From Parvibaculum sp. (GTDB lineage: Bacteria > Pseudomonadota > Alphaproteobacteria > Parvibaculales > Parvibaculaceae), in assembly GCF_030651915.1 (NCBI RefSeq), contig NZ_JAUSBV010000010.1, positions 186,001 to 250,000 on the forward strand: a stretch of 64,000 nucleotides of DNA, written 5' to 3'. Under the pieces are notes generated by a model. It made no database searches, was not told where the DNA came from, and saw nothing but the letters and a program-made list of their open reading frames with translations. The stretch's first letter is position 1. Every line of letters begins with the position of its first letter. Shown here in pieces: positions 1-64,000 of this stretch. Made by a program: the position numbers and the translations under genes.

Positions 1-28
1 GCCAGTACTTCGAGGTGCAATCCGGAGT

Positions 29-391
29 TCACTCGTCGAGTGTGCGGCGTCGGTCCTCGAACTCTTCCTTGTCGATTTCGCCGCGTGCGAAGCGCTCCTT
101 GAGGATATCGAGCGCCGTGCGTCCCGCCTGACCGTGATGAGGTTGATGGACGTCGTGACCCGCCCCGCCGAGCCAGCGCACCAGGAGCACAGCGATCGCG
201 ATCACGATCGCGAGGACGAGGATCATTAAGAGCGGGCCGAATATCATGCCGTACCAGCCTCCGCCCCAGTCCATCATGTGTGGACCATAGGCACGTCCAT
301 AGGGCTCCGCCTGCTGGGCCCATGCCAAAGCTGGCGCGAGAGCGATTCCGGCAAGTAGTGCTGCGGCCGATATCGTGCGGGTTATTCTCAT
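29..391 (-). CDS. SHOCT-domain small membrane protein
   Basis: A 120-residue protein of unknown precise role. It opens with a signal-like hydrophobic stretch ending near AWAQQ, has one strong transmembrane segment (about residues 53-75), a His-rich linker, and a C-terminal SHOCT helix pair (LKERFARGEIDKEEFE). SHOCT domains are short C-terminal oligomerisation/anchoring modules. The ATG at 391 was chosen because it overlaps the stop of the upstream TVP38-rhodanese gene in an ATGA arrangement and is followed by a clean signal sequence; an upstream in-frame extension lacks these. It is the last gene of a three-gene coupled unit. Family call is firm, function unknown. Confidence 0.8.
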   Translation of the reverse strand: MRITRTISAAALLAGIALAPALAWAQQAEPYGRAYGPHMMDWGGGWYGMIFGPLLMILVLAIVIAIAVLLVRWLGGAGHDVHQPHHGQAGRTALDILKERFARGEIDKEEFEDRRRTLDE

Positions 392-1440
392 GTCTTTTCC
401 CCTTTCCATGTCTGCTTTGATCGGGATGTTTCGGCGGCCGTTCCGGGATTGCAGGCGTGGCCCATGCCTTCGACGGGGGTCCCTGACCGATTCCATTGCT
501 CCATGCCGCCGCGCAGGACATGGACATCGCGGAATCCCGCTGACCGTAACGTCGCGGCGGCGGATGCCGAGCGCTTATCGGTCCGGCAGACCAGCGCGAC
601 CGGATGATCGCGCAGCGTTTCGATCTCGCCCATCCGGTCCCGGATTTCCCCGAGCGGCATGTTCAGCGCGCCGGAGATATGACCAAGCGGACCGACGAAC
701 TCGTCAGGCTCACGCACGTCGATTAGCGTAATCCCGTTCGTCGCGAGTCGGTTTTCCAGCGTACTCACATCGATCCACCGCGAGCCGGTATCGCCGCGAA
801 GCCGGCGCACCAAGCGCGGCAGGAAGGCGATGGCCGCGAGTAGTCCGAGCGCCATCAGCCCGTAGCGGATCGCAGAGGCATCTCCGGCCAGTGCTTCGCG
901 TCCGGCGTGGCCGAGCCACGTATAGGCGATGGCGCCTGGCGCCATGGCGATGAACGAGGTCGCGACGTAGGAAAGGAGCCCGATGCGGGTGAGGCCGAGC
1001 GCGTAATTGGTCAGGTTGAAAGGGAACAGCGGAACCAGTCGCACGAAGGCCACGAAGCGCCAGCCCTCCGCCTCGACACCCTCGATGAGTCGCTTCAAGC
1101 GCCCGCCGGTCCGGCGCGCCACCCACTTACCCGCAAGATAACGTGCGACAAGAAAGGCCAGGGTCGCGCCGATCGTGGCACCTGCGAGATTGAGGAGCGC
1201 ACCCCAGACAGGCCCGAACAGCGCGCCGCCGGCGAGCGCGAAGAGTGCGCCCGGCAGGAACGCGACGGTGCCCACCGTATAGAGCGCCAGATAGACGAGC
1301 GGGGCCAGAAGACCGAACCCGGCCAGCCATACTTCGACGGCTTCCACATCCAGTTGGTCCCGGTACAGGAGGGTCGCCGTGATTGCGGCTGCCACGGCGA
1401 CGGCAAGGGCGGCGCGCAGTAGAATGCGGCGCGAATTCAT
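388..1440 (-). CDS. TVP38/TMEM64 (VTT-domain) membrane protein fused to a rhodanese domain
   Basis: A 350-residue inner-membrane fusion. Residues about 10-210 form a polytopic VTT/DedA-like domain with the conserved FLPG, GG-LFG and RLVPLFPFNLTNYALGL signatures typical of TVP38 proteins. Residues about 222-330 are a rhodanese domain with the DVREPDEF motif and an active-site Cys at 285 in the loop CRTDKRS. Rhodaneses carry sulfane sulfur on this cysteine. The stop overlaps the next gene's start by 4 bp, and the start overlaps the hydroxylase stop by 4 bp (ATGA). The pairing with an ArsR-rhodanese regulator suggests a role in reactive-sulfur or thiol handling at the membrane (inference). Confidence 0.85.
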   Translation of the reverse strand: MNSRRILLRAALAVAVAAAITATLLYRDQLDVEAVEVWLAGFGLLAPLVYLALYTVGTVAFLPGALFALAGGALFGPVWGALLNLAGATIGATLAFLVARYLAGKWVARRTGGRLKRLIEGVEAEGWRFVAFVRLVPLFPFNLTNYALGLTRIGLLSYVATSFIAMAPGAIAYTWLGHAGREALAGDASAIRYGLMALGLLAAIAFLPRLVRRLRGDTGSRWIDVSTLENRLATNGITLIDVREPDEFVGPLGHISGALNMPLGEIRDRMGEIETLRDHPVALVCRTDKRSASAAATLRSAGFRDVHVLRGGMEQWNRSGTPVEGMGHACNPGTAAETSRSKQTWKGEKT

Positions 1441-2285
1441 CGCTCTTCCTCCCGACGTTCTCTATTGATCGCGTAGCCGCTGGCTGGGCCGCGCAGCGGT
1501 TGAACAAGCATCCGGTCGAGCCAGAGGTCGCGTAGCGTGCGAAACTGCTCGATGCCGATGGTCATACCGTCATGCCCTTTGCGTGGCTGCGCCCGGTAGG
1601 TGCCGAGAAGCCGGTCCCACCAGGGCAGGTTGAAACCAAAATTGGAGTTGGTTTCGCTCGGCAGGATCGAGTGATGCACGCGATGCATGTCCGGGGTTAC
1701 CACGAACAGCCGCAAAATGCGGTCGATCCGCTCTGGGATGTGAATGTTAGCGTGGTTGAACATAGAGGTCGCGTTGAGCAGCACCTCGAAGACGAGCACG
1801 GCGACCGCAGGCGGGCCGAGGACGACAACGACCGCGAGCTTGATGACCATGGAAAGCAGGATTTCGACGGGGTGGAAGCGCAGGCCAGTGGAGACGTCGA
1901 ACTCCAGATCGGCGTGGTGCATGCGGTGCAGCCGCCAAAGCGCAGGCACGGCGTGAAACATCACGTGCTGCAAGTAGATGGCGAGATCGAGCGCCAGGAC
2001 CGACAGGATGAACGCGAGCCAGAACGGAACCTCGAACACATTGAAGAGGCCCCAGCCACGCTCCGCCGCGAGGATGGCCATGCCGACCGCTACGATGGGA
2101 AAGGCCAGCCGCACCAGAACAGTGCCCAGGACGACAACGCCAAAGTTGTTTGTCCAGCGGATCAGCCGAGGAATCTCCCGCCGCCGCCGGGGCACGGCCA
2201 TTTCCCAAAACGCCATGACGCCGAGAATGCCAACAAAGAGCCCCATGCGGATCATTGGTTCGTTGGCTAGTAGGGTTTCGGGCAT
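1437..2285 (-). CDS. fatty acid hydroxylase / sterol desaturase family protein
   Basis: A 282-residue polytopic membrane di-iron oxygenase. The histidine clusters of the family are all visible: HVMFH (107-111), HRMHH (120-124), and HRVHH (201-205), with membrane segments near residues 12-28, 50-75 and 88-110. Members hydroxylate or desaturate sterols, fatty acyl chains or other lipids using O2. Substrate cannot be told from sequence. It is the first gene of the leftward three-gene unit and is divergent from the ArsR-rhodanese regulator, with an 80-bp shared control region that holds a palindrome. Confidence 0.85.
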   Translation of the reverse strand: MPETLLANEPMIRMGLFVGILGVMAFWEMAVPRRRREIPRLIRWTNNFGVVVLGTVLVRLAFPIVAVGMAILAAERGWGLFNVFEVPFWLAFILSVLALDLAIYLQHVMFHAVPALWRLHRMHHADLEFDVSTGLRFHPVEILLSMVIKLAVVVVLGPPAVAVLVFEVLLNATSMFNHANIHIPERIDRILRLFVVTPDMHRVHHSILPSETNSNFGFNLPWWDRLLGTYRAQPRKGHDGMTIGIEQFRTLRDLWLDRMLVQPLRGPASGYAINRERREEER

Positions 2286-2321
2286 TCACAGAGACCTTGC
2301 GTTACGGATATCGGATCTCTA

Positions 2322-2343
2322 CATTCAAACTATCGCTTGAATG
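2322..2343. promoter_or_regulatory. palindromic operator candidate between hydroxylase operon and arsR-rhodanese gene
   Basis: Perfect 7-bp arms CATTCAA and TTGAATG flank an 8-bp spacer. A TATAAT hexamer lies immediately downstream at 2345-2350, so a repressor bound here would cover the -35/-10 region of the rightward gene. ArsR-family repressors typically bind such AT-containing palindromes and autoregulate. Binding by the adjacent regulator is inferred. Confidence 0.6.
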
Positions 2344-2365
2344 ATATAATGTGAGATGCAGGCAG

Positions 2366-3046
2366 ATGTCAATCGCTCCCAAGCAGGCGCTCTATGGAGA
2401 GTTCGCGCTCGTGGCCCGTGCGCTCGGCTCACCGCACCGGCTAGAGATGCTTGAACATCTGGCCCAAAGCGAGCGCAGTGTGGAAGCGCTCGCAGAGCGG
2501 GTCGGCCTCACGGTGGCAAACGCCTCGCAGCATTTGCAGCAACTCAGAAGGGCGGGATTGGTTGTGTCCCGCCGCGAGGGCAAGTTCGTCCTCTATCGGC
2601 TTGTCGACGACACCGTTCTTGATCTGATGACGGCGCTCTCGAACGTGGCGGACCACAATCTGGCCGAGGTTGATCGCATTCGACGCGCGTATTTCAATGC
2701 GCGTGACGATATGGAACCGGTTTCGCGAGACGAACTACTGACGCGAATGCGTGACGGACTCGTCACGGTGCTTGATGTCCGCCCCGCGGATGAATTCGCG
2801 ACAGGGCACCTGCCCGGTGCCATCAACGTGCAGCTCGGCGAGTTGGAGCAGCGGCTCTCCGGTCTCGACCCCGGGCAGGAAATTGTCGCCTATTGCCGTG
2901 GTCCCTGGTGTGTCCTGTCGTTTGAGGCGGTGGCCGCACTGCGGGCGCGTGGCTTCAAGGTGCGGCGGCTGGAGGACGGATTGCCCGAGTGGAGAGCGGC
3001 AGGGCTTCCGGTAGAGCACGGTGCACCGCTACCCAATGCGAGGTAG
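2366..3046 (+). CDS. ArsR-family transcriptional regulator fused to rhodanese domain
   Basis: A 226-residue fusion. The N-terminal ~95 residues are an ArsR winged helix (LGSPHRLEMLEHLAQ, then the recognition region NASQHLQQLRRAGLV and wing RREGKFVLYRL). Residues ~118-221 are a rhodanese domain with DVRPADEF and the active loop CRGPWCV, which contains two cysteines five residues apart. The HTH part has no cysteine, so any thiol sensing would lie in the rhodanese loop. An upstream in-frame GTG at 2351 is possible, but the ATG at 2366 gives a normal ArsR N terminus and leaves a short leader after TATAAT. Likely autoregulated and controlling the divergent unit (inference). Confidence 0.85.
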   Translation: MSIAPKQALYGEFALVARALGSPHRLEMLEHLAQSERSVEALAERVGLTVANASQHLQQLRRAGLVVSRREGKFVLYRLVDDTVLDLMTALSNVADHNLAEVDRIRRAYFNARDDMEPVSRDELLTRMRDGLVTVLDVRPADEFATGHLPGAINVQLGELEQRLSGLDPGQEIVAYCRGPWCVLSFEAVAALRARGFKVRRLEDGLPEWRAAGLPVEHGAPLPNAR

Positions 3047-3310
3047 CACCTGGCGATCGATGAATTGGCAGTTAAGTGCTGGCCCTGCGGCCGCGCTCGC
3101 GTTGCGCAATAGTTGTTCGGAAGATTATGGTTGTGCTTTGTATCAGTCGCTACTCAGAATCCGGCAAGATATTGCAGCAGAGCAGGGGAATCTCGTCGTG
3201 CGCTAAAACGATTGCGGCGCTTGCTGGTTGGCTGGAATGTCCGCTAAAGACTGCTCCGGTAGGCGCGGGCGAGAAGGCCTGAGCCATTGAGCTACAAGGA
3301 TTCAGTTTCG

Positions 3311-3742
3311 TTACATCCCCAATTTCGGTATCTCGATTTTCGGGCAGCGGTTCATGACGATTTTCAGGCCGGCGGCGCGGGCGCGGGTGGCGGCTTCGTT
3401 GTTGACGACGCCGAGTTGCATCCAGACATATCTGGCGCCGATGGCGATTGCCTCGTCGACGACTGCGCCGGCGGCTTCGGAGTTGCGGAAGATATCGACC
3501 ATGTCGATCTTTTCGGGAATGTCGCCAAGCGTCGCATAGACCTTTTCGCCGTTGAGATCGCCGCCGGCCAGACCCGGATTGACCGGAATGACGCGGTAGC
3601 CCTTGCCTTGCAGAAAGCGCATGACCTCGTGGCTGTCGCGGCGCGGATTGGCACTGGCGCCGACAAGCGCAATTGTCTTCGTCTCGCGCAGGATATGCTC
3701 GACGTCGCCGGGTTCGACCTCATTTGCGGTTGAAGGGGGCAT
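3311..3742 (-). CDS. CoA-binding protein (CoA_binding_2, YccU-like)
   Basis: A 143-residue single-domain Rossmann protein resembling the CoA-binding domain of succinyl-CoA synthetase alpha. Visible landmarks are the glycine-rich nucleotide loop [17 protein letters not shown] near residue 30, the VIPVNPG strand, and the terminal NRCPKIE motif conserved in this family. No catalytic role is established. The start at 3742 overlaps the crotonase stop by one base (TGATG), indicating coupled translation; an upstream ATG at 3757 is an alternative. Downstream on its 3' side lies ~260 bp with no supported gene. Confidence 0.85.
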
Positions 3743-4560
3743 CAGCGGTCTTCCCATTTCGGTTCGCGCTTCTCGATGAAGGCGCCGATGCCTTCCTCGG
3801 CGTCGCGGGCCAGCATGTTTTTGACCATGACCTCGCTGGCATAGTCATAGGCTTCGGCCAGCGGCTTTTCGAGCTGCTCGTAAAAGGCGCGTTTGCCGAT
3901 CGCAACGGTATGCGCCGATTTCGAGGCGATCAGGCGGGCGAGCGTGGCGACGGCGGCGTCGAGTTCTTCGGCCGGGGCGGCGCGGTTGACGAGGCCGATC
4001 TCGACGGCGCGGGCGGCCGAAATCATTTCGCCGGTCAGCAGCATTTCCATCGCCTGCTTGCGCGCTACGTTGCGCGACAGGGCGACCATCGGCGTCGAAC
4101 AGAAGAGGCCAATATTGACGCCGGGGGTGGCGAATTTCGCTTCGGTTGCAGCGATGGCGAGATCGCAGCTGGCGACGAGCTGGCAGCCGGCGGCGGTGGC
4201 GATGCCGTGGATGCGGGCGATGACCGGCTTCGGACAATGAACGATCGCCTGCATCAGGGCGCTGCATTGGCGCATCGTCGCTTCGTAGAAGGCGCGGCCG
4301 CGATCGGCTTCGGTGCGGGCCGATGTCAGCTCCTTCAGGTCGTGGCCGGCGCAGAAGCCGGGCCCGGCGCCCGCCAGCACGACCACGCGGACATTCGCAT
4401 CGGCGGCGAGGCGCGCGAATTCGGCCTGCATCGCGTCCATCAGGTCGCGCGACAGGGCGTTGCGCTGCGCCGGGCGGTTCATGGTCAGGCGGGCGATGCC
4501 GGATTGGTCCTCGCGGATCAGAAGCGGCTCGGCAGCGGCTTTCGCGGCGGACTGGCTCAT
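3742..4560 (-). CDS. enoyl-CoA hydratase/isomerase-family protein lacking canonical catalytic glutamates
   Basis: A 272-residue crotonase-fold protein. The oxyanion-hole segments are present (FCAGHDL at 69-75, HGIATAAG at 118-125). At the positions that hold the two hydratase glutamates this protein has Gln127 (AAGCQL) and Gly147 (ATPGVNIG), a pattern like the ECHDC3 branch rather than true hydratases. The reaction is therefore probably not simple crotonyl-CoA hydration; a CoA thioester ligand is expected from the fold. It is followed with one-base overlap by a CoA-binding protein, so the pair may share a CoA-linked task (inference). Confidence 0.85.
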
Positions 4561-4615
4561 GGTGGCGTTTCCCTGTGTTTCTTTCCGGGGAGCATAGCGG
4601 GGTGGCGCGCCGGAG

Positions 4616-5155
4616 TCAGGGGCGCTTCATCCGGTAGAGCACATGGCGCCTCAGCTTGTGGCCTGGGGCCAAGTTGGGGTGGTCGAAGTCGTCCTTCGGA
4701 TCATGGGTCATGCCGAGGCGCTGCATGACGGCTTGCGAGCGCAGGTTGCCGGTGACGGTGAAGGAGACGATTTCGGGGAGGCCGGCTTCGAAGCCATGGG
4801 CCAGCGCGGCGCCGGCGGCTTCGGAGGCATAGCCCTTGCCCCAATGGGCCGGCGCGAGGCGCCAGCCGATCTCGACCGCAGGCGTGAAATGCGCCTCGAA
4901 GGTGACCGGGCGGATGCCGGTGAAGCCGATGAAGGGGGCAATGCCCGGCACTTCGAGGGCCCAGAAGCCATAGCCCATGATCTCGATGTCGGATTTCAGG
5001 ATCGTCGCGACATTGTCGCTTTCGGCGCGGGAGAGCGTGCCCGGGAAATGCTCCATCACCCTGGGATCGGCCGACATAGCGGCGAAGGGCGCGAAGTCGG
5101 CTTCCGTCCAGGGACGCAGGATCAGGCGTTCGGTTTTCAGTGTGACGGGGCGCAT
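4616..5155 (-). CDS. GNAT acetyltransferase, RimJ/RimL-like
   Basis: A 179-residue N-acetyltransferase of the Acetyltransf_3 type. It starts TERLILRPWTEADFAPF, typical of RimJ/RimL relatives, and carries the acetyl-CoA loop as LAPAHWGKGYASEAAGA (motif A, about residues 100-116). Such proteins transfer acetyl groups from acetyl-CoA to amines on proteins or small molecules; the target is not deducible. It stands alone between convergently and tandemly arranged small genes. Confidence 0.85.
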   Translation of the reverse strand: MRPVTLKTERLILRPWTEADFAPFAAMSADPRVMEHFPGTLSRAESDNVATILKSDIEIMGYGFWALEVPGIAPFIGFTGIRPVTFEAHFTPAVEIGWRLAPAHWGKGYASEAAGAALAHGFEAGLPEIVSFTVTGNLRSQAVMQRLGMTHDPKDDFDHPNLAPGHKLRRHVLYRMKRP

Positions 5156-5234
5156 GGCGGGTTCCGGAAAGAAAACGGGACGGCGAGCCTACACGGCCCG
5201 CCGCCCGCCTTCCAAATCCGGAGACGCCGGGACG

Positions 5235-6284
5235 TCAGAACGTCGAGCGGGCGACCGTCGACCAGTCGCGGACGGCGCCGGGCTTGCGGTCGGTCTGCTG
5301 GCCGATCATCCAGCCGGGATAGGTGAGCGTCGGCGCGCTGGCGGCGTCGATGGCAGCGAGGTCTTCGGCATCGAGCGCCACGTCGACGGCGCCGAGATTG
5401 TCCTTCAACTGGGCCTCGGTCTTCGCGCCGATGATGACGGTCGTGACATAGGGCTTGTGTAGCTGCCAGCCGAGCGCTACCTGCGCGACGGTCGCCTTGT
5501 GCTTCTTCGCGATGCCTTTCAGCACGTCGACGATGTCGTAGACCTTCTCGACATCGACGGGCGGGAAGTCGAACTGGGTGCGGCGGCCTTCATTGGCTTT
5601 CGAGTCGCGCGAGAACTTGCCGGAAAGGGCGCCGCCCGCCAGCGGGCTCCATGTCATCAGGCCGAGTTTCTGGTCTTCGAGCAGCGGCACGATTTCGTGT
5701 TCGAGGTCGCGGCCGGCCAGCGAGTAATAGGCCTGAAGGGTGGCGAATTTCTCGAAGCCCCGGCGTTCGGAAATGCCGAGCGCCTTCATGATCTGCCATG
5801 CTTGCCAGTTGGAAACGCCGACATAGCGGACCTTGCCCTGGCGGACGAGGTCGTCCATCGCTCGCAAGGATTCTTCCATCGGCGTGACGGCGTCCCAGCC
5901 ATGGATCTGGTAAAGATCGATATAATCCGTACCGAGACGTTTCAGGCTCGCCTCCACCTGTTGCATCAGGGCGAGGCGGGAGACGCCGACCTCGTTGGCG
6001 CCCTTGCCCATGCGGCCGAAGGCCTTGGTGGCGAGGACGACGTTCTTGCGTTTCGCGCCGAGCGCCTTGCCGGTGATGGTTTCGGATTCGCCGACGGAAT
6101 AGACGTTGGCGGTGTCGAGGAAGTTGATGCCGGCATCGAGCGCGCCGCCGACAAGAGCGTCGGCCTCCTTCTGCTCAAGGCCGGCGACGACGCCGAAGGG
6201 CGAGCCCTTGCCGCCGAAGGTCATGGTGCCAAGGCAGAGACGCGAAACGAAAGTGCCGGTATTGCCGAGTTGTGCGTATTGCAT
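5235..6284 (-). CDS. aldo/keto reductase
   Basis: A 349-residue AKR-family NADPH-dependent oxidoreductase. The catalytic tetrad is readable: Asp57 (FLDTANVY), Tyr62, Lys87 (VLATKAFG) and His128 (LYQIHGWD), with the C-terminal cofactor-binding helix GAKTEAQLKDNLGA. It most resembles the YajO/YakC-type AKRs that reduce aldehydes and ketones. It lies 35 bp downstream of the TetR gene on the same strand, so it is probably transcribed with, and repressed by, that regulator. Confidence 0.88.
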   Translation of the reverse strand: MQYAQLGNTGTFVSRLCLGTMTFGGKGSPFGVVAGLEQKEADALVGGALDAGINFLDTANVYSVGESETITGKALGAKRKNVVLATKAFGRMGKGANEVGVSRLALMQQVEASLKRLGTDYIDLYQIHGWDAVTPMEESLRAMDDLVRQGKVRYVGVSNWQAWQIMKALGISERRGFEKFATLQAYYSLAGRDLEHEIVPLLEDQKLGLMTWSPLAGGALSGKFSRDSKANEGRRTQFDFPPVDVEKVYDIVDVLKGIAKKHKATVAQVALGWQLHKPYVTTVIIGAKTEAQLKDNLGAVDVALDAEDLAAIDAASAPTLTYPGWMIGQQTDRKPGAVRDWSTVARSTF

Positions 6285-6319
6285 GGAGGTTCCCGTCGGT
6301 TTGGGTGTGGAAGGAAATG

Positions 6320-6910
6320 TCAGACGGCGATGGCGTCCCAGCAGGCGTCGATCACGTCCTGCAGGCGGGCATCGCCGGGTTTCGTTGCGCCGGCAATGGC
6401 GCGGGCGGCCAGCGCGTTGAGCGGGCCGGAGATCAGGGATGAGAGAATGTCGGGCGGCAGCGACTTGAAGACGCCGTCGCGATAGCCCTCGCCGAAGAAG
6501 CTGGTGAGCTCGGCCTTGAATTCACCCTGGATCGACTTTCCGGCGTCGCGCAGAAAGGGCGAGAAGGCATATTGCTCGGCGAAGCAGAATTCGCGCGGAT
6601 GCGACAGGCAATAGGCGAAGGTGTTGCGCCAGAGGCGGTCGAAGCGGGCGCGCAGCGGCAGGGCCGGGTCATAGCCCGCAAACATGGCCGCAAGGCGCTC
6701 GCGCTTGATCTCGACATAAAGGGCGTGGATCAGCTCCTCCTTGCCGGCGAAATGACGGTAGATCGTGCCGACGGGGATGCCGGCCGATTTGGCCAGGCTC
6801 GCCATCGAGGCGCCGTGGAAGCCCTCGTCGCTGAAAAGGCCGAGGGCCGCCTCGAGGATGCGGCGACGCTTGGGGTCGCCGGCGGAGGGATTTTCGGAAT
6901 GAACGTTCAT
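6320..6910 (-). CDS. TetR/AcrR-family transcriptional regulator
   Basis: A 196-residue TetR regulator. The N-terminal HTH reads RRILEAALGLFSDEGF, then SMASLAKSAGIPVGTIYRHF with K-ELI following, as standard. The C-terminal ligand domain is not specific enough to name an inducer. The ATG at 6910 was chosen because it gives the normal short N-terminal arm; upstream residues are low-complexity Pro/Arg. No Shine-Dalgarno is visible before it, and the start codon itself sits inside a perfect 24-bp palindrome. It is upstream of the aldo/keto reductase and divergent from a thioesterase, both likely targets. Confidence 0.88.
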   Translation of the reverse strand: MNVHSENPSAGDPKRRRILEAALGLFSDEGFHGASMASLAKSAGIPVGTIYRHFAGKEELIHALYVEIKRERLAAMFAGYDPALPLRARFDRLWRNTFAYCLSHPREFCFAEQYAFSPFLRDAGKSIQGEFKAELTSFFGEGYRDGVFKSLPPDILSSLISGPLNALAARAIAGATKPGDARLQDVIDACWDAIAV

Positions 6911-6916
6911 TCCGAA
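6893..6916. promoter_or_regulatory. perfect 24-bp palindrome over the tetR start codon (probable operator)
   Basis: Arms TTCGGAATGAAC and GTTCATTCCGAA are exact reverse complements with no spacer. The core GAACGTTC with flanking AAT/ATT is typical of TetR-family operators. The palindrome contains the initiation codon of the leftward regulator gene and encodes its first six residues, so bound repressor could block both transcription and, if the transcript is leaderless, its start point. Confidence 0.7.
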
Positions 6917-7028
6917 GAAGGTAGGGAGGGGCGGCGGGGACTGCAAGGGCCGGCGCCGATTTTCTGTTGGGCGGCGGCGCGGGGCCTTGTAAGCAAGCGG
7001 GCGGGGATGAGCGGCGGGAGATGGACGA

Positions 7029-7484
7029 ATGACGGGGCTGAAGCCGGTGATGAGCGTCGAGGCGCTGGAAGACTTCATGGCGCGCGAGTTTCCGCAGATG
7101 CGGGAAGGCGGCGCGCTGACGCGAATCGAGGCGGTGGGGCCCGGTTTCGCGCGGCTGAGGCTCGCCTTTGCCGAACGCAATCTGCGGCCCGGCGGGACGA
7201 TCTCGGGCCCGGCGATGATGGCGCTGGCCGATTATGCGATGTATGCGGCGGTGCTGGCCCATATCGGGCCGGTGGCGCTGGCGGTGACCACCAATCTCTC
7301 GATCAATTTCCTGCGGAAACCGCGGCCGGCCGAGATTATCGGCGAGGCGCGGCTGCTGAAGCTCGGGCGGGCGCTGGCGGTCGGCGAGATCTCGATGTGG
7401 CAGGAAGGGGCCGAGGGCGAGCCGGTCGCCCATGCGGTCTCGACCTATTCGATCCCGCCGAAGCAGGCGAATGGGGTATTATAA
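7029..7484 (+). CDS. PaaI-like hotdog-fold acyl-CoA thioesterase
   Basis: A 151-residue hotdog thioesterase. The family motif is clear at residues 51-72 (NLRPGGTISGPAMMALADYAMYAAV), where HGG of many PaaI proteins is replaced by RPGGT with the acidic Asp68 retained, followed by TTNLSINFLRKP. Members hydrolyse acyl-CoA or aryl-CoA thioesters. The gene is divergent from tetR with 118 bp between starts. Its TAA stop is embedded in a perfect 22-bp palindrome. Confidence 0.85.
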   Translation: MTGLKPVMSVEALEDFMAREFPQMREGGALTRIEAVGPGFARLRLAFAERNLRPGGTISGPAMMALADYAMYAAVLAHIGPVALAVTTNLSINFLRKPRPAEIIGEARLLKLGRALAVGEISMWQEGAEGEPVAHAVSTYSIPPKQANGVL

Positions 7485-7492
7485 TACCCCAT
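7471..7492. repeat. perfect 22-bp palindrome at thioesterase stop codon
   Basis: The arms ATGGGGTATTA and TAATACCCCAT meet without spacer, and the centre contains the stop codon TAA. No U-tract follows (CGGCAAAA), so it is not a classical intrinsic terminator; it could stabilise the 3' end or bind a protein. Confidence 0.7.
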
Positions 7493-7546
7493 CGGCAAAA
7501 GCCTGTTATTTCAGCGTTTTTCGGGCCTCGGGCGTACCGGATGTTG

Positions 7547-7575
7547 TTGACAGGCATCGGGGGATCGCCTAGAAG
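7547..7575 (+). promoter_or_regulatory. sigma70-type promoter of rplM-rpsI
   Basis: A consensus -35 TTGACA (7547-7552), a 17-bp spacer and a -10 TAGAAG (7570-7575), about 57 bp upstream of the rplM start. The following leader contains a GC hairpin. Confidence 0.6.
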
Positions 7576-7588
7576 CAGCGCCGAACAG

Positions 7589-7606
7589 GGGCCGCGATTG
7601 CGGCCC
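7589..7606 (+). other. leader hairpin of rplM mRNA
   Basis: A perfect 7-bp stem GGGCCGC/GCGGCCC with a GATT loop in the untranslated leader, followed 10 nt later by a T5 run (7614-7618). It could be an attenuator or a ribosomal-protein binding structure; not demonstrated. Confidence 0.45.
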
Positions 7607-7632
7607 TTCCAGATTTTTCAGGATGTTTCGCA

Positions 7633-8109
7633 ATGAAGACCTATTCCGCGAAAGCCTCGGAGATCGAGAAGAAGTGGATCGTGATCGATGCCGAAGGCAT
7701 CGTGGTCGGCCGGCTTGCGTCCTATGTCGCCAATGTTCTGCGCGGCAAGACCAAGGTGACCTACACGCCTCATCTCGACTGCGGCGACAACGTGATCATC
7801 GTCAATGCGGCCAAGGTGGTTTTCACCGGCGCCAAATATGACGACAAGCGCTACTACCGCCATACGGGTCATCCCGGCGGCATCAAGGAAACGAGCCCGA
7901 AGCGCATTCTCGAAGGCCGCTTCCCGGAGCGCGTTCTCGAGCTGGCGGTCAAGCGGATGATCCCGCGCGGACCGCTGGGCCGCAAGCAGCTCGGCAATCT
8001 GCACATCTATGGCGGCGCCGAGCATCCGCACGAAGCGCAGCAGCCACAGAAGATCGACTTCGCGGCGAAGAACCGCAAGAATGCCAGGAGCGCGGAAAGC
8101 CATGTCTGA
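7633..8109 (+). CDS. rplM: 50S ribosomal protein L13
   Basis: A 158-residue L13 protein of the large ribosomal subunit. Conserved signatures include [16 protein letters not shown], the [10 protein letters not shown] stretch, [10 protein letters not shown], and [20 protein letters not shown]. Length is slightly above the ~142-residue E. coli form because of a C-terminal charged extension, usual in alphaproteobacteria. It is immediately followed, with an 8-bp overlap, by rpsI, the near-universal partner. Confidence 0.98.
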
Positions 8110-8575
8110 AACAACCACGCTTGAAGGCCTGAAAGAGGCCATCGCGCCCGCCGCCGAAGCCGCGCCCGTGGAGCCGAAGCTCGACAAGTTCGGCCGCGCC
8201 TATGCGACCGGCAAGCGCAAGAACGCCGTTGCCCGCGTCTGGATCAAACCGGGTTCGGGGCGCGTCAGCATCAATGGCCGCACGCTCGAGGTTTACTTCG
8301 CGCGTCCGGTGCTGCGCATGATCCTCAACCAGCCGCTGGTGACAGCCGCGCGCGAGAAGCAGTTCGACATCACCGCAACGGTGGTGGGCGGCGGCTTGTC
8401 GGGCCAGGCGGGCGCCATCCGTCACGGCATTTCGAAGGCGCTGACCTATTTCGAACCGTCGCTTCGCGGCGTGCTGAAAAAGGAAGGCTTCCTGACGCGC
8501 GACAGCCGCGTTGTCGAACGCAAGAAATACGGCAAGGCGAAAGCCCGCCGCAGCTTCCAGTTCTCGAAGCGCTGA
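8102..8575 (+). CDS. rpsI: 30S ribosomal protein S9
   Basis: A 157-residue S9 protein with an acidic/Ala-rich N-terminal extension of ~28 residues before the conserved [20 protein letters not shown] core, and the terminal [11 protein letters not shown] tail that reaches the P-site tRNA. The ATG at 8102 overlaps the rplM stop by 8 bp. A strong rho-independent terminator follows 22 bp after the stop. Confidence 0.98.
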
Positions 8576-8597
8576 TCGCATTCGCGACGACGATCAG

Positions 8598-8634
8598 GGG
8601 CGCTTCGGGCATACCGGAGCGCCCTTTTTGTTTT
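8598..8634 (+). terminator. rho-independent terminator after rplM-rpsI
   Basis: An 11-bp stem GGGCGCTTCGG / CCGGAGCGCCC (one G-T pair) with a 5-nt loop GCATA, followed by TTTTTGTTTT. Confidence 0.9.
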
Positions 8635-8660
8635 GTGGAGTTTATCTTACACGCCGTCTT

Positions 8661-8738
8661 GGCCCGCTTCATGCGGGCCATCCACGTCTTTGCCTGTAAG
8701 CAGGAAGGAAGACGTGGATGACCCGGACAAGCCGGGTC
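8661..8738. repeat. three-hairpin intergenic palindromic element
   Basis: Three adjacent inverted repeats form a cloverleaf-like unit: GGCCCGC-5 nt-GCGGGCC (8661-8679), ATCCACGTCTT-18 nt-AAGACGTGGAT (8680-8719) and GACCCGG-5 nt-CCGGGTC (8720-8738). The two flanking hairpins resemble each other. The composition matches dispersed intergenic repeats known from several alphaproteobacteria (family knowledge); no second copy is seen in this window. Confidence 0.7.
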
Positions 8739-8767
8739 ATGACGATGTTGAGAGTATAGGGTGACCA

Positions 8768-9721
8768 ATGACCACGAAAGTTTTCATCGACGGTGAAGTG
8801 GGGACGACCGGATTGCAGATCCGGGCGCGGCTCGACGGGCGCGCCGATCTCGACCTGATTTCGCTTCCCGAGGCGAAGCGCAAGGACGCGGCGGCGCGGA
8901 AAGAGGCGCTGAATGCCGCCGACATCGTGGTGCTATGCCTGCCCGACGACGCGGCGAAGGAAGCCGTGTCGCTGATCTCGAACAAAACGACGCGCGTGAT
9001 CGACGCCTCGACGGCGCATCGGGTGGCCGAGGGCTGGGTTTACGGGTTTCCCGAGATGACGGTGGCGCAGCGGCAGCTCGTGTCGGGCGCGTTGCGCGTC
9101 ACCAATCCCGGCTGCTATCCGACCGGCGCCATTGCGCTGACGCGGCCGCTGGTCGAAGCGGGGTTGTTGCCGAAGGGCTGGCCGCTCACCGTCAATGCGG
9201 TGTCGGGCTATTCGGGCGGCGGCAAGCAGATGATCGCCGAGTTCGAGGATGAGGGATCGTCCAACTACACGCTCGAAGCCTTCCGCGCCTATGCGCTGGG
9301 GCTTGCGCACAAGCATGTGCCGGAGATGCAGGCGAATATGGGGCTTTCGCATCCGCCGCTGTTCACGCCGAATGTCGGGCGCTATGCGCAGGGCATGATT
9401 GTGGAAGTGCCGCTGCAGCTCTGGGCGCTGCCCGGCGCGCCGTCGCTGGCCGCCGTGCATGCGGCGATCGCGGCGGCTTATGAAGGTGCGCGGTTCGTGT
9501 CGGTGGCGGCGCTTGCAGAGAGCGCGGGCATGACCAAGCTCGACCCGGAGCAGTTGAACGGCACCAACGAGATGAAGCTGTTCGTGTTCGGCAATGAAGG
9601 CACCAGGCAGGCGCGGCTGGTGGCGCTGCTCGACAATCTCGGCAAGGGCGCTTCGGGGCAGGCGGTGCAATGCCTCAACATCATGATCGGCGCCGATGAG
9701 GGGCTTGGCGTCAATCTTTAG
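8768..9721 (+). CDS. argC: N-acetyl-gamma-glutamyl-phosphate reductase (type 2)
   Basis: A 317-residue ArgC of the shorter class. It reduces N-acetylglutamyl-5-phosphate to the semialdehyde with NADPH, the third step of arginine synthesis. Evidence: N-terminal Rossmann loop FIDGEVGTTGLQIR, the catalytic cysteine motif TNPGCYPTGAIAL, and the C-terminal half with HKHVPEM and FTPNVGRYAQGM. The ATG at 8768 follows a purine-rich GGGTGACC. It is separated from rpsI by a terminator and the three-hairpin element, so it is probably expressed on its own. Confidence 0.96.
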   Translation: MTTKVFIDGEVGTTGLQIRARLDGRADLDLISLPEAKRKDAAARKEALNAADIVVLCLPDDAAKEAVSLISNKTTRVIDASTAHRVAEGWVYGFPEMTVAQRQLVSGALRVTNPGCYPTGAIALTRPLVEAGLLPKGWPLTVNAVSGYSGGGKQMIAEFEDEGSSNYTLEAFRAYALGLAHKHVPEMQANMGLSHPPLFTPNVGRYAQGMIVEVPLQLWALPGAPSLAAVHAAIAAAYEGARFVSVAALAESAGMTKLDPEQLNGTNEMKLFVFGNEGTRQARLVALLDNLGKGASGQAVQCLNIMIGADEGLGVNL

Positions 9722-9724
9722 GGA

Positions 9725-10132
9725 TTGGCACGCGAAGCCGCGAAGGCGCGAAGAAGTAAGGAAGATTTTTTCACGCGGAGACGCGGAGTCGCGGAGAAGA
9801 GAAAATTATTGCGCCTTCCCCCTACGCTGCTTCGCAGCTTCGGCGGACAAGTCGGCGCGAAGAAGAAAGAAATGTTCACGCAGAGGCGCAGAGACGCAGA
9901 GGTGCCTTCAAGCGGGGCGAGGGCAGCAATTCCAGCATGCGCCCCTTTTCTTCTTGCCGGGCTTTGCCCGGCAAAGAAAGTCAGGCGACAGGAAACGGGC
10001 GCCTGCCAAACATGCATCCCTCTCTGCGTCTCTGCGCCTCTGCGTGAAACCTTCCCTTACTTCCTTCTTCGCGCCTTCGCGTGCAAACCCTTCTTTTCTT
10101 CTCCTCTTCTCCGCGCCTCCGCGTGCCAATTC
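9725..10132. repeat. non-coding field of short periodic inverted repeats
   Basis: This ~400-bp stretch between argC and the EamA gene has no supported gene. It holds three unit types, each present in both orientations. Unit A is CGCGAAG-CCGCGAAGG-CGCGAAG (9731-9753, inverse at 10060-10084). Unit B is CACGCGGAGACGCGGAG (9772-9788, inverse at ~10105-10126). Unit C is TTCACGCAGAGGCGCAGAG plus ACGCAGAG (9875-9902, inverse at ~10020-10050). Each unit has an internal 8-9-nt period. Forward units come in order A-B-C and inverse ones C-A-B, so the whole can fold as a large stem. Confidence 0.75.
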
Positions 10133-10140
10133 TTTCTTGT

Positions 10141-10983
10141 CTACATCCTCAGAAGGATGACGCCAGCGGCGACGATGGCGGCGGCGGCGACGGCGCGCCA
10201 GCCGAGGCCTTCTTTCAGCAGGAGGCCGGAGATCAGGGCGGCGAAGACGACGCTGGTTTCGCGCAAGGCCGCGACGGGGCCGAGCGGCGCCAGCGTCATC
10301 GCCCAGATCACCAGCCAATAGGCGATCACCGACATCACACCGCCGGCGGCACCGATCGCCATGGCGCGCTGCGGCACCAGGAATTTGCGGCCGCGACGCC
10401 AGAGCACCAGCAGGAAGAAGATCAGCCCGTCGCCGGCGAAGAGCCAGATCACATAGATATGCGGGCTTTCGGCGATGCGGCCGCCGAGGCCGTCGTTCAG
10501 CGTGTAGGCGGCGATGAAGAGCGAGGTGCCGAGCGCATAGGCGAGCGCGCGCGGATCGTTGGGGAGGCCGGCGCCATTGGTGCGGCGGAAGGCGAGGCTG
10601 ACAATGCCGATGGCGACCAGCGCGATGCCGACGAAAGCGGGGGTGGGGAGGATTTCGCCGAGCCAGATCGCGCCGACCACGGTGACGATCGCCGGCGCGA
10701 GGCCGCGCGAGAGCGGATAGACCTGGCCGAAATCGCCATGCTCGTAGCATTTGACCAGGAAGAGCTTGTAGCCGGCATGCAGCACGAAGGAGAGGAAGAG
10801 GATTTTCGCCACGTCCCAGCCGGGAAAGGGAATGAAGGGCAGGAAGGGCAGCGCGACGAGGCCCGTCGCGCCGGCGATCCAGCCCATGGTCATCAGCCGG
10901 TCGGTGCCGGTCTTGACCAGCGCGTTCCAGGTGGCGTGGAGGACGGCGGAGAAAAGGACGGCAAGCGTGACGGTGAGGGTCAA
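10141..10983 (-). CDS. EamA/DMT-superfamily transporter
   Basis: A 280-residue inner-membrane protein with about ten transmembrane helices in two five-helix halves, as in drug/metabolite transporters. Typical features are the start helix VLFSAVLHATWNALVK, the YPLSRGLAPAIV signature at the end of the first half, and the second EamA unit from about residue 150, ending ALISGLLLKEGLGWRAVAAAAIVAAGVILL. The substrate (amino acid, nucleotide sugar or other metabolite) cannot be told. It is flanked on both sides by repeat-rich non-coding DNA. Confidence 0.85.
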   Translation of the reverse strand: MTLTVTLAVLFSAVLHATWNALVKTGTDRLMTMGWIAGATGLVALPFLPFIPFPGWDVAKILFLSFVLHAGYKLFLVKCYEHGDFGQVYPLSRGLAPAIVTVVGAIWLGEILPTPAFVGIALVAIGIVSLAFRRTNGAGLPNDPRALAYALGTSLFIAAYTLNDGLGGRIAESPHIYVIWLFAGDGLIFFLLVLWRRGRKFLVPQRAMAIGAAGGVMSVIAYWLVIWAMTLAPLGPVAALRETSVVFAALISGLLLKEGLGWRAVAAAAIVAAGVILLRM

Positions 10984-11085
10984 GGAGAAGCGCTCCGGCG
11001 GGGCCGCGGAATGGCGGCGAGGGGAGGCTAGCGGTTCGAGGTGAGTCTGCCGAGAGGGGATTTAGGCGAAGGGGTTTGCGCTCTG

Positions 11086-11255
11086 CCACCCTCCCCCTGT
11101 GGGAGGGTCAAACGGCTGCAAGCCGTTTGGGGAGGGGGACGCCGCTATCGGTGAATGGTGCGTGACCGATTATGCGCCGCGTTTCCTCGCTTACCCCTCC
11201 CCGAAAACTTCTCGCTCCGCTCGAATTTTTCGACCCTCCCACAGGGGGAGGGTGG
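11086..11255 (+). repeat. ~170-bp intergenic element with hairpin ends, copy 1
   Basis: The 362-bp gap between the EamA gene and phaC contains no gene but holds this element. Its ends are perfect 24-bp inverted repeats (11086-11109 and 11232-11255), each itself a hairpin of the form ACCCTCCC...GGGAGGGT. Internal hairpins include AAACGGC-TGCAA-GCCGTTT. Copy 2 at 29724-29894 is homologous along its whole length in opposite orientation. Confidence 0.85.
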
Positions 11256-11345
11256 AAACTGGTGATGGTTGTTTACACCCTTCACCTCGTAATGACGAAT
11301 ACGGGGTGGCACCGAAAGTCGGGCGTGTACGGAATATCCGCGCCC

Positions 11346-13220
11346 TCAGTCCTCGCTCTTCACCAGCACGTAAGAGCCCGGTGCATCTTCCAGCACCTTG
11401 AGTTTGCCGCTGCCGGGTTTGCGCGCGGGGACCATCGGGCCTGATTTTTCCGAGAGCCATTGTTCCCAGTCCGGCCACCAGGAGCCCTTGTGGTCGGTGG
11501 CGCCCTCGATCCATTCGGCGGCGGTGGCGGGGAGGTTGTCGTTGAGCCAGTGATTGTATTTGTTCAGCGCCGGCGGGTTGATGACGCCGGCGATGTGGCC
11601 GGAGCCGGCGCAGATGAAGCGCACCGGGCCGCCGAAAAGCTTCGTCGCCTTGTAGACGGAGTTGTAGGGCGAGATGTGATCCTCGCGGCTCGATTGCAGA
11701 TAGACCGGCACTTTGACTTTATGCAGGTCGAGCGTTTCGCCGCCGAGCACCATGCGGCCTTCGGCGAGCTTGTTTTCGAGATAGCATTCGCGCAAGTACC
11801 CGACATGCATGGCCGATGGCAGGCGCGTCGCGTCGGCGTTCCAGAACAGGATGTCGAAGGGCATCGGCTCGCGGCCCAAGAGGTAGTTGTTGACGACATA
11901 GTTCCAGATCAGGTCGTTCGAGCGCAGCATGTTGAAGGTCGAGGCCATGGTCGAGCCCTTCAGATAGCCGCCTTCCTGATGCATCTGGCGCTCGATGTCG
12001 GCGATCTGTTCCTCGTCGATGAAGACTTTCAGTTCGCCGGCTTCGGTGAAGTCCATCTGGGCAACGAGGAAGGTCGCCGATTTGATACGGGCGTCGCCGC
12101 GCGCCGCCATGTGGGCGAGCGCGCAGGCCAAGAGCGTGCCGCCGATGCAATAGCCGACGGCGTTGACTTCCGTCTCGCCGGTCGCCTGTTCGACCGCATC
12201 GAGCGCCGCATAGACGCCCTGCGTCATGTAATCCTCGAAGGTCTTCAAGGCGAGCTTCGCATCGGGATTGACCCAGCTGGCGATGAAGACCGTGTAGCCC
12301 TTGTCGACCGCGTGCTTGATGAAGGATTTTTCGGGCGTCAGATCGAGGATGTAATATTTGTTGATCCAGGGCGGGAAGATCACCAGCGGGCGCTTGTGGA
12401 CCTTTTCGGTTGTCGGCTCATATTGAATGAGCTGCATCAACTCGTTCTGGAAGACGACCTTGCCCGGCGTCGTCGCGACATTGACGCCCAGCGTGAAGGC
12501 CGACATGTCGGTCTGCTGGATGTCGATATGGCCGTGGCCGCGCTCGATGTCTTCCAGCAGGCGTTCCATGCCGGCGACCAGGTTTTCGCCGTTCGAGGCC
12601 AGCGTCGTGCGCAGGATTTCCGGATTGGTGAAGACGAAGTTCGAGGGCGAAATCGCATTGGCGATCTGGCGGACATAGAAGTCGGCCTGTTCGCGGGTAT
12701 GCGGATCGACGCCTTCGGCGGCGCGGACGCGCTCGGTCAGCCATTTGCCGGCCAGCAGGTAGGATTGCTTCATCAGGTCGAAGACGATGTTTTCCTGCCA
12801 GTCGGGATCGCGGAAGCGCTTGTCGCTGCGGCTCGGGCTGGCCACCGGCGGGACGTCCTCGCCGAGCAGGAAGCGGCGCGTCATCGAGCCGGCCAGGTTC
12901 ATGTAGCCCTGCCAGAAGGACAGTTGCGCCTCGACGATTTTCGCCGGATTGCGCAGGTAGCTGCCGGCGACCGCGGCCAGGGTGCGGCCGACACGCTGCA
13001 GGTCGTGCAGGCTGCGGTCGGCGCTGCCGGCCGAATCGTCGGCGTTCATCAATTGCCGGGCGGCCTTCTGGCCCAGCGTTGCCGCCTGCAGCAGATTGAC
13101 GGCGAGCGCCCCCATATCGGGGACCGCGAAGCCCCGGGGGGCGGTCTCCGCAACGGCTTTCCCGGGCGTCGGTTTGTGGGGCGGGGAGGCTTTGTTCTTG
13201 CGGCTTTTCGGCGAACTCAT
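11346..13220 (-). CDS. phaC: class I poly(3-hydroxyalkanoate) synthase
   Basis: A 624-residue PHA polymerase that joins (R)-3-hydroxyacyl-CoA monomers into storage polyester on granules. It has the PhaC N-terminal domain (SFWQGYMNLAGSMTRR, DWQENIVFDLMKQSYL) and an alpha/beta-hydrolase core with the lipase-like box GYCIGG, the catalytic Cys at about 358. The later Asp (SSREDHISPY) and His (GSGHIAGVINPP) complete the triad. The start MSSPKSRK at 13220 is preferred over an upstream ATG at 13262. Length fits class I. No phasin, phaA/B or phaR gene is adjacent. Confidence 0.95.
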   Translation of the reverse strand: MSSPKSRKNKASPPHKPTPGKAVAETAPRGFAVPDMGALAVNLLQAATLGQKAARQLMNADDSAGSADRSLHDLQRVGRTLAAVAGSYLRNPAKIVEAQLSFWQGYMNLAGSMTRRFLLGEDVPPVASPSRSDKRFRDPDWQENIVFDLMKQSYLLAGKWLTERVRAAEGVDPHTREQADFYVRQIANAISPSNFVFTNPEILRTTLASNGENLVAGMERLLEDIERGHGHIDIQQTDMSAFTLGVNVATTPGKVVFQNELMQLIQYEPTTEKVHKRPLVIFPPWINKYYILDLTPEKSFIKHAVDKGYTVFIASWVNPDAKLALKTFEDYMTQGVYAALDAVEQATGETEVNAVGYCIGGTLLACALAHMAARGDARIKSATFLVAQMDFTEAGELKVFIDEEQIADIERQMHQEGGYLKGSTMASTFNMLRSNDLIWNYVVNNYLLGREPMPFDILFWNADATRLPSAMHVGYLRECYLENKLAEGRMVLGGETLDLHKVKVPVYLQSSREDHISPYNSVYKATKLFGGPVRFICAGSGHIAGVINPPALNKYNHWLNDNLPATAAEWIEGATDHKGSWWPDWEQWLSEKSGPMVPARKPGSGKLKVLEDAPGSYVLVKSED

Positions 13221-13428
13221 CGGTGATCCCTGGGGGCGTTTCCGGGTCGATTTACCCTTCAATATGGCAGAGATATGGGCCGGCGGGGCGCTCTGTCACA
13301 CCCCGGCAACGACAAAATCTTCCACTGCCGAAGCCTATACTATACGCTTGTTCATGTCCGCCGGATGACGCCGCTTGCGCGCGCGACCGGACGGGCTGGA
13401 CGAAAGAAAATTCAAGGGAGTTCGAGAG

Positions 13429-14070
13429 ATGTCCGCTCAGGCGAAGACGGGACCGGCGACGGCAGCGGTGCTTCTGGCAGGGCTGATGCTCGCCGGCTGT
13501 TCGGCGATGTCCGACACCGCCAAGCCCGAAGCCATGTATGGCGGCGCACCGGCGCCGGCATCGGCGGACGCGACCTTTCCGGACCTGCGCAGCGTGCCCG
13601 CTCAGGCCCCCGAGGTGACGTCGGCCGCCGAGCAGCAACGCATCGCCGACGGGCTTGCCGACGATCGCACGCAGGCGCGCTATGCCGACCAGCTTTTGCG
13701 CAGCGGCACGGCGGCGCCGGCCTCGACAAGCCGCGCCGGCCCCTTGCCGCCGCCGCTGCCGCCGCTAGGCGAGGTTCCGGCCGACCCCGAGTACGAGCGG
13801 CGGTCGCTTTACGAGCAGGCGCCGATCATTCCGATGCCGGCACGTGGCGGACATAGCGACATGACGGCCGTGTTCAAGATCGAAACCGCGGCCCGGGCGC
13901 CGACGGCCAGCGAGGCCGCCGTGGTGACCGAGGACGGCGCTGCCGCCGCCGCGCCGGCGCCGGCCTCATCCTCCGGTGTCGATAGCGGCCCGGAAGTGAC
14001 GCCCGCACCGACCAAGCGGGTGACGGTGAAGCCGGTCATCGGCCAGGCACCGGAAGCCAGCCAGCCCTGA
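13429..14070 (+). CDS. putative lipoprotein, Ala/Pro-rich
   Basis: A 213-residue protein of unknown function. The N terminus carries a signal peptide with lipobox LMLAGC (acylated Cys about residue 24), so it is expected to be membrane-anchored through lipid. The rest is rich in Ala and Pro with low predicted structure, including the run PLPPPLPPLGEVP and a C-terminal AAAAPAPASS stretch. The start ATG at 13429 has a good ribosome site (AAGGGAG, 11 nt upstream). It is divergent from phaC with ~208 bp between them. Confidence 0.75.
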   Translation: MSAQAKTGPATAAVLLAGLMLAGCSAMSDTAKPEAMYGGAPAPASADATFPDLRSVPAQAPEVTSAAEQQRIADGLADDRTQARYADQLLRSGTAAPASTSRAGPLPPPLPPLGEVPADPEYERRSLYEQAPIIPMPARGGHSDMTAVFKIETAARAPTASEAAVVTEDGAAAAAPAPASSSGVDSGPEVTPAPTKRVTVKPVIGQAPEASQP

Positions 14071-14205
14071 GGCCCCGCCGGCCGCCTTTCCGCCGGATTT
14101 CCCCTTGTCAGATGGCTCGCAGGGCTTTGGCGGGGCGTCCTTTGGCGTTATAAGGGCGCCCTGTGCCCGGGTCTTGCGGGTTTTCAGCGTCTCCAGGAAT
14201 CTGCC

Positions 14206-15471
14206 ATGAGCGAAGAGTTTCATCGCATAAAGCGCTTGCCGCCTTACGTTTTCGAGAGCGTCAACAAGCTCAAGGCCAAGGCGCGCGCCGAGGGCAAGGA
14301 CATCATCGATTTCGGCATGGGCAATCCCGACATGCCGACGCCGCCGCATATCGTCGAGAAGCTGATCGAGGCGGTGCGCGATCCGAAGACGCATCGCTAT
14401 TCGGCCTCGCGCGGCATTCCGGGGCTCAGGCGGGCGCAGGCGGCTTATTACGAGCGCCGCTTCGGTGTGACGCTCAATCCGGAAACCGAAGTCATCGCGA
14501 CGCTGGGCTCGAAAGAGGGGCTGGCCAATCTGGCGCAGGCGATCACGGCGCCGGGCGATGTCATTCTCTGTCCCAATCCGAGCTATCCGATCCATGCCTT
14601 CGGCTTCATCATTTCGGGCGCCGTCATCCGCTCGGTGCCGTTCGAGAGCGCAGATGGCTTTTTCGAGATGCTGGAACGCGGCGTGCGCCACAGCGTGCCC
14701 AAGCCCGTGGCGCTGGTCGTGTCCTATCCCTCGAACCCGACGGCGCAGGTCGCCGATCTCGATTTCTACCGCGAGGTGATCGCCTTTGCCGCCAAGCACG
14801 ATCTCTTCGTGATTTCCGATCTCGCCTATTCGGAAATCTATTTCGACGGCAATCCGCCGCCCTCGATATTGCAGGTGCCGGGCGCACGCGAGCGCACGGT
14901 CGAGTTCACTTCGCTCTCCAAGACCTTCGCCATGCCGGGCTGGCGCATGGGCTTTGCGGTCGGCAATGAGCGGCTGATCAATGCGCTGGGCCGCGTCAAA
15001 TCCTATCTCGATTACGGCGCCTTCACGCCGATCCAGGTGGCGGCGACGGCGGCCCTCAATGGCCCGCAGGATTGCGTCGCGGAAATTCGCGGCATCTACA
15101 AGCATCGCCGCGACGTGCTGGTCGACAGCATGAGCCGCGCCGGCTGGGATATTCCCTCGCCGCCGGCCAGCATGTTCGCCTGGTCGCCGATCCCCGAAAA
15201 ATTCCGCCATCTCGGCTCGATGGGTTTTGCGACGCTGCTGCTCGAACAGGCCGATGTCGCCGTCGCGCCGGGCATCGGCTTCGGCGAATATGGCGATGGC
15301 CATGTGCGCATCGGCCTTGTCGAGAACGAACAGCGCATCCGACAGGCGGCGCGCAACGTCAAGCGCATGATGACGCATGCCGACCAGATCATCGCCGAAT
15401 ATGAAGAGCGCGTCGGCATCAAATCGCGCGTCGTGCCGCACCCCAGTTCAACGAGGGCGGGCCGGACGTGA
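14206..15471 (+). CDS. class I/II aminotransferase, AlaC-like
   Basis: A 421-residue PLP-dependent aminotransferase. The PLP lysine is in SLSKTFAMPGWRMGF (near residue 240); other hallmarks are DFGMGNPDMPTPPHI, HRYSASRGIPGLR, and YPSNPTAQV. The closest recognisable type is AlaC/YfdZ, a glutamate-pyruvate aminotransferase, in the group that also includes LL-diaminopimelate aminotransferases. The stop overlaps the GTG start of hom by 4 bp, a pairing common in alphaproteobacteria and suggesting an amino-acid synthesis role linked to the aspartate family. Confidence 0.9.
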   Translation: MSEEFHRIKRLPPYVFESVNKLKAKARAEGKDIIDFGMGNPDMPTPPHIVEKLIEAVRDPKTHRYSASRGIPGLRRAQAAYYERRFGVTLNPETEVIATLGSKEGLANLAQAITAPGDVILCPNPSYPIHAFGFIISGAVIRSVPFESADGFFEMLERGVRHSVPKPVALVVSYPSNPTAQVADLDFYREVIAFAAKHDLFVISDLAYSEIYFDGNPPPSILQVPGARERTVEFTSLSKTFAMPGWRMGFAVGNERLINALGRVKSYLDYGAFTPIQVAATAALNGPQDCVAEIRGIYKHRRDVLVDSMSRAGWDIPSPPASMFAWSPIPEKFRHLGSMGFATLLLEQADVAVAPGIGFGEYGDGHVRIGLVENEQRIRQAARNVKRMMTHADQIIAEYEERVGIKSRVVPHPSSTRAGRT

Positions 15472-16775
15472 CAAAGCCGCTGCGGATCGGAATTGCCGGC
15501 CTCGGCACGGTGGGGGCGGGCGTGGTCAAGATTTTGGCCGCGCGCGCGGCTCATTTGTCGGCCGCGACCGGGCGCGCCATCGAGATCGTGGCGGTGTCGG
15601 CGCGCGACAGCAACAAGGATCGCGGCATCGACCTCACCGGCGTCCGCTTCGAACGCGACGCGCTGGCGCTGGCAACGGCGGACGACATCGATGTCGTCGC
15701 CGAGATGATCGGCGGTTCGGAAGGCGTGGCGCGCGACCTCGTCGAGGCGGCGCTGAAAGCCGGCAAGCATGTCGTCACCGCCAACAAGGCGCTTCTCGCC
15801 CATCATGGCGCGAACCTTGCGCGGCTGGCGGAAGCGAAGGGTGTTGCGCTCAATTACGAGGCGGCGGTGGCCGGCGGCATTCCGATCGTCAAGACCATGC
15901 GCGAGGCGCTGGCGGCCAACGAGATCCGCAGCATTCACGGTATTCTCAACGGGACCTGCAATTACATCCTGACCGAGATGGAGACGACCGGCCGCGATTT
16001 CGGCGATGTGCTGAAGGACGCGCAGGCGCTCGGCTATGCCGAAGCCGATCCGTCGTTCGATGTCGGCGGCATCGACGCCGCGCACAAGCTGGCGATCCTG
16101 ACCAGCCTTGCCTTCGGCACGGAAGTCGATTTCGGCGCCGTGCAGATCGAAGGCATCGAGAAGATCAGCGCCACCGACATCTCCTTTGCGCGCGAGTTCG
16201 GCTACAAGATCCGGCTGCTGGCGATTGCCGAGAAGCTCGACAGCGGCATCGTGCAGCGCGTGCATCCGGCGCTGGTGCCGGAGGGGACGCCGCTGGCCGC
16301 CGTGTCGGGCGTTTATAATGCGGTCGCCGTCGATGCCGACCGCGTCGGCCATATGGTGCTTGAGGGCCGCGGCGCCGGCGAGGGACCAACGGCGTCGGCG
16401 GTCATTTCCGATATTGTCGACATTGCGCGCGGGCTCATCCTGGCGCCCTTTATCGTGCCGGCGGACCGTCTCAAGAAACTCGTTCAAGCCCCTGTGGATA
16501 CACACAAAAAGGCATTTTATCTTCGGGTGCGGGCGGTCGACCGCGCCGGCAGCATGGCGGCGATCACGCAGGCGCTGGCGCAGGCCTCGGTCTCGATCGA
16601 GCGCATCGTGCAGCGCGGCGACCGGCAGGATGGCAGCGGGAGGCTTCCGGTCGTGTTCGTGACGCATGCGACCGACGAGGGCACAATGGCCCGCGCGCGG
16701 GCACATTTGGCAGAACACGAAGATGTCGCGGGCACACCGCTGGTTTTGAGAATAGAAGACGGGGAACTGCGCTGA
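15468..16775 (+). CDS. hom: homoserine dehydrogenase
   Basis: A 435-residue monofunctional homoserine dehydrogenase, reducing aspartate semialdehyde to homoserine with NAD(P)H on the route to threonine, methionine and isoleucine. Seen: the Rossmann motif IAGLGTVGAGV, TANKALLAHHG, the AVAGGIPIVKTMREALAANEI segment with FNGTCNYI-type motif ILNGTCNYILTEM, the active-site region EADPSFDVGGIDAAHK, and a C-terminal ACT domain (about 350-430) that commonly gives threonine feedback. The start is GTG, overlapping the upstream aminotransferase stop (GTGA). Confidence 0.96.
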   Translation: MTKPLRIGIAGLGTVGAGVVKILAARAAHLSAATGRAIEIVAVSARDSNKDRGIDLTGVRFERDALALATADDIDVVAEMIGGSEGVARDLVEAALKAGKHVVTANKALLAHHGANLARLAEAKGVALNYEAAVAGGIPIVKTMREALAANEIRSIHGILNGTCNYILTEMETTGRDFGDVLKDAQALGYAEADPSFDVGGIDAAHKLAILTSLAFGTEVDFGAVQIEGIEKISATDISFAREFGYKIRLLAIAEKLDSGIVQRVHPALVPEGTPLAAVSGVYNAVAVDADRVGHMVLEGRGAGEGPTASAVISDIVDIARGLILAPFIVPADRLKKLVQAPVDTHKKAFYLRVRAVDRAGSMAAITQALAQASVSIERIVQRGDRQDGSGRLPVVFVTHATDEGTMARARAHLAEHEDVAGTPLVLRIEDGELR

Positions 16776-16832
16776 CAGGCGCGGACGACAAAGCGCGCGG
16801 TTGAGGCCGCGCGAGACTGGAAGGAAATTTCG

Positions 16833-17807
16833 ATGGCGACGAAGATCACCAACCTGAACCGCATGCTGGCGCTCGAAATGGGGCGCGTCACCGAGCGTGC
16901 GGCGGTTCGGTCGTCGCTCTGGGTCGGGCGCGGCGACGAGAAGTCGGCCGATCAGGCCGCGGTCGACGCGATGCGCAAGGAACTCAACGTCCTCGACATC
17001 GACGGTGTGGTGGTGATCGGCGAGGGCGAGCGCGACGAGGCGCCGATGCTTTATATCGGCGAGAAGGTTGGTACGGGCAAAGGCCCCAAGGTCGATATCG
17101 CGCTCGATCCGCTGGAAGGCACGACGCTGACCGCCAAGGCGATGCCGAATGCGATGGCGGTGCTGGCCGCGGCGGAAGGCGGCACGCTGCTCAATGCGCC
17201 CGATACCTATATGGACAAGATCGCGATCGGCGGGGGCTTTCCCGAAGGGCTGGTCGATCTCGACGCGACGCCGCTTGAAAACCTCAAGGCGCTGGCGAAA
17301 GCCAAGAAGGTCGAAGTGTCGGCGCTCACGGTTTGCATTCTCGACCGGCCGCGCCATGCCGATCTTATTCGCGCCGTGCGCGATGCCGGCGCGCGCGTGA
17401 CGCTGATCACCGATGGCGACATTGCCGGCGTCATTGCCACCACCGATCCCGAAACCGGTGTCGACATCTATATGGGTGTCGGTGGGGCGCCCGAAGGCGT
17501 TCTGGCGGCGGCGGCACTCCGATGCATCGGCGGCCAGATGCAGGGCCGTCTGGTCACCAATGTCGAGGAACAGAAGGTTCGCGCCGCCAAAATGGGCGTC
17601 AAGGATTTCAACAAGAAGTACACGATGAACGAGATGGCCTCGGGCGATGTCATTTTCGCCGCCACCGGCGTCACCGATGGCTGGCTGCTCGACGGCGTGC
17701 ATCATGTGAATGGCGGTGTGACGACCCATACGATCGTCATGCGCTCGGCGACCGGCACGGTGCGGCGCCTCAACTCGTTCCATTCGAATATCGAGAAGTT
17801 CAGCTAG
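16833..17807 (+). CDS. glpX: fructose-1,6-bisphosphatase class II
   Basis: A 324-residue GlpX enzyme that dephosphorylates fructose-1,6-bisphosphate in gluconeogenesis; it is Mn/Mg dependent and lithium-sensitive as a family. Diagnostic segments are WVGRGDEKSADQAAVDAM, the metal site VVIGEGERDEAPMLYIGE, the DPLEGTTLTAK motif, and ITDGDIAGVIA. The ATG at 16833 follows GGAAGG. It lies 57 bp after hom on the same strand and is followed by a solo GC palindrome. Confidence 0.96.
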   Translation: MATKITNLNRMLALEMGRVTERAAVRSSLWVGRGDEKSADQAAVDAMRKELNVLDIDGVVVIGEGERDEAPMLYIGEKVGTGKGPKVDIALDPLEGTTLTAKAMPNAMAVLAAAEGGTLLNAPDTYMDKIAIGGGFPEGLVDLDATPLENLKALAKAKKVEVSALTVCILDRPRHADLIRAVRDAGARVTLITDGDIAGVIATTDPETGVDIYMGVGGAPEGVLAAAALRCIGGQMQGRLVTNVEEQKVRAAKMGVKDFNKKYTMNEMASGDVIFAATGVTDGWLLDGVHHVNGGVTTHTIVMRSATGTVRRLNSFHSNIEKFS

Positions 17808-17836
17808 ACTGCCTGACGGGTTGCCGTCTTCCTTCG

Positions 17837-17857
17837 CACCCTCCCCAGGGGAGGGTG
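17837..17857. repeat. solo hairpin core of the intergenic element family
   Basis: Perfect 10-bp arms CACCCTCCCC and GGGGAGGGTG around a single A. The sequence matches the terminal hairpins of the ~170-bp elements at 11.1 and 29.7 kb. It lies 30 bp after glpX and may end its transcript, but no T-run follows. Confidence 0.7.
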
Positions 17858-17911
17858 GGATGCTTCATTCGCCGCCGGTGCCCATTCGGCCAATGACGGG
17901 ACAAAGACCCG

Positions 17912-19717
17912 ATGCCAGCTCCCCGCAACTTTCTAGGCGTCGATCGCTCGGTGACGGGCCGCGCCTGGGTGAGCCGTCTGGGGGACGACCGGCTGGCGCT
18001 GGCGATTGCGCAGCGCGAAGGCCTGCCCGAGATCGTCGCCCGCGTGCTGGCCGGGCGCGGCGTGCTGCCGGAGGATTGCGCGGCCTATCTGGCGCCGTCG
18101 CTGAAAAGCCTGATGCCCGATCCGCGCGTTCTCATCGACATGGAAAAGGCGGCCTTGCGCGTTGCCAGGGCGATCATCGATGACGAGAAGGTCGCGGTCT
18201 TCGGCGATTACGATGTCGATGGCGCAACCTCCTCGGCGCTGCTCTATCGTTTCTTCCGCGCCGCCGGCCGCGAGCTGCGCGTTTATATTCCCGATCGCAT
18301 CCGCGAAGGCTACGGGCCCAACGCCCCGGCGCTGCTGAAACTGAAGCAGGACGGCATCGATCTCGTTGTCACCGTCGATTGCGGCACCATGGCGCACAAG
18401 GCGCTGGGGCTGGCCGCCGATGCGGGCCTGCCCTCGGTCGTCATCGATCATCATCAGGCGGAACCTGCATTGCCGCCGGCCTATGCGCTGGTCAATCCGA
18501 ACCGTCTCGACGACGACAGCGGTCTGGGTCAACTGGCTGCCGTCGGCGTTGCCTTTCTCTTTATTGTCGCCATCAACCGGGCGCTGCGCGAGGCGGGTTA
18601 CTATGCCGGCCGCGACGAACCCGATCTGATGCAATGGCTCGATCTGGTGGCGCTCGGCACGGTTTGCGATGTGGTGCCGCTGACCGGCCTCAACCGCGCC
18701 TTCGTCGCGCAGGGGCTGCGCGTCATGGGGCGGCGGCGCAATATCGGCATGGCGGCGCTGGCCGATGTGGCGCGCATGAACGGTGCGCCCTCGACCTATC
18801 ACCTCGGCTTTCTGCTCGGGCCGCGCGTCAATGCCGGCGGCCGTGTCGGCCGTTCCGATCTCGGGGCGCGGCTGCTGGTGACGGAGGACGAGGAGGAGGC
18901 GCGCCATCTTGCCGAAGAACTCAATGTGATGAATGCCGAACGGCAGTCGATCGAGGCGCAGGTGCTCGAAGAGGCGCTGGCGCAGGTCGAGGCAAAACTC
19001 AGTGCGTCACGCGCCAATGCGCTGCCGCCGCTCATTCTGGCGCAGGCGCAGGGCTGGCATCCGGGCGTCATCGGCATTGTGGCGAGCCGCCTCAAGGACA
19101 AATACGACCGGCCGTCCATGGTGCTGGCCTTCGACGCCAGGGGCGAGGGCAAGGGGTCGGGCCGTTCGATCCAGGGCGTCGATCTCGGCCGCGCGGTCAC
19201 GGCGGCGCTGGAGGCGGGCCTCATCGTCAATGGCGGCGGCCATGCGATGGCGGCCGGCGTCACGCTCAACGAGAGCAAACTCGAAGCCTTCGAGGAATTT
19301 CTGACGAAGCGCCTTGAAGATGCGGTCGCCGCTGCATCGGAAGCCAAGGCGCTGCGTCTCGATGGCGCCTTGTCGGCGCGCGGCGCGACGCGCGATCTCT
19401 ACGACCTGATTCAGCAGGCGGGCCCTTACGGCGCCGGCAATGCCGAACCGCGCTTTGCGGTGCCGTCGGTGCGGGTGGTGAAGGCCGACATTGTCGGCCG
19501 TGCCCATGTGCGCTGCATCCTGACCGGCGAGGATGGCGGGCGGCTGAAGGCGATTGCCTTCCGCGCCGCCGAAACGCCGCTCGGGCAGGCGTTAATGGAC
19601 CGGGGCAGCGGCTTGCTGCATGTCGCGGGGCGGCTGACCGCCGATGACTGGCAGGGAAAACGCGACGTGCAGCTCACGCTCGAGGACGCGGTGCCGACGC
19701 GGGATGCCACGCCCTGA
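17912..19717 (+). CDS. recJ: single-stranded-DNA-specific exonuclease RecJ
   Basis: A 601-residue 5'-3' ssDNA exonuclease used in recombination, mismatch and base-excision repair. The DHH phosphoesterase motifs are visible: AVFGDYDVDGATSSALL (metal-binding Asp residues), the TVDCGT segment, VVIDHHQAE, and a DHHA1 region with NGGGHAMAAGV. The RPN-type motif RVNAGGRVG is also present. Length matches the family. It follows glpX by ~104 bp and precedes tRNA-Glu. Confidence 0.95.
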   Translation: MPAPRNFLGVDRSVTGRAWVSRLGDDRLALAIAQREGLPEIVARVLAGRGVLPEDCAAYLAPSLKSLMPDPRVLIDMEKAALRVARAIIDDEKVAVFGDYDVDGATSSALLYRFFRAAGRELRVYIPDRIREGYGPNAPALLKLKQDGIDLVVTVDCGTMAHKALGLAADAGLPSVVIDHHQAEPALPPAYALVNPNRLDDDSGLGQLAAVGVAFLFIVAINRALREAGYYAGRDEPDLMQWLDLVALGTVCDVVPLTGLNRAFVAQGLRVMGRRRNIGMAALADVARMNGAPSTYHLGFLLGPRVNAGGRVGRSDLGARLLVTEDEEEARHLAEELNVMNAERQSIEAQVLEEALAQVEAKLSASRANALPPLILAQAQGWHPGVIGIVASRLKDKYDRPSMVLAFDARGEGKGSGRSIQGVDLGRAVTAALEAGLIVNGGGHAMAAGVTLNESKLEAFEEFLTKRLEDAVAAASEAKALRLDGALSARGATRDLYDLIQQAGPYGAGNAEPRFAVPSVRVVKADIVGRAHVRCILTGEDGGRLKAIAFRAAETPLGQALMDRGSGLLHVAGRLTADDWQGKRDVQLTLEDAVPTRDATP

Positions 19718-19757
19718 AATCCGGGCTTTTTCGAAGTGTTGGGGCGGGTTTCAGGGG

Positions 19758-19786
19758 TTGCCAGCCGGGCCCCGTCCGCTTATAAG
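19758..19786 (+). promoter_or_regulatory. promoter of tRNA-Glu
   Basis: A -35 TTGCCA (19758-19763), 17-bp spacer and -10 TATAAG (19781-19786), 46 bp upstream of the mature tRNA 5' end. Confidence 0.6.
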
Positions 19787-19832
19787 GCGCGCTCATGGCT
19801 GGCCTTCGGGCTGTCCCGCGCCGGCCTTCCGT

Positions 19833-19907
19833 GCGCCCTTCGTCTATCGGTTAGGACGCCAGATTTTCATTCTGGAAAGAGGGGTTCGACTCCCCTAGGG
19901 CGTACCA
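19833..19907 (+). tRNA. tRNA-Glu(TTC)
   Basis: A 75-nt tRNA with a 7-bp acceptor stem (GCGCCCT with AGGGCGT, the first pair G-U), anticodon loop TTTTCAT presenting TTC, the T-loop GGTTCGACTCC, and an encoded CCA (19905-19907). Confidence 0.97.
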
Positions 19908-19931
19908 CTTCCCCCACCGCAGAGCGGTTCT

Positions 19932-20360
19932 TCAGTAGCCCATGTTGAACTGGCTGCCCGGCCGGATATAGGGCGCGCCCGAAGCGTCGAGGCATTCGTC
20001 GGCGCGCCACTGGCCGATGCGGCCAAAAGCGTCCGGCGCGTCCATCATCACCATACGGCAGGCCATGGGGCGTTCGCGCTCATTGTCGTTGCCATAGGCG
20101 GCGCGGCGTTCGGCCTGAAGGCGGGCCGCTTCGAGACGCTTGTATTCCATCGAGTCGGTTGAGCCCCGGCCCGGCTGGCAGCATTCGGGCGAGACATAGC
20201 GCGGCATGGCCGAAAGCCCGGGCCGCATGCTGTCGTCAAGGCCTTGATGAAACCGCAGATTGGGATCGTCGTGGAGAAACGGGTCGGCCGCCAGCGGGGT
20301 GGCCGAAAGCCCGAATAGAAGCGCCGCCGAAAGGGTGGCTATGCGGCTCCAGTGCGTCAT
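19932..20360 (-). CDS. secreted protein of unknown function
   Basis: A 142-residue protein with a clear Sec signal peptide (LSAALLFGLSATPLAAD). The mature part contains four cysteines, a charged helix around EYKRLEAARLQAERRAAYG and no family I recognise. The ATG at 20360 was chosen because it begins the signal sequence. It is followed leftward only by tRNA-Glu on the other strand. Periplasmic location is inferred from the signal. Confidence 0.7.
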   Translation of the reverse strand: MTHWSRIATLSAALLFGLSATPLAADPFLHDDPNLRFHQGLDDSMRPGLSAMPRYVSPECCQPGRGSTDSMEYKRLEAARLQAERRAAYGNDNERERPMACRMVMMDAPDAFGRIGQWRADECLDASGAPYIRPGSQFNMGY

Positions 20361-20385
20361 ACAACCAACCCTACCACAAAGCCGC

Positions 20386-20805
20386 CTACCAGTGCCCCTT
20401 ATTCTCCATCGAGGACCATGGCTCGGCCGGATCGAGCGGCTTTCCGTGCTGCAGCAATTCAATCGAGACATTGTCGGGCGAGCGCACAAAGGCCATGCGG
20501 CCGTCGCGGGGCGGGCGGTTGATGGTGACGCCGGCCTTCAACAACCGCTCGCAGGTTTCATAGATATTCTCGACCTCATAGGCCAGATGGCCGAAATTGC
20601 GGCCTTCGCCCAGTTCCTCCGGGTCCCAGTTCCAGGTCAGCTCGACCTGGGCCTCCTTCTGGCCGGGTGCGGCGAGGAAGACCAGCGAGAAGCGACCGGC
20701 CTCGATGTCGAAACGGCCGAGATTTTCGAGGCCGAGCTTGTTGCAGTAGAAGTCGAGCGACTTGTCGAGATCGCTGACACGGACCATCGTGTGCAGATAT
20801 TTCAT
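20386..20805 (-). CDS. gloA: lactoylglutathione lyase (glyoxalase I)
   Basis: A 139-residue glyoxalase I that isomerises the methylglyoxal-glutathione hemithioacetal to S-lactoylglutathione. Metal ligands line up with the E. coli Ni(II) enzyme: His5 (YLHTMVRV), Glu55 (QVELTWNW), His73 (FGHLAYEV) and Glu116 (SIELLQ). The length is that of the short Ni-type group without the inserts of Zn-type enzymes. The start at 20805 is the ATG giving the normal MKYLHTM N terminus. It is divergent from cobB. Confidence 0.94.
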   Translation of the reverse strand: MKYLHTMVRVSDLDKSLDFYCNKLGLENLGRFDIEAGRFSLVFLAAPGQKEAQVELTWNWDPEELGEGRNFGHLAYEVENIYETCERLLKAGVTINRPPRDGRMAFVRSPDNVSIELLQHGKPLDPAEPWSSMENKGHW

Positions 20806-20879
20806 GTCACGCCTTTGCCGGAAGGGAGATTTTCGACCATCATCCCCGGTGAAGGGCTGCAAGTCAAAACGGACGGGGC

Positions 20880-21620
20880 ATGTCGAGCGAACTCAAACGG
20901 GCCATTGAAGAAGCCTATCGCGTGGTGATCTTCACCGGCGCGGGGATCAGCACGGAATCGGGCATTCCCGATTTCCGCAGCCCCGGCGGCCTCTGGACCA
21001 AAATGGCGCCGATCGATTTTTCCGACTTCATCCGTTCGGAAGAGCTCCGCCGCGAGGCCTGGCGGCGGAAATTCGAGATCGACAAGACCATCGTCGCCGC
21101 CGAACCCAACAAGGGCCATATGGCGATCGCCAAGCTGATCGACAGCGGCAAGGCCTCCCACGTCATCACGCAGAATATCGACAATCTGCATCAGAATTCC
21201 GGCGTGCCGGCCGAGCGCATCATCGAGCTGCATGGCAACGGCACTTATGCCAAATGTCTCGACTGCGGCGCGCGGCACGAATTGCATGAAGTGAAGGCGA
21301 TCTACGATGCCTCGCCGGCGGCGCCGGTCTGCAAGTCCTGCGGCGGCATCGTCAAATCGGCAACGATTTCGTTCGGTCAGGCGATGCCGGAAGAGGAAAT
21401 GCGCCGCGCCGAGGAGGCGACGCTGGGCTGCGATCTTTTCCTGGCGATCGGATCGTCGCTGCAGGTCTATCCGGCGGCCGGCTTTCCGATCCTTGCCAGA
21501 CGCAACGGTGCGATGCTGGCCATCCTCAACCGCGAGCCGACACCGCTCGACGAGATTGCCGATCTTGTCATCCATGACGAGATCGGACCGACGCTGGCGC
21601 CGGTCGCGATGCTGAATTAG
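20880..21620 (+). CDS. cobB: SIR2-family NAD-dependent protein deacylase
   Basis: A 246-residue sirtuin that removes acetyl or acyl groups from protein lysines using NAD. Evidence: the NAD loop FTGAGISTESGIPDFRSPGG, the TQNIDNLH motif, catalytic His118 (ELHGNG), and a zinc site with Cys126, Cys129, Cys151 and Cys154. It lacks the Ala-Tyr-Arg pattern of desuccinylases in an obvious place, so ordinary deacetylation is likely. It starts 74 bp from gloA on the opposite strand. Confidence 0.92.
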   Translation: MSSELKRAIEEAYRVVIFTGAGISTESGIPDFRSPGGLWTKMAPIDFSDFIRSEELRREAWRRKFEIDKTIVAAEPNKGHMAIAKLIDSGKASHVITQNIDNLHQNSGVPAERIIELHGNGTYAKCLDCGARHELHEVKAIYDASPAAPVCKSCGGIVKSATISFGQAMPEEEMRRAEEATLGCDLFLAIGSSLQVYPAAGFPILARRNGAMLAILNREPTPLDEIADLVIHDEIGPTLAPVAMLN

Positions 21621-21641
21621 CGCGCGACCGGCGGATTGCGT

Positions 21642-22886
21642 CTAGCTCGGGCGACCTGCGCCGCCGGATTTGCCATTGGAGCCGCCTGACTGGCCGGGCG
21701 CGCTGCCCGATTGCCCGGGCGTGGAGCCGACGAGGCCGGGCGCGGTGCCCGACCGTCCGGGCGTGGAGCCGCCAAGGCCCGGCGCGCTGCCCGGTTGCCC
21801 GGGCGTGGAGCCAGCGAGGCCGGGTGCCGTGCCCGACTGTCCGGGCGTGGAGCCGCCAAGGCCCGGCGCGCTACCCGACTGTCCGGGCGTGGTCCCGGCA
21901 AGGCCCGGCGCGCTACCCGACTGTCCGGGCGTTGTGCCCGAGAGGCCTGGGGTTGCGCCCGACTGACCAGGCGTTGTGCCTGAGGCGCCCGGGGCGGAAC
22001 CCGACTGTCCGGGCGCGGTGGCCGAACGGCCGGCGCTGGCAACCTGCGAGACGCTGTTTCCGGTCGCGCGGACCGCCGGGTCGCTGTCGGCATCATCCGT
22101 TCGGGCGGCGTTGCCGTTGTTACCGTTCATGTCGAGCCCGCGCGCAAGTCCGTTGGTCGATTTGGCGATGTCGACGGCGGCGCGCCGTTCGGCATGGATT
22201 TCCATCGCCTTGCCGGCGCTGCGTGCATGGTCTTCGACCTTGGGGGCGACGCGGGGCGTATCCTGCGCGCGCGCGGCATCCTTGCCGCGCTGAACCGGTT
22301 CCACGCCGGGTCCGCTGACTTCGAGTCCACTTCCCTTGCTGGCCAGCGTATGGGCCGTCTGGCCGGGCCGGACCATGCCCACATCGCCGGTGTCGAGGTC
22401 GATCGTTTCGACCGCGCCCTCCATGACATGGACCGCGGCGCCTTCGGCATCGACCGACACGGTGAATTTCGTCCCTTTGACGACGGCGGCAAGATAGGGG
22501 GTCTCAACCTCGAAATGCTGACGATCCTGCTTGTCGACCTGCAGCAGAATGGTACCGACACGCTGAAGGATGCGCGTCATGCCGCCGCTGTCGCTGTCGG
22601 GCGAAACCGCGATCGAGCTGTTGGGGGAGACCATGATGGATTCGGTGCCGCGCGAAAGGACCACGCGTCCGGTCTCCCCGGTTTCGATCACGGCGCCCGG
22701 TGCGACCGTGCCGTTCGGCGTCAGGGACACCGGCATCGCGCCGCCGGTCTGGATGTAGGCTTCGCCCGACATCATTTCGACATGCCATGAGGAAGAGCCT
22801 CCGGCATGCGCGGACGATGCGGCGAACATCAGGGCCGCTGCAGCAAGAATTCTTCCGCTGCTCAGCTTGCGATGTATGCGGAACAT
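21642..22886 (-). CDS. FecR-domain protein with C-terminal 14-residue tandem repeats
   Basis: A 414-residue exported protein. It has a signal peptide (ILAAAALMFAASSAHAG), a FecR domain at about 30-170 (SGEAYIQTGG, TGETGRVVLSRG, VETPYLAAVVKGTKFTV, the usual end VRPGQ), a charged linker, and then about eight copies of a 14-residue Pro/Gly/Ser/Thr repeat of the type STPGQSGSAPGLAG (residues ~289-400). FecR domains in this setting are periplasmic and often sit beside TpsB and CHASE2 proteins, as here. A good SD (AGGAGG, 8 nt) supports the ATG at 22886. The role of the repeat is unknown. Confidence 0.82.
   Translation of the reverse strand: MFRIHRKLSSGRILAAAALMFAASSAHAGGSSSWHVEMMSGEAYIQTGGAMPVSLTPNGTVAPGAVIETGETGRVVLSRGTESIMVSPNSSIAVSPDSDSGGMTRILQRVGTILLQVDKQDRQHFEVETPYLAAVVKGTKFTVSVDAEGAAVHVMEGAVETIDLDTGDVGMVRPGQTAHTLASKGSGLEVSGPGVEPVQRGKDAARAQDTPRVAPKVEDHARSAGKAMEIHAERRAAVDIAKSTNGLARGLDMNGNNGNAARTDDADSDPAVRATGNSVSQVASAGRSATAPGQSGSAPGASGTTPGQSGATPGLSGTTPGQSGSAPGLAGTTPGQSGSAPGLGGSTPGQSGTAPGLAGSTPGQPGSAPGLGGSTPGRSGTAPGLVGSTPGQSGSAPGQSGGSNGKSGGAGRPS
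21684..22022. repeat. 42-bp tandem repeat array inside the FecR-domain gene
   Basis: About eight head-to-tail 42-bp units encode the PGQSG-SAPGL-type 14-residue repeat. The units differ by a few bases each, so the array is diverged but still in frame. Confidence 0.85.
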
Positions 22887-23114
22887 ATGCGTGGCCTCCT
22901 GGCCTCATTGAACGATCACTTTCATACCATGCCCGCTGCCCGTATTTTCCACTTCTTCGCCGGCTGGTTAAGTCGACCTTAATGCCGGGCGGGTTCTACT
23001 GGCAGCGAGGCGTTGCCACTGGTTAAGGCGGCGTTAACGGCCATCGGTCCTTCGGGAAGCCTGTTTGTTCGTCACTGACGGAATGGACATTCGAGCGGCA
23101 AGAGGTTTGATCGG

Positions 23115-24824
23115 ATGAATTTGAACACTTCTGCCAGCCGACGAAATCGCGCAAACGCGATCGGACTCGCGGCCGTTGTTGCGCTTGTTCATACGACCGC
23201 ACCGGCGACGCTCCGTGCCGCTTCGCTCGACCCGACCCAGGTCGAAAGAGGACTGCAGGACAGCGAACGGCGCTTCATACCGGCGGCGCCGCGCGGGGAT
23301 GGGCCGTCGATCGAAGCCAGGCCCGAGGTTGAAGCGATTCAGGACACAGGTACGTTTCTGCTCGCCGGTGTCCAGCTCAGCGGCGCCGATCTGCTGCCGG
23401 CCGACGAGCTGATATCGGCCTATGAATCTCATGTGGCGACCGAGGTCGACGAGCAGACGATCATGAAGATCGTCGAACGGATCACCACGCGTCTCAAGGA
23501 TGCCGGATACCCGCTGTCCTATGCGCGCATTCCGCCGCAGCATATTGTGGCCGGCATCCTGACGATCGACATCGTGGCCGGCCGTGTCGGCAAGCTGACG
23601 ATGGTCGGCACCGATACGCCTGAACGCTATCGTCCGATATTCCGGACGCTTCTGGAGGCGCCGGTTGCGACACAGGATATGCTGGAACGTGCGATCCTGC
23701 TTCTTCACGACAGCGCGGGGGTTTCCGTCTCGGATATCGCGCTGCAGGAAGACGAGGACCGGCAGGGCGTCTACGAACTTTCACTCGCTCTGGTCGAAAA
23801 GCCGCTTGAATTCTCGGTCTATACCGACAATCGCGGCACGCGTGCGGCAGGGCCGCTGCAGCTCGGTCTTTCGGCGACCTATAACAACCCGCTCGGTCTG
23901 AACGATCAGATCGGCCTGACCTATTTCACCGCGCCGGAAACGCCCGAGGAACTTCAGTATTTTCAGGGCAGCTATCTGCTGCCGATCGGGCCTTCCGGCC
24001 TCACGATGCGTGTCTCGTCGACTTACAACCGGGTCGATGCCGGCGGCAGCCTTGCCAGTGTCGGCACGGAAAGCAGTGCCTTCAGTACCAGCGTGGCCTT
24101 GCGCTATCCGCTCAAACGCAGCCGCAGCCTGTCAATATGGGCCGGGGCAAAGGCCGATTTCCGGGATGCGCGCGAAGAAAACGATTTCGGCACGGTGTTC
24201 GACGACCGGCTTGTCGTTCTGCGGTGGCATATCGATTTCGCATCGACGGATCGCTATGGGGGCGGAAATTTCCTTTCTGCCGAAATCAGCCAGGGTCTGT
24301 CCGTTGCAGGCGCATCCCGGCGCGGCGACCCGGCCTTGTCGCGGGCGGATGGCGGCGGATCTTTCACCAAGCTCAGCGGCGAAATCCATCGTCAGCAGGA
24401 GCTTTTCGTCACCGGTCTTTCGCTTTCGACCCGGCTCGCCGGTCAAATATCGTCGGTGCCGCTGCTGTCGGCCGAGGAATTCGGGCTTGGCGGCGCGCGT
24501 TTCGGACGGGCCTATCAATATGGCGAACTGACGGGGGACGACGGTCTGTCCGGTTCGCTCGAACTCGCCTATTCGCCCGAAATGAACGTCGGACCCTTGT
24601 CGTCGCCGACCGGTTATCTGTTCTACGACATCGGCGCAGTGTGGAACGGCAGCGGTCTTCCGCCGGGCCGGGATTCCCTTTCCTCCGCGGGCGCCGGTAT
24701 ACGCTTCAACCTGGGCGAGCGCACCCATGTCGGCCTGGAGATCGCGAAACCGCTGACCAGGGATGCCGATGAGGGGAATGGGCGCGGTCCGCGGTTCTTC
24801 TTTTCGCTCGCCATCAACTTCTAG
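23115..24824 (+). CDS. TpsB-type outer-membrane transporter (ShlB/FhaC/HecB family)
   Basis: A 569-residue two-partner secretion transporter. It has an N-terminal signal region, POTRA domain(s) at about 75-215 (FLLAGVQLSGADLLPADELI, LKDAGYPLSYARIPPQHI, LTIDIVAGRV), and a C-terminal 16-strand beta-barrel beginning near EFSVYTDNRGTRAAGP, with the FhaC-type motif region GLGGARFGRAYQYGELTGDDG (VRGY/-F equivalent) and terminal Phe (FSLAINF). Such proteins move a TpsA exoprotein across the outer membrane. No TpsA gene is present in this window. It is divergent from the FecR gene and convergent with the CHASE2 kinase. Confidence 0.88.
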   Translation: MNLNTSASRRNRANAIGLAAVVALVHTTAPATLRAASLDPTQVERGLQDSERRFIPAAPRGDGPSIEARPEVEAIQDTGTFLLAGVQLSGADLLPADELISAYESHVATEVDEQTIMKIVERITTRLKDAGYPLSYARIPPQHIVAGILTIDIVAGRVGKLTMVGTDTPERYRPIFRTLLEAPVATQDMLERAILLLHDSAGVSVSDIALQEDEDRQGVYELSLALVEKPLEFSVYTDNRGTRAAGPLQLGLSATYNNPLGLNDQIGLTYFTAPETPEELQYFQGSYLLPIGPSGLTMRVSSTYNRVDAGGSLASVGTESSAFSTSVALRYPLKRSRSLSIWAGAKADFRDAREENDFGTVFDDRLVVLRWHIDFASTDRYGGGNFLSAEISQGLSVAGASRRGDPALSRADGGGSFTKLSGEIHRQQELFVTGLSLSTRLAGQISSVPLLSAEEFGLGGARFGRAYQYGELTGDDGLSGSLELAYSPEMNVGPLSSPTGYLFYDIGAVWNGSGLPPGRDSLSSAGAGIRFNLGERTHVGLEIAKPLTRDADEGNGRGPRFFFSLAINF

Positions 24825-24861
24825 GATCGGCTGACGTCCTGGCCGTCATCCGGCGTCGGGT

Positions 24862-27090
24862 TCAGGCGCCGGCCATGACCGAAGCGGCTTCGTCGTGGGC
24901 AGGGCGCAGCCGGGCAGGCGGGAACTGCAGCGTGACCGTCGTACCTTCGCCCTGAACGCTTTCGATCCGCAGCTGTCCGTCGTGGAGCTTCATATAGGCC
25001 TTGACGAGGGCAAGCCCCAGGCCCGTGCCTTCATGGCTTCGTGCGAGCGATCCGTCGGCCTGGTAGAACGGCTCGGTCACGCGCTCGATGTCCTCCGCGG
25101 CAATGCCGATACCGGGATCGGCGACCGTCAGGCAAAACCCGCCATCTGCTGCGATTGCAGTGCGGATCGTGATCCTGTCGTTCGGCTTGCTGAATTTCGC
25201 GGCATTGGAAAGGAGATTGGTGAGCATCTGCTTGAACAGGCCGGCATCGGCCCAGAGCTGCGTGAAGGCGTGATCGAAGTCGATCGCGAAGGTTTTTCCT
25301 GCAGCCTCTTTCCAGGAGCGGGCGATGCGGATGCAGGCTTCGGTGGCTTCAGCGATATCGATGTTCTCGTCGGCCAGGCTGACCTTGTTCGAGTCGATAC
25401 GCGACAGGTCCAGAATGTCGTTGACCGTCATCAGGAGATGTTTGCCGCTGTCGGTGATATCCGTCGCGTATTGCCGGTATCTTCCGTCACCCAGCGGGCC
25501 GAATATTTCGGCTGTCATCAGTTCCGAGAATCCGATGATCGCGTTCAACGGCGTCCGGAGTTCGTGCCCCATATTCGCGATGAATTCGGTTTTTGCCCGG
25601 CTGGCTTCCTGCTCCTGACGGTGTGCGGCGCGGATCGCCTCCTCCGCCGCATGCCTTTCGGTCACATCGTGAAAGGTATAGGTAACGAGATCGCGCATCG
25701 TGGTCTCGTCATCCGACAGCGTCCGGGGAACCCGTGAGCGGCTCAGTGTATAGCGCAGACACATGGCCCCGCGCGGACCGGACATGTCTTCAAGCAGATA
25801 TTCGCGGGGAAAGTCCCCGTCAGCCTCGGTTGCCTGCAATAGCGTTGCCGGAAGAATGTCCGAAAGCCGCATCTCCGGCGCAAGCCGTTGCCGGTCGATG
25901 CCGAACATCTGTTCGGCAACCGGGTTGATCATTTCGATCTGCCCTTCGGCATCGGCGATGATGATCGCGTCGGGACTGTCATTGACCACGCTGGTGGTCA
26001 GCAGGCGACGATATTCATTCTCGAGCCTTTGTTGCCGGATATGCCGTCGCTGCCGCGCAATCTCCGAGAGAATGGCGCTCGAACAGACAAGCAGGATGGC
26101 GGCGGACCATCCGGCCAGGTTCAGGTCGATGGCGTGATTCCGGAAGAGGAGAAATCCGATCGCCTGCAGCGTGACCAGCGCGACGATGCCGATCAGTTGC
26201 AGCTGGAGCCAGGACATCCGCTTTTGCAGGAAGAAGCCGGCAAATACGATGACGACAAGTCCGGCGATCACGGCAGGCGTGTCCGTCTGCCGGATGACCG
26301 TCCCCGTGGCGAGTGTTTCATAGGCCATGGCCTGAATGGCGGGACCCGACATCACGCCATGCTTCGGCACAGCGAACTGATCGCCGAGCTCGACAGCCGT
26401 TGCGCCGATGATGAACTTCCGGCCTTCGATCTGATCCCGGCCGACTTCGCCGTTCAGCAGATCGATATAGGAGATTCTCGGGATGCCGTGCGTATCGATG
26501 CTGTAATTGGTGTGGAAGAAAAGCTTCTCCCTGTCGGCCCGTCCCGCAAGCAGGGCGGGAAGAGAGAAATGGAACTGTCCATCGAGCTCGACGCCGTAGG
26601 ATCCGCGCCGCACACGGCCATCCCGCTCGGGCGACACATTGACATTGCCGAGCCATGCATGCTCCGCGAACAGCGCCATCGGGCGCGTGACGACGATTTC
26701 ATTGGTTGTGTTTCTGTCGCCGTCGCGCTGAAAGAAGATCGGCAGTATGATGCGGCCCGATGCCCGCGCGAAGGCATCCGCCAGAATGGCGCTGTCTTCG
26801 GGATAGCTCTCGCCGCTGAGGTCGATATCGAGCGCAATCTGGTTGGCGCCGTTTTCGATCAGGATGTCGACGACCTTCGCATGTGTCCGGCGCGATATCG
26901 GCCACTGGTTGAGTGCACGTAATGTCCGGACGTCGATCGCGACGACAGAAAGGGTTCCGGTCGGCTCGATCTCGACAAGATCCATGCGCCGGTCGAGCGT
27001 CCAGAGGTCAATATCCTCCCAGGCCCCGCCAACGCTCAGGATGACGGTTGTCAGGAGAATAGCTATCGAAACGACAAGCTGCTTCACCAT
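24862..27090 (-). CDS. CHASE2-PAS hybrid-less sensor histidine kinase
   Basis: A 742-residue membrane sensor. Order: an N-terminal transmembrane helix, an extracytoplasmic CHASE2 domain (~25-275; LWTLDRRMDL, GANQIALDIDLSGES, GPAIQAMAYETL), three transmembrane helices (~280-345), a PAS domain (~370-480), a HisKA domain with phospho-acceptor His in NMGHELRTPLNAIIGFSE, and a HATPase with N, G1 and G2 boxes (LLSNAAKFS, DPGIGI, GTGLGLALV). No receiver domain or adjacent response regulator is present, so its partner lies elsewhere. It is the third member of the FecR/TpsB/CHASE2 neighbourhood. Confidence 0.9.
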   Translation of the reverse strand: MVKQLVVSIAILLTTVILSVGGAWEDIDLWTLDRRMDLVEIEPTGTLSVVAIDVRTLRALNQWPISRRTHAKVVDILIENGANQIALDIDLSGESYPEDSAILADAFARASGRIILPIFFQRDGDRNTTNEIVVTRPMALFAEHAWLGNVNVSPERDGRVRRGSYGVELDGQFHFSLPALLAGRADREKLFFHTNYSIDTHGIPRISYIDLLNGEVGRDQIEGRKFIIGATAVELGDQFAVPKHGVMSGPAIQAMAYETLATGTVIRQTDTPAVIAGLVVIVFAGFFLQKRMSWLQLQLIGIVALVTLQAIGFLLFRNHAIDLNLAGWSAAILLVCSSAILSEIARQRRHIRQQRLENEYRRLLTTSVVNDSPDAIIIADAEGQIEMINPVAEQMFGIDRQRLAPEMRLSDILPATLLQATEADGDFPREYLLEDMSGPRGAMCLRYTLSRSRVPRTLSDDETTMRDLVTYTFHDVTERHAAEEAIRAAHRQEQEASRAKTEFIANMGHELRTPLNAIIGFSELMTAEIFGPLGDGRYRQYATDITDSGKHLLMTVNDILDLSRIDSNKVSLADENIDIAEATEACIRIARSWKEAAGKTFAIDFDHAFTQLWADAGLFKQMLTNLLSNAAKFSKPNDRITIRTAIAADGGFCLTVADPGIGIAAEDIERVTEPFYQADGSLARSHEGTGLGLALVKAYMKLHDGQLRIESVQGEGTTVTLQFPPARLRPAHDEAASVMAGA

Positions 27091-27244
27091 TCCCTCGACG
27101 GCGGAATGCGCACACGGTTGCTGTTGATCCGCATCGAGGATGGTCAGGAAACGTTAAGATTTGCTGTCACGGAGTCGTGATTCGCCGCACAGCTGCCGGG
27201 ATACGGCGCTTCGGGTTCCGTGGCGGGATCGCGGCAGTGGCGGA

Positions 27245-27979
27245 TCAGCGTGCCGTCGCCCAGCCGCCGGCGACCGGGATTAACTGTCCGGTGATGAAGT
27301 CCGACCCCGGCCCCGACAGGAAGGCAACGATGGCGGCGGCCTCTTCGGGCTTGCCGAGGCGCCGCAACGGAATGTTCGACAGGATCTTGTCGCGCGATTT
27401 CGGGTCTTCCATCAGCGCGGCCGGAAAATAGTCCGGGCTTTCGATGAAGTTGAAACCCAGCGCATTGACATGGATGTTGAAGCCGGCAAGCTCCTTGGCC
27501 AGCGTCAGCGCCAGCGAATTGGCCGCGCCGCGCGCGGCGGCATAGATGCTGTAATTCGGAATGCCGTTCAGCGGCGCGGCGGACGACAGAAACAATATCT
27601 TGCCGGCCTTCTGCGCCTTCATTTGCGGCACCGCTGCGCGGGTCATGGCGAAGGACTTGAAGACCAGCGCCTCAAAAGTCTCATGCAGGTCCTTGTCGGT
27701 CGCTTCGTCGACGGCGCCGCGCACGGCCGGCCAGGCATCGTTGTTGATCAGCACATCGAGCTGGCCTTCGGCTTCCAGCACGGCCGCGACCGCCTCATGC
27801 GGGTCCTGCGCGGCCAGTGCCCGGACGCCGGGGACCTTTTTCTCGAAGGCGGCGCGGGCGGCCGCATCGGTGAAGCTGGCATCGACGCCATGGACGGAGG
27901 CGCCTTCCGCCAGAAGGGCCCGGGCCGAAGGTCCGCCGACGAAATGGGCGATGTCGGTGATGAGAATGCTGCGCGCCAT
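27245..27979 (-). CDS. halohydrin dehalogenase (haloalcohol dehalogenase), SDR-derived
   Basis: A 244-residue protein of the SDR fold that does not keep the NAD(P) glycine motif. In its place is T8-x4-F13-x-G15 (TDIAHFVG), the halide/nucleophile-site motif of halohydrin dehalogenases. The catalytic set is S133-x12-Y146-x3-R150, with Arg replacing the usual SDR Lys; in HheC the equivalents are Ser132, Tyr145 and Arg149. The segment NNDAWP also matches the ND- motif seen in HheC. These enzymes reversibly convert vicinal haloalcohols to epoxides and open epoxides with halide, cyanide or azide. The start at 27979 begins the fold exactly. It is divergent from an alpha-glucosidase. Confidence 0.85.
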   Translation of the reverse strand: MARSILITDIAHFVGGPSARALLAEGASVHGVDASFTDAAARAAFEKKVPGVRALAAQDPHEAVAAVLEAEGQLDVLINNDAWPAVRGAVDEATDKDLHETFEALVFKSFAMTRAAVPQMKAQKAGKILFLSSAAPLNGIPNYSIYAAARGAANSLALTLAKELAGFNIHVNALGFNFIESPDYFPAALMEDPKSRDKILSNIPLRRLGKPEEAAAIVAFLSGPGSDFITGQLIPVAGGWATAR

Positions 27980-28092
27980 GTCGGCCCCTGTTCGACGTGA
28001 AATCCCGATTGTCAGCTCCGTCGCCGCCGTGAGACTGTGTCGGCCGGGTCGCAAGGTCAAGATCAGGACGGAAGGAAGCAGAGGTGGGGGGC

Positions 28093-29697
28093 ATGGAGAG
28101 CGAGTGGTGGAAGGGTGCGGTGGTCTATCAGATCTATCCGCGCAGTTTCCGCGATAGCAATGGCGACGGCATCGGCGATCTTCGCGGCATCGAGGAGAAG
28201 CTCGATCATGTCGCCGGGCTCGGCGCCGATGCGATCTGGCTGTCGCCGATCTATCCCTCGCCCAATCGCGATTTCGGCTATGACGTGTCGGACTATTGCG
28301 CCATTGCGCCCGAGATGGGGACAATGGCCGATTTCGACCGGCTGCTGGCCGCGGTCCACAAGCGCGGCATGAAGCTCATTCTCGATCAGGTGCTGGCGCA
28401 TTCGTCGGACCAGCATCAATGGTTCGCCGAAAGCCAACTCTCGGCCGACAATCCGAAATCGGACTGGTATGTCTGGGCCGACGCCAAGGAAGACGGCACG
28501 GTGCCCAACAACTGGCTCTCGGCCTTTGGCGGCCCGGCCTGGTCGTGGAATCCGGTGCGGCGGCAGTATTACCATCACAAGTTTCTGAAGAGCCAGCCGA
28601 AGCTCAACTTCCACAATCCGGACGTCGTTTCGGCCTGCATGGATGTGCTGCGCTTCTGGCTCGACAAGGGCGTCGACGGTTTCCGCCTCGATGTTGCCAA
28701 TTCCTATCTGCACGAGGCGGCGCTGACCGACAATCCGCCGCTGCCGCGCGACGAGCGCAGCTTCCTCGACTGGGCGCATGCGCCGCGCCTGCAACGCCAC
28801 ATCCATGACGCCAACATGCCCGAGAACGAATGGGCGATGAAGCGCGTGCGGGCGACGATGAACGAATACGAAGCGCGGCTGGCCTTCGGCGAGTTTTCGG
28901 AACGGCCGGAAATGTTCGGGCTCTATGCGGGCGGGGCGGAGCGGCTGCATACCGGCTACACCTTCGACTTCCTCGAGGACTGGAGTTTCGCGCCGTCCGT
29001 CTTCCGCCGCTATTACGAGGAATTGCTGGCGCCGATGCCCGAGCTCTTTCCCTGCGTGACCTTTTCCAATCACGACATCGTGCGGCCTGTGACGCGTTGG
29101 GGCGGCGGCAGGGGCGATGAGGGGCTGGCGAAGCTCGGATTGACGCTGCTTCTGGCGCTCAAGGGCACGGTGCTGATGTTCGAGGGCGAGGAGCTGGGGC
29201 TGCCCGAAGTCGATCTCGAACGGCATCACATCAAGGACCCGGTCGGCGATCTCTATTTTCCGTGGTCGAAGGGGCGCGACGGCTGCCGCACGCCGATGCC
29301 GTGGGAGCGTCACACGCATGAGGCCGGCTTCACGGCGGCAACGCCCTGGCTGCCGATCCCCGATTATCACCGCGAGCGGGCGGTCGATGTTCAGCAAGCG
29401 GACGGAAACTCGGTGCTGGCCCATGCCCGCGCCGTCGTTGCGCTCCGCAAGGCGCATCCGGCGCTTGCGCGGGGATCGATCCGCTTTCTCGATGCGGGCG
29501 AGCCGGTGCTGGCTTTCGAGCGCGAAGGCGAGGGGGAAAGGCTGTTCTGTGTCTTTAATCTCGGCAAGAAGCCGGAGCCGGCGCAATTTGCGCTGCCGAA
29601 GGAAGCGGGCGAGGCGGTGTTCACGCTGGGCGAAGTCGAGCGCGAAGGTGCCACGCTGAAACTTGGCGCGCGCGCGGCGGTTGTTTTTCGAGCGTAG
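28093..29697 (+). CDS. GH13 alpha-glucosidase (subfamily 23-like)
   Basis: A 534-residue cytoplasmic alpha-glucosidase hydrolysing alpha-glucosidic bonds in maltose-type or similar substrates. GH13 regions are intact: DQVLAHSSDQHQWF (region I), GFRLDVAN with nucleophile Asp200, AFGEFSE with acid/base Glu267, and FSNHDIVR with the transition-state Asp. The DQV-HSSDQH form of region I is typical of subfamily 23 rather than the oligo-1,6-glucosidases. No signal peptide. The ATG at 28093 follows a GAGGTGGGGG sequence; an in-frame GTG lies 9 nt upstream. A hairpin-ended repeat element follows the gene. Confidence 0.9.
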   Translation: MESEWWKGAVVYQIYPRSFRDSNGDGIGDLRGIEEKLDHVAGLGADAIWLSPIYPSPNRDFGYDVSDYCAIAPEMGTMADFDRLLAAVHKRGMKLILDQVLAHSSDQHQWFAESQLSADNPKSDWYVWADAKEDGTVPNNWLSAFGGPAWSWNPVRRQYYHHKFLKSQPKLNFHNPDVVSACMDVLRFWLDKGVDGFRLDVANSYLHEAALTDNPPLPRDERSFLDWAHAPRLQRHIHDANMPENEWAMKRVRATMNEYEARLAFGEFSERPEMFGLYAGGAERLHTGYTFDFLEDWSFAPSVFRRYYEELLAPMPELFPCVTFSNHDIVRPVTRWGGGRGDEGLAKLGLTLLLALKGTVLMFEGEELGLPEVDLERHHIKDPVGDLYFPWSKGRDGCRTPMPWERHTHEAGFTAATPWLPIPDYHRERAVDVQQADGNSVLAHARAVVALRKAHPALARGSIRFLDAGEPVLAFEREGEGERLFCVFNLGKKPEPAQFALPKEAGEAVFTLGEVEREGATLKLGARAAVVFRA

Positions 29698-29723
29698 TTG
29701 CTTCGGCAGCTTTTCCGTCTGGA

Positions 29724-29894
29724 CCACCCTCCCTCAGGGGGAGGGTCGAAAGTTGCGAGCGCTTGCGAGCAAGTTTCGGGGAGGGGTAAGCGAGGAACTT
29801 CAGGGCATAACCGGAAGCACGCATTTTGCCGATAGCGGAGTCCCCCTCCCCAAACCGCTTGCAGCGGTTTGACCCTCCCTCAGGGGGAGGGTGG
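29724..29894 (-). repeat. ~170-bp intergenic element with hairpin ends, copy 2
   Basis: Lies in the 371-bp gap after the alpha-glucosidase and runs opposite to copy 1 at 11086-11255. Shared internal blocks (on the minus strand) include AAACCGC-TGCAA-GCGGTTT, GGGGAGGGGGAC, CCGCTATCGG, and TTCCTCGCTTACCCCTCCCC. Both ends carry the same 21-bp hairpin core with ACCCTCCC / GGGAGGGT arms. Confidence 0.85.
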
Positions 29895-29905
29895 GCCACA
29901 ATCTG

Positions 29906-29927
29906 CGGCGCAGAATAAACTGCGCCG
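29906..29927. terminator. hairpin, possible weak terminator after alpha-glucosidase
   Basis: Perfect 8-bp arms CGGCGCAG and CTGCGCCG with an AATAAA loop, followed by TTTCC on the plus strand. The U-tract is short, so termination is uncertain. Confidence 0.4.
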
Positions 29928-30038
29928 TTTCCTCCGTATTAAGATTAAAACCAGATGCCGCAATCCGGCCATTTTGCCGCCGGAATCGAGGCCCAGATTC
30001 TGGTGATGACGTGGGGGGATTGGGCAACCTGAGAAAGG

Positions 30039-30061
30039 GGCCCGCGTCCAATCCGCGGGCC
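30039..30061 (+). other. GC hairpin immediately upstream of a start codon
   Basis: Perfect 8-bp arms GGCCCGCG and CGCGGGCC with loop TCCAATC, ending 7 nt before the ATG at 30069, where a ribosome site would be expected. It could hold back translation of that start, or indicate use of the downstream ATG at 30093. Confidence 0.5.
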
Positions 30062-30068
30062 GAACGAA

Positions 30069-30542
30069 ATGGAGCACGCACCGGTTTCCCGGATGTCGCT
30101 TCGAAAGCGGCTCTGGACCTCCTGCCTCCTCTTCCTGCTGATTGCGGCCTGCGCCGCGCTGACCGCCTTGCCGGCATCGGCCGCGTCCGACGCCGACGAA
30201 GCGGCCGGTTCGCTTTCCTTCGCCTCGCCGCATTCGCCACTCGCACCGCAGACCTTCTGGTTCAGTACGCCGTCGAGCCTGCCGGATGAAAACGCCATCG
30301 ATCTACGTCCCCATCGCAACTTCGGCATCACGCTGGCGCCGCGTTCCGATGTCGTCGCGCCGCGCGGCGGCGGTCCCGCCAAGGGCACGCTCGCCACGTC
30401 GCTGCGCTCGGCCGTGGAGCGGGCCAGCGACAGCACCGGCCGCCGCCTCGAATTCAGCAAGGGCGACGTGATCCTCAATTTCTCCGACACGCTGTTTCTG
30501 CGCCTCGACGAACAGGAGATCACCTACAGGATCAGGTTTTGA
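30069..30542 (+). CDS. small exported protein of unknown function
   Basis: A 157-residue protein (149 if started at the second ATG, 30093). A hydrophobic signal-like segment RLWTSCLLFLLIAACAALTALPASAAS is broken by charged flanks and ends in an Ala-x-Ala site, so it is probably periplasmic. The mature part has no family I recognise; the C-terminal half (GDVILNFSDTLFLRLDEQEITYRIRF) looks like beta structure. It ends 12 bp from the convergent end of the MocA-type fusion gene. Confidence 0.6.
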   Translation: MEHAPVSRMSLRKRLWTSCLLFLLIAACAALTALPASAASDADEAAGSLSFASPHSPLAPQTFWFSTPSSLPDENAIDLRPHRNFGITLAPRSDVVAPRGGGPAKGTLATSLRSAVERASDSTGRRLEFSKGDVILNFSDTLFLRLDEQEITYRIRF

Positions 30543-30554
30543 GGGCGCGCGCGT

Positions 30555-32168
30555 TCAGTCCCCGCGCCGCCGCTCCCATTCCTCCATCGTGTCGATATCC
30601 TTCAGCGCCGCGTCGTCCGGCATCGGCACTTCGCAGACGGCATCGGCATGTTCGCCGATCAGGTGCCTGGCGCCGGTGTCGCCCTTGGTCTCCTTGATGG
30701 CCGCGAACCATTCGCGGCCCCAGAGGACCGGGTTGCCGCGCTTGCCGCCCACGGTCGGCACGCAGATGGTGCGGCCCTCTTCCGGGTCGAAGGCGGCGAT
30801 CAGGCGGTCGAGATGGTCGGCGCTGATGTCGGGCATGTCGCCGAGGCAGATCAGGGCGGCGTCGACGTCGTCGGGCAGGCCATTTATCCCCACCCTCAGC
30901 GAGGTGCTCAGACCCTCTTTGTGACAGTTATTTGACAGTTTTGTGACAGAGAGGGGTTCGAGCGCTTTTTCGACTGCTGCCGCGCGGTCGCCGGTGACGA
31001 CGATCACCGGCCGCGCCGACGAGGCCAGCGCCGCTTCAGCAACATGCCGAACCATCGCTTTTCCATGAATCGGCATGGTCAGCTTGTTCGGTCCGCCCAT
31101 GCGGCTGGACTGGCCGGCGGCCAGAATTATCGCGGCGACACGGGGACTTGCGGGCTTCGCGCGGGTGCCTTCGCGCGGTTGCGGGCGTGAGGGGATCTCT
31201 TTCAGCAAACCGCCGACGCCCATGCCCATGACATGCTCCGGCGTCACCGCCATGCCGGCCATCAGCCGCGCCAGCACCCAGTCGAAACCGTTGAGCTTCG
31301 GTGAGCGGGCGCAGCCGGGCAGGCCAATGACCGGCGTTTTATCGAGGCGGGCCAACAACATAAGGTTGCCGGGGTCGACCGGCATGCCGAAATGCAGGAC
31401 CTCGCCGCCTGCCTGCGCGATGCCTGCGGGCACGACATCGCGACGATCGACGGTCGCCGAGGCACCGAAGATCAGCACTGGCGACAGGCCCTCGGCGATC
31501 AGTTCGCGGACCGCGCTGGCGACCGCCAAGTCATTGTGTTCGCAGCGGATTTCGCGCGCGATCGTGCTTCCCATCGCGGCGAGACGGGCGTCGAGCACGG
31601 CGCGGCTCTTGTCCATCACGCTTGCTTTGGTGTCCGGCAGTTGCGTGGCGACGAGGCCGACCTTGTGCGCTTTGAACGCATGCAGCGTCATCGCTGCGTC
31701 GCTGCTGCGGGCGATCTCGAGCGCGCGGTCGAGCTCGGCGCGCGGCGCGGCGAAGGGAATTATCTTAATGGTGGCAAGCATTTGTCGTGCGGTCACGGTC
31801 TCGTAGGGCGCAAGCGTCGCCACCGTGATCGCCTCGCCGATGGCGTTGATCGCGGCGATGCGCGCGGCGTCGATCTCGACGATGCCGCCTGCTTCGGCAT
31901 GCAGATTGGCGCGGCCGGTGAAGGGTGCTGCGGCGCGAATGTTGTTGCCTGCCAAGGCCTTGGCGAGCGCTGCCGCCGCTTCGTCCTCGGCCACGTCGTC
32001 CGCTTCGAGGCGCGCGGCGATGACGGTGGCGACGCCCGCCGCTTTCAGCGCCGCCACATCGGCGGCACTCAAGTGCCTGCCTTTCTTGAAGGTTTCGCTT
32101 CCCACTTTCCGCGAATGGGCGAGGATCGCACCTTCTGCTTCTTCCGGTTTCATCTCGCCGAAGATCAT
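30555..32168 (-). CDS. molybdopterin-binding / MocA-type molybdenum cofactor cytidylyltransferase fusion
   Basis: A 537-residue fusion. Residues ~1-340 form a MoCF/MoeA-like molybdopterin-binding region (VTARQMLATIKIIPFAAPR, LIFGASATVDRRDVVPAGI, GLPGCARSPKLNGFDWVLARL). From ~345 a nucleotidyltransferase domain starts with LAAGQSSRMGGPNKL and continues with CLGDMPDI and GGKRGNPVLWG, as in MocA and MobA. In MocA enzymes it converts molybdopterin-Mo to the cytosine dinucleotide cofactor required by xanthine-oxidase-family enzymes. That fits its place as the last gene of the cox cluster, overlapping the XdhC gene by 4 bp. Confidence 0.88.
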   Translation of the reverse strand: MIFGEMKPEEAEGAILAHSRKVGSETFKKGRHLSAADVAALKAAGVATVIAARLEADDVAEDEAAAALAKALAGNNIRAAAPFTGRANLHAEAGGIVEIDAARIAAINAIGEAITVATLAPYETVTARQMLATIKIIPFAAPRAELDRALEIARSSDAAMTLHAFKAHKVGLVATQLPDTKASVMDKSRAVLDARLAAMGSTIAREIRCEHNDLAVASAVRELIAEGLSPVLIFGASATVDRRDVVPAGIAQAGGEVLHFGMPVDPGNLMLLARLDKTPVIGLPGCARSPKLNGFDWVLARLMAGMAVTPEHVMGMGVGGLLKEIPSRPQPREGTRAKPASPRVAAIILAAGQSSRMGGPNKLTMPIHGKAMVRHVAEAALASSARPVIVVTGDRAAAVEKALEPLSVTKLSNNCHKEGLSTSLRVGINGLPDDVDAALICLGDMPDISADHLDRLIAAFDPEEGRTICVPTVGGKRGNPVLWGREWFAAIKETKGDTGARHLIGEHADAVCEVPMPDDAALKDIDTMEEWERRRGD

Positions 32169-32842
32169 TGGCGCAGGGTCTCCGTGATTTGCGCCATGAT
32201 CGAGATCGCGATCTCGGCCGGGCTTTTCGCGCCGATCGACAGGCCGACCGGCCCGTGAATGCGAGCAATATCAATGTCTTCGAAGCCGGCTTCGTTCAGC
32301 CGCGCGAGGCGCGCCGCATGCGTCTTCTTCGAGCCGAGCGCGCCGATATAGAAGGCGGGGCTCTTCAGCGCCGCCTGCAGCGCCGGGTCGTCGAGCTTCG
32401 GGTCATGGGTCAGCGTAACGACCGCCGTGCGCGTGTCGGGCGCCAGCGCGGCCATCGCCTCGTCCGGCCAGTCGTGGCGCAAGTCGATGTCCGGAAAGCG
32501 GTTTTCGGAGGCGAAGGCGGTGCGCGGGTCGATCACCGTCACGTCGTAGCCGGCGAGAGCGGCCATGCGCGCCAGCGGCTGTGCGATGTGAACGGCGCCG
32601 ACAATGACGAGGCGCAGCGGCGGGTTGAAGGGGTTGAGGAACCAGTCGCCATCGGGGCCGGTGATGACCGTCGCGCGGTCGCTCGCCAGCACTTCATGCG
32701 ATGCTTTAATTAACCAGTTTTCTTTTTGTTTTTCAGTTGGATAGAGGAGTTCCCCGAATCCATCTGTTAACCGTGTTGCCAGCACCACCGGGCGCTTGGC
32801 GGCGCGATCCTTGACCAGTTGTGCGAGGATTGCGGCGTCCAT
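32165..32842 (-). CDS. XdhC/CoxI family maturation factor, C-terminal-type Rossmann subunit
   Basis: A 225-residue protein with the XdhC Rossmann domain (LRLVIVGAVHIAQPLARMAALAGYDVTVIDPR; later FYIGALGSKKTHAARLARL and IHGPVGLSIGAKSPAEIAISIMAQI). XdhC-type proteins bind the molybdenum cofactor, help insert the terminal sulfur ligand and deliver it to the large subunit. Its N-terminal part is reduced; the matching XdhC_CoxI N-terminal domain is a separate gene one nucleotide upstream. The stop overlaps the MocA-type fusion. Confidence 0.88.
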   Translation of the reverse strand: MDAAILAQLVKDRAAKRPVVLATRLTDGFGELLYPTEKQKENWLIKASHEVLASDRATVITGPDGDWFLNPFNPPLRLVIVGAVHIAQPLARMAALAGYDVTVIDPRTAFASENRFPDIDLRHDWPDEAMAALAPDTRTAVVTLTHDPKLDDPALQAALKSPAFYIGALGSKKTHAARLARLNEAGFEDIDIARIHGPVGLSIGAKSPAEIAISIMAQITETLRQ

Positions 32843-32843
32843 C

Positions 32844-33179
32844 TCAGCCCGTCACCGGTTCGACCATGACGCGGATGCGGCCGCCACAGGCCAGTCCAAC
32901 CTCCCATGCCATGGCGTCGGAAACGCCATATTCGAGCATTTCCGGCTTGCCGCTGGTCAGCGTCTCAAGCGCGCGCGTCACCACATCGCCTTCGATGCAG
33001 CCGCCGGACACGGAACCCACAAAGCTGCCGTCGTCGCGGATCGCGAGTTGGCTGCCGACGGGCCGCGGCGCCGAGCCCCAGGTTTCGATGACGGTTGCGA
33101 GTGCGACCCTGCGGCCTTCGGCGCGCCAGTGAGCCGCTTCCTCCAACACATTGTTATCGCTGGTGTTTTTGTCGGTCAC
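32844..33179 (-). CDS. XdhC_CoxI N-terminal-domain protein
   Basis: A 111-residue protein holding only the XdhC_CoxI domain: ALATVIETWGSAPRPVGSQLAI, then GSFVGSVSGGCIEGDVV with the conserved GGCIE cysteine, and ending GLACGGRIRVMVEPV. It therefore pairs with the separate Rossmann subunit encoded just downstream (1-nt gap). The start is GTG at 33179, overlapping the CoxE stop by 4 bp. Role: molybdenum cofactor handling for the CoxL-type enzyme. Confidence 0.88.
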   Translation of the reverse strand: MTDKNTSDNNVLEEAAHWRAEGRRVALATVIETWGSAPRPVGSQLAIRDDGSFVGSVSGGCIEGDVVTRALETLTSGKPEMLEYGVSDAMAWEVGLACGGRIRVMVEPVTG

Positions 33180-34348
33180 GCGGCTTTCCTTTCCGGCATG
33201 CGCGCCGGTGCTTGCGACAGCGCTTCGATCAGCGCCGTCAGCGAGGCGATGTTGTGGACCGGGCGGAACTCGTCGACATGCGGCAGCAATGCTCGGATCC
33301 CCAATGATTTCGGTTCGAAGCGCTCATAGCGCAAGAGCGGATTGAGCCAGATCAACCGTCGCGCGCGCCGGTGCAGCCGGGCGATTTCAGGGCCGAGGCC
33401 TTCGCCGGCATCGCGGTCAAGGCCGTCGGTGACCAGCAGAACCGTCGCGCCCTGGCCCAGAACCCGCCGCGCCCAGTCGATATTGAAGCGGCGCAGGGTC
33501 TCGCCGATGCGGGTGCCGCCGTCCCAGTCCTCAACCCTGGCGGCAACGCGGGCCAGCGCCTCGTCGACATCGCGGTGGCGGAGCTCGCGCGTCACATTGG
33601 TCAGGCGGGTGCCGAACAGGAAGACATGCACGCGGTCGCGGTCATTGGTCAGCGCGTGCAAAAAGTGAAGGAAAACACGGCTATAGGCCGACATCGACCC
33701 GGAAATATCACAAAGCACGACCAGCGGCGGGCGGCGCCGGCGGAAGGTGCGGCGCTTCAGCGGGATGACGCCGCCGGCGCGCAGGCTTGCCCGCAGGGTG
33801 GCGCGCATGTCAATCATCGGTCCGCGCGCGGCGGGCCTTGTGCGGCGGATGCGGGCCTCGTCATGGGTGAGGCGCAGGCGGGCGATGGCGGCTTTGGCTT
33901 CGGCCAGTTCGGCCACCGACATCTGCTCGAAGTCCTTGGTCTGCAACAGTTCTTCGGCCGAGAAGGTTTCGCTGCGGTCGATTTCGAGCTCGGGTTCGGC
34001 CGCCTCCCGCGGTTTGGCATCGCCAAAGAGCGCTTCGGCCAGGCGGCGGCTTTGCTCTTCCCGTGGTGCACCGGGCGGGGTTTTGAGTTCGGGCAGCATC
34101 AGCGCCATCATCCGGTCGAGCAGCTTCGGATCGCGCCAGAAGACATGGAAAGCCTGATCGAAAATGTGATGCTGGTCGCGGCGTTTAACCAGCGTCGCGT
34201 GCAGCGTCCAGTAGAAATCGGCGCGGGCGCCGATGCCGGCGGCTTCAACCGCCTCGACCGCGTCGAGCACCTGACGCGGGCCCACGGGTAGTCCGGCCCG
34301 GCGCAGCACGCGGGCGAAATGAACGATATTTTCGGCGAGACGGCCCAT
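33176..34348 (-). CDS. coxE: CoxE-family VWA-domain protein
   Basis: A 390-residue protein with a C-terminal von Willebrand A domain whose MIDAS motif DISGSMS is intact and followed by the usual Thr/Asp positions (DGGTRIGETL, LLVTDGLDRD). CoxE works with the AAA+ ATPase CoxD in assembling the Cu/Mo or Mo active site of CO dehydrogenase-type enzymes. The ATG at 34348 comes one nucleotide after the coxD stop. Basic patches (KRRTFRRRRPP) precede the VWA domain. Confidence 0.9.
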   Translation of the reverse strand: MGRLAENIVHFARVLRRAGLPVGPRQVLDAVEAVEAAGIGARADFYWTLHATLVKRRDQHHIFDQAFHVFWRDPKLLDRMMALMLPELKTPPGAPREEQSRRLAEALFGDAKPREAAEPELEIDRSETFSAEELLQTKDFEQMSVAELAEAKAAIARLRLTHDEARIRRTRPAARGPMIDMRATLRASLRAGGVIPLKRRTFRRRRPPLVVLCDISGSMSAYSRVFLHFLHALTNDRDRVHVFLFGTRLTNVTRELRHRDVDEALARVAARVEDWDGGTRIGETLRRFNIDWARRVLGQGATVLLVTDGLDRDAGEGLGPEIARLHRRARRLIWLNPLLRYERFEPKSLGIRALLPHVDEFRPVHNIASLTALIEALSQAPARMPERKAA

Positions 34349-34349
34349 C

Positions 34350-35261
34350 TCAGTCGGCCGCCCGCGCCGCCACCCTGATTTCCTCGAGCAGGCGTGCCGC
34401 CTCGCTGCCGGCCACACGGGCGATGTCGTCCTGATATTTCAGCAGTGCGCCCAGCGTGTCGTTGACAAGCTCCTTGTCGAGCGCGACGGCGTCGAGCGCC
34501 GTCAGGGCTTCGGCCCAGTCGATCGTTTCGGCGATGCCGGGGCTCTTGTAGAGATCGAGGCTGCGCAGGGCCTGGACGAAGGCAACGATGTCGCGCGACA
34601 GCTTTTCAGGCGTTTTCGGGGCCTTCAGTTTCAGGATCGCCAGCTCCCGTTCGGCATCGGGGTAATCGACCCAATGGAACAGGCAGCGGCGCTTCAGCGC
34701 GTCGTGGATTTCGCGGGTGCGGTTGGAGGTCACGATGACGATCGGCGGTTCGGCGGCCTTGATGGTGCCGATTTCGGGGACCGTCACCTGAAAATCCGAA
34801 AGGACTTCAAGCAGATAGGCCTCAAAGGGCTCGTCGGTGCGATCGAGCTCGTCGATCAGCAGCACCGGCGGCCCTTCGACCGTCGGTTCCAGCGCCTGCA
34901 GGATCGGGCGGCGGATCAGGAAGCGCTCGGAGAAGACATCCTTGCCGAGTTCGGTGCGGTCCTCGACGCCTTCGGCCTCGGCCAGACGGATCTCGATCAT
35001 CTGCGCCTGATAGTTCCACTCATAGACGGCGGCGGCCGTGTCGAGGCCCTCATAACACTGAAGCCGGATCAGGCGGCGGCCCAGCGCTTCGGCCAGAACC
35101 TTGGCGATTTCGGTCTTGCCGACGCCGGCCTCGCCTTCGAGCAGCAGCGGGCGGCCCATCTTCAGCGCCAGAAAGATCACGGTCGCCAGCGAGCGGTCGG
35201 CGACATAGGCGCCACGCGCCAGCAATTCGACGGTTTCGTCGATGGTCGAGGGCAGGTTCAT
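34350..35261 (-). CDS. coxD: MoxR-type AAA+ ATPase CoxD
   Basis: A 303-residue MoxR-family ATPase with Walker A GEAGVGKTE, Walker B LLIDELDRTDEPFEA, sensor 1 IVTSNRTREIHDALKRRC and the CoxD-like C-terminal lid. It is a chaperone-type ATPase acting with the VWA protein CoxE in metal centre maturation. It lies between the FAD subunit gene and coxE in the same orientation. Confidence 0.92.
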   Translation of the reverse strand: MNLPSTIDETVELLARGAYVADRSLATVIFLALKMGRPLLLEGEAGVGKTEIAKVLAEALGRRLIRLQCYEGLDTAAAVYEWNYQAQMIEIRLAEAEGVEDRTELGKDVFSERFLIRRPILQALEPTVEGPPVLLIDELDRTDEPFEAYLLEVLSDFQVTVPEIGTIKAAEPPIVIVTSNRTREIHDALKRRCLFHWVDYPDAERELAILKLKAPKTPEKLSRDIVAFVQALRSLDLYKSPGIAETIDWAEALTALDAVALDKELVNDTLGALLKYQDDIARVAGSEAARLLEEIRVAARAAD

Positions 35262-35298
35262 GGAAACAATCTATGCCTGAGGGCGCCTGTCCGCAAAA

Positions 35299-36096
35299 TC
35301 AGCCCGCTGCGGCGACGGCGCGCTTGGCCATGACCGTGATCAGATGGGCACGGTATTCCGCCGTGCCGTGGAGATCGGCATTCAGGCCCTTGGCCGGCAC
35401 CTTGACGCCGGCGACCGCGTCGGGCGACCAGCTTTTGGTCAGCGCATCCTCCATTTCCTTGACCCGGAAGACACCGTTCTGGCCGGCGCCGGTGACGGCG
35501 ACGCGGACGCCCCAGGGTCCCTTCGAAACGAAGACACCGACCATCGCATAGCGCGAAGCCGGGTTCGGGAACTTCATGTAGGCGGCCTTTTCGGGATGGG
35601 GGAAGGTGATCTCCTTGACGATCTCACCGTCTTCCAGCGCCGTTTCGAACATGCCTTTGAAGAACTGGTCAGCCTCGATCAGGCGTTTGCTGGTGTGTAT
35701 CTTGGCGTCGAGCGCCAGGCAGGCGGCCGGATAATCGGCGGCGGGGTCGTTGTTGGCGATCGAACCGCCAATGGTGCCCATGTGGCGGACGGCGGGGTCG
35801 CCAATCCCCTCGGCCAGCGCGGCCAATGCCGGATTGTGCTTCTTCACATCGGGTGATTGCGCCACCGTCGCATGTTTCGCGCCCGCACCGATCATCACCG
35901 CATCGCCTTCGGCGCGGATGAAGTCAAGCTCCTTCAGGCCGCCGATATCGATCAGGTCGCTCGGCATCGCAAGGCGCTGTTTCAGCGTCGGGATCAGTGT
36001 CTGGCCGCCGGCAAGGAGCTTCGGATCGTCGGCCTTGGCGAGCAGCGCTTCGGCTTCGGCCAGCGTTTTCGGTCGCGCATAGTTGAACTGGTACAT
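35299..36096 (-). CDS. coxM: FAD-binding medium subunit of form II CO-dehydrogenase-like enzyme
   Basis: A 265-residue flavoprotein subunit. The two FAD signatures are LLAGGQTLIPTLKQRL (near 30) and TIGGSIANNDPAADYPAA (near 105), followed by the CO_deh_flav_C domain. It passes electrons from the Fe-S subunit to the acceptor. The ATG at 36096 follows a GGAGAT and starts the canonical MYQFNYARP. Order of transcription is S-L-M, the order expected for form II enzymes, not M-S-L of form I. Confidence 0.92.
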   Translation of the reverse strand: MYQFNYARPKTLAEAEALLAKADDPKLLAGGQTLIPTLKQRLAMPSDLIDIGGLKELDFIRAEGDAVMIGAGAKHATVAQSPDVKKHNPALAALAEGIGDPAVRHMGTIGGSIANNDPAADYPAACLALDAKIHTSKRLIEADQFFKGMFETALEDGEIVKEITFPHPEKAAYMKFPNPASRYAMVGVFVSKGPWGVRVAVTGAGQNGVFRVKEMEDALTKSWSPDAVAGVKVPAKGLNADLHGTAEYRAHLITVMAKRAVAAAG

Positions 36097-36106
36097 GGGA
36101 ATCTCC

Positions 36107-38485
36107 TTATTCGGCGGCGGCGCGGGGGCGCGACTGGATGGCCGCCCAGACGCGGGCAGGCGTCGCCGGCATTTCGATGTCGCGGATGCCGAGGGCATCC
36201 GTGATGGCATTGATGATGGCGGGCGGCGAGGCAATTGCACCGGCTTCGCCGCAGCCCTTCATGCCAAGCGGATTGGACGGGCAGACGGTTTTCGTGAAGC
36301 CGAGATTGAAGCTCGGTAAATCGTCGGCGCGGGGCATGCAGTAGTCCATGTAGGAGCCGGTGATGAGCTGACCGGATTCCGGATCGTAGACGCCGTGTTC
36401 GAGCAGCGCCTGGCCGATGCCCTGGGCGATGCCACCATGGACCTGACCTTCGACGATCATCGGATTGATGATGGTGCCGAAATCGTCAACGGCGACGAAA
36501 TTGATGATGCGCGTGACACCGGTATCGGGATCGATTTCGACCTCGCAGATGTGGCAACCGGCCGGGAAAGTGAAGTTGGTCGGGTCGTAGAAGGCACCTT
36601 CCTTGAGGCCCGGCTCGATCTCGGCCGAGGGAAAGCCATGCGCGGTGTAGGCCGAGAGGGCGAGTTGTGCCCAAGGCATGGTCTTGTCGGTGCCCTGTAC
36701 GGTGAAGGTGCCGTTCTCGAAAACGATGTCCTCGACGGCGGCTTCCATCAGATGGGCGGCGATCTTCTTCGCTTTCGTCTCGATCTTGTCGAGCGCCTTG
36801 ACGATGGCGCTCATGCCAACCGCGCCCGAGCGCGAACCGTAGGTGCCCATGCCGAACTGCACCTTGTCAGTATCGCCATGCACGATCTCGACCTGTTCCA
36901 TCGGGATGCCGAGCCGCGAGGCAACCAGCTGGGCGAAGGTGGTTTCATGGCCCTGGCCGTGGCTGTGCGAGCCCGTCAGCACCTCGACATTGCCGGTCGG
37001 GTTGACGCGGACTTCGGCGCTTTCCCACAAGCCGACGCCGGCGCCAAGCGAGCCGACGGCGGCGGAGGGTGCAAGGCCACACGCCTCGATATAGGAGGAG
37101 AAGCCGAGCCCGCGCAATTTGCCGCGCTTTTCGGCTTCCGCTTTGCGCGCCGGGAAACCCTTATGATCGGCCGCCTTCATGGCGGCGTCGAGCGAGGCTT
37201 CGTAGTCGCCGGCGTCGTAGGCCATAATGACCGGTGTCTGGTGCGGGAAGCTGCGGATGAAATTGCGACGGCGGATTTCGGCCGGGTCTATGCCGGTCTC
37301 GCGTGCTGCCGTTTCGACAATGCGTTCGACCAGATAGGTAGCTTCGGGGCGGCCGGCGCCGCGATAGGCGTCGACCGGCGCCGTATGCGTATAGACGCCG
37401 TCGACCTCGACATAGATGGCGGGGATGTCGTATTGGCCCGACAATAGTGTGCCGTAGAGATAGGTCGGCACCGAGGCTGAAAAGGTGGAGAGATAGGCGC
37501 CGAGATTGGCGACGGTCTTGACGCGCAGAGCGAGAAACTTGCCGTTCTTGTCGAGCGCCAGTTCGGCATGGCTCAGATGGTCGCGGCCATGGGCATCCGA
37601 AAGGAAGGCCTCGGAACGGTCCGCCGTCCACTTGATCGGGCGGCCGACTTTCGCGGCGGCCCAGACGCAGGCGGTTTCTTCCGCATAGATGAAAATTTTC
37701 GAACCGAAGCCGCCACCGACATCCGGCGCGATGACGCGCAACTTGTGTTCGGGGGCGACGCCGACAAAGGCCGAAAGCACAAGACGGGCGACATGCGGGT
37801 TCTGGCTTGTCGTGTGCAGCGTGTAGGTGCCGGTTCCCTTGTCGTATTCGCCCAGGGCGGCACGCGGCTCCATGGCGTTGGGGATCAGGCGGTTATTGGT
37901 CAGGTCGAGCTTGACGATCCTGTCGGCCTTCGCGAAGGCAGCTTCGGTTTCAGACTTGTTGCCAAGTTCCCATTCGAAGCAGGTGTTGCGTGGCGCTTCC
38001 GGATGGACCTGCGGCGCGTCCTTCGACTGACAGGCGGCGAGGGCGACCGCGGCCGGCAGCGTTTCGTAGTCGACGTCGATCATCTCGGCGGCAGAGCGCG
38101 CCTCGGCCAGCGTTTCGGCGACGACCATCGCGACGTGGTCGCCGACATAACGCACCGTATCGACCGCGAGGATCGGGTGCGGGCCGACTTTCATCGGCGT
38201 GCCGTCCTTCGAGCTGACGGTCCAGCCGCAGATCAGGCCGCCCAGCCCGTCATCGGCGACATGCTTGCCGGTGAAGATCGCGACGACGCCCGGCGCCGTT
38301 TCGGCTGATTTGGTATCAATTCCACGAATTTTCGCGTGAGCGTGCGGCGAGCGCAGGAAGTATGCCCATGTCTGACGGGGCCTGGCGATGTCGTCGGTAT
38401 AGTGGCCGTTTCCAGTAATGAAGCGGAAGTCTTCCTTGCGGCGAACGGGTTGGCCGATACCTTCGCCTATAGCTGCGTTCGACAT
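36107..38485 (-). CDS. coxL: molybdenum-binding large subunit, form II CO-dehydrogenase-like
   Basis: A 792-residue xanthine-oxidase-family subunit. The active-site loop is AYRGAGR (about residues 371-377), which marks form II, not the AYRCSFR of form I CO dehydrogenase; the Cu-binding Cys is therefore absent. Other MoCo contacts include GGGFGSK, the [15 protein letters not shown] segment, and the catalytic-Glu motif GCGEAGA near the C terminus. Form II proteins have uncertain substrates; CO oxidation is disputed for many. It is preceded by the Fe-S gene and followed 10 bp on by the FAD gene. Confidence 0.92.
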
Positions 38486-38519
38486 GGAACTCCTCCCTGA
38501 GTTTCCGAGGTCGTATCGT

Positions 38520-38984
38520 TCAGCGCATCTCCTGCGATGCGGCGAGGATGGCTTTCACGATGTTGTGATAGCCGGTGCAGCGGCAGATGTTGCCCTCGAG
38601 CTCCTCGCGCACGGTCTTTTCATCGAGGTTCGGTTTACGGCGGATCAGGTCGACGGCGGTCATGATCATGCCTGGCGTGCAAAAGCCGCATTGCAGGCCG
38701 TGATGTTCGCGGAAGGCCTGTTGCACGGGGTGCAACTCGCCGTTCTTTGCCAGCCCCTCGACCGTCACAATTTCGGCGCCCTCGGCCTGAACGGCCAGGA
38801 TCGCGCAGGATTTGACCGCGCGGCCGTCGACATGCACCACGCAGGCGCCACATTGGCTGGTGTCACAGCCGACATGGGTGCCGGTGAGGCCCAGTTGTTC
38901 GCGGATGTAATGGACAAGCAGCGTCCGCGCCTCGACATCGGCGCTTGCAGGCTTGCCGTTGACGGTCATGGCGACAACGGGCAT
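38520..38984 (-). CDS. coxS: [2Fe-2S] small subunit of form II CO-dehydrogenase-like enzyme
   Basis: A 154-residue iron-sulfur subunit with two [2Fe-2S] sites: the plant-type cluster C-x4-C-x2-C ([10 protein letters not shown]) plus Cys62 (KSCAIL), and the second cluster in CGFC and [12 protein letters not shown]. The ATG at 38984 is preferred because GGGAGG lies 6 nt upstream; a TTG 6 nt earlier overlaps that site. First enzyme-subunit gene of the S-L-M set, with 121 bp separating it from coxG. Confidence 0.94.
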
Positions 38985-39106
38985 GCGCAACCTCCCTTGG
39001 TGACTTGTGGCCTCATTTTCCGGATTGCCGGCATTTTCCGCCGTACGAGGCCGTTTTCCGGAGTCTCGACCCTCGGCCGCGCGAGGTCAAGCATACGCCG
39101 CTCCGA

Positions 39107-39763
39107 TCAGGTGCCGAAGGCCCAGATCAGGACAATGATGACGAGGATCAGTGCCGGACCCCAGATCCAGGGCGACAGGCTCATGCCTGCATCCTCGTCG
39201 GGGATCAACGGGATGCCGGTAGGGGATATGGCGTCGCGATCGGGCGATTTGACCGGGATGCCGTGGGCCATCTCGTCGACCAGTTCGGGCAGTTCGCCTT
39301 CGGCGATCTTTTCGACCCGGGCCCCGCCGGTCAGAGCCGAGAAATTGTCGAAGAACTCTTCGGCCATCCGGGCTGCCGTCGAGTCGATGAAACGCTGGCC
39401 AATCTGGGCGAGCTTGCCGCCAACCTGAGCGCTGACCGAATATGCGAGGATGGTACCGCCGCCCTCGGCGTCGGACAGGCTGACCTTTGCCGAGCCCTTG
39501 GCGAAGCCCGCCGCGCCGCCATTGCCTTCGCCGGAAATTGTGTAGCCGTTTGGCGGATCGATGTCGGTCAGCTTGACCTTGCCCTTGAAGCGGGCGCTGA
39601 CCGGACCGACCTTGGCTTTGGCGACGGCCTCGAATTCGTCGTCGGCCGTTTTTTCGACTGACTCCGCACCGGGGATTGATTTTAGCAGAACATCTGCGTC
39701 GTTGAGTGCCGCCCAGACGGCCTCGCGCGTGGCGGGGATCTTGTATTCACCGGACAGTTCCAT
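39107..39763 (-). CDS. coxG: CoxG-family protein with C-terminal membrane anchor
   Basis: A 218-residue CoxG (SRPBCC/START fold, residues 1-150; MELSGEYKIPATREAVWAAL, IPGAESVEK, FKGKVKLTDI) followed by a linker and a C-terminal transmembrane helix (WIWGPALILVIIVLIWAF). CoxG recruits CO dehydrogenase to the membrane and delivers electrons to quinone in Afipia. The ATG at 39763 has AAGGAG nine nt upstream; the ATG at 39772 touches the same SD and is less likely. It lies 43 nt after the antiporter cluster and starts the cox block. Confidence 0.9.
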   Translation of the reverse strand: MELSGEYKIPATREAVWAALNDADVLLKSIPGAESVEKTADDEFEAVAKAKVGPVSARFKGKVKLTDIDPPNGYTISGEGNGGAAGFAKGSAKVSLSDAEGGGTILAYSVSAQVGGKLAQIGQRFIDSTAARMAEEFFDNFSALTGGARVEKIAEGELPELVDEMAHGIPVKSPDRDAISPTGIPLIPDEDAGMSLSPWIWGPALILVIIVLIWAFGT

Positions 39764-39806
39764 CGGGGGCATCTCCTTGAGGCGCGGCTCTGGTCTCGCG
39801 CAGTCT

Positions 39807-41501
39807 CTATACGTAGGTCAGGACCAGTGTGGTGCCAAGCAATATGGCGATCCAAAGTACCATCGAGCCGGTGGGCCATGTGCGGGCCAGCACGCCCTGC
39901 GGGCCGTGGGTGCGGTAGATGCCGCTCAGGAAGACATTCAGGCGTCGTTGGATAAGCAGAGACGTCCAACGCCAGAGGGCGGTGACGAACGCCGATAACC
40001 TGCCAAGACCGGCCGACAGCAGGTGGCGATACAGCCAATCGGTATCGAGCAGAATGGCATGGCGCGGCGTTGACCAGAAACCCGCCCGGGCGAGAAGCGC
40101 GAAGGCGAGGGCAGCGAAGAGTACAAGTTGCAACTGCGTGATCAGATGCGAAAGCGTATAGGGCTCATAGGTGACATCGTTGGGCAGCAGGGCATAGAGC
40201 GGATCGGGGTAGATGCCGATGCCGATGGTGACTGCCGCCGCAAGTGTCATGGCGACCAACATATGCGATGGTGCTTCTTTCGCGCGCACTCCACGGTCCG
40301 GCCCGAAGAAAACGCTCAATGGAACGCGAATTGAGGTGTGCAGTACCGCGGCCGCATTGGCGGCGATTAACACCAGCCAGACCAGGTAGAGGCCACCATA
40401 GCCGGCGGCGCTCAAGACCAGAGATTTCGACACGAAGCCCGTGGTCGCCGGCAGAGCTGCAATCGACAGGCCGCCGACAATGCAAAACAAGGCGGTCCAG
40501 GGCATCTGTCGGGCCAGTCCACCGAGATCGCTTGCTTTAGATGTGCCGGTGCGGAAGAGAACAGCGCCGATGCTCATGAAGAGAAGCGCCTGATAGAAGA
40601 TACTGCTGAGTGCATGGGCGATGGCGCCGTTCAGTGCGAGCGGTGTGCCAATACCGATGCCAACAACCATGAAACCGAGCTGACTGTTGAGCGCATATGT
40701 CAATACGCGCCGCAGTTCGTTTTCGACCAGCGCGTATGCAATGGGGAATAAAACCATCGCGATGCCGATGTAGATCAGGATTTCGGTGCCGGGGAAGCCG
40801 CGCGCGAGCGCATAGATCGCCAGCTTGGTCGTGAAGGCCGAGAGGATCACCGTTCCGGTAACGGTGGCCGCAGGATAGGCATCGTGCAGCCAGTTGTGCA
40901 GCAGCGGGAACGCGCATTTGATGCCGAAGGCCAGCAGGATTGCCCACGTGGCGGCACTTTGGAGCTCCATGGCGCGGAAGGCGACCGTACCGGTTTCGCG
41001 GTAGAATAGAATAATTCCCGCCAGCAGGATGACACCCGAACCGATCTGCACGATCAGGTAGCGCATGCCGGCGGCATAGGCGCCTTCGGTGCGGCGGGCC
41101 CAGATCAGGAAGACCGAGGCGATGGCCGTGCCTTCCCAGAAGATGAAGAGCGTGACCAGATCGGCGGCGAATACGGCGCCAAGGGCGGACCCCGCATAGA
41201 GCAGCATCGCGACTTGCTGAATCGTGTCGCGGACATGCCATGCATAGACCGCGACCACCAGCACTGCGAGCGAGAAGCCGAGACCGAATAGATAGGAAAG
41301 TGCGTCGACCCGCATCAGGCCGATATGCATACCCATCAGGTTGATATTGCCATAAGTGCCGTGTGGCAGACCCCAGAACACCGCCACGCCGGCAAACGGT
41401 GTCAGGATTATGAGAATCTGGCGCCACCTGCCGTGCGGAACTAAGGGAAGTGTCAGTGCGGCGACGACGTAGACCAGTGCGGGTGTCATGAATTCAGGCA
41501 T
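39807..41501 (-). CDS. NuoL/MrpA-MrpD-like proton-translocating antiporter subunit (third large subunit)
   Basis: A 564-residue polytopic protein of the complex I/Mrp proton-pumping family. Core helices carry the conserved Glu (LFIFWEGTAIAS), Lys in CAFPLLHNWLHDAYPAATVTGTV and a later Lys (LLFMSIGAVLF region). The N-terminal half is NuoL/M/N-like (~1-430), and the C terminus has two extra helices. It is one of three such large subunits in the cluster. It follows the 90-residue membrane protein with an 8-bp overlap and ends the antiporter block. Confidence 0.85.
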   Translation of the reverse strand: MPEFMTPALVYVVAALTLPLVPHGRWRQILIILTPFAGVAVFWGLPHGTYGNINLMGMHIGLMRVDALSYLFGLGFSLAVLVVAVYAWHVRDTIQQVAMLLYAGSALGAVFAADLVTLFIFWEGTAIASVFLIWARRTEGAYAAGMRYLIVQIGSGVILLAGIILFYRETGTVAFRAMELQSAATWAILLAFGIKCAFPLLHNWLHDAYPAATVTGTVILSAFTTKLAIYALARGFPGTEILIYIGIAMVLFPIAYALVENELRRVLTYALNSQLGFMVVGIGIGTPLALNGAIAHALSSIFYQALLFMSIGAVLFRTGTSKASDLGGLARQMPWTALFCIVGGLSIAALPATTGFVSKSLVLSAAGYGGLYLVWLVLIAANAAAVLHTSIRVPLSVFFGPDRGVRAKEAPSHMLVAMTLAAAVTIGIGIYPDPLYALLPNDVTYEPYTLSHLITQLQLVLFAALAFALLARAGFWSTPRHAILLDTDWLYRHLLSAGLGRLSAFVTALWRWTSLLIQRRLNVFLSGIYRTHGPQGVLARTWPTGSMVLWIAILLGTTLVLTYV

Positions 41502-41766
41502 CGGCCTTCTCCCGCTCAAGGTCGGCGGCGGGATGCTCCTCGGCATCGGTTGAAGCCGGCGCATAATAGTTCGCGTCACGCGTCAGCAAAGCACGAAGGC
41601 CGAGAGCGACCAGTCCCAGCACTATGCCGGCGGCGAGCGCAAAAAGTCCGTGAAAGCCGGGCAAATGCTCGAAGGCAAAGTAACCGTGTTTGTCATAGGC
41701 AAAATCGGCCAGCACCGATGCGACGACGAGTGCTACAAGCAGCGCGATTCCGTTGCGGCTGGTCAT
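41494..41766 (-). CDS. 90-residue two-helix membrane protein between antiporter subunits
   Basis: A small inner-membrane protein with two hydrophobic helices (residues ~7-21 and 40-60) and a charged C-terminal tail rich in Glu/Asp/Ala. Its start overlaps the upstream large-subunit stop in an ATGA, and its end overlaps the next large-subunit start by 8 bp, so it is translated as part of the complex operon. No family assigned; probably an accessory subunit (inference). Confidence 0.75.
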   Translation of the reverse strand: MTSRNGIALLVALVVASVLADFAYDKHGYFAFEHLPGFHGLFALAAGIVLGLVALGLRALLTRDANYYAPASTDAEEHPAADLEREKADA

Positions 41767-43268
41767 GGCGTTGTCTCCGGCAGGATCGGAATGTGGAGCA
41801 GGAACTCGTAGAGGCCGCCGATCGCGAAAAAGAGAACGATGCAGCCAACTGCCGTAATGCAGATCGGCACGAGGCAAAAGAGCGGTGCTTCCTCGATTTG
41901 GTCACCGGGAGCCGCGGCGGCGCCAAGCGAATGTGCGGGTCTTGCCGATGGTGCAGCAAAAAATGCGCGGGCCGGAATCGGCAACAGATAGGCGACGTTC
42001 AGCAACGAACTCAGCATCAAGACGCCGATGATTGCGATCTGGCCGGCGTCGGCGCTTGCGAGCATCAAATACCACTTGCTCCATGCGCCGCCCATTGGCG
42101 GCAGACCGATAATGCTGAGGGCGGCGATCGTGAAGGCGATGAAGGTGATGGGCATCTTGCGCCCGAGCCCGTCGAGTTCGCTGATCTTCGTCTTGTGGGC
42201 GGCGACATAGATTGCCCCGGCGCACATGAAGAGGGTGATCTTGCCGACGGCATGCGTTGCAATGTGCATCGAGCCGCCGATGACGCCCATCTGGTTTGCG
42301 AGCGCCATGCCGAGCGTGATGTAGGAAAGCTGGCTGACGGTCGAGTAAGCGAGCCGCGCTTTCAGATCGTCTTTCGTCAGTGCGACGATTGAGGCGATCA
42401 GGATCGAGGCGGCGGCGAGCCAGATCAGCCAGTCAGATGCACCCGTCTTCGACAGGAAACCGACGCCGAAAATATAGGTGCCGACCTTCAGCATTGTGAA
42501 AACGCCGGCCTTGACGACGGCAACCGCGTGGAGGAGCGCGCTGACTGGTGTTGGCGCCACCATGGCGGCTGGGAGCCAGCGATGGAAGGGCATCAGTGCG
42601 GCTTTGCCGATGCCGAAGGCGAAGAGCGCCAGCAGGAACGGCGCGAAGGACGGATCGAGTTTGCCATCAAGGATACCGCCGGCGCGGAAATCGAGCGTGC
42701 CGGCGATGTTCCAGACCCAGACGATGCCGACCAACAGGAAGGCAATCGAGGTCGTCATCAGGATCGCGAGATAGGTGCGTGCACCCTTGCGGGCTTCCGG
42801 CGTTTCCTTGTGGGCGACCAGTGGATAGGTCGAAATTGTCAAGATTTCATAGAAGATAAACAGCGTGAAGAGGTTTGCCGAAAAGGCGATGCCGAGGGCG
42901 CCGGAAATCGCGATGGCAAAGCAGATATAGAAGCGTGTCTGCTTTTTTTCGCCGGCACCCCGCATGTAGCCGATCGAATAAACCGCGGTGACGATCCAGA
43001 GGCCCGACGCGACGACGGCAAATAACATGCCGAGCGGCTCTATCGAAAAGGCGAGCAGCAGGCCAGGCATCACTTCAAAAAGCGCAACCTCGGGCCGCGC
43101 ACCCTCCATGACCGGCCCCAGAAGCGTCAGTACCGCGATGAACGTGGCAATGGCGGCGAGCACGCTCGCGCCATCGCGCAGGTTAGGGCGGCTGCCGAGC
43201 GCGGCGATCAGGAAGGTGACGCCGGCCGGAATGAATATCGCCAGCAGGAGGATTGTGCTGTCGGTCAT
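41763..43268 (-). CDS. NuoN/MrpD-like proton-translocating subunit (second large subunit)
   Basis: A 501-residue polytopic antiporter-like subunit. Conserved residues appear in LFTLFIFYEILTISTYPLV (Glu), AALMPFHRWLPAAMVAPTPVSALLHAVAVVKAG (Lys and His), and KDDLKARLAYSTVSQLSY (Lys). The pattern is closest to MrpD/NuoN. The ATG at 43268 has GAGG eight nt upstream; the in-frame GTG at 43277 overlaps it. Role: cation/proton translocation in the Mrp-type complex. Confidence 0.87.
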   Translation of the reverse strand: MTDSTILLLAIFIPAGVTFLIAALGSRPNLRDGASVLAAIATFIAVLTLLGPVMEGARPEVALFEVMPGLLLAFSIEPLGMLFAVVASGLWIVTAVYSIGYMRGAGEKKQTRFYICFAIAISGALGIAFSANLFTLFIFYEILTISTYPLVAHKETPEARKGARTYLAILMTTSIAFLLVGIVWVWNIAGTLDFRAGGILDGKLDPSFAPFLLALFAFGIGKAALMPFHRWLPAAMVAPTPVSALLHAVAVVKAGVFTMLKVGTYIFGVGFLSKTGASDWLIWLAAASILIASIVALTKDDLKARLAYSTVSQLSYITLGMALANQMGVIGGSMHIATHAVGKITLFMCAGAIYVAAHKTKISELDGLGRKMPITFIAFTIAALSIIGLPPMGGAWSKWYLMLASADAGQIAIIGVLMLSSLLNVAYLLPIPARAFFAAPSARPAHSLGAAAAPGDQIEEAPLFCLVPICITAVGCIVLFFAIGGLYEFLLHIPILPETTP

Positions 43269-43278
43269 ATCAGGCACC

Positions 43279-44784
43279 TCACTGCCACAACATGTTGGAG
43301 GCGCTGATCAGCGCCGATGCCGCACGGCTGGCAGCGGCCGTGGTGAGTGCGGCATAGGTCCCGAAGAAGACCGAGAGCGCTGCAAGCCCCCATGTCGGTA
43401 GCAGCATCCAGAGCGGCGCCTCCTTGCGCACGACGCCTTCCGGCGCCGGCTGAAGATAGGCCGTCTCGACGACACGCCATATGTAAATGATGGCAAGCAG
43501 CGACGAGGCCATGATCAGCAGCGCCACCGGCCACCAGTTCAGTTCCAGTGCCGCGAGCACGAGATACCATTTGCTGACGAAGCCGACCGTCAGCGGCAGT
43601 CCGATAAGGCTCAAGCCGGCGACGACAAAAGCTGCAGTCGTCCACGGCATGTCGCGGCCAATGCCGCGCAGGCTCGAAATCGAACTCGTGCCGGCCGCAA
43701 AGATATAGCAGCCGGCGACCATGAAAAGGGCGCCTTTGGTAACTGCGTGATTGAACAAATGGATCACCGACGCCATCAGGCCGGTGTGCGAGAGGAAGGT
43801 GAGACCGAGCAACATGTAACCAACCTGGGCAATGCTGGAATAAGCCAGCATCCGCTTCAGGTCATCCTGGAACACTGCAACGATGGAGGCCGCAAACATC
43901 GCGACGATCGCCAGCGGCAACACGACATGGCGAAGCGTTGCTGCCTGAAAATCGTAGTCGAAACCGAAAACCGTGAACATAAAGCGCAACAGCACATAGA
44001 TTGCGACCTTGGTGGCGGTCGCGGCAATGAAGGCGGTCACGGCGGATGGAGCGAAGCTGTAGGCGTTCGGGAGCCAAAGATGAAGCGGGAACATTGCGAG
44101 CTTCAGGCCGACGCCGATCAGGATAAAGACGAAACCCATGCGCAAGGTGCGGCTGTCGCCATGCTCGGCAATGCGTTGCGCCAGATCGGCCAGGTTCAGC
44201 GTGCCCGTGATCATGTAGAGCATGCCGATGCCGATGACGAAGAAGGTCGCACCGACGGTTCCCATGATCAGGTAGTTGTAGGCGGCTGTCAGGGCGCGTT
44301 TGTTGCGCTCGGCACCGGTTGCGATCAATGCATAAGTCGAAAGCGACGAAATCTCGAGGAAGACGAATATGTTGAAGGCGTCGCCCGTGATGGTGACGCC
44401 GAGAAGGCCGGTCAGGCAGAGCAGGAACGCCGAGTAAAACAACGGCTGGCGCTCTTCCGAAATTTCGTGAGCGACGCTTGCTCGTGCGTAGGGCAGGACA
44501 AAAAGCGCGATGCCTGAGATTACCAGCAGCACAAAGGCATTCAGAATGTCGACGCGATACTCGATGCCAATGGGCGGGGCCCAGTTCCCCATTCGATAGG
44601 AAATGATCGTGCCATCGAGGGTGGCGACGAAGAGCGAGACGGCGACGGCAAACGCGAGCAGGACGGCGACCATCGTCAATGCCCAGGCGCGCGCGCCCCG
44701 GCCGAGCATGGCGCATATGGGGGCCGCCAGCATCGGCAGAACAACCTGCAACGCCGGCAGATTTGCTTCGATCATCGCCAGCAT
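43279..44784 (-). CDS. mrpD: Mrp antiporter subunit D
   Basis: A 501-residue MrpD protein, a NuoM/N-homologous membrane subunit for Na+(K+)/H+ exchange. Seen: NIFVFLEISSLSTYALIATG (trans-membrane Glu), LAMFPLHLWLPNAYSFAPSAVTAFIAATATKVA, and QDDLKRMLAYSSIAQVGYMLLG. The ATG at 44784 overlaps the MrpC stop by one base (TGATG) and has GGGAG nine nt upstream. It is the most MrpD-like of the three large subunits. Confidence 0.92.
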   Translation of the reverse strand: MLAMIEANLPALQVVLPMLAAPICAMLGRGARAWALTMVAVLLAFAVAVSLFVATLDGTIISYRMGNWAPPIGIEYRVDILNAFVLLVISGIALFVLPYARASVAHEISEERQPLFYSAFLLCLTGLLGVTITGDAFNIFVFLEISSLSTYALIATGAERNKRALTAAYNYLIMGTVGATFFVIGIGMLYMITGTLNLADLAQRIAEHGDSRTLRMGFVFILIGVGLKLAMFPLHLWLPNAYSFAPSAVTAFIAATATKVAIYVLLRFMFTVFGFDYDFQAATLRHVVLPLAIVAMFAASIVAVFQDDLKRMLAYSSIAQVGYMLLGLTFLSHTGLMASVIHLFNHAVTKGALFMVAGCYIFAAGTSSISSLRGIGRDMPWTTAAFVVAGLSLIGLPLTVGFVSKWYLVLAALELNWWPVALLIMASSLLAIIYIWRVVETAYLQPAPEGVVRKEAPLWMLLPTWGLAALSVFFGTYAALTTAAASRAASALISASNMLWQ

Positions 44785-45203
44785 CAACGTTCGCTCCCGG
44801 CGGCCGAGGCCTTGGCCGTCGTGTCCATTGCGAGTTCCAGCGCGATAATTTCATCCTCCTCGATCGTGTCGTAGGTTTCGCGGATGCGCACGACGAGTGC
44901 CAGAGCCAACGCCGTCGTTGCGATTCCAACGACGATGGCGGTGAGGATCAGGACATGGGGCAGCGGGTTCGAGTAGACCGTACCGGGCTCGCCGGTGAGG
45001 ATCGGCGCTGTGCCGCCCACGATCTTTCCCATCGAGACATAGAGCAGGAAAACCGCCGTTTGGAAGATATTAAGCCCGACAACTTTCTTGACCAGATTTC
45101 CGCGGCTCACCGTGATGTAGAGGCCCGTCATCATCAGGACCACGAACATCCAGTAGTTGTAGTGCGTCAGGACGAACCCGAAATCGAAGACGATTTCTTC
45201 CAT
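44784..45203 (-). CDS. mrpC: Mrp antiporter subunit C (NuoK-like)
   Basis: A 139-residue three-helix protein of the NuoK/MrpC type (NYWMFVVLMMTGLYITVSRGNLVKKVVGLNIFQTAVFLLYVS, then PLPHVLILTAIVVGIATTALALALVVRI with the conserved PHVLILTAIVV). The cytoplasmic tail is acidic (IEEDEI). It overlaps mrpB by one base and mrpD by one base, consistent with coupled translation. It belongs to the cation/proton exchange complex. Confidence 0.93.
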   Translation of the reverse strand: MEEIVFDFGFVLTHYNYWMFVVLMMTGLYITVSRGNLVKKVVGLNIFQTAVFLLYVSMGKIVGGTAPILTGEPGTVYSNPLPHVLILTAIVVGIATTALALALVVRIRETYDTIEEDEIIALELAMDTTAKASAAGSER

Positions 45204-45640
45204 CACCAGTCCTCGTCCTTGATCGGCGGATTGTGCGAGGCGAAGGCGACGAAGATCGCCATCATCACGGCGGCAACAGTCGTGCCGACGCCGATTTCGA
45301 CGACGATGATGCCCCATTCCTGGGCGTGAACCGGGTTGGCGGCGAGCGCGTTATAGCCGAGATAGGCGTCGCCAAGCAGCATTGTGACCACGCCGGTGCC
45401 GGCAAAGATCAGGACCCCGAGGGCGGCGAGGAAGCGCAGCAGGCGCGGCGGAAGGATGTCGGTCATAGCCTCAACGCCGAAAACCAGCGCGTAAAGAATA
45501 AAAGCGACGGCGAAAATGACGCCGGCCTGAAAGCCACCGCCCGGTCCATATTCGCCGTGGAACTGCACGTAAAGCGCATAGAGAAGGATTGGAGGTATCA
45601 GCAGTTTCGAAACGACGCGAAGGATCGAATGGTGTTCCAT
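45203..45640 (-). CDS. mrpB: Mrp antiporter subunit B
   Basis: A 145-residue MrpB-domain protein: HHSILRVVSKLLIPPILLYALYVQFHGEYGPGGGFQAGVIFAVAFILYAL is the family signature, with four membrane helices overall. It is part of the Mrp-type complex. The ATG at 45640 follows the DUF4040/MbhE gene after 4 bp. Together with that gene it replaces the C-terminal half normally found in one long MrpA plus MrpB. Confidence 0.92.
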   Translation of the reverse strand: MEHHSILRVVSKLLIPPILLYALYVQFHGEYGPGGGFQAGVIFAVAFILYALVFGVEAMTDILPPRLLRFLAALGVLIFAGTGVVTMLLGDAYLGYNALAANPVHAQEWGIIVVEIGVGTTVAAVMMAIFVAFASHNPPIKDEDW

Positions 45641-45644
45641 GAAA

Positions 45645-46229
45645 TCAATCCTTCTTTCGCTCGTCGGACACATCGTCATGCCGGCGCGACCGGCCGCCTC
45701 CGCCCAGCAGGAGCAACACCGCAATGGCTGCGGTGAAGACGACGACAACCTCGCCCAGCGTATCGAAGCCGCGATAGCTTGCGAGCACGGCGGCTACGGT
45801 ATTGGGGATGCCGATTTCGACGGGTGTTCGCTCCAGGTAATCGGGTGCGACGTGGGTCTGTACCGGATTGTCGGCAGCACCGAATGGCGGCATATCAAGC
45901 GTGCCGTAGATTAGCGTTGCGCCCGCGATTGTGCATATCAGCAACGGCAAGAAAGCGGAATGTGTGACCGGTTTTTCATCGCGTACTGTGAGCGCAAGTG
46001 TGCCGAGCAGCAAGACGGTCGAGATGCCTGCGCCTACAGCCGCTTCGGTGAAAGCGACGTCCATGGCGTCGAGCGTGACAAAAAGCGCTGCCGACAGGAG
46101 GCTGAAGACGCCGGCCAGCATTACAACCGCGAACAGGTTGCGCAGACGTGTGATGGCGATGGCCGTAAGCACAAGAAAAAGGAACAAGAGAATGTCGATG
46201 ACGGCAACGCCGATCAGACCATTGCTCAT
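45645..46229 (-). CDS. MrpA C-terminal-type (MbhD/MbhE, DUF4040) subunit
   Basis: A 194-residue polytopic protein corresponding to the MbhD-MbhE region that is fused to the end of MrpA in standard Mrp operons. Seen: ITRLRNLFAVVMLAGVFSLLSAALFVTLDAMDVAFTEAAVGAGISTVLLL (MbhD) and DTLGEVVVVFTAAIAVLLLL (MbhE). Here it is free-standing, as in archaeal Mbh/Mrp modules. It overlaps the mrpG stop by 4 bp. It is needed for ion channel assembly (family knowledge). Confidence 0.88.
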   Translation of the reverse strand: MSNGLIGVAVIDILLFLFLVLTAIAITRLRNLFAVVMLAGVFSLLSAALFVTLDAMDVAFTEAAVGAGISTVLLLGTLALTVRDEKPVTHSAFLPLLICTIAGATLIYGTLDMPPFGAADNPVQTHVAPDYLERTPVEIGIPNTVAAVLASYRGFDTLGEVVVVFTAAIAVLLLLGGGGRSRRHDDVSDERKKD

Positions 46230-46585
46230 GGTTTGCTTTCCTCACCGAGTACATCGGATGCCTGGTTTTTGCGAAGATCAAGCGGTCGCAACCCGGCGGT
46301 GAAGGACGCATTGGCGACGGCATGGGTCGCGGTCGGACTGGTGACAAACAGAAATAGGCCGATCAGGACCAGCTTGATCGAGGCTTGAGAGAGGCCGGCT
46401 TGCAGGATCATGCCGAAGACGATCAGTTCGGCGCCGATGGTGTCGATGATGCCGGCGGCATGGATGCGCGCCCACACATCCGGCAGTCGGATCATACCGA
46501 GGGCTCCGATCAGCAGGAATATCCCGCCGATGGCAAAGGAAATGCCGCTGGCGATGTCGACAACAAGATCGAGCGTCGGGTCCAT
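46226..46585 (-). CDS. mrpG: Mrp antiporter subunit G
   Basis: A 119-residue MrpG/PhaG protein with three helices: ISFAIGGIFLLIGALGMIRLPDVWARIHAAGIIDTIGAELIVFGMIL, then LVLIGLFLFVTSPTATHAVANAS. The RLPD-x-ARxHAA motif is diagnostic. It starts 2 bp after the mrpF stop and overlaps the next gene by 4 bp. Confidence 0.93.
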   Translation of the reverse strand: MDPTLDLVVDIASGISFAIGGIFLLIGALGMIRLPDVWARIHAAGIIDTIGAELIVFGMILQAGLSQASIKLVLIGLFLFVTSPTATHAVANASFTAGLRPLDLRKNQASDVLGEESKP

Positions 46586-46587
46586 GG

Positions 46588-46872
46588 TTAGTCCTCGTCT
46601 TGCAGCGAGCGACGACCGAGCGCGCGGTAGCGGAAAAATTTCAGAATTGCAATTGTCGAGACAAAATTGATCAGCGCATAGAGCATCGCGATGTCAAGAA
46701 AGTCCGGCCGCTCGGTAATGAAGCCAAGCAATCCAAGCAACAGGACGGTCAAGGTGCCGAAGGTGTTGACGGCCAGTACACGGTCGTAAAGCGTCGGACC
46801 GGCGAAGAGGCGGATCAAGACCATCATCATGGCGATGAAGAGTGCGGCGGCCGTGGCAAGGAGCATTGTCAT
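46588..46872 (-). CDS. mrpF: Mrp antiporter subunit F
   Basis: A 94-residue three-helix MrpF/PhaF protein: MMMVLIRLFAGPTLYDRVLAVNTFGTLTVLLLGLLG and RPDFLDIAMLYALINFVSTIAILKFFRY are typical. The ATG at 46872 lies one base from the MrpE stop. A second ATG two codons in is possible. Fourth-smallest member of the antiporter block. Confidence 0.92.
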   Translation of the reverse strand: MTMLLATAAALFIAMMMVLIRLFAGPTLYDRVLAVNTFGTLTVLLLGLLGFITERPDFLDIAMLYALINFVSTIAILKFFRYRALGRRSLQDED

Positions 46873-46873
46873 T

Positions 46874-47347
46874 TCAGCGTGTCTCAATCTCGGCAACGCG
46901 GCGACCCATCTCGGCAAACCCGCTCATTGCCGATGCTTCTTCGGTCAGGGCATGAATGAGGAAGATTCCCGGTCGCGTTTCGACCGTAACCGTGCCGGGT
47001 GTCAGCGTGATCGAGTTTGCGAATATGACATGACCCATGTCGGTTTTCTGGGGAGCCGGCACGGCAATCAGCTGCTGATGAAGCGGCATGTCGCGGGCCA
47101 GGATGACTTTCGAGACGGCAACGGCAGATTTGAATATCTCGCCCCCGAGCCAGCCCCAATAGAGCAGAAGGGTCAACCGGAGCTGGATCGGAACCGCCTC
47201 GTCGTCCAGCAGTTTCATACGAAAGGCCAGGTAGAGCGTCAGCGCGCAGGACAAGACACCGAGCAACAAAAGGAACGGCTTGAAAAACCCTGACAAAGCC
47301 AGCCAGAGAGCAAATAGCGCCACCGACAGACCAATCGCTTTTGCCAT
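46874..47347 (-). CDS. mrpE: Mrp antiporter subunit E
   Basis: A 157-residue MrpE/PhaE protein and first gene of the leftward antiporter block. Two N-terminal helices (IGLSVALFALWLALSGFFKPFLLLLGVLSCALTLYLAF) precede the cytoplasmic domain with ANSITLTPGTVTVE, the family hallmark. The start at 47347 begins the first helix. About 350 bp of non-coding DNA lie upstream and should hold the operon promoter. Confidence 0.92.
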   Translation of the reverse strand: MAKAIGLSVALFALWLALSGFFKPFLLLLGVLSCALTLYLAFRMKLLDDEAVPIQLRLTLLLYWGWLGGEIFKSAVAVSKVILARDMPLHQQLIAVPAPQKTDMGHVIFANSITLTPGTVTVETRPGIFLIHALTEEASAMSGFAEMGRRVAEIETR

Positions 47348-47704
47348 GCTTTCCCTTGCTTGCTGATGTGGCGGACCAACGAAATTCTTGGACCGCCCGG
47401 CCCATGGGCCGAGAGCCACACCCTTTGAAACGCCAGAAGAGGATGCCCATCCGTCGGCGAGGCCGGAATCCTTCGTGAGGCGGCAATATGCAATGCGGTG
47501 GCGGCTGAGGGCAAGAAAGACCGGCCTGGCACTGCCAAAAATCCGGCCTTTCGGCCCGCTTTCAATGCTTAACCGACACTGTTATAGTGAATAATACAAA
47601 ACGGGGGGTCCTGGGGAGGAACCACGGACCAGTGATAAATTCCGTGTCGGTCAATACTTGAGGCCATTGTTGGTTTGACCGAATGGACGTTGATCGTGGT
47701 GGGG
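47348..47704. other. divergent control region between mrpE and the cold-shock gene
   Basis: 357 bp without a supported gene. It contains a 14-bp palindrome CGGCCCATGGGCCG (47398-47411), a probable rightward promoter at 47569-47597, and a leader hairpin GGTCC...GGACC (about 47607-47630). The leftward antiporter promoter must also lie here but I could not identify it confidently. Confidence 0.5.
47569..47597 (+). promoter_or_regulatory. promoter candidate of the double cold-shock gene
   Basis: A -35-like TTAACC (47569-47574), 17-bp spacer and -10 TAATAC (47592-47597), leaving a leader of ~100 nt, as cold-shock mRNAs often have. Confidence 0.4.
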
Positions 47705-48259
47705 ATGGAACAGCGAATCGAAATCTCGGCAGATTCAGTCGGTGAGTCGTTTGAAGTCACCGGCGCGGTCAAATGGTTCGATGCGGTCAAGGGGTATGGA
47801 TTCATCATTCCCGATGACGGACGTGACGACGTGCTCGTGCATTTGTCCTGTCTCAAGCAAATGGGCCTCGATGCGCTTGACGAAGGCGCAACGGTGACCT
47901 GCGAGGTCGTGCGGCGTCCGAAGGGCAATCAAGCTGTCCGGGTGATCGATGTCGACGATACGACCGCGATAAAACCAGCCGGTGCCGTCGCGCGGCCGGT
48001 CAATCGATCATCGATGTCAGATGTGGTGCCGATCGGAGACTTCGAGACCGCGACCGTCAAGTGGTTTAACCGTGCGCGTGGATACGGGTTTGTGACGCGG
48101 GGCGAAGGTACACCGGACATCTTCATCCACATGGAAACGTTGCGCCGGCACAGCATTCGCGATTTACTGCCCGGTCAACAGGTCCAGGTCCGTTTCGGTG
48201 AGGGTCCGAAGGGGCTGATGGTTGCCGAGATCGCACCGGACACGCCGTCCGGGGATTGA
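47705..48259 (+). CDS. tandem two-domain cold-shock protein
   Basis: A 184-residue protein with two cold-shock domains. The first (~15-80) has [18 protein letters not shown] with RNP1 and DVLVHLSCL with RNP2; the second (~115-180) has [18 protein letters not shown] and [10 protein letters not shown] linker of ~35 residues joins them. These bind single-stranded nucleic acid and act as RNA chaperones; the duplicated form is common in alphaproteobacteria. The ATG at 47705 is preferred; an in-frame TTG 30 nt upstream would add an atypical N terminus. Confidence 0.9.
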
Positions 48260-48277
48260 TTTCCGCAATTCATTGAT

Positions 48278-48302
48278 CCTGCCGTGAAGGTATGCCGGCA
48301 GG
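48278..48302 (+). terminator. weak hairpin after the cold-shock gene
   Basis: Arms CCTGCCG and CGGCAGG with an 11-nt loop. No T-run follows, so termination is uncertain. Confidence 0.3.
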
Positions 48303-48326
48303 GTGGGTTGTTCCAATTGAGTGGTC

Positions 48327-48758
48327 ATGATCGATAGCAACGACGACAATCCGCCCGATGGGTTCGTTCCATCGACAGGCAGGGGCCCCTATACCAGTCA
48401 TAACGGTCCATTCTTTCACAAAGTCACCGACGACGGATTTGTCCATGGTGTCCGTGTCAGGTCACGGCACTGCAATTCGCGCGGTATCACGCATGGCGGC
48501 ATGCTCATGGCTTTTGCGGACGGGCTTCTTGGCACCGCGGTCTGGCGCGCGACGCAGACTGTTGCGTTGACGGTCCGCATGAACAGCGATTTTCTGTCCT
48601 CGGCTCGGCCCGGCGAATGGCTCGAGGGAACCGCACGCGTGACCCGTGCGACACGATCGGTCGCGTTTTGCGAGGCCGAATTGTATGTCGGAGCACGGCC
48701 GGTGCTGAAGGCGACCGGAGTCTTCAAGCTGATGCGGCGGCATAAAGGGGTCGCATAA
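48327..48758 (+). CDS. hotdog-fold thioesterase (PaaI/4HBT family)
   Basis: A 143-residue thioesterase. The 4HBT/PaaI motif is SRGITHGGMLMAFADGLLGTAV (HGG and Asp present), followed by TVALTVRMNSDFLSSARPG. Substrate not deducible. The ATG at 48327 was taken; a GTG two codons earlier is possible. It lies between the cold-shock gene and tRNA-Pro and is unrelated in sequence to the thioesterase at 7 kb beyond the fold. Confidence 0.85.
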   Translation: MIDSNDDNPPDGFVPSTGRGPYTSHNGPFFHKVTDDGFVHGVRVRSRHCNSRGITHGGMLMAFADGLLGTAVWRATQTVALTVRMNSDFLSSARPGEWLEGTARVTRATRSVAFCEAELYVGARPVLKATGVFKLMRRHKGVA

Positions 48759-48840
48759 GCCTTGTCCTATTCAAACGGTTGCCGGAAAGGGTCCGGCCGG
48801 TGTATTGCAGGTCCAGTCCGGCGCCAATGGCCGTACATGT

Positions 48841-48917
48841 CGGGGCGTAGCGCAGCCTGGTAGCGCATCTGCTTTGGGAGCAGAGGGTCGCAAGTTCGAA
48901 TCTTGCCGCCCCGACCA
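48841..48917 (+). tRNA. tRNA-Pro(TGG)
   Basis: A 77-nt tRNA: acceptor CGGGGCG/CGCCCCG, anticodon arm CTGCTTTGGGAGCAG presenting TGG, T-arm with GTTCGAATC, and encoded CCA (48915-48917). Confidence 0.97.
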
Positions 48918-48932
48918 TCGTCGTCTACGCAG

Positions 48933-49145
48933 TCAGGCGGCGCGGGGCATCACGGTTTTGACAGCCGATTCATCGAGCCACCAGGCCCGGCTGGCGAGCC
49001 TTTCAATGCTGTGCGCCAGCCAGTACGAGGTGCCGCCATGCGAAACGGACCTTGTGAGTTCGAGCACACATTCGATGTCGATCCGGTTGAAGCCGTGAGC
49101 GGCAAGCAATGCGATTGCGGCCTCGCGATCGAAATAGTGGGTCAT
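48933..49145 (-). CDS. small protein of unknown function
   Basis: A 70-residue protein, MTHYFDREAA..., with no family I recognise. The ATG at 49145 has an excellent ribosome site (AAGGAG, 8 nt upstream), which decides the start; an in-frame ATG at 49283 would give 116 residues but has no SD and would run into the control region of the divergent gene. The sequence is helical and amphipathic in appearance. It ends 15 bp from tRNA-Pro. Confidence 0.6.
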   Translation of the reverse strand: MTHYFDREAAIALLAAHGFNRIDIECVLELTRSVSHGGTSYWLAHSIERLASRAWWLDESAVKTVMPRAA

Positions 49146-49296
49146 TTCCGGCGCTCCTTCGATCCTGGGTGTGCTATCGACGTCTCGGTTCAGCGTGCTG
49201 CTGACCCCGACGATGGTTTTGTTATCGCTTGCAAATTCGGCTGTTTTAGGGCGATAAGAATAAAGTTTTGCGACGTTCCCCATAAGCTTGGGGATT

Positions 49297-49623
49297 ATGG
49301 TTCAGGGGCAGAAATTGGCGCGCGCGCGTATTTACAAACCGTCAAAAACGGCCATGCAATCCGGCCGGGCCAAGACCAAAAAATGGGTGCTCGACTTCGA
49401 GCCCGCCAACGCGCGCAAGGTCGAACCGTTGATGGGCTGGACAAGCTCGGGCGACATGAATTCGCAAGTTACGCTCCGCTTCGACAGCAAGGACGAAGCG
49501 GTCAGCTATGCCGAAAGACTGGGGCTCGACTATCAGGTTTTCGAGCCGCAGGCGTCTCGCCGTTCAATCAAGGCGTATGCCGACAACTTCAAGTATGGCC
49601 GGCAGGGACTCTGGACTCACTAG
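49297..49623 (+). CDS. NDUFS4-like NADH dehydrogenase (complex I) accessory subunit
   Basis: A 108-residue protein of the ETC complex I subunit / NDUFS4 family: ARIYKPSKTAMQSGRAKTKKWVLDFEP, then PLMGWTSSGDMNSQVTLRFDSKDEAVSYAERLGLDYQVFEP, the WTSS/DxxxQ/FxSKExA pattern of the mitochondrial 18-kDa subunit. It is a supernumerary subunit of alphaproteobacterial complex I and is encoded here alone, away from any nuo operon. ATG at 49297; a TTG nine nt earlier is unlikely. Only 16 bp separate it from tRNA-Arg. Confidence 0.9.
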   Translation: MVQGQKLARARIYKPSKTAMQSGRAKTKKWVLDFEPANARKVEPLMGWTSSGDMNSQVTLRFDSKDEAVSYAERLGLDYQVFEPQASRRSIKAYADNFKYGRQGLWTH

Positions 49624-49639
49624 GCCTGCCCGGCGTCCC

Positions 49640-49716
49640 GATCCCGTAGCTCAACCGGATAGAGCAACAGATTTCTAATCTGTCGGTTGCAGGTTCGAGT
49701 CCTGCCGGGATCGCCA
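49640..49716 (+). tRNA. tRNA-Arg(TCT)
   Basis: A 77-nt tRNA: acceptor GATCCCG/CGGGATC, anticodon arm ACAGATTTCTAATCTGT presenting TCT, T-arm GGTTCGAGTCC, discriminator G and encoded CCA (49714-49716). Confidence 0.97.
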
Positions 49717-49746
49717 CCGGATTTTCTTTCCATTGAGGCATAGTCG

Positions 49747-50778
49747 ATGAAGGTTGTCTTTGACCCGGAACAAAAGCGCCACTATCCCCGCCATTTCCTC
49801 GTCAACGGCGTCGTCGAGTCCAACCCTGAGGTTCCCGAACGGGCCGACCGGCTTCTTGCGGCCGCGCGTCAAGCCGGCCTTGAGCATGTGGTGCCGGCGG
49901 ATCACGGTCTTGTGCCCATTTCAGCAGTGCATACGCCTGAATATATTGCCTTCCTGTCGACCATCCATGAACGCTGGCTGCGGATAGAGGGCGGTTCGGA
50001 TGAGGTGGTGCCGGGCATTCACCCGGATCGACGGGACGGCGCCTATCCGCTCTCGGCCGTTGCGCAAGCCGGATACCACATGGCAGACGGTGCCTGTCCT
50101 CTTGCCGCAGGGAGTTGGGCGGCGATCAAGCGCAGCGCGGATGCGGCGGCGGAGGCCGCGCTGATGGTCCGTGACGGCACAGCATGGGCCTACGCACTGA
50201 GCCGCCCGCCGGGGCATCATGCCTTTGCCGATATGGCCGGTGGCTTCTGCTACCTCAACAATTCGGGTGTCGCGGCGCAGATGCTTCGCGGCAAGCATGC
50301 GCGTGTGGCCATTCTCGATGTCGATGTTCATCACGGCAACGGAACACAGGGGCTGTTCTACAAGCGGCCGGACATCCTGACGGTCTCGATCCACGCCGAT
50401 CCGGTCCGCTTCTATCCCTTCTTCTGGGGACATGCCGACGAGCGCGGGGCGGGCGCTGGCCTCGGCTATAATTACAATTTGCCATTGCCGCGCGGCACGG
50501 ATGACGAAGCCTATATGCCGGCGCTGGCGGCAGCCCGACGTCGCATCGAAGCATTCGCGCCGGGGGCGCTGGTCGTCGCACTGGGCCTCGATGCCTACAA
50601 GGATGATCCGCAAGGTGGATTTGCGATCACTACCGATGGATTCGGGCGGATCGGCGAGATGATCGGGCGCTTCGGGCTACCCACCGTTCTTGTCCAGGAA
50701 GGCGGCTACCTCTGTGACGCACTGGGTGCCAATCTGACCCGTTTTCTCCAAGGTTTCGGCGCTTCTCACACGCTTTGA
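49747..50778 (+). CDS. histone deacetylase-superfamily deacetylase, acetylpolyamine amidohydrolase-like
   Basis: A 343-residue zinc-dependent deacetylase. The catalytic pair is His157-His158 (RPPGHHA), zinc ligands Asp193 and His195 (DVDVHHGNGT) and Asp282 (LGLDAYKDDP). The spacing matches Mycoplana acetylpolyamine amidohydrolase closely, and the N-terminal MKVVFDPEQKRHYPRHFL with the NGV-E motif also fits that class. Polyamine or other acetylated amine substrate is expected; acetoin utilisation is not suggested by context. It stands alone after tRNA-Arg. Confidence 0.88.
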   Translation: MKVVFDPEQKRHYPRHFLVNGVVESNPEVPERADRLLAAARQAGLEHVVPADHGLVPISAVHTPEYIAFLSTIHERWLRIEGGSDEVVPGIHPDRRDGAYPLSAVAQAGYHMADGACPLAAGSWAAIKRSADAAAEAALMVRDGTAWAYALSRPPGHHAFADMAGGFCYLNNSGVAAQMLRGKHARVAILDVDVHHGNGTQGLFYKRPDILTVSIHADPVRFYPFFWGHADERGAGAGLGYNYNLPLPRGTDDEAYMPALAAARRRIEAFAPGALVVALGLDAYKDDPQGGFAITTDGFGRIGEMIGRFGLPTVLVQEGGYLCDALGANLTRFLQGFGASHTL

Positions 50779-50780
50779 CG

Positions 50781-50798
50781 CCGGCAGGGGCTTGCCGG
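50781..50798 (+). terminator. weak hairpin after the deacetylase gene
   Basis: Arms CCGGCA and TGCCGG with loop GGGGCT, directly after the stop codon; followed by AACGGGATTTG, no proper T-run. Confidence 0.35.
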
Positions 50799-50916
50799 AA
50801 CGGGATTTGTGACCAACCTTTAACTTGAGTGTTTGGACCTGCTCCGGATCATGGTTGCCGGAGAGTGAGGGCGACCGGGGAAAGACGCCCCTGAGGGTGC
50901 CCGATGGGAGAGAAAA

Positions 50917-51657
50917 ATGCGCCGACATGCCGTCAGTGTATCCGCTACAGCAAATGACGGACGGCCGCTCATGGCCGTTGCCTTTCTTGTTTTGCTTGCA
51001 GCGATGACATTTGCCACGGGGTCACGTGCGACCGGCACCATGGCGAATCCATCCAAGCCAGATCCTTCGATTGAAGGTCAGCCCAACGAGGCGTCCGGGC
51101 AAGATCTTTATAATCGCGGTTTCTACCCGGAAGCGCTGGCCGAGTGGAAAAGAGCCGTCGATATCAACAAGGATGCCGGTGCGGCTTTCCGTCTGGCTGA
51201 GGAACATTTCGACGCCAAGGTCATCGAGCGCGATGTTGAAACGGCGCTCAAGTATTATTTCTATGGCGCGCAGGGCGGAGACCGGCGCGCGCAGATGGAC
51301 CTGGCGTCGATGTATGACAAGGGCTGGGGTCTGACGCAGGACGTGCAGGCGGCCGCAAAGTGGTATGAAGCCGCCGCGCGGCAGGGACTTGAAAGTTCAC
51401 AATACAACATTGCCACGATGTATGAGGATGGTGTTGGCGTCGAAGCGGACAAGGTCAAGGCATATATGTACTACCAGTTGGCAATCGAAGGTGGCTTCCC
51501 GCGCTTTGCCACGGAGGCGATCGACCGGCTGGCAGAATCAATGACAGCGGCCGAAATCAAGGAGGCATCGATTTTGGCACGCAACTTCAAACCCCTGACG
51601 CCGGAAGAGAGCGCTGCGGAGATGTCGACCGCGAGCGAGGCCATTGACGTCGACTGA
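50917..51657 (+). CDS. Sel1-repeat exported protein
   Basis: A 246-residue protein. A signal-like helix (LMAVAFLVLLAAMTFATG) is followed by about three to four Sel1/TPR-like repeats (residues ~65-200), for example AQMDLASMYDKGWGLTQDVQAAAKWYEAAARQG. Sel1 repeats are protein-protein contact modules. Partner unknown. The ATG at 50917 has GGGAGAG 8 nt upstream. A strong terminator follows. Confidence 0.85.
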   Translation: MRRHAVSVSATANDGRPLMAVAFLVLLAAMTFATGSRATGTMANPSKPDPSIEGQPNEASGQDLYNRGFYPEALAEWKRAVDINKDAGAAFRLAEEHFDAKVIERDVETALKYYFYGAQGGDRRAQMDLASMYDKGWGLTQDVQAAAKWYEAAARQGLESSQYNIATMYEDGVGVEADKVKAYMYYQLAIEGGFPRFATEAIDRLAESMTAAEIKEASILARNFKPLTPEESAAEMSTASEAIDVD

Positions 51658-51682
51658 CTGCATTTTTCTTTGAAGGAAACCG

Positions 51683-51716
51683 AAGCCCCGGGTTTGACCC
51701 GGGGCTTATTTCTTTT
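51683..51716 (+). terminator. rho-independent terminator after the Sel1 gene
   Basis: A perfect 10-bp stem AAGCCCCGGG/CCCGGGGCTT with TTTGA loop, followed by ATTTCTTTT. Confidence 0.9.
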
Positions 51717-51766
51717 GGACTGCGGATCGAAGCGCTACTATTCGCACGGGGAAATGGAGATGCAGC

Positions 51767-53092
51767 ATGACGGATGTATGGTCTAACTGGTCCGGTTGGG
51801 TGAAGGCATGGCCGACGCAGATTGCCGCGCCTGCGACCGAGGAAGAGGTCGTGGCGATCCTTCGGGGCGCACCGGCGCCCATCCGCGTCGCCGGACGGGG
51901 GCATTCATTCACGCCACTGGTCGAGAGTGCCGGAACAATTTTGACGCTTTTTGGACTATCGGGCGTTGTCGACCACGATCCGGAGGCGATGACGGCGCGC
52001 ATCAAGGCAGGAACGACCATCCGGAACCTCGGGCCTGAGCTCTTCGAGCGTGGGTTGGCATTGCTCAATCAGGGCGATATCGACAGGCAGACGCTGGCGG
52101 GCGCTGTCGGAACAGGGACGCATGGGACCGGTGGCGAGCTTGGATCGCTCTCCGCTGGGGTCAAGGCTTTCCGGTTGGCAACGTCGAGCGGTGAGGTGAT
52201 TTCCTGCAGTCGCACGGAGAATTCGGATGTCTTCGATGCTGGACGGGTCAGTTTCGGTAGTCTCGGCGTGATGACCGAGATCACCATGCAATGCAGGAAT
52301 GTCTATGCGCTGGAAGAAACTGGCGGGCGTATGTCGATTGCCGAAGCGCTCGACAAGGCCGAGGCCCTGCGCGATGAAGCGCGGCATTTCGAGTTTTTCT
52401 GGTTTCCGTTCGCGGATCAGGTGCTCATCAAATTTCTGAGGGAGACCTCCAAGGAAGCGCGTCCGCGCCGGCGACGGCCGGACGGCGAGATGTCGCGCGA
52501 CGACAAGATCATGCAACTGACTTGCGAAATTTCGCGGACGCTGCCCTTCCTGCGCGGCCCATTGCAGAAGCTTCTGACGTCGACGAGCGGATCGCGCTAT
52601 TCGGGCGGTGCGGCCGACGGTGCCGAAGAGCAAAAGACGAGGGTGCGTTGGTCGCATGATGCGTTTCCGAGCGACCGCAATGTGCGCTTCAACGAAATGG
52701 AGTATGCGGTACCTGCCGAAAAGGGCCCCGATTGCATCCGTGAGGTCGGCGAGCATATGCGCAAGTGCGGAACCAATTTTCTCTTTCCGCTGGAATTTCG
52801 TTATGTCGCCGCCGACGATGCGTGGCTGTCGCCTTTTTATCGCCGGGACAGCGTGACCATTTCAGTTCATCAGTATCATCGCCAGCCCTACAAGGCGTTG
52901 TTTGCCGGCGTCGAGGATATTTTTCGCCGTTATGACGGGCGGCCGCACTGGGGCAAGCTGCATACGCGTGGCGCAAAGGACTTCGAGGCCCTTTATCCCA
53001 AGTGGGAGGCTTTCCGAGACGTGCGGAGGCAACTCGACCCGGAGGGCAAGTTTCTCAACGCGCATCTGAAGCAGATATTCGGAGAGGCGTGA
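51767..53092 (+). CDS. FAD-linked oxidoreductase of the aldonolactone oxidase family (D-arabinono-1,4-lactone oxidase type)
   Basis: A 441-residue flavoprotein. The N-terminal FAD_binding_4 domain has VAGRGHSFTPL, in which the His is the covalent FAD site of family members, and DIDRQTLAGAVGTGTHGTG. The C-terminal ALO domain has the catalytic-type motifs EFFWFPFADQ, PLEFRYVAADDAWLSPF and PHWGKLH. These enzymes oxidise aldonolactones such as L-gulono- or D-arabinono-lactone; substrate and electron acceptor are not certain. Convergent with the carrier-protein gene, 3 bp apart. Confidence 0.88.
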   Translation: MTDVWSNWSGWVKAWPTQIAAPATEEEVVAILRGAPAPIRVAGRGHSFTPLVESAGTILTLFGLSGVVDHDPEAMTARIKAGTTIRNLGPELFERGLALLNQGDIDRQTLAGAVGTGTHGTGGELGSLSAGVKAFRLATSSGEVISCSRTENSDVFDAGRVSFGSLGVMTEITMQCRNVYALEETGGRMSIAEALDKAEALRDEARHFEFFWFPFADQVLIKFLRETSKEARPRRRRPDGEMSRDDKIMQLTCEISRTLPFLRGPLQKLLTSTSGSRYSGGAADGAEEQKTRVRWSHDAFPSDRNVRFNEMEYAVPAEKGPDCIREVGEHMRKCGTNFLFPLEFRYVAADDAWLSPFYRRDSVTISVHQYHRQPYKALFAGVEDIFRRYDGRPHWGKLHTRGAKDFEALYPKWEAFRDVRRQLDPEGKFLNAHLKQIFGEA

Positions 53093-53095
53093 GTG

Positions 53096-53320
53096 CTAGT
53101 CTGGTTCGACGATCGCGACCGGCTGACCTTCTTCCACCGTATCTTCCTCGGCGACGAGTATTTCGATCAGCGTGCAATCGGCCGGCGCTGAGACCGGAAT
53201 TTCCATTTTCATCGATTCGAGAATCAGGATCGCGTCGTCCTCGGTCAGCCGATCGCCCGCTTTCGTTTCGATCTTCCAGACCTTGCCGGCAATCTCGCTT
53301 TTGACTTCAATCCTGGACAC
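53096..53320 (-). CDS. free-standing biotin/lipoyl-attachment carrier protein
   Basis: A 74-residue single-domain biotinyl carrier. The modified lysine is in ESMKMEIPV, the strict biotin motif, inside the eight-stranded barrel (IAGKVWKIETKAGDRL... EGQPVAIVEP). Stand-alone mini-BCCPs usually serve acyl-CoA carboxylases or urea carboxylase-like enzymes, but no carboxylase gene is adjacent. It lies 13 bp after metC on the same strand and may be co-transcribed. Confidence 0.88.
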   Translation of the reverse strand: MSRIEVKSEIAGKVWKIETKAGDRLTEDDAILILESMKMEIPVSAPADCTLIEILVAEEDTVEEGQPVAIVEPD

Positions 53321-53333
53321 GTTGCCTCTTCCG

Positions 53334-54497
53334 TTATTCGTTGCAGGCGCGGAGCCGCTCGAAGCCGGCGTCGAGATCGGCGATCAGGTCGTCGGGGTCT
53401 TCAAGGCCGGCATGGAGACGCAGCATCTGACCTTGCGCCTCCCATCTGGTCGCCGTGCGGATTTTCGCCGGATCTTGCGGGATGATCAGGCTCTCGAAAC
53501 CGCCCCAGGAATAGCCCATGCCGAAAAGTTCAAGACCGTCGAGCATGGCGGCGAGCGCGGCTTCGGATGCCGGATTGAGCTCGATGCTGAACAGCCCGCT
53601 TGCGCCCGTGAAGTCGCGCTTCCAGAGCGCATGGCTGGGATGGCTCGGTAGTGCCGGATGAATGACGCGGGCGACTTCCGGCCGCTTTTCCAGCCAGCGT
53701 GCGAGCTTGAGCCCCGTTTCCATATGGCGCGCGAGACGAACTGACAATGTGCGGATGCCGCGCAACACGAGATAGACGTCGTCTGGACCGGCACAAAGGC
53801 CGTTGGCACCATGGCTGGCGACCGTGTTGCGCCACGCGGCTTCCGTCGTCGTGATCGCGCCCATCATCACGTCGGAATGGCCGCCAAGATATTTGGTCAC
53901 GGCCTGGATCGAAACATCGACGCCGTGATCGAACGGCTGGAAATAGAGCGGCGAGGCCCAGGTGTTGTCGAGCATTACGATTGCACCGGCCTTGTGTGCT
54001 GCCTTGGCGATGGCCGGGATGTCCTGTACTTCGAAGGTTACCGAACCGGGACTCTCGGTGAAGACGACGGCGGTCTCTGGTTTGATCAGCGTCGTGATAT
54101 CGCTCCCCAAACACGGGTCGTAGTATTCAACATCGACCCCGTAGCGCTTGAGAACCTGCTCGCAGAACTGGCGTGACGGTTCGTAAACACTGTCCGTCAT
54201 CAGCAGGTGGTCACCGGTCTTGAGATGCGCAAGGAGTGCGGCGGTGACGGCGGAAAGGCCTGACGGGGTCAGCAGCGTGCGATAGCCACCTTCGAGCTCG
54301 GCGATTGCGTCTTGCAAGGCGGCGCTTGTCGGCGTGCCGCGGCGACCATAAGTGAATGGCTGCTTGCGCGTTCGGACGGCATCGAGGGTTGAATAGAGGA
54401 TGGTCGAGGCATGATAGACCGGCGGATTGAGGATACCGAAATTGGCTTTCGGATCGCGGCCAGCGGTGACGATCAGCGTGTCTTGCTTCTTCTTCAT
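53334..54497 (-). CDS. metC: cystathionine beta-lyase
   Basis: A 387-residue PLP enzyme of the Cys/Met metabolism family that cleaves cystathionine to homocysteine, pyruvate and ammonia. Seen: TYGRRGTPTSAALQDAI, the PLP lysine in AVTKYLGGHSDVMMG, DNTWASPLYFQPFDHGVDVS, and the C-terminal GYSWGGFESL, which is typical of MetC rather than cystathionine gamma-synthase. The start at 54497 (MKKKQDT) is preferred over an upstream in-frame start. Confidence 0.92.
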   Translation of the reverse strand: MKKKQDTLIVTAGRDPKANFGILNPPVYHASTILYSTLDAVRTRKQPFTYGRRGTPTSAALQDAIAELEGGYRTLLTPSGLSAVTAALLAHLKTGDHLLMTDSVYEPSRQFCEQVLKRYGVDVEYYDPCLGSDITTLIKPETAVVFTESPGSVTFEVQDIPAIAKAAHKAGAIVMLDNTWASPLYFQPFDHGVDVSIQAVTKYLGGHSDVMMGAITTTEAAWRNTVASHGANGLCAGPDDVYLVLRGIRTLSVRLARHMETGLKLARWLEKRPEVARVIHPALPSHPSHALWKRDFTGASGLFSIELNPASEAALAAMLDGLELFGMGYSWGGFESLIIPQDPAKIRTATRWEAQGQMLRLHAGLEDPDDLIADLDAGFERLRACNE

Positions 54498-54690
54498 CCG
54501 GTCTTGTCCGTCCTCTGATCCCGGCCGATGATGCCTGCAGCAGTTTGTAACCTTCAAGTACGAAAGTGCCCGCCGATGAACGATCCACAACGCTGAATGC
54601 ACATACAGGGTTTGCGCGCGAGCCCTCGGCGGTTAATCTCAGCGAATGCAGCATAGCATTGCAATCGGATAGGTTGACAAAGGAAGCCGA

Positions 54691-55800
54691 ATGAGGAACC
54701 CCGTGGCCGCCCTTCTTTTGGGCATTCTGATCGGCGCCGGAGGGCTCTATTTCATGCTGCCCTACGATGCGGCGGCCGTGCTGTCAGGTCGGGCGGAAGT
54801 CGCCGTGTCTGCCGGGGGCGCCGTTCCCGATGTCGACCGGGCCGGGGCAGGTGAGACCCTGCAACGCATAAAGCGGCGGGGCTTTCTTCACTGTGGTGTA
54901 AGCCAGGGGCTTGCCGGCTTCTCCAGTCCCGACGAGCGTGGTCGGTGGTCCGGCATCGATGTCGATTATTGCCGGGCGATCGCGGCGGCGATTTTCGGCG
55001 ACGGGGAGAAGGTTCGCTTCCGGCCGCTTTCGGCCAAGGACCGCTTCACGGCACTGCAATCCGGCGAAGTCGATATTCTTTCACGCAATACGACGTGGAC
55101 GATGTCACGCGATACGCAGCTCGGCTTCGATTTCGCCGGCGTTATCTATTACGACGGGCAGGCCTTCATGGTACGGAAAGACTCCGGTATTACGAATGCG
55201 CGACAGCTGGCGGGGGCGACGATCTGCACGCAGACCGGCACCACGACAGAACTCAATCTGGCTGACTATTTTCGTGGCCGCGGGCTTGAATACCGGGTGC
55301 TTTCATTCGAAAAGAACGATGAAGCGATCAGCGCCTACGATCAGGGGCGATGCGACGGCTATACGACCGATGCCTCAGGGCTCTACGCCGAGCGACTCAA
55401 GATGCAGCGGCCCGAAGACAATATCGTTCTGCCCGAAATTATCTCCAAAGAGCCGTTAGGCCCCGTGGTGCGGCAGGGCGACCCGCAATGGGCCGACATC
55501 GCGCGCTGGACGCTTTCGGCGCTGTTGAATGCAGAAGAGCTCGGCATCACATCCGAAAACATCGAAGAGATGCGAGAGAGCGAAAATCCACTGGTTCGCC
55601 GGCTGTTGGGGGCGGAAGGCTCATACGGCGCATCGGTCGGTCTCGGTCCGGATTGGGTGATCGATATTGTACGTGCCGTCGGCAACTACGGCGAGATTTT
55701 TGAGCGCAATGTCGGCGTCGACACGCCGCTCGGCATCGAACGCGGGTTGAACGCGCTTTGGACCGACGGAGGCGTGATGTATGCGCCACCGATCCGCTGA
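54691..55800 (+). CDS. aapJ: general L-amino acid ABC transporter, substrate-binding protein
   Basis: A 369-residue periplasmic binding protein of the AapJ/BztA type, first gene of a four-gene import operon. A single N-terminal hydrophobic segment serves as signal or anchor. The SBP_bac_3 domain begins near RIKRRGFLHCGVSQGLAGFS, with SGIDVDYCRAIAAAIFG and LSRNTTWTMSRD, which are characteristic of AapJ. Start: ATG at 54691 with AAAGGAAG 6 nt upstream. It is divergent from metC. Confidence 0.93.
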   Translation: MRNPVAALLLGILIGAGGLYFMLPYDAAAVLSGRAEVAVSAGGAVPDVDRAGAGETLQRIKRRGFLHCGVSQGLAGFSSPDERGRWSGIDVDYCRAIAAAIFGDGEKVRFRPLSAKDRFTALQSGEVDILSRNTTWTMSRDTQLGFDFAGVIYYDGQAFMVRKDSGITNARQLAGATICTQTGTTTELNLADYFRGRGLEYRVLSFEKNDEAISAYDQGRCDGYTTDASGLYAERLKMQRPEDNIVLPEIISKEPLGPVVRQGDPQWADIARWTLSALLNAEELGITSENIEEMRESENPLVRRLLGAEGSYGASVGLGPDWVIDIVRAVGNYGEIFERNVGVDTPLGIERGLNALWTDGGVMYAPPIR

Positions 55801-55832
55801 CAAACCGTATGCGAGGCGGCTGGGGGCAGGGT

Positions 55833-57017
55833 ATGCAGAAACCCGTTAAACGCGGATCGGGCATGGGGATCAGTTGGTACAATCCGCGCGTCCGCTCGAT
55901 TGCCTATCAGGCGGGCGTACTGGCTGCCGTCATCGCCGTCGTCTGGTTTTTCACGGCGACGGCGCAGGAAAACCTCGAACGCCTCAACATTTCGACCGGC
56001 TTCGGTTTTCTCGACACGACGGCCGGGTTTGGCATCATCCAGACCCTGATCCCCTATACCGAGCAATCGAGCTATGGCCGAGCCTTTCTCGTCGGACTTC
56101 TCAACACGCTCTCGGTCGCGGTCATCGGCATCGTGCTTGCGACGATGCTCGGCTTTGTCGTCGGTGTGGCGCGGCTGTCGCGGAACTGGCTGGTGGCGAA
56201 GATCGCGGCCGTTTATGTGGAAGTGATGCGGAACATTCCGCTGCTGCTGCAACTCTTCTTCTGGTACTTCGCGGTGCTGCGGCCGCTGCCCGGGCCGGCG
56301 GACAGTATCGAGGCGCTGCCGGGGGTCTTTCTCAGCAATCGCGGATTGATCCTTCCCGATCCGGTTCTCGATGCCGGCGCCGGGCTGTTTTTCAGCGCGC
56401 TTGCTGTGGCGATCGTGGCTGGTTATGTGCTGGTTCGATGGGCGCGGGCGCGGCAGCGTGCGACGGGCCGGTTGTTTCCGGCCTTGCGCGTCACTGCGGC
56501 ACTGATCGTCGTCCTGCCGCTTCTTGCATGGGCAGTCGGCGGAACGCCCTTCCATCTGGAATATGCGACGCGCGGCGCCTTCGACTTCAGTGGCGGTGTG
56601 CGCCTGTTGCCGGAGTTCGTGGCGCTGGTGCTCGGGCTCACGCTCTATACGGCGGCCTTCATCGGCGAAATCGTCCGCGCTGGGATTCAGTCCGTCGACC
56701 GTGGGCAAGCCGAGGCGGCGGCAGCGCTCGGCCTCAAGGACAGCACGACGCTGCGGCTCGTCGTGGTACCGCAGGCGCTGCGCCTCATCGTGCCACCGCT
56801 GACCAGTCAGATACTCAACCTTACGAAAAACTCTTCGCTGGCGGTTGCCATTGCCTATCCCGATCTAGTGGCCGTGTTTGCCGGCACCGTGCTCAACCAG
56901 ACGGGGCAGGCCATCGAGGTTATCGCCATCACCATGGCGGTCTATCTGACGCTCAGTCTTGCGACGTCGCTGGCAATGAACTGGTACAATGCGCGCATTG
57001 CGTTCCGGGAGCGGTAG
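55833..57017 (+). CDS. aapQ: general L-amino acid ABC transporter permease AapQ
   Basis: A 394-residue inner-membrane permease. It has the N-terminal AapQ-type extension (YNPRVRSIAYQAGVLAAVIAVVWFF), NRLE-like segment, and the HisM/QM-type core with the EAA loop (GIQSVDRGQAEAAAALGLKDSTTLRLVVVPQALRLIVPPLTSQ). The start at 55833 has GGCAGGGT upstream and lies 32 bp after aapJ. It partners with AapM and the ATPase AapP. Confidence 0.93.
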   Translation: MQKPVKRGSGMGISWYNPRVRSIAYQAGVLAAVIAVVWFFTATAQENLERLNISTGFGFLDTTAGFGIIQTLIPYTEQSSYGRAFLVGLLNTLSVAVIGIVLATMLGFVVGVARLSRNWLVAKIAAVYVEVMRNIPLLLQLFFWYFAVLRPLPGPADSIEALPGVFLSNRGLILPDPVLDAGAGLFFSALAVAIVAGYVLVRWARARQRATGRLFPALRVTAALIVVLPLLAWAVGGTPFHLEYATRGAFDFSGGVRLLPEFVALVLGLTLYTAAFIGEIVRAGIQSVDRGQAEAAAALGLKDSTTLRLVVVPQALRLIVPPLTSQILNLTKNSSLAVAIAYPDLVAVFAGTVLNQTGQAIEVIAITMAVYLTLSLATSLAMNWYNARIAFRER

Positions 57018-57020
57018 ACC

Positions 57021-58121
57021 ATGAGCGCAATCGACATGATGGGCCCACCGCAAAAATCCGGAAGCGTCCTCGGCTGGCTTCGCCGCAATCTCTTTTCGAG
57101 CATCGGCAATACGGTGCTGACGGTGATTGCCGCCTATCTGCTTTGGCTTACTGTGCCGCCGCTGCTCAACTTCGCGATTTTCGACGCTGTTTGGACCGGC
57201 GACACGCGCGAAGCCTGTCTCGGTGAGGGCAAGGGTGCCTGCTGGCCGCTGGTCTGGGCGAATTTTGACCAGTTCATCTATGGCCGTTATCCGGCATCGG
57301 AAATCTGGCGAGTCAATATCGTGTTCGCGCTCGGTTTCATTGCGCTGGTGCCGATGCTCATCCCGTCCGCGCCGGCCAAGCGCTTCAACGTAATTTTACT
57401 GCTGGTCGTCTACCCATTGATCGCGCTGGTTTTGCTCGCGGGCGACCGGCCGGGGCTGCCGCCGGTGCCGACGAGCGAATGGGGTGGGCTGCTGGTTACG
57501 CTGGTCGTCGCTGTTACCGGCATTGTCGTTTCGCTGCCGCTCGGCATTGTGCTGGCGCTTGGGCGGCGGTCGTCGATGCCGGCGATCCGCATGCTGTCGA
57601 TTATCTTCATCGAATTCTGGCGTGGCGTGCCGCTGGTGACGGTGCTGTTCATGGCAAGCGTCATGCTGCCGCTGTTTTTGCCGGAAGGTCTCAGCCCCGA
57701 CAATCTGTTGCGCTGTCTCGTCGGTGTTGCGCTTTTTTCATCGGCCTACATGGCGGAAGTGGTGCGCGGCGGCTTGCAGGCGATACCGGCGGGGCAATAC
57801 GAGGCGGCGCGCGCCGCCGGTCTAAGCTATTGGCAGACGATGGGGCTTGTCGTGCTGCCGCAGGCGTTGCGTCATGTCATTCCCGGCATCGTCAACACCT
57901 TCATCGGCCTCTTCAAGGACACGACGCTGGTGCTGATCGTCGGCATCTTCGATATTCTGGGGCAAGTCAGGGCGCAGCTCTCCGACCCGAACTGGACTGT
58001 GCCGCAGGGTGCGCTGACGGGCTATCTCTTCGCCGGGATCGTCTTCTGGATTTTCTGCTTCGGCATGTCGCAATATTCAAATTTCATGGAACGCCGGCTC
58101 AATGCCGGGCGTGGCCGCTAG
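57021..58121 (+). CDS. aapM: general L-amino acid ABC transporter permease AapM
   Basis: A 366-residue permease. The N-terminal region (WLRRNLFSSIGNTVLTVIAAYLLWLTVPPLLNFAIFDAVW...) and the GACWPLVWANFDQFIYGRYP segment are typical of AapM. The EAA loop is GLQAIPAGQYEAARAAGLSYWQTMGLVVLPQALRHVIPGIVNT. It starts 3 bp after aapQ and ends 9 bp before aapP. Confidence 0.93.
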   Translation: MSAIDMMGPPQKSGSVLGWLRRNLFSSIGNTVLTVIAAYLLWLTVPPLLNFAIFDAVWTGDTREACLGEGKGACWPLVWANFDQFIYGRYPASEIWRVNIVFALGFIALVPMLIPSAPAKRFNVILLLVVYPLIALVLLAGDRPGLPPVPTSEWGGLLVTLVVAVTGIVVSLPLGIVLALGRRSSMPAIRMLSIIFIEFWRGVPLVTVLFMASVMLPLFLPEGLSPDNLLRCLVGVALFSSAYMAEVVRGGLQAIPAGQYEAARAAGLSYWQTMGLVVLPQALRHVIPGIVNTFIGLFKDTTLVLIVGIFDILGQVRAQLSDPNWTVPQGALTGYLFAGIVFWIFCFGMSQYSNFMERRLNAGRGR

Positions 58122-58130
58122 GAGGGCAGG

Positions 58131-58904
58131 ATGGCGGCGGATACCGCAAAGCCAATGCGCGTCTCGGACAAGGTGATGATCGAGATGTCGGGCGTGCACA
58201 AATGGTTCGGCGATTTTCATGTGTTGAAGAATATCGACCTGACGATCAAGGAGGGTGAACGGATCGTTATTGCCGGACCGTCGGGTTCGGGCAAGTCGAC
58301 GCTGATCCGCTGCATCAACCATCTCGAAACGCATGACGCGGGGAAAATCGTCATTGACGGCATCGAGCTGACCGAAGACCTGAAACGCATTGACGAGGTG
58401 CGGCGCGAAGTCGGCATGGTGTTCCAGCAGTTCAACCTCTTTCCGCACATGACGGTCCTCGAAAACTGCACTTTGGCACCGCTCTGGGTGCGAAAGATGC
58501 CTGAGGCCGAGGCGCGCGACCTTGCCATGAAGTTTCTGGAACGTGTGCGTATTCCCGAGCAGGCCGACAAATATCCCGGTCAGCTATCGGGTGGCCAGCA
58601 GCAGCGCGTGGCGATTGCAAGGGCGCTCTGCATGAACCCGAAGATCATGCTGTTCGACGAACCGACTTCGGCGCTCGATCCGGAAATGATCAAGGAAGTT
58701 CTCGACGTGATGGTGGAGCTGGCGCGCGAGGGCATGACCATGCTTTGCGTGACGCATGAAATGGGTTTTGCGCGCGAGGTTGCCAACCGCGTCGTTTTCA
58801 TGGACGAGGGCGAAATCATCGAGCAGGCGCCGCCGGAAGAATTTTTCAACGCCCCGAAGAGCGAGCGGACGAAATCGTTTCTGGCGCAGATACTTGCCCA
58901 CTAG
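58131..58904 (+). CDS. aapP: general L-amino acid ABC transporter ATP-binding protein
   Basis: A 257-residue polar amino acid ABC ATPase: Walker [14 protein letters not shown]-loop [16 protein letters not shown], signature [15 protein letters not shown], Walker [15 protein letters not shown], and H-loop VTHEM. It energises the AapQM permease for broad-range amino-acid uptake. Last gene of the aap operon; convergent with a GNAT gene 12 bp away. Confidence 0.95.
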
Positions 58905-58916
58905 GCGTCTAGAGGG

Positions 58917-59435
58917 TCAGTCGAGTTCTTCCAGTTCCACTTCTTCCTGTGCGTAGGGTGTGAAGCCGTGGCGCTGGTAGAGGGGGAGGGCCCGGGGATG
59001 GTCGAGGGTGCAGGTCTGCACGATCAATCGTTCGGGGTGGCGTGTCCAGGCGCGTGTGATCGCCTCACAAAGCAGAAAACGGCCGAGGCCTTTTCCGACA
59101 TGCTCCGGAATCACGCCGAGAAATGAAAGTTCCGCGCGTTCCCGGTTGCGGAAGTCGAGCTCGGTGAAGCCGGCCGGTGCGCCGCCGCAATAGAGGACGT
59201 AAATCTCCACCTCGTTGTGATGGATGATTGCGCCCAGCGCCTCATCGGAGAGACGCTTGCGATTGACCCAAACATAGTTCCGGCCAATCGCATCGTAGAG
59301 ATAGCGATAGAAGTGGATCGGGGGCTTTTCGACGCGCAACAGCGCGTATTTCCCAAGGGGGCGCGGCACGGGCGGCAATCGCGGCTCGGACAACATTTCG
59401 AGATGTGTGACGACGGTCTTGTGTTTTTTCCCCAT
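58917..59435 (-). CDS. GNAT N-acetyltransferase
   Basis: A 172-residue acetyltransferase. The GNAT core is at about 85-165 with the CoA loop LGVIPEHVGKGLGRFLLCEAI and the C-terminal LPLYQRHGFTPYAQEEVEL. The N-terminal half (IHFYRYLYDAIGRNYVWVNRKRLSDEAL) is of a kind seen in alphaproteobacterial GNATs of unknown target. The ATG at 59435 lies 13 bp downstream of sseA. Confidence 0.85.
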   Translation of the reverse strand: MGKKHKTVVTHLEMLSEPRLPPVPRPLGKYALLRVEKPPIHFYRYLYDAIGRNYVWVNRKRLSDEALGAIIHHNEVEIYVLYCGGAPAGFTELDFRNRERAELSFLGVIPEHVGKGLGRFLLCEAITRAWTRHPERLIVQTCTLDHPRALPLYQRHGFTPYAQEEVELEELD

Positions 59436-59448
59436 GCGCCCCCGCGCA

Positions 59449-60294
59449 TCAGATCTCGACAGGCATTTCCACAACGGCGCCCCATTCGGCCCATGAACCA
59501 TCATAAACGGGGACTTGCGGCTTGCCGAGTACCGCGAGACCGAGCGCGAGAATTGAGGCTGTGACACCTGAACCGCAGGTTGTGACTACTGGTGCGGCGA
59601 TATCGACGCCCGCGCGCTCGAACAGGCGGCGAAGCTCATCCGGATTCTTGAGGGTGCCGTCGGTGGCGATCAGATCGGAGGCCGGCAGGTTGAGGCTGCC
59701 CGGAATATGGCCGCCCCGGAGGCCGGGGCGCGGTTCGGGCTCGGTTCCGTTGAAGCGGCCGGTACTGCGGGCGTCGAGAATTTGCTCGGCGCGCGTGTCG
59801 AGGTTGGCAAGCATCTGGGCGCGGTCGCGGATCAGGCCTGTATTGCGCCGCGCGGTGAAATGGCGCGCGCTGTGGCGCGGCTTGATGTCGTCAAGCGGGC
59901 GGCCTTCGCTTTTCCATTTTCTGAGACCGCCGTCCAGCACGACAACATCCGCATGTCCCATGACGCGAAACATCCACCAGACGCGAGCGGCACTGAAAAG
60001 CCCGGCACCATCATAAACGACGATGCGGACGCCATCGCCAAGACCGAATGCGCGAACTCGCGACGAAAATTTTTCGGGCGTCGGCAGCATATGTGGATAC
60101 GGACTTTCGAGATCGCAGATTTCGTCGATGTCGAAGAACACAGCGCCGGGAATATGCGCCTGTTCGTACTCGGCTCGTGGGTTCCGCTGTGCTTGCGGTA
60201 AATACCAGGACGCATCGACAACCCGAACATCCGGGGCATCGAGATGAGCGGCGAGCCATTCGGTTGTCACGAGCGGTGAGGCGGCATCAGGCAT
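59449..60294 (-). CDS. sseA: 3-mercaptopyruvate sulfurtransferase
   Basis: A 281-residue protein of two rhodanese domains. The catalytic Cys lies in the CGSGVTAS loop of the second domain, the signature of mercaptopyruvate rather than thiosulfate sulfurtransferase (which has CRKGVT-type loops). Also typical: VVDASWYLP and GHIPGSLNLPASDL. It transfers sulfur from 3-mercaptopyruvate to thiols or cyanide. It is near a cysteine synthase gene on the same strand, suggesting shared cysteine metabolism. Confidence 0.92.
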   Translation of the reverse strand: MPDAASPLVTTEWLAAHLDAPDVRVVDASWYLPQAQRNPRAEYEQAHIPGAVFFDIDEICDLESPYPHMLPTPEKFSSRVRAFGLGDGVRIVVYDGAGLFSAARVWWMFRVMGHADVVVLDGGLRKWKSEGRPLDDIKPRHSARHFTARRNTGLIRDRAQMLANLDTRAEQILDARSTGRFNGTEPEPRPGLRGGHIPGSLNLPASDLIATDGTLKNPDELRRLFERAGVDIAAPVVTTCGSGVTASILALGLAVLGKPQVPVYDGSWAEWGAVVEMPVEI

Positions 60295-60330
60295 TCCTGA
60301 ATTCCTTGCATTTCGGCTTTTTCTGTCTGG

Positions 60331-61329
60331 TCAGAGCCAGTCTGGCGCCGGCAGTCCCTTTTCCTTCAGGAAGACCGGGTTGAACATCTTGCTCTGATAA
60401 CGTGTGCCGTAATCGCAAAGGATGGTGACGATCGTGTGACCGGGCCCCATTTCGCGGGCGAGGCGGATGGCACCGGCTACGTTGATGCCACTCGAACCGC
60501 CGAGGCATAGCCCTTCTTCTTTCAGCAGGTTGAAGACGATGGGCAGCGCCTCTTCGTCCGGGATCTGGAAGGCATCGTCGATGGGCGCATCGACGAGGTT
60601 GGCCGTGATGCGGCCCTGGCCGATTCCTTCGGTGATCGAGGAGCCTTCGGCCTTCAATTCACCATGCTTGTAGAAGTGATAGAGCGCGGCGCCCATCGGG
60701 TCGGCAATGCCGATCCGGATATTCCGGTTGCGGTCCTTCAGCGCCATACCGACGCCGGCCAGCGTGCCGCCGGTGCCGACGGCGCAGATGAATCCGTCGA
60801 CCGTGCCGTCGGTCTGCTTCCAGATTTCGGGCCCGGTGGTTTCGATATGGGCGAGGCGGTTCGCGACATTGTCGAACTGGTTGGCCCAGATGGCGCCGTT
60901 GGGCTCCTTCGCCGCCAGCTCTTCGGCGAGGCGGCCGGAATATTTGACGTAGTTGTTCGGGTCCTTGTAGGGAACCGCCGCCACTTCGATCAGTTTCGCG
61001 CCGCAGAGCCGCAACATGTCTTTCTTTTCCTGCGACTGCGTCTCGGGGATAACGATGACGCTCCTGAAGCCGAGCGCATTGCCGACAAGCGCGAGGCCGA
61101 TGCCGGTGTTGCCGGCCGTGCCCTCGACAATGACGCCACCGGGCTTCAGCGTGCCGCGCTTCACCGCATCCTGAATGATGTAGAGCGCCGCGCGATCCTT
61201 CACGGACTGTCCGGGGTTCAGAAATTCGGCCTTGCCGAGAATCTCGCAGCCGGTTTCTTCCGAAGCGCGCCGCAAGCGCAGCAGAGGTGTGTTGCCGATC
61301 GAGTCGACCAGTCCGTTTTTAATATCCAT
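60331..61329 (-). CDS. cysteine synthase A family protein
   Basis: A 332-residue PLP enzyme of the O-acetylserine sulfhydrylase family. The PLP lysine is Lys44 in GQSVKDRAA, the TSGNTG-like loop is EGTAGNTGIGLALV and the phosphate loop is AVGTGGTLAGVG. The AGNTG variant and the ~330-residue length match the CysK2/CysK-type alphaproteobacterial form. The ATG at 61329 begins the conserved core; a TTG ten codons upstream is less likely. Product: cysteine from O-acetylserine and sulfide (family knowledge). Confidence 0.88.
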   Translation of the reverse strand: MDIKNGLVDSIGNTPLLRLRRASEETGCEILGKAEFLNPGQSVKDRAALYIIQDAVKRGTLKPGGVIVEGTAGNTGIGLALVGNALGFRSVIVIPETQSQEKKDMLRLCGAKLIEVAAVPYKDPNNYVKYSGRLAEELAAKEPNGAIWANQFDNVANRLAHIETTGPEIWKQTDGTVDGFICAVGTGGTLAGVGMALKDRNRNIRIGIADPMGAALYHFYKHGELKAEGSSITEGIGQGRITANLVDAPIDDAFQIPDEEALPIVFNLLKEEGLCLGGSSGINVAGAIRLAREMGPGHTIVTILCDYGTRYQSKMFNPVFLKEKGLPAPDWL

Positions 61330-61420
61330 TAGATCAGGGGCTTTGCTGTTCGGTGGCAAGGGAACTGGAACATACGGAGGCGGGGGGCAGTGTTCAAGGT
61401 CGAACGAGTGGACCTTTTCC

Positions 61421-62035
61421 TCATCCGATTCGCGACTTGTTTAATATAAGCCATTGAATCATAAGGATCGTCTTCGCGTCCGCAATACGCCCATCCTGGG
61501 TGGCGGCAAGCGCCTCGGAGAGCGGCACGACAACGGCGCGAATATCTTCTTGCTCGTGGGCAAGTCCGTGAATGCCGCCGATATCGGACAGATCGGCGGC
61601 GGCCGCGTAGAGATGCGTGCGCTCGCCATAGCCACCGGGCGAAGACCAAACGGTGGAAATATGGAGCGCTGTACCGATCCCGCAGTCGGCTTCCTCGCGC
61701 GCTTCGCGTGCCGCGACCCCGGCCGGTGTTTCGCCGGGGTCGACGATTCCAGCGATCGCCTCGAAGAGCCATGTCGCCTGACCCCATACAAGGCCACAGG
61801 CGCGAAATTGTTCGAGTAGCACTACGGCATCAAGTGCGGGGTCATAGGGCAGCACCATCGCGACTTCGCCTATCGTGTAGATGTCGCGTGTCACCTCGCC
61901 TGACCACGTGCCGTCGAAGCGCCGATGGCGGAAGACGAGACGCTCAAGTTTACCCCAGCCGCGGCCGATTGTGTCGCGCGAGCGGATGTCAACGTCGGCA
62001 AGGCTGCGCGGCGTTGGAACGAGGCGATTGTCCAT
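61421..62035 (-). CDS. NUDIX hydrolase, ADP-ribose pyrophosphatase-like
   Basis: A 204-residue NUDIX protein. The box G-x5-E-x7-REUXEE-x2-GU is complete in GIVDPGETPAGVAAREAREEADCGI, and a YSSPGG-like motif (WSSPGGYGERTHLYAA) follows as in ADP-ribose pyrophosphatases. It likely hydrolyses ADP-ribose or related nucleoside diphosphates. The region before the box (RFDGTWSGEVTRDIYTIGEVAMVLPYD) is the usual dimerisation strand domain. Confidence 0.9.
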   Translation of the reverse strand: MDNRLVPTPRSLADVDIRSRDTIGRGWGKLERLVFRHRRFDGTWSGEVTRDIYTIGEVAMVLPYDPALDAVVLLEQFRACGLVWGQATWLFEAIAGIVDPGETPAGVAAREAREEADCGIGTALHISTVWSSPGGYGERTHLYAAAADLSDIGGIHGLAHEQEDIRAVVVPLSEALAATQDGRIADAKTILMIQWLILNKSRIG

Positions 62036-62078
62036 GAAGAGCTCCAGACCGGTGAGGTCTGCAGTCTAACAGCAGGCG

Positions 62079-63371
62079 TCAGGGTCGTGCGAGTGTCACC
62101 TGCGTCACATCGATATTGCCGGAACGGAAACCCGCTTCGCAATATGCGAGGTAATATTCCCACATGCGGCGGAAGCGTTCATCGAATCCTTGGTGCTGTA
62201 TTTCGGGCCATGCCGCACGGAAACGTTCGCGCCACTGGCGCAGCGTTTCGGCATAGTCGAGGCCGAATTCGAGATTGCCTGCCCAGGTCAGACCGGCGCG
62301 TTGGACCTGCTGCTTCAGCACCGAAGGCGAGGGCAGCATGCCACCTGGAAAAATGTAGCGCTGAATGAAGTCCGCACGTTTCCGGTATGCTGCAAAGGAA
62401 CGGTCGGCGATGGTAATGATTTGCAGGCCGGCCTGTCCACCGGGTTTCAGGCAGTTGCGTATCTTGTCGAAATAAGCTGGCCAGTATTCTTCACCAACCG
62501 CTTCGAACATTTCGATCGAGGCAATGCGGTCGAAGCGCTCGTCGACGTCGCGATAGTCCTGATAGCGGATGTCGACCCGGTCGCTGAGGCCCTTCTGCTT
62601 CATGCGGTCGCGGGCGAAGGCGAGCTGCTCCTTGCTGATGGTGATGCCGGTTACACGGCACCCGATTTCGCCCGCCGCATATTCGGCGAAGCCGCCCCAG
62701 CCGCTACCGATCTCAAGCAGGTGGTGTTCGGGCCTGAGGTCGATGCGTTCTGCCAGCGAGCGGTACTTGTTGATCTGTGCCGACGATAAATCCTGTTCCT
62801 TGTGCGCGAAGCGCGCCGAGGAATAGGTCATGGTCGGGTCGAGCCAGCGACGGTAGAAGCTATTGCCGAGATCGTAGTGATACTCGATGTTGCGCTTCGA
62901 GCCGCTTTTTGAGTTGCGCCGCAGCATGTGCCCCAACCGCGCGACGAAGCGAAAGACCGGGTTGCCGGTCAGCTTTTCCTGCAACGCATCGGCGTTGCCC
63001 AGAAAAAACTCCAGAAAGGCCGTCACATTGGGGCTGTCCCACATGCCGTCGAGAAAGGCTTCGGCGGCGCCGAGATCGCCGCTTGCAAAGAAGCGCCGGG
63101 CGAGACCGAAATCGCGGATCAGCATTACGGCGTCGCTGCCCGGTTCGGTGCCCTTAAAGCGCAACTGGCGCCCGTCTGGCAGGATGACGGTTAGCGAACC
63201 GCGTCTGACGCGCAACAACAAACGGAAAGCGAGCCGGGCGAGGCGCGGGATACCGACGAGCGCAGCCAAATCAGCGGCATTGACATCGATCGGCGCCTGC
63301 TGCGCAGTGAACGCTGCATCCACGGGCGTCTCATGCGCGCCGTTGCGGGTGACAAGTGGCGAGTGCTGCAT
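62079..63371 (-). CDS. cfa: cyclopropane-fatty-acyl-phospholipid synthase
   Basis: A 430-residue SAM-dependent enzyme that methylenates cis-double bonds of membrane phospholipid acyl chains. Seen: a basic N-terminal SCP2-like region, YHYDLGNSFYRRWLDPTMTYSSARF, the SAM loop LLEIGSGWGGFAEYAA, IEMFEAVGEEYWPAYF, and FPGGMLPS. The ATG at 63371 has GGAGGAGG upstream; in-frame upstream ATGs lack an SD. Length is somewhat greater than the 382-residue E. coli enzyme because of the N-terminal extension. Confidence 0.92.
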   Translation of the reverse strand: MQHSPLVTRNGAHETPVDAAFTAQQAPIDVNAADLAALVGIPRLARLAFRLLLRVRRGSLTVILPDGRQLRFKGTEPGSDAVMLIRDFGLARRFFASGDLGAAEAFLDGMWDSPNVTAFLEFFLGNADALQEKLTGNPVFRFVARLGHMLRRNSKSGSKRNIEYHYDLGNSFYRRWLDPTMTYSSARFAHKEQDLSSAQINKYRSLAERIDLRPEHHLLEIGSGWGGFAEYAAGEIGCRVTGITISKEQLAFARDRMKQKGLSDRVDIRYQDYRDVDERFDRIASIEMFEAVGEEYWPAYFDKIRNCLKPGGQAGLQIITIADRSFAAYRKRADFIQRYIFPGGMLPSPSVLKQQVQRAGLTWAGNLEFGLDYAETLRQWRERFRAAWPEIQHQGFDERFRRMWEYYLAYCEAGFRSGNIDVTQVTLARP

Positions 63372-63570
63372 CGCTGCGAGTCCCTCCTCCGTTCTGCCGT
63401 TGCGGGCAGTATAGGCGAATACCGGTGAATGCCCAACGCTTCCCCGCCTCATATGGCTACGGGATGTGATGGCGCATGGTTCAGTTTCGAAAGGAGTTTT
63501 GTGCGGCGCGGCCATTAAAAAAGGCCGGCGGGCGGTGCGCTCGCGGCCTTCTCATATACGGTCTCGAAGG

Positions 63571-63645
63571 TGGCTCCCCGGGCCGGATTCGAACCAGCGA
63601 CCAATCGGTTAACAGCCGATTGCTCTACCACTGAGCTACCGGGGA
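63571..63645 (-). tRNA. tRNA-Asn(GTT)
   Basis: A 75-nt tRNA on the minus strand: acceptor TCCCCGG with CCGGGGA, D-arm TAGCTCAGTGG, anticodon loop CTGTTAA presenting GTT, T-arm GGTTCGAATCC, and encoded CCA (63573-63571). Confidence 0.97.
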
Positions 63646-63696
63646 TCACATCGAAATGGCCCCGGATGGAGCCGCCGATGAGCGGTGCATATAGCA

Positions 63697-63728
63697 AAGA
63701 CATTTGCCTCACGCCAGCCAAATGTCTT
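63697..63728. repeat. inverted repeat with perfect 10-bp arms, upstream of tRNA-Asn
   Basis: Arms AAGACATTTG and CAAATGTCTT flank a 12-bp spacer in the region between tRNA-Asn and the divergent terminal gene. It could be an operator or a cruciform; neither arm matches other sites in the window. Confidence 0.6.
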
Positions 63729-63816
63729 GTTCCTGCCACCTTTTCCCCTTATCTGCCCACAGGGGCCGGACAACCGATGGGGCCCCTCGCAAATCTTTCG
63801 GAGTGAGCAATCTGTC

Positions 63817-64000
63817 ATGGCGGCTGTGCGTCTCGGCAACAGGAAGTTCAATGTGCCGGGTACCCCCATCATTCGTGTCGTTGTGGGTATGGTGCTGATC
63901 ATCGGCGGCATGTTCGGCTTCCTGCCGGTGCTGGGCTTCTGGATGTTGCCTCTCGGTGTTGTCGTGCTTTCGGTTGACATCCACCCGGTCCGCCGTTTCA
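63817..64000 (+). CDS. small membrane protein, truncated by the window end
   Basis: The first 61 residues of a protein starting MAAVRLGNRKFNVPGT and then two close hydrophobic segments (about 20-34 and 38-54) separated by a Pro. The reading frame continues past the window, so length and C terminus are unknown. A GGAGTGA lies ~13 nt before the ATG. It resembles small alphaproteobacterial inner-membrane proteins of unknown function. Confidence 0.6.
   Translation, partial: MAAVRLGNRKFNVPGTPIIRVVVGMVLIIGGMFGFLPVLGFWMLPLGVVVLSVDIHPVRRF

Follow-up and report, generated by a model that had tools for sequence, protein, structure and literature searches.

The gene at 27245..27979 (minus strand) of the 64,000-nucleotide stretch of Parvibaculum sp. 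DNA analysed here (the window) in all likelihood encodes a cofactor-independent halohydrin dehalogenase (HHDH), the Parvibaculum ortholog of HheA3 (HHDH-PL). The gene belongs to a fixed chromosomal block found in four genera of the family, with several losses. As the enzyme would be one more close sequence variant of a biocatalyst in use, its practical value is modest. The new part is the conserved, repeatedly lost locus, which is relevant to the question of what HHDHs do in nature.

Motifs of the dehalogenase

The reading frame starts with an ATG at 27979, stops at 27245-27247 and translates into a product of 244 aa. In PMC11976700 and PMC4989007, HHDHs are separated from the short-chain dehydrogenases (SDRs) by a pair of patterns, T-x4-F/Y-x-G (motif 1) and S-x12-Y-x3-R (motif 2, the catalytic triad), and motif 1 is described as a nucleophile-pocket motif standing where SDRs have their Gly-rich NAD(P) motif (PMC11976700). 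A set of 19 enzymes selected from those found by motif is stated to have had HHDH activity confirmed after expression (PMC4989007). A pattern scan of the window protein found TDIAHFVG at residues 8-15, which fits motif 1 as T8-x4-F13-x-G15 (codons at 27935..27958, minus strand), and SAAPLNGIPNYSIYAAAR at residues 133-150, which fits motif 2 as S133-x12-Y146-x3-R150 (codons at 27530..27583, minus strand). Neither the SDR motif 1 pattern, T-G/A-x3-G/A-x-G, nor the SDR motif 2 pattern, S-x10-14-Y-x3-K, was present in the protein, which likewise lacks both hallmarks of classical NAD(P)-dependent SDRs, TG-x3-G-x-G and Y-x3-K. The HHDH pair is retained in complete Parvibaculaceae orthologs, down to 57 % identity.

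The original prediction, made from the DNA letters, had pointed to this replacement of the glycine motif and of the catalytic Lys by Arg, and had aligned the positions with those of HheC from Agrobacterium radiobacter AD1 (PDB 1pwx). Both readings are borne out. The numbering of the window protein is that of HheC plus one, and besides its catalytic Ser the triad of HheC comprises Y145 and R149. That Ser is given as S132 (PMC4989007), and the motif 1 residues of HheC as T7, F12 and G14 (PMC11976700).

The motif pair was also used to sort SDR-like loci in the window's own genome (matches at E≤1e-5) and in G014, which was taken as P. lavamentivorans DS-1 (E≤1e-6), by scanning every ORF of at least 150 codons at each locus, neighbours included. 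Each genome gave 38 matches. In the window's genome the HHDH pair was found once, in the window gene, while 29 matches had the SDR pair and 8 had neither; the corresponding numbers in G014 are 1, 31 and 6. The presence of the HHDH pair in the window protein is hence more than a chance match. The further claim that the pair marks HHDHs agrees with the literature cited above.

Relation to HheA3 and HheC

The single motif-bearing protein among the 38 matches in G014 and the window protein have 90 % identity. As the only such protein it is, by elimination, very probably HheA3/HHDH-PL, and because of this the window gene is strongly indicated to be a further ortholog of an enzyme that has already been characterised. 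HheA3, or HHDH-PL, is the characterised HHDH of P. lavamentivorans DS-1; PMC4989007 reports its activity, a thermostability greater than that of HheC and preparative-scale use, counts it as subtype A, and notes that it is without the hydrogen-bond partner supplied by Thr134 in HheC. When the sequences were aligned, the position of HheC Thr134 was Ala in both the G014 and the window proteins. Within the open-licence literature, a Parvibaculum HHDH is treated only in PMC4989007, which cites Wan et al. (2014).

The G014 and window proteins agree in their motifs and in the conserved genes that flank them. However, about 10 % of the residues differ, and in the window genome three additional genes separate the dehalogenase gene from the Sir2 gene. 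HheC also shares the motifs; its identity to the window protein is 35 %, and Pro175 in its GPNY loop corresponds to Phe in the window protein, a difference in the pocket.

We infer the activity and mechanism of the window protein by analogy. Ser133 and Tyr146 would bind the substrate oxygen, with a vicinal haloalcohol held by Ser133, and Arg150 would lower the pKa of Tyr146, which would remove the proton of the haloalcohol. An epoxide would form as the alkoxide displaces the halide, which would leave into the pocket that replaces the NAD(P) site of SDRs and would be lined here by Thr8, Phe13 and Gly15. In the reverse direction, an epoxide would be opened by halide, azide, cyanide or nitrite.

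A conserved chromosomal block

Twenty-seven genomes of the genus were searched with the window protein (E≤1e-45). An intact ortholog, 62-100 % identical, was found in 12, that of the window included. In G011 the ortholog is split over the ends of contigs into two pieces that overlap, and in G025 the copy is shortened, with the first half of the gene gone and no alpha-glucosidase match adjoining. G003 and G007 have no HheA3-type ortholog and only an HHDH of approximately 40 % identity elsewhere in the genome. The remaining 11 genomes gave no match at this limit; four of them are less than 88 % complete, and one (G005) has three remnant pieces of the dehalogenase gene at the locus. Outside the genus, seven of ten genomes of the family include an ortholog, with identities of 57-63 %.

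On one side, the dehalogenase gene is divergent from an adjoining gene of the alpha-amylase family (28084..29697, plus strand; Pfam PF00128), a putative alpha-glucosidase gene by our reading of the family. This arrangement was seen in all ten of the intact genus relatives fetched, and the alpha-glucosidase gene is also on this flank in six of the seven family relatives from outside the genus (not in G030), bringing the number to 16 of 17. On the opposite side, the next conserved gene is a Sir2-family gene (20880..21620, plus strand; Pfam PF02146). This is the case in nine of the ten genus relatives (the Sir2 gene is about 6 kb off in G019) and in all seven relatives from three further genera, with gaps of up to about 1.5 kb, where the queries were 14 window genes and any other genes inside the gaps would not show. 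Genes for MobA-like, XdhC and Cox-like proteins lie farther out in the block. None of the neighbour genes was found in G039, the one relative fetched from another family. The alpha-glucosidase and Sir2 genes are also present with no HHDH gene between them in seven genomes of the genus, namely G001, G003, G004, G006, G007, G013 and G016. The conserved locus is not discussed in the open-licence literature searched, a scope outside which most subscription papers fall.

In the window, the space separating the dehalogenase gene from the Sir2 gene is occupied by a trio of genes for FecR, ShlB-type and CHASE2 histidine kinase proteins (21642..27090; identified using Pfam). No row for this trio was obtained at E≤1e-8 in the loci of the 30 relatives compared, and the trio is outside the conserved block. 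The CHASE2 kinase was considered as a conserved partner of the dehalogenase and ruled out, as at E≤1e-100 it was found in one of the 27 genus genomes, that of the window, and in no other of the 27.

The intergenic stretch from which the dehalogenase and alpha-glucosidase genes diverge (27980..28083) was compared in ten rows, one of which (L065) covered a different stretch and was left out. Two blocks in it, CCGTGAGACTGTG and AAGGTCAAG, are conserved in all nine usable Parvibaculum rows and are possibly part of facing promoters. No consensus sigma-70 promoters were found between 27000 and 28300, against 0.1 expected, and no RNA families were found at the gathering score between 20000 and 36000.

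Selection on the gene

Comparison of the window gene with 13 orthologs (Nei-Gojobori) gave dN/dS values of 0.06-0.15 for the eight closer ones. Among the five farther pairs, four gave values of 0.12-0.33 and the fifth was saturated and gave no value. The dehalogenase gene is under purifying selection. In addition, the identity of each dehalogenase to that of the window tracks the identity of the neighbour genes, with Spearman coefficients of 0.78-0.84 over 15 loci (of the 17 relatives in which the gene is intact and syntenic, L133 and L168 were left out), related genomes not being independent observations. Together, the tracking and the dN/dS values indicate that the gene has long been at this site and is maintained by selection. 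It is nevertheless dispensable, as several members of the genus are without the gene at the site or have only remnants of it.

Natural role

The conserved block and the purifying selection argue against a recent acquisition for xenobiotic breakdown. Because the gene seems to have been in the chromosome for a long time, general handling of epoxides and haloalcohols is more likely to be its role than a recently acquired xenobiotic pathway. There is also no sign of a dedicated pathway, because the EHN-type epoxide hydrolase genes are on another contig and are present with or without the dehalogenase. The window's genome (G000) has two neighbouring genes of this type on contig C3 (L193 and L194, matches at 31764-33297), and EHN-type genes were found in 26 of the 27 genus genomes, with two matches in 24, including genomes where the dehalogenase is absent. 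A dedicated epoxide hydrolase at the locus was therefore rejected. An epoxide made by the dehalogenase could be hydrolysed in trans, and the two kinds of gene show no link by position or presence.

These observations bear on a refinement of the HHDH reading, to which we give somewhat less than an even chance, namely that dehalogenation is a side activity and that the native reaction is the opening or closing of epoxides with another anion, or another reaction at the same site. In broader form, and held just as tentatively, the HHDHs of this lineage may be long-inherited enzymes with a native, non-xenobiotic role, perhaps in reversible anion-epoxide chemistry, with haloalcohol breakdown a by-product. 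Consistent with a side activity are the block fixed in four genera, the purifying selection on the gene, the lack of a linked epoxide hydrolase, and the finding of zero matches to the window protein on plasmids at E≤1e-30. According to a 2016 review, an epoxide hydrolase shares an operon with no more than two of the known HHDH genes, and HHDHs may have further physiological functions (PMC4989007). However, nothing positive points to any particular native substrate, and the several losses in the genus imply that the role is not essential. If a native role of this kind is real, the divergent pairing with the alpha-glucosidase gene would reflect shared regulation. The genus provides a testable case: some species keep the gene under selection, others have none at the site, and in one or more it has decayed.

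The losses themselves could be read as a gene that is decaying and leaving the genus, with no present role; the remnants in G005, the shortened copy in G025 and the seven genomes with the alpha-glucosidase and Sir2 genes but no HHDH gene between them are in line with this. However, the window copy is intact, and with dN/dS at the low values found against the closer orthologs we consider general decay very unlikely.

Placement among HHDHs and SDRs

Classification of the protein by profile gives a different impression from its motifs. Pfam returned two hits only, to adh_short_C2 and adh_short, both general SDR families and both well over the cut-off, and the best 25 of 199 NCBIfam rows were all SDR-type enzymes with scores under their cut-offs. 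The concern that such a gene would be overlooked as an ordinary SDR was therefore justified.

Among solved structures, the top relative is PDB entry 6a41, named 'dehalogenase' (214 bits). It is the closest solved chain by sequence, 44 % identical to the window protein and with the same motifs, but sits in a different supported clade in the tree described below; a literature search found no paper tying 6a41 to a dehalogenase. The next chains are named halohydrin dehalogenase or epoxidase A and score 121-141 bits, with HheC (1pwx) at 132 bits. Two further entries, 8xxb (118 bits) and 7b73 (110 bits), were deposited as SDRs, yet the alignments show both HHDH motifs in each. We take 7b73 to be HheD2, and both entries to represent the HheD-like subtype. 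The best remaining SDR in the search was tropinone reductase-I, at 93 bits.

A tree was built from 61 rows, made up of 13 SDRs and 48 rows assigned to the HHDH side by similarity, of which 38 have the strict motif pair and ten do not. The HHDH side includes seven PDB chains (6a41, 1pwx, 1zmo, 4z9f, 4zd6, 7b73 and 8xxb); a G-type reference is absent. One branch with support of 100/100 split the 48 rows from the 13 SDRs, and the split corresponded to a single change in every one of 200 bootstrap trees. The phylogeny proposed as a check on the original prediction hence places the window protein on the HHDH side. It shares a large branch (99/95) with HheA, HheC and 6a41, the inner forks of which are partly open, and this is also as far as the tree goes towards a subtype A placement. 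HheA and HheA2 (4z9f and 1zmo) are in this branch but outside the nearest rows of the window protein, to which HheA2 is 33 % identical. HheB (4zd6) and the two HheD-like chains have the HHDH motifs and fall on the same side of the HHDH/SDR split, but in a separate branch (100/97). One row from another family (L142) falls within the eight-row clade to which the rows of the Parvibaculum family belong (97/98), and some transfer is possible.

Motifs, solved relatives and tree, together with the 90 % identity to the probable HheA3, support the placement of the window protein with the halohydrin dehalogenases that was originally predicted. That it is instead an ordinary NAD(P)-dependent SDR with an eroded glycine motif is scarcely credible, for although its Pfam families put it in the SDR superfamily, it has neither the Gly-rich motif nor the catalytic Lys, the HHDH pair has been kept in complete orthologs down to 57 % identity, and the protein groups with the solved dehalogenases apart from all 13 SDRs.

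Distribution of the family

The family had also been described as rare, and whether it is hinges on the sample drawn. In a draw of 398 genomes from the phylum, six had a match at E≤1e-26 and five had the strict motif pair, which argues against calling the family common. Among 385 genomes drawn from the class, a match at the same limit was found in 58, and a scan of the loci of all 58 found the strict F/Y pair in 40; both sets of counts exclude more distant HHDHs below the E limit. The other 18 matching genomes of the class draw comprise three with Trp in motif 1, seven with the SDR pair and eight with neither. Six of these eight (G070, G128, G160, G220, G240 and G387) have HHDH-like proteins with an element missing or cut by a contig end. 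A pattern search of viral contigs gave 21 matches, none of which was confirmed as a relative.

A number of the HHDH-like proteins found in relatives are atypical. Trp is the motif 1 aromatic residue in L146, L148 and L151 (main match), which were for this reason missed by the strict F/Y search. In L147, L156 and L174 (7412-8140), motif 2 is kept and the Thr of motif 1 is replaced by Ser or Ile. The proteins at L179 (2086-2817), L181 (1914-2693) and L182 (1732-2448) have T-x4-Y-x-G, and in their motif 2 Ser and Arg are retained while the catalytic Tyr is replaced by Ala or Pro. The HHDHs of about 40 % identity in G007 (L170, 7052-7777) and G003 (L171, 6515-7249) represent a second type at another place in the genome, and Pfam showed no clear pathway among ten neighbour proteins.

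Two adjacent HHDH-like genes were found in three genomes of one alphaproteobacterial genus (L173, 6857-8337; L174, 6647-8140; L175, 6777-8249). One protein of each pair keeps S-x12-Y-x3-R. In the second, the motif 1 aromatic residue is replaced by G, P or S and the catalytic Arg by Gln, and this protein is possibly a non-catalytic partner subunit. All six fall into a single clade (100/97) made up of two sister groups, as if derived from one old duplication.
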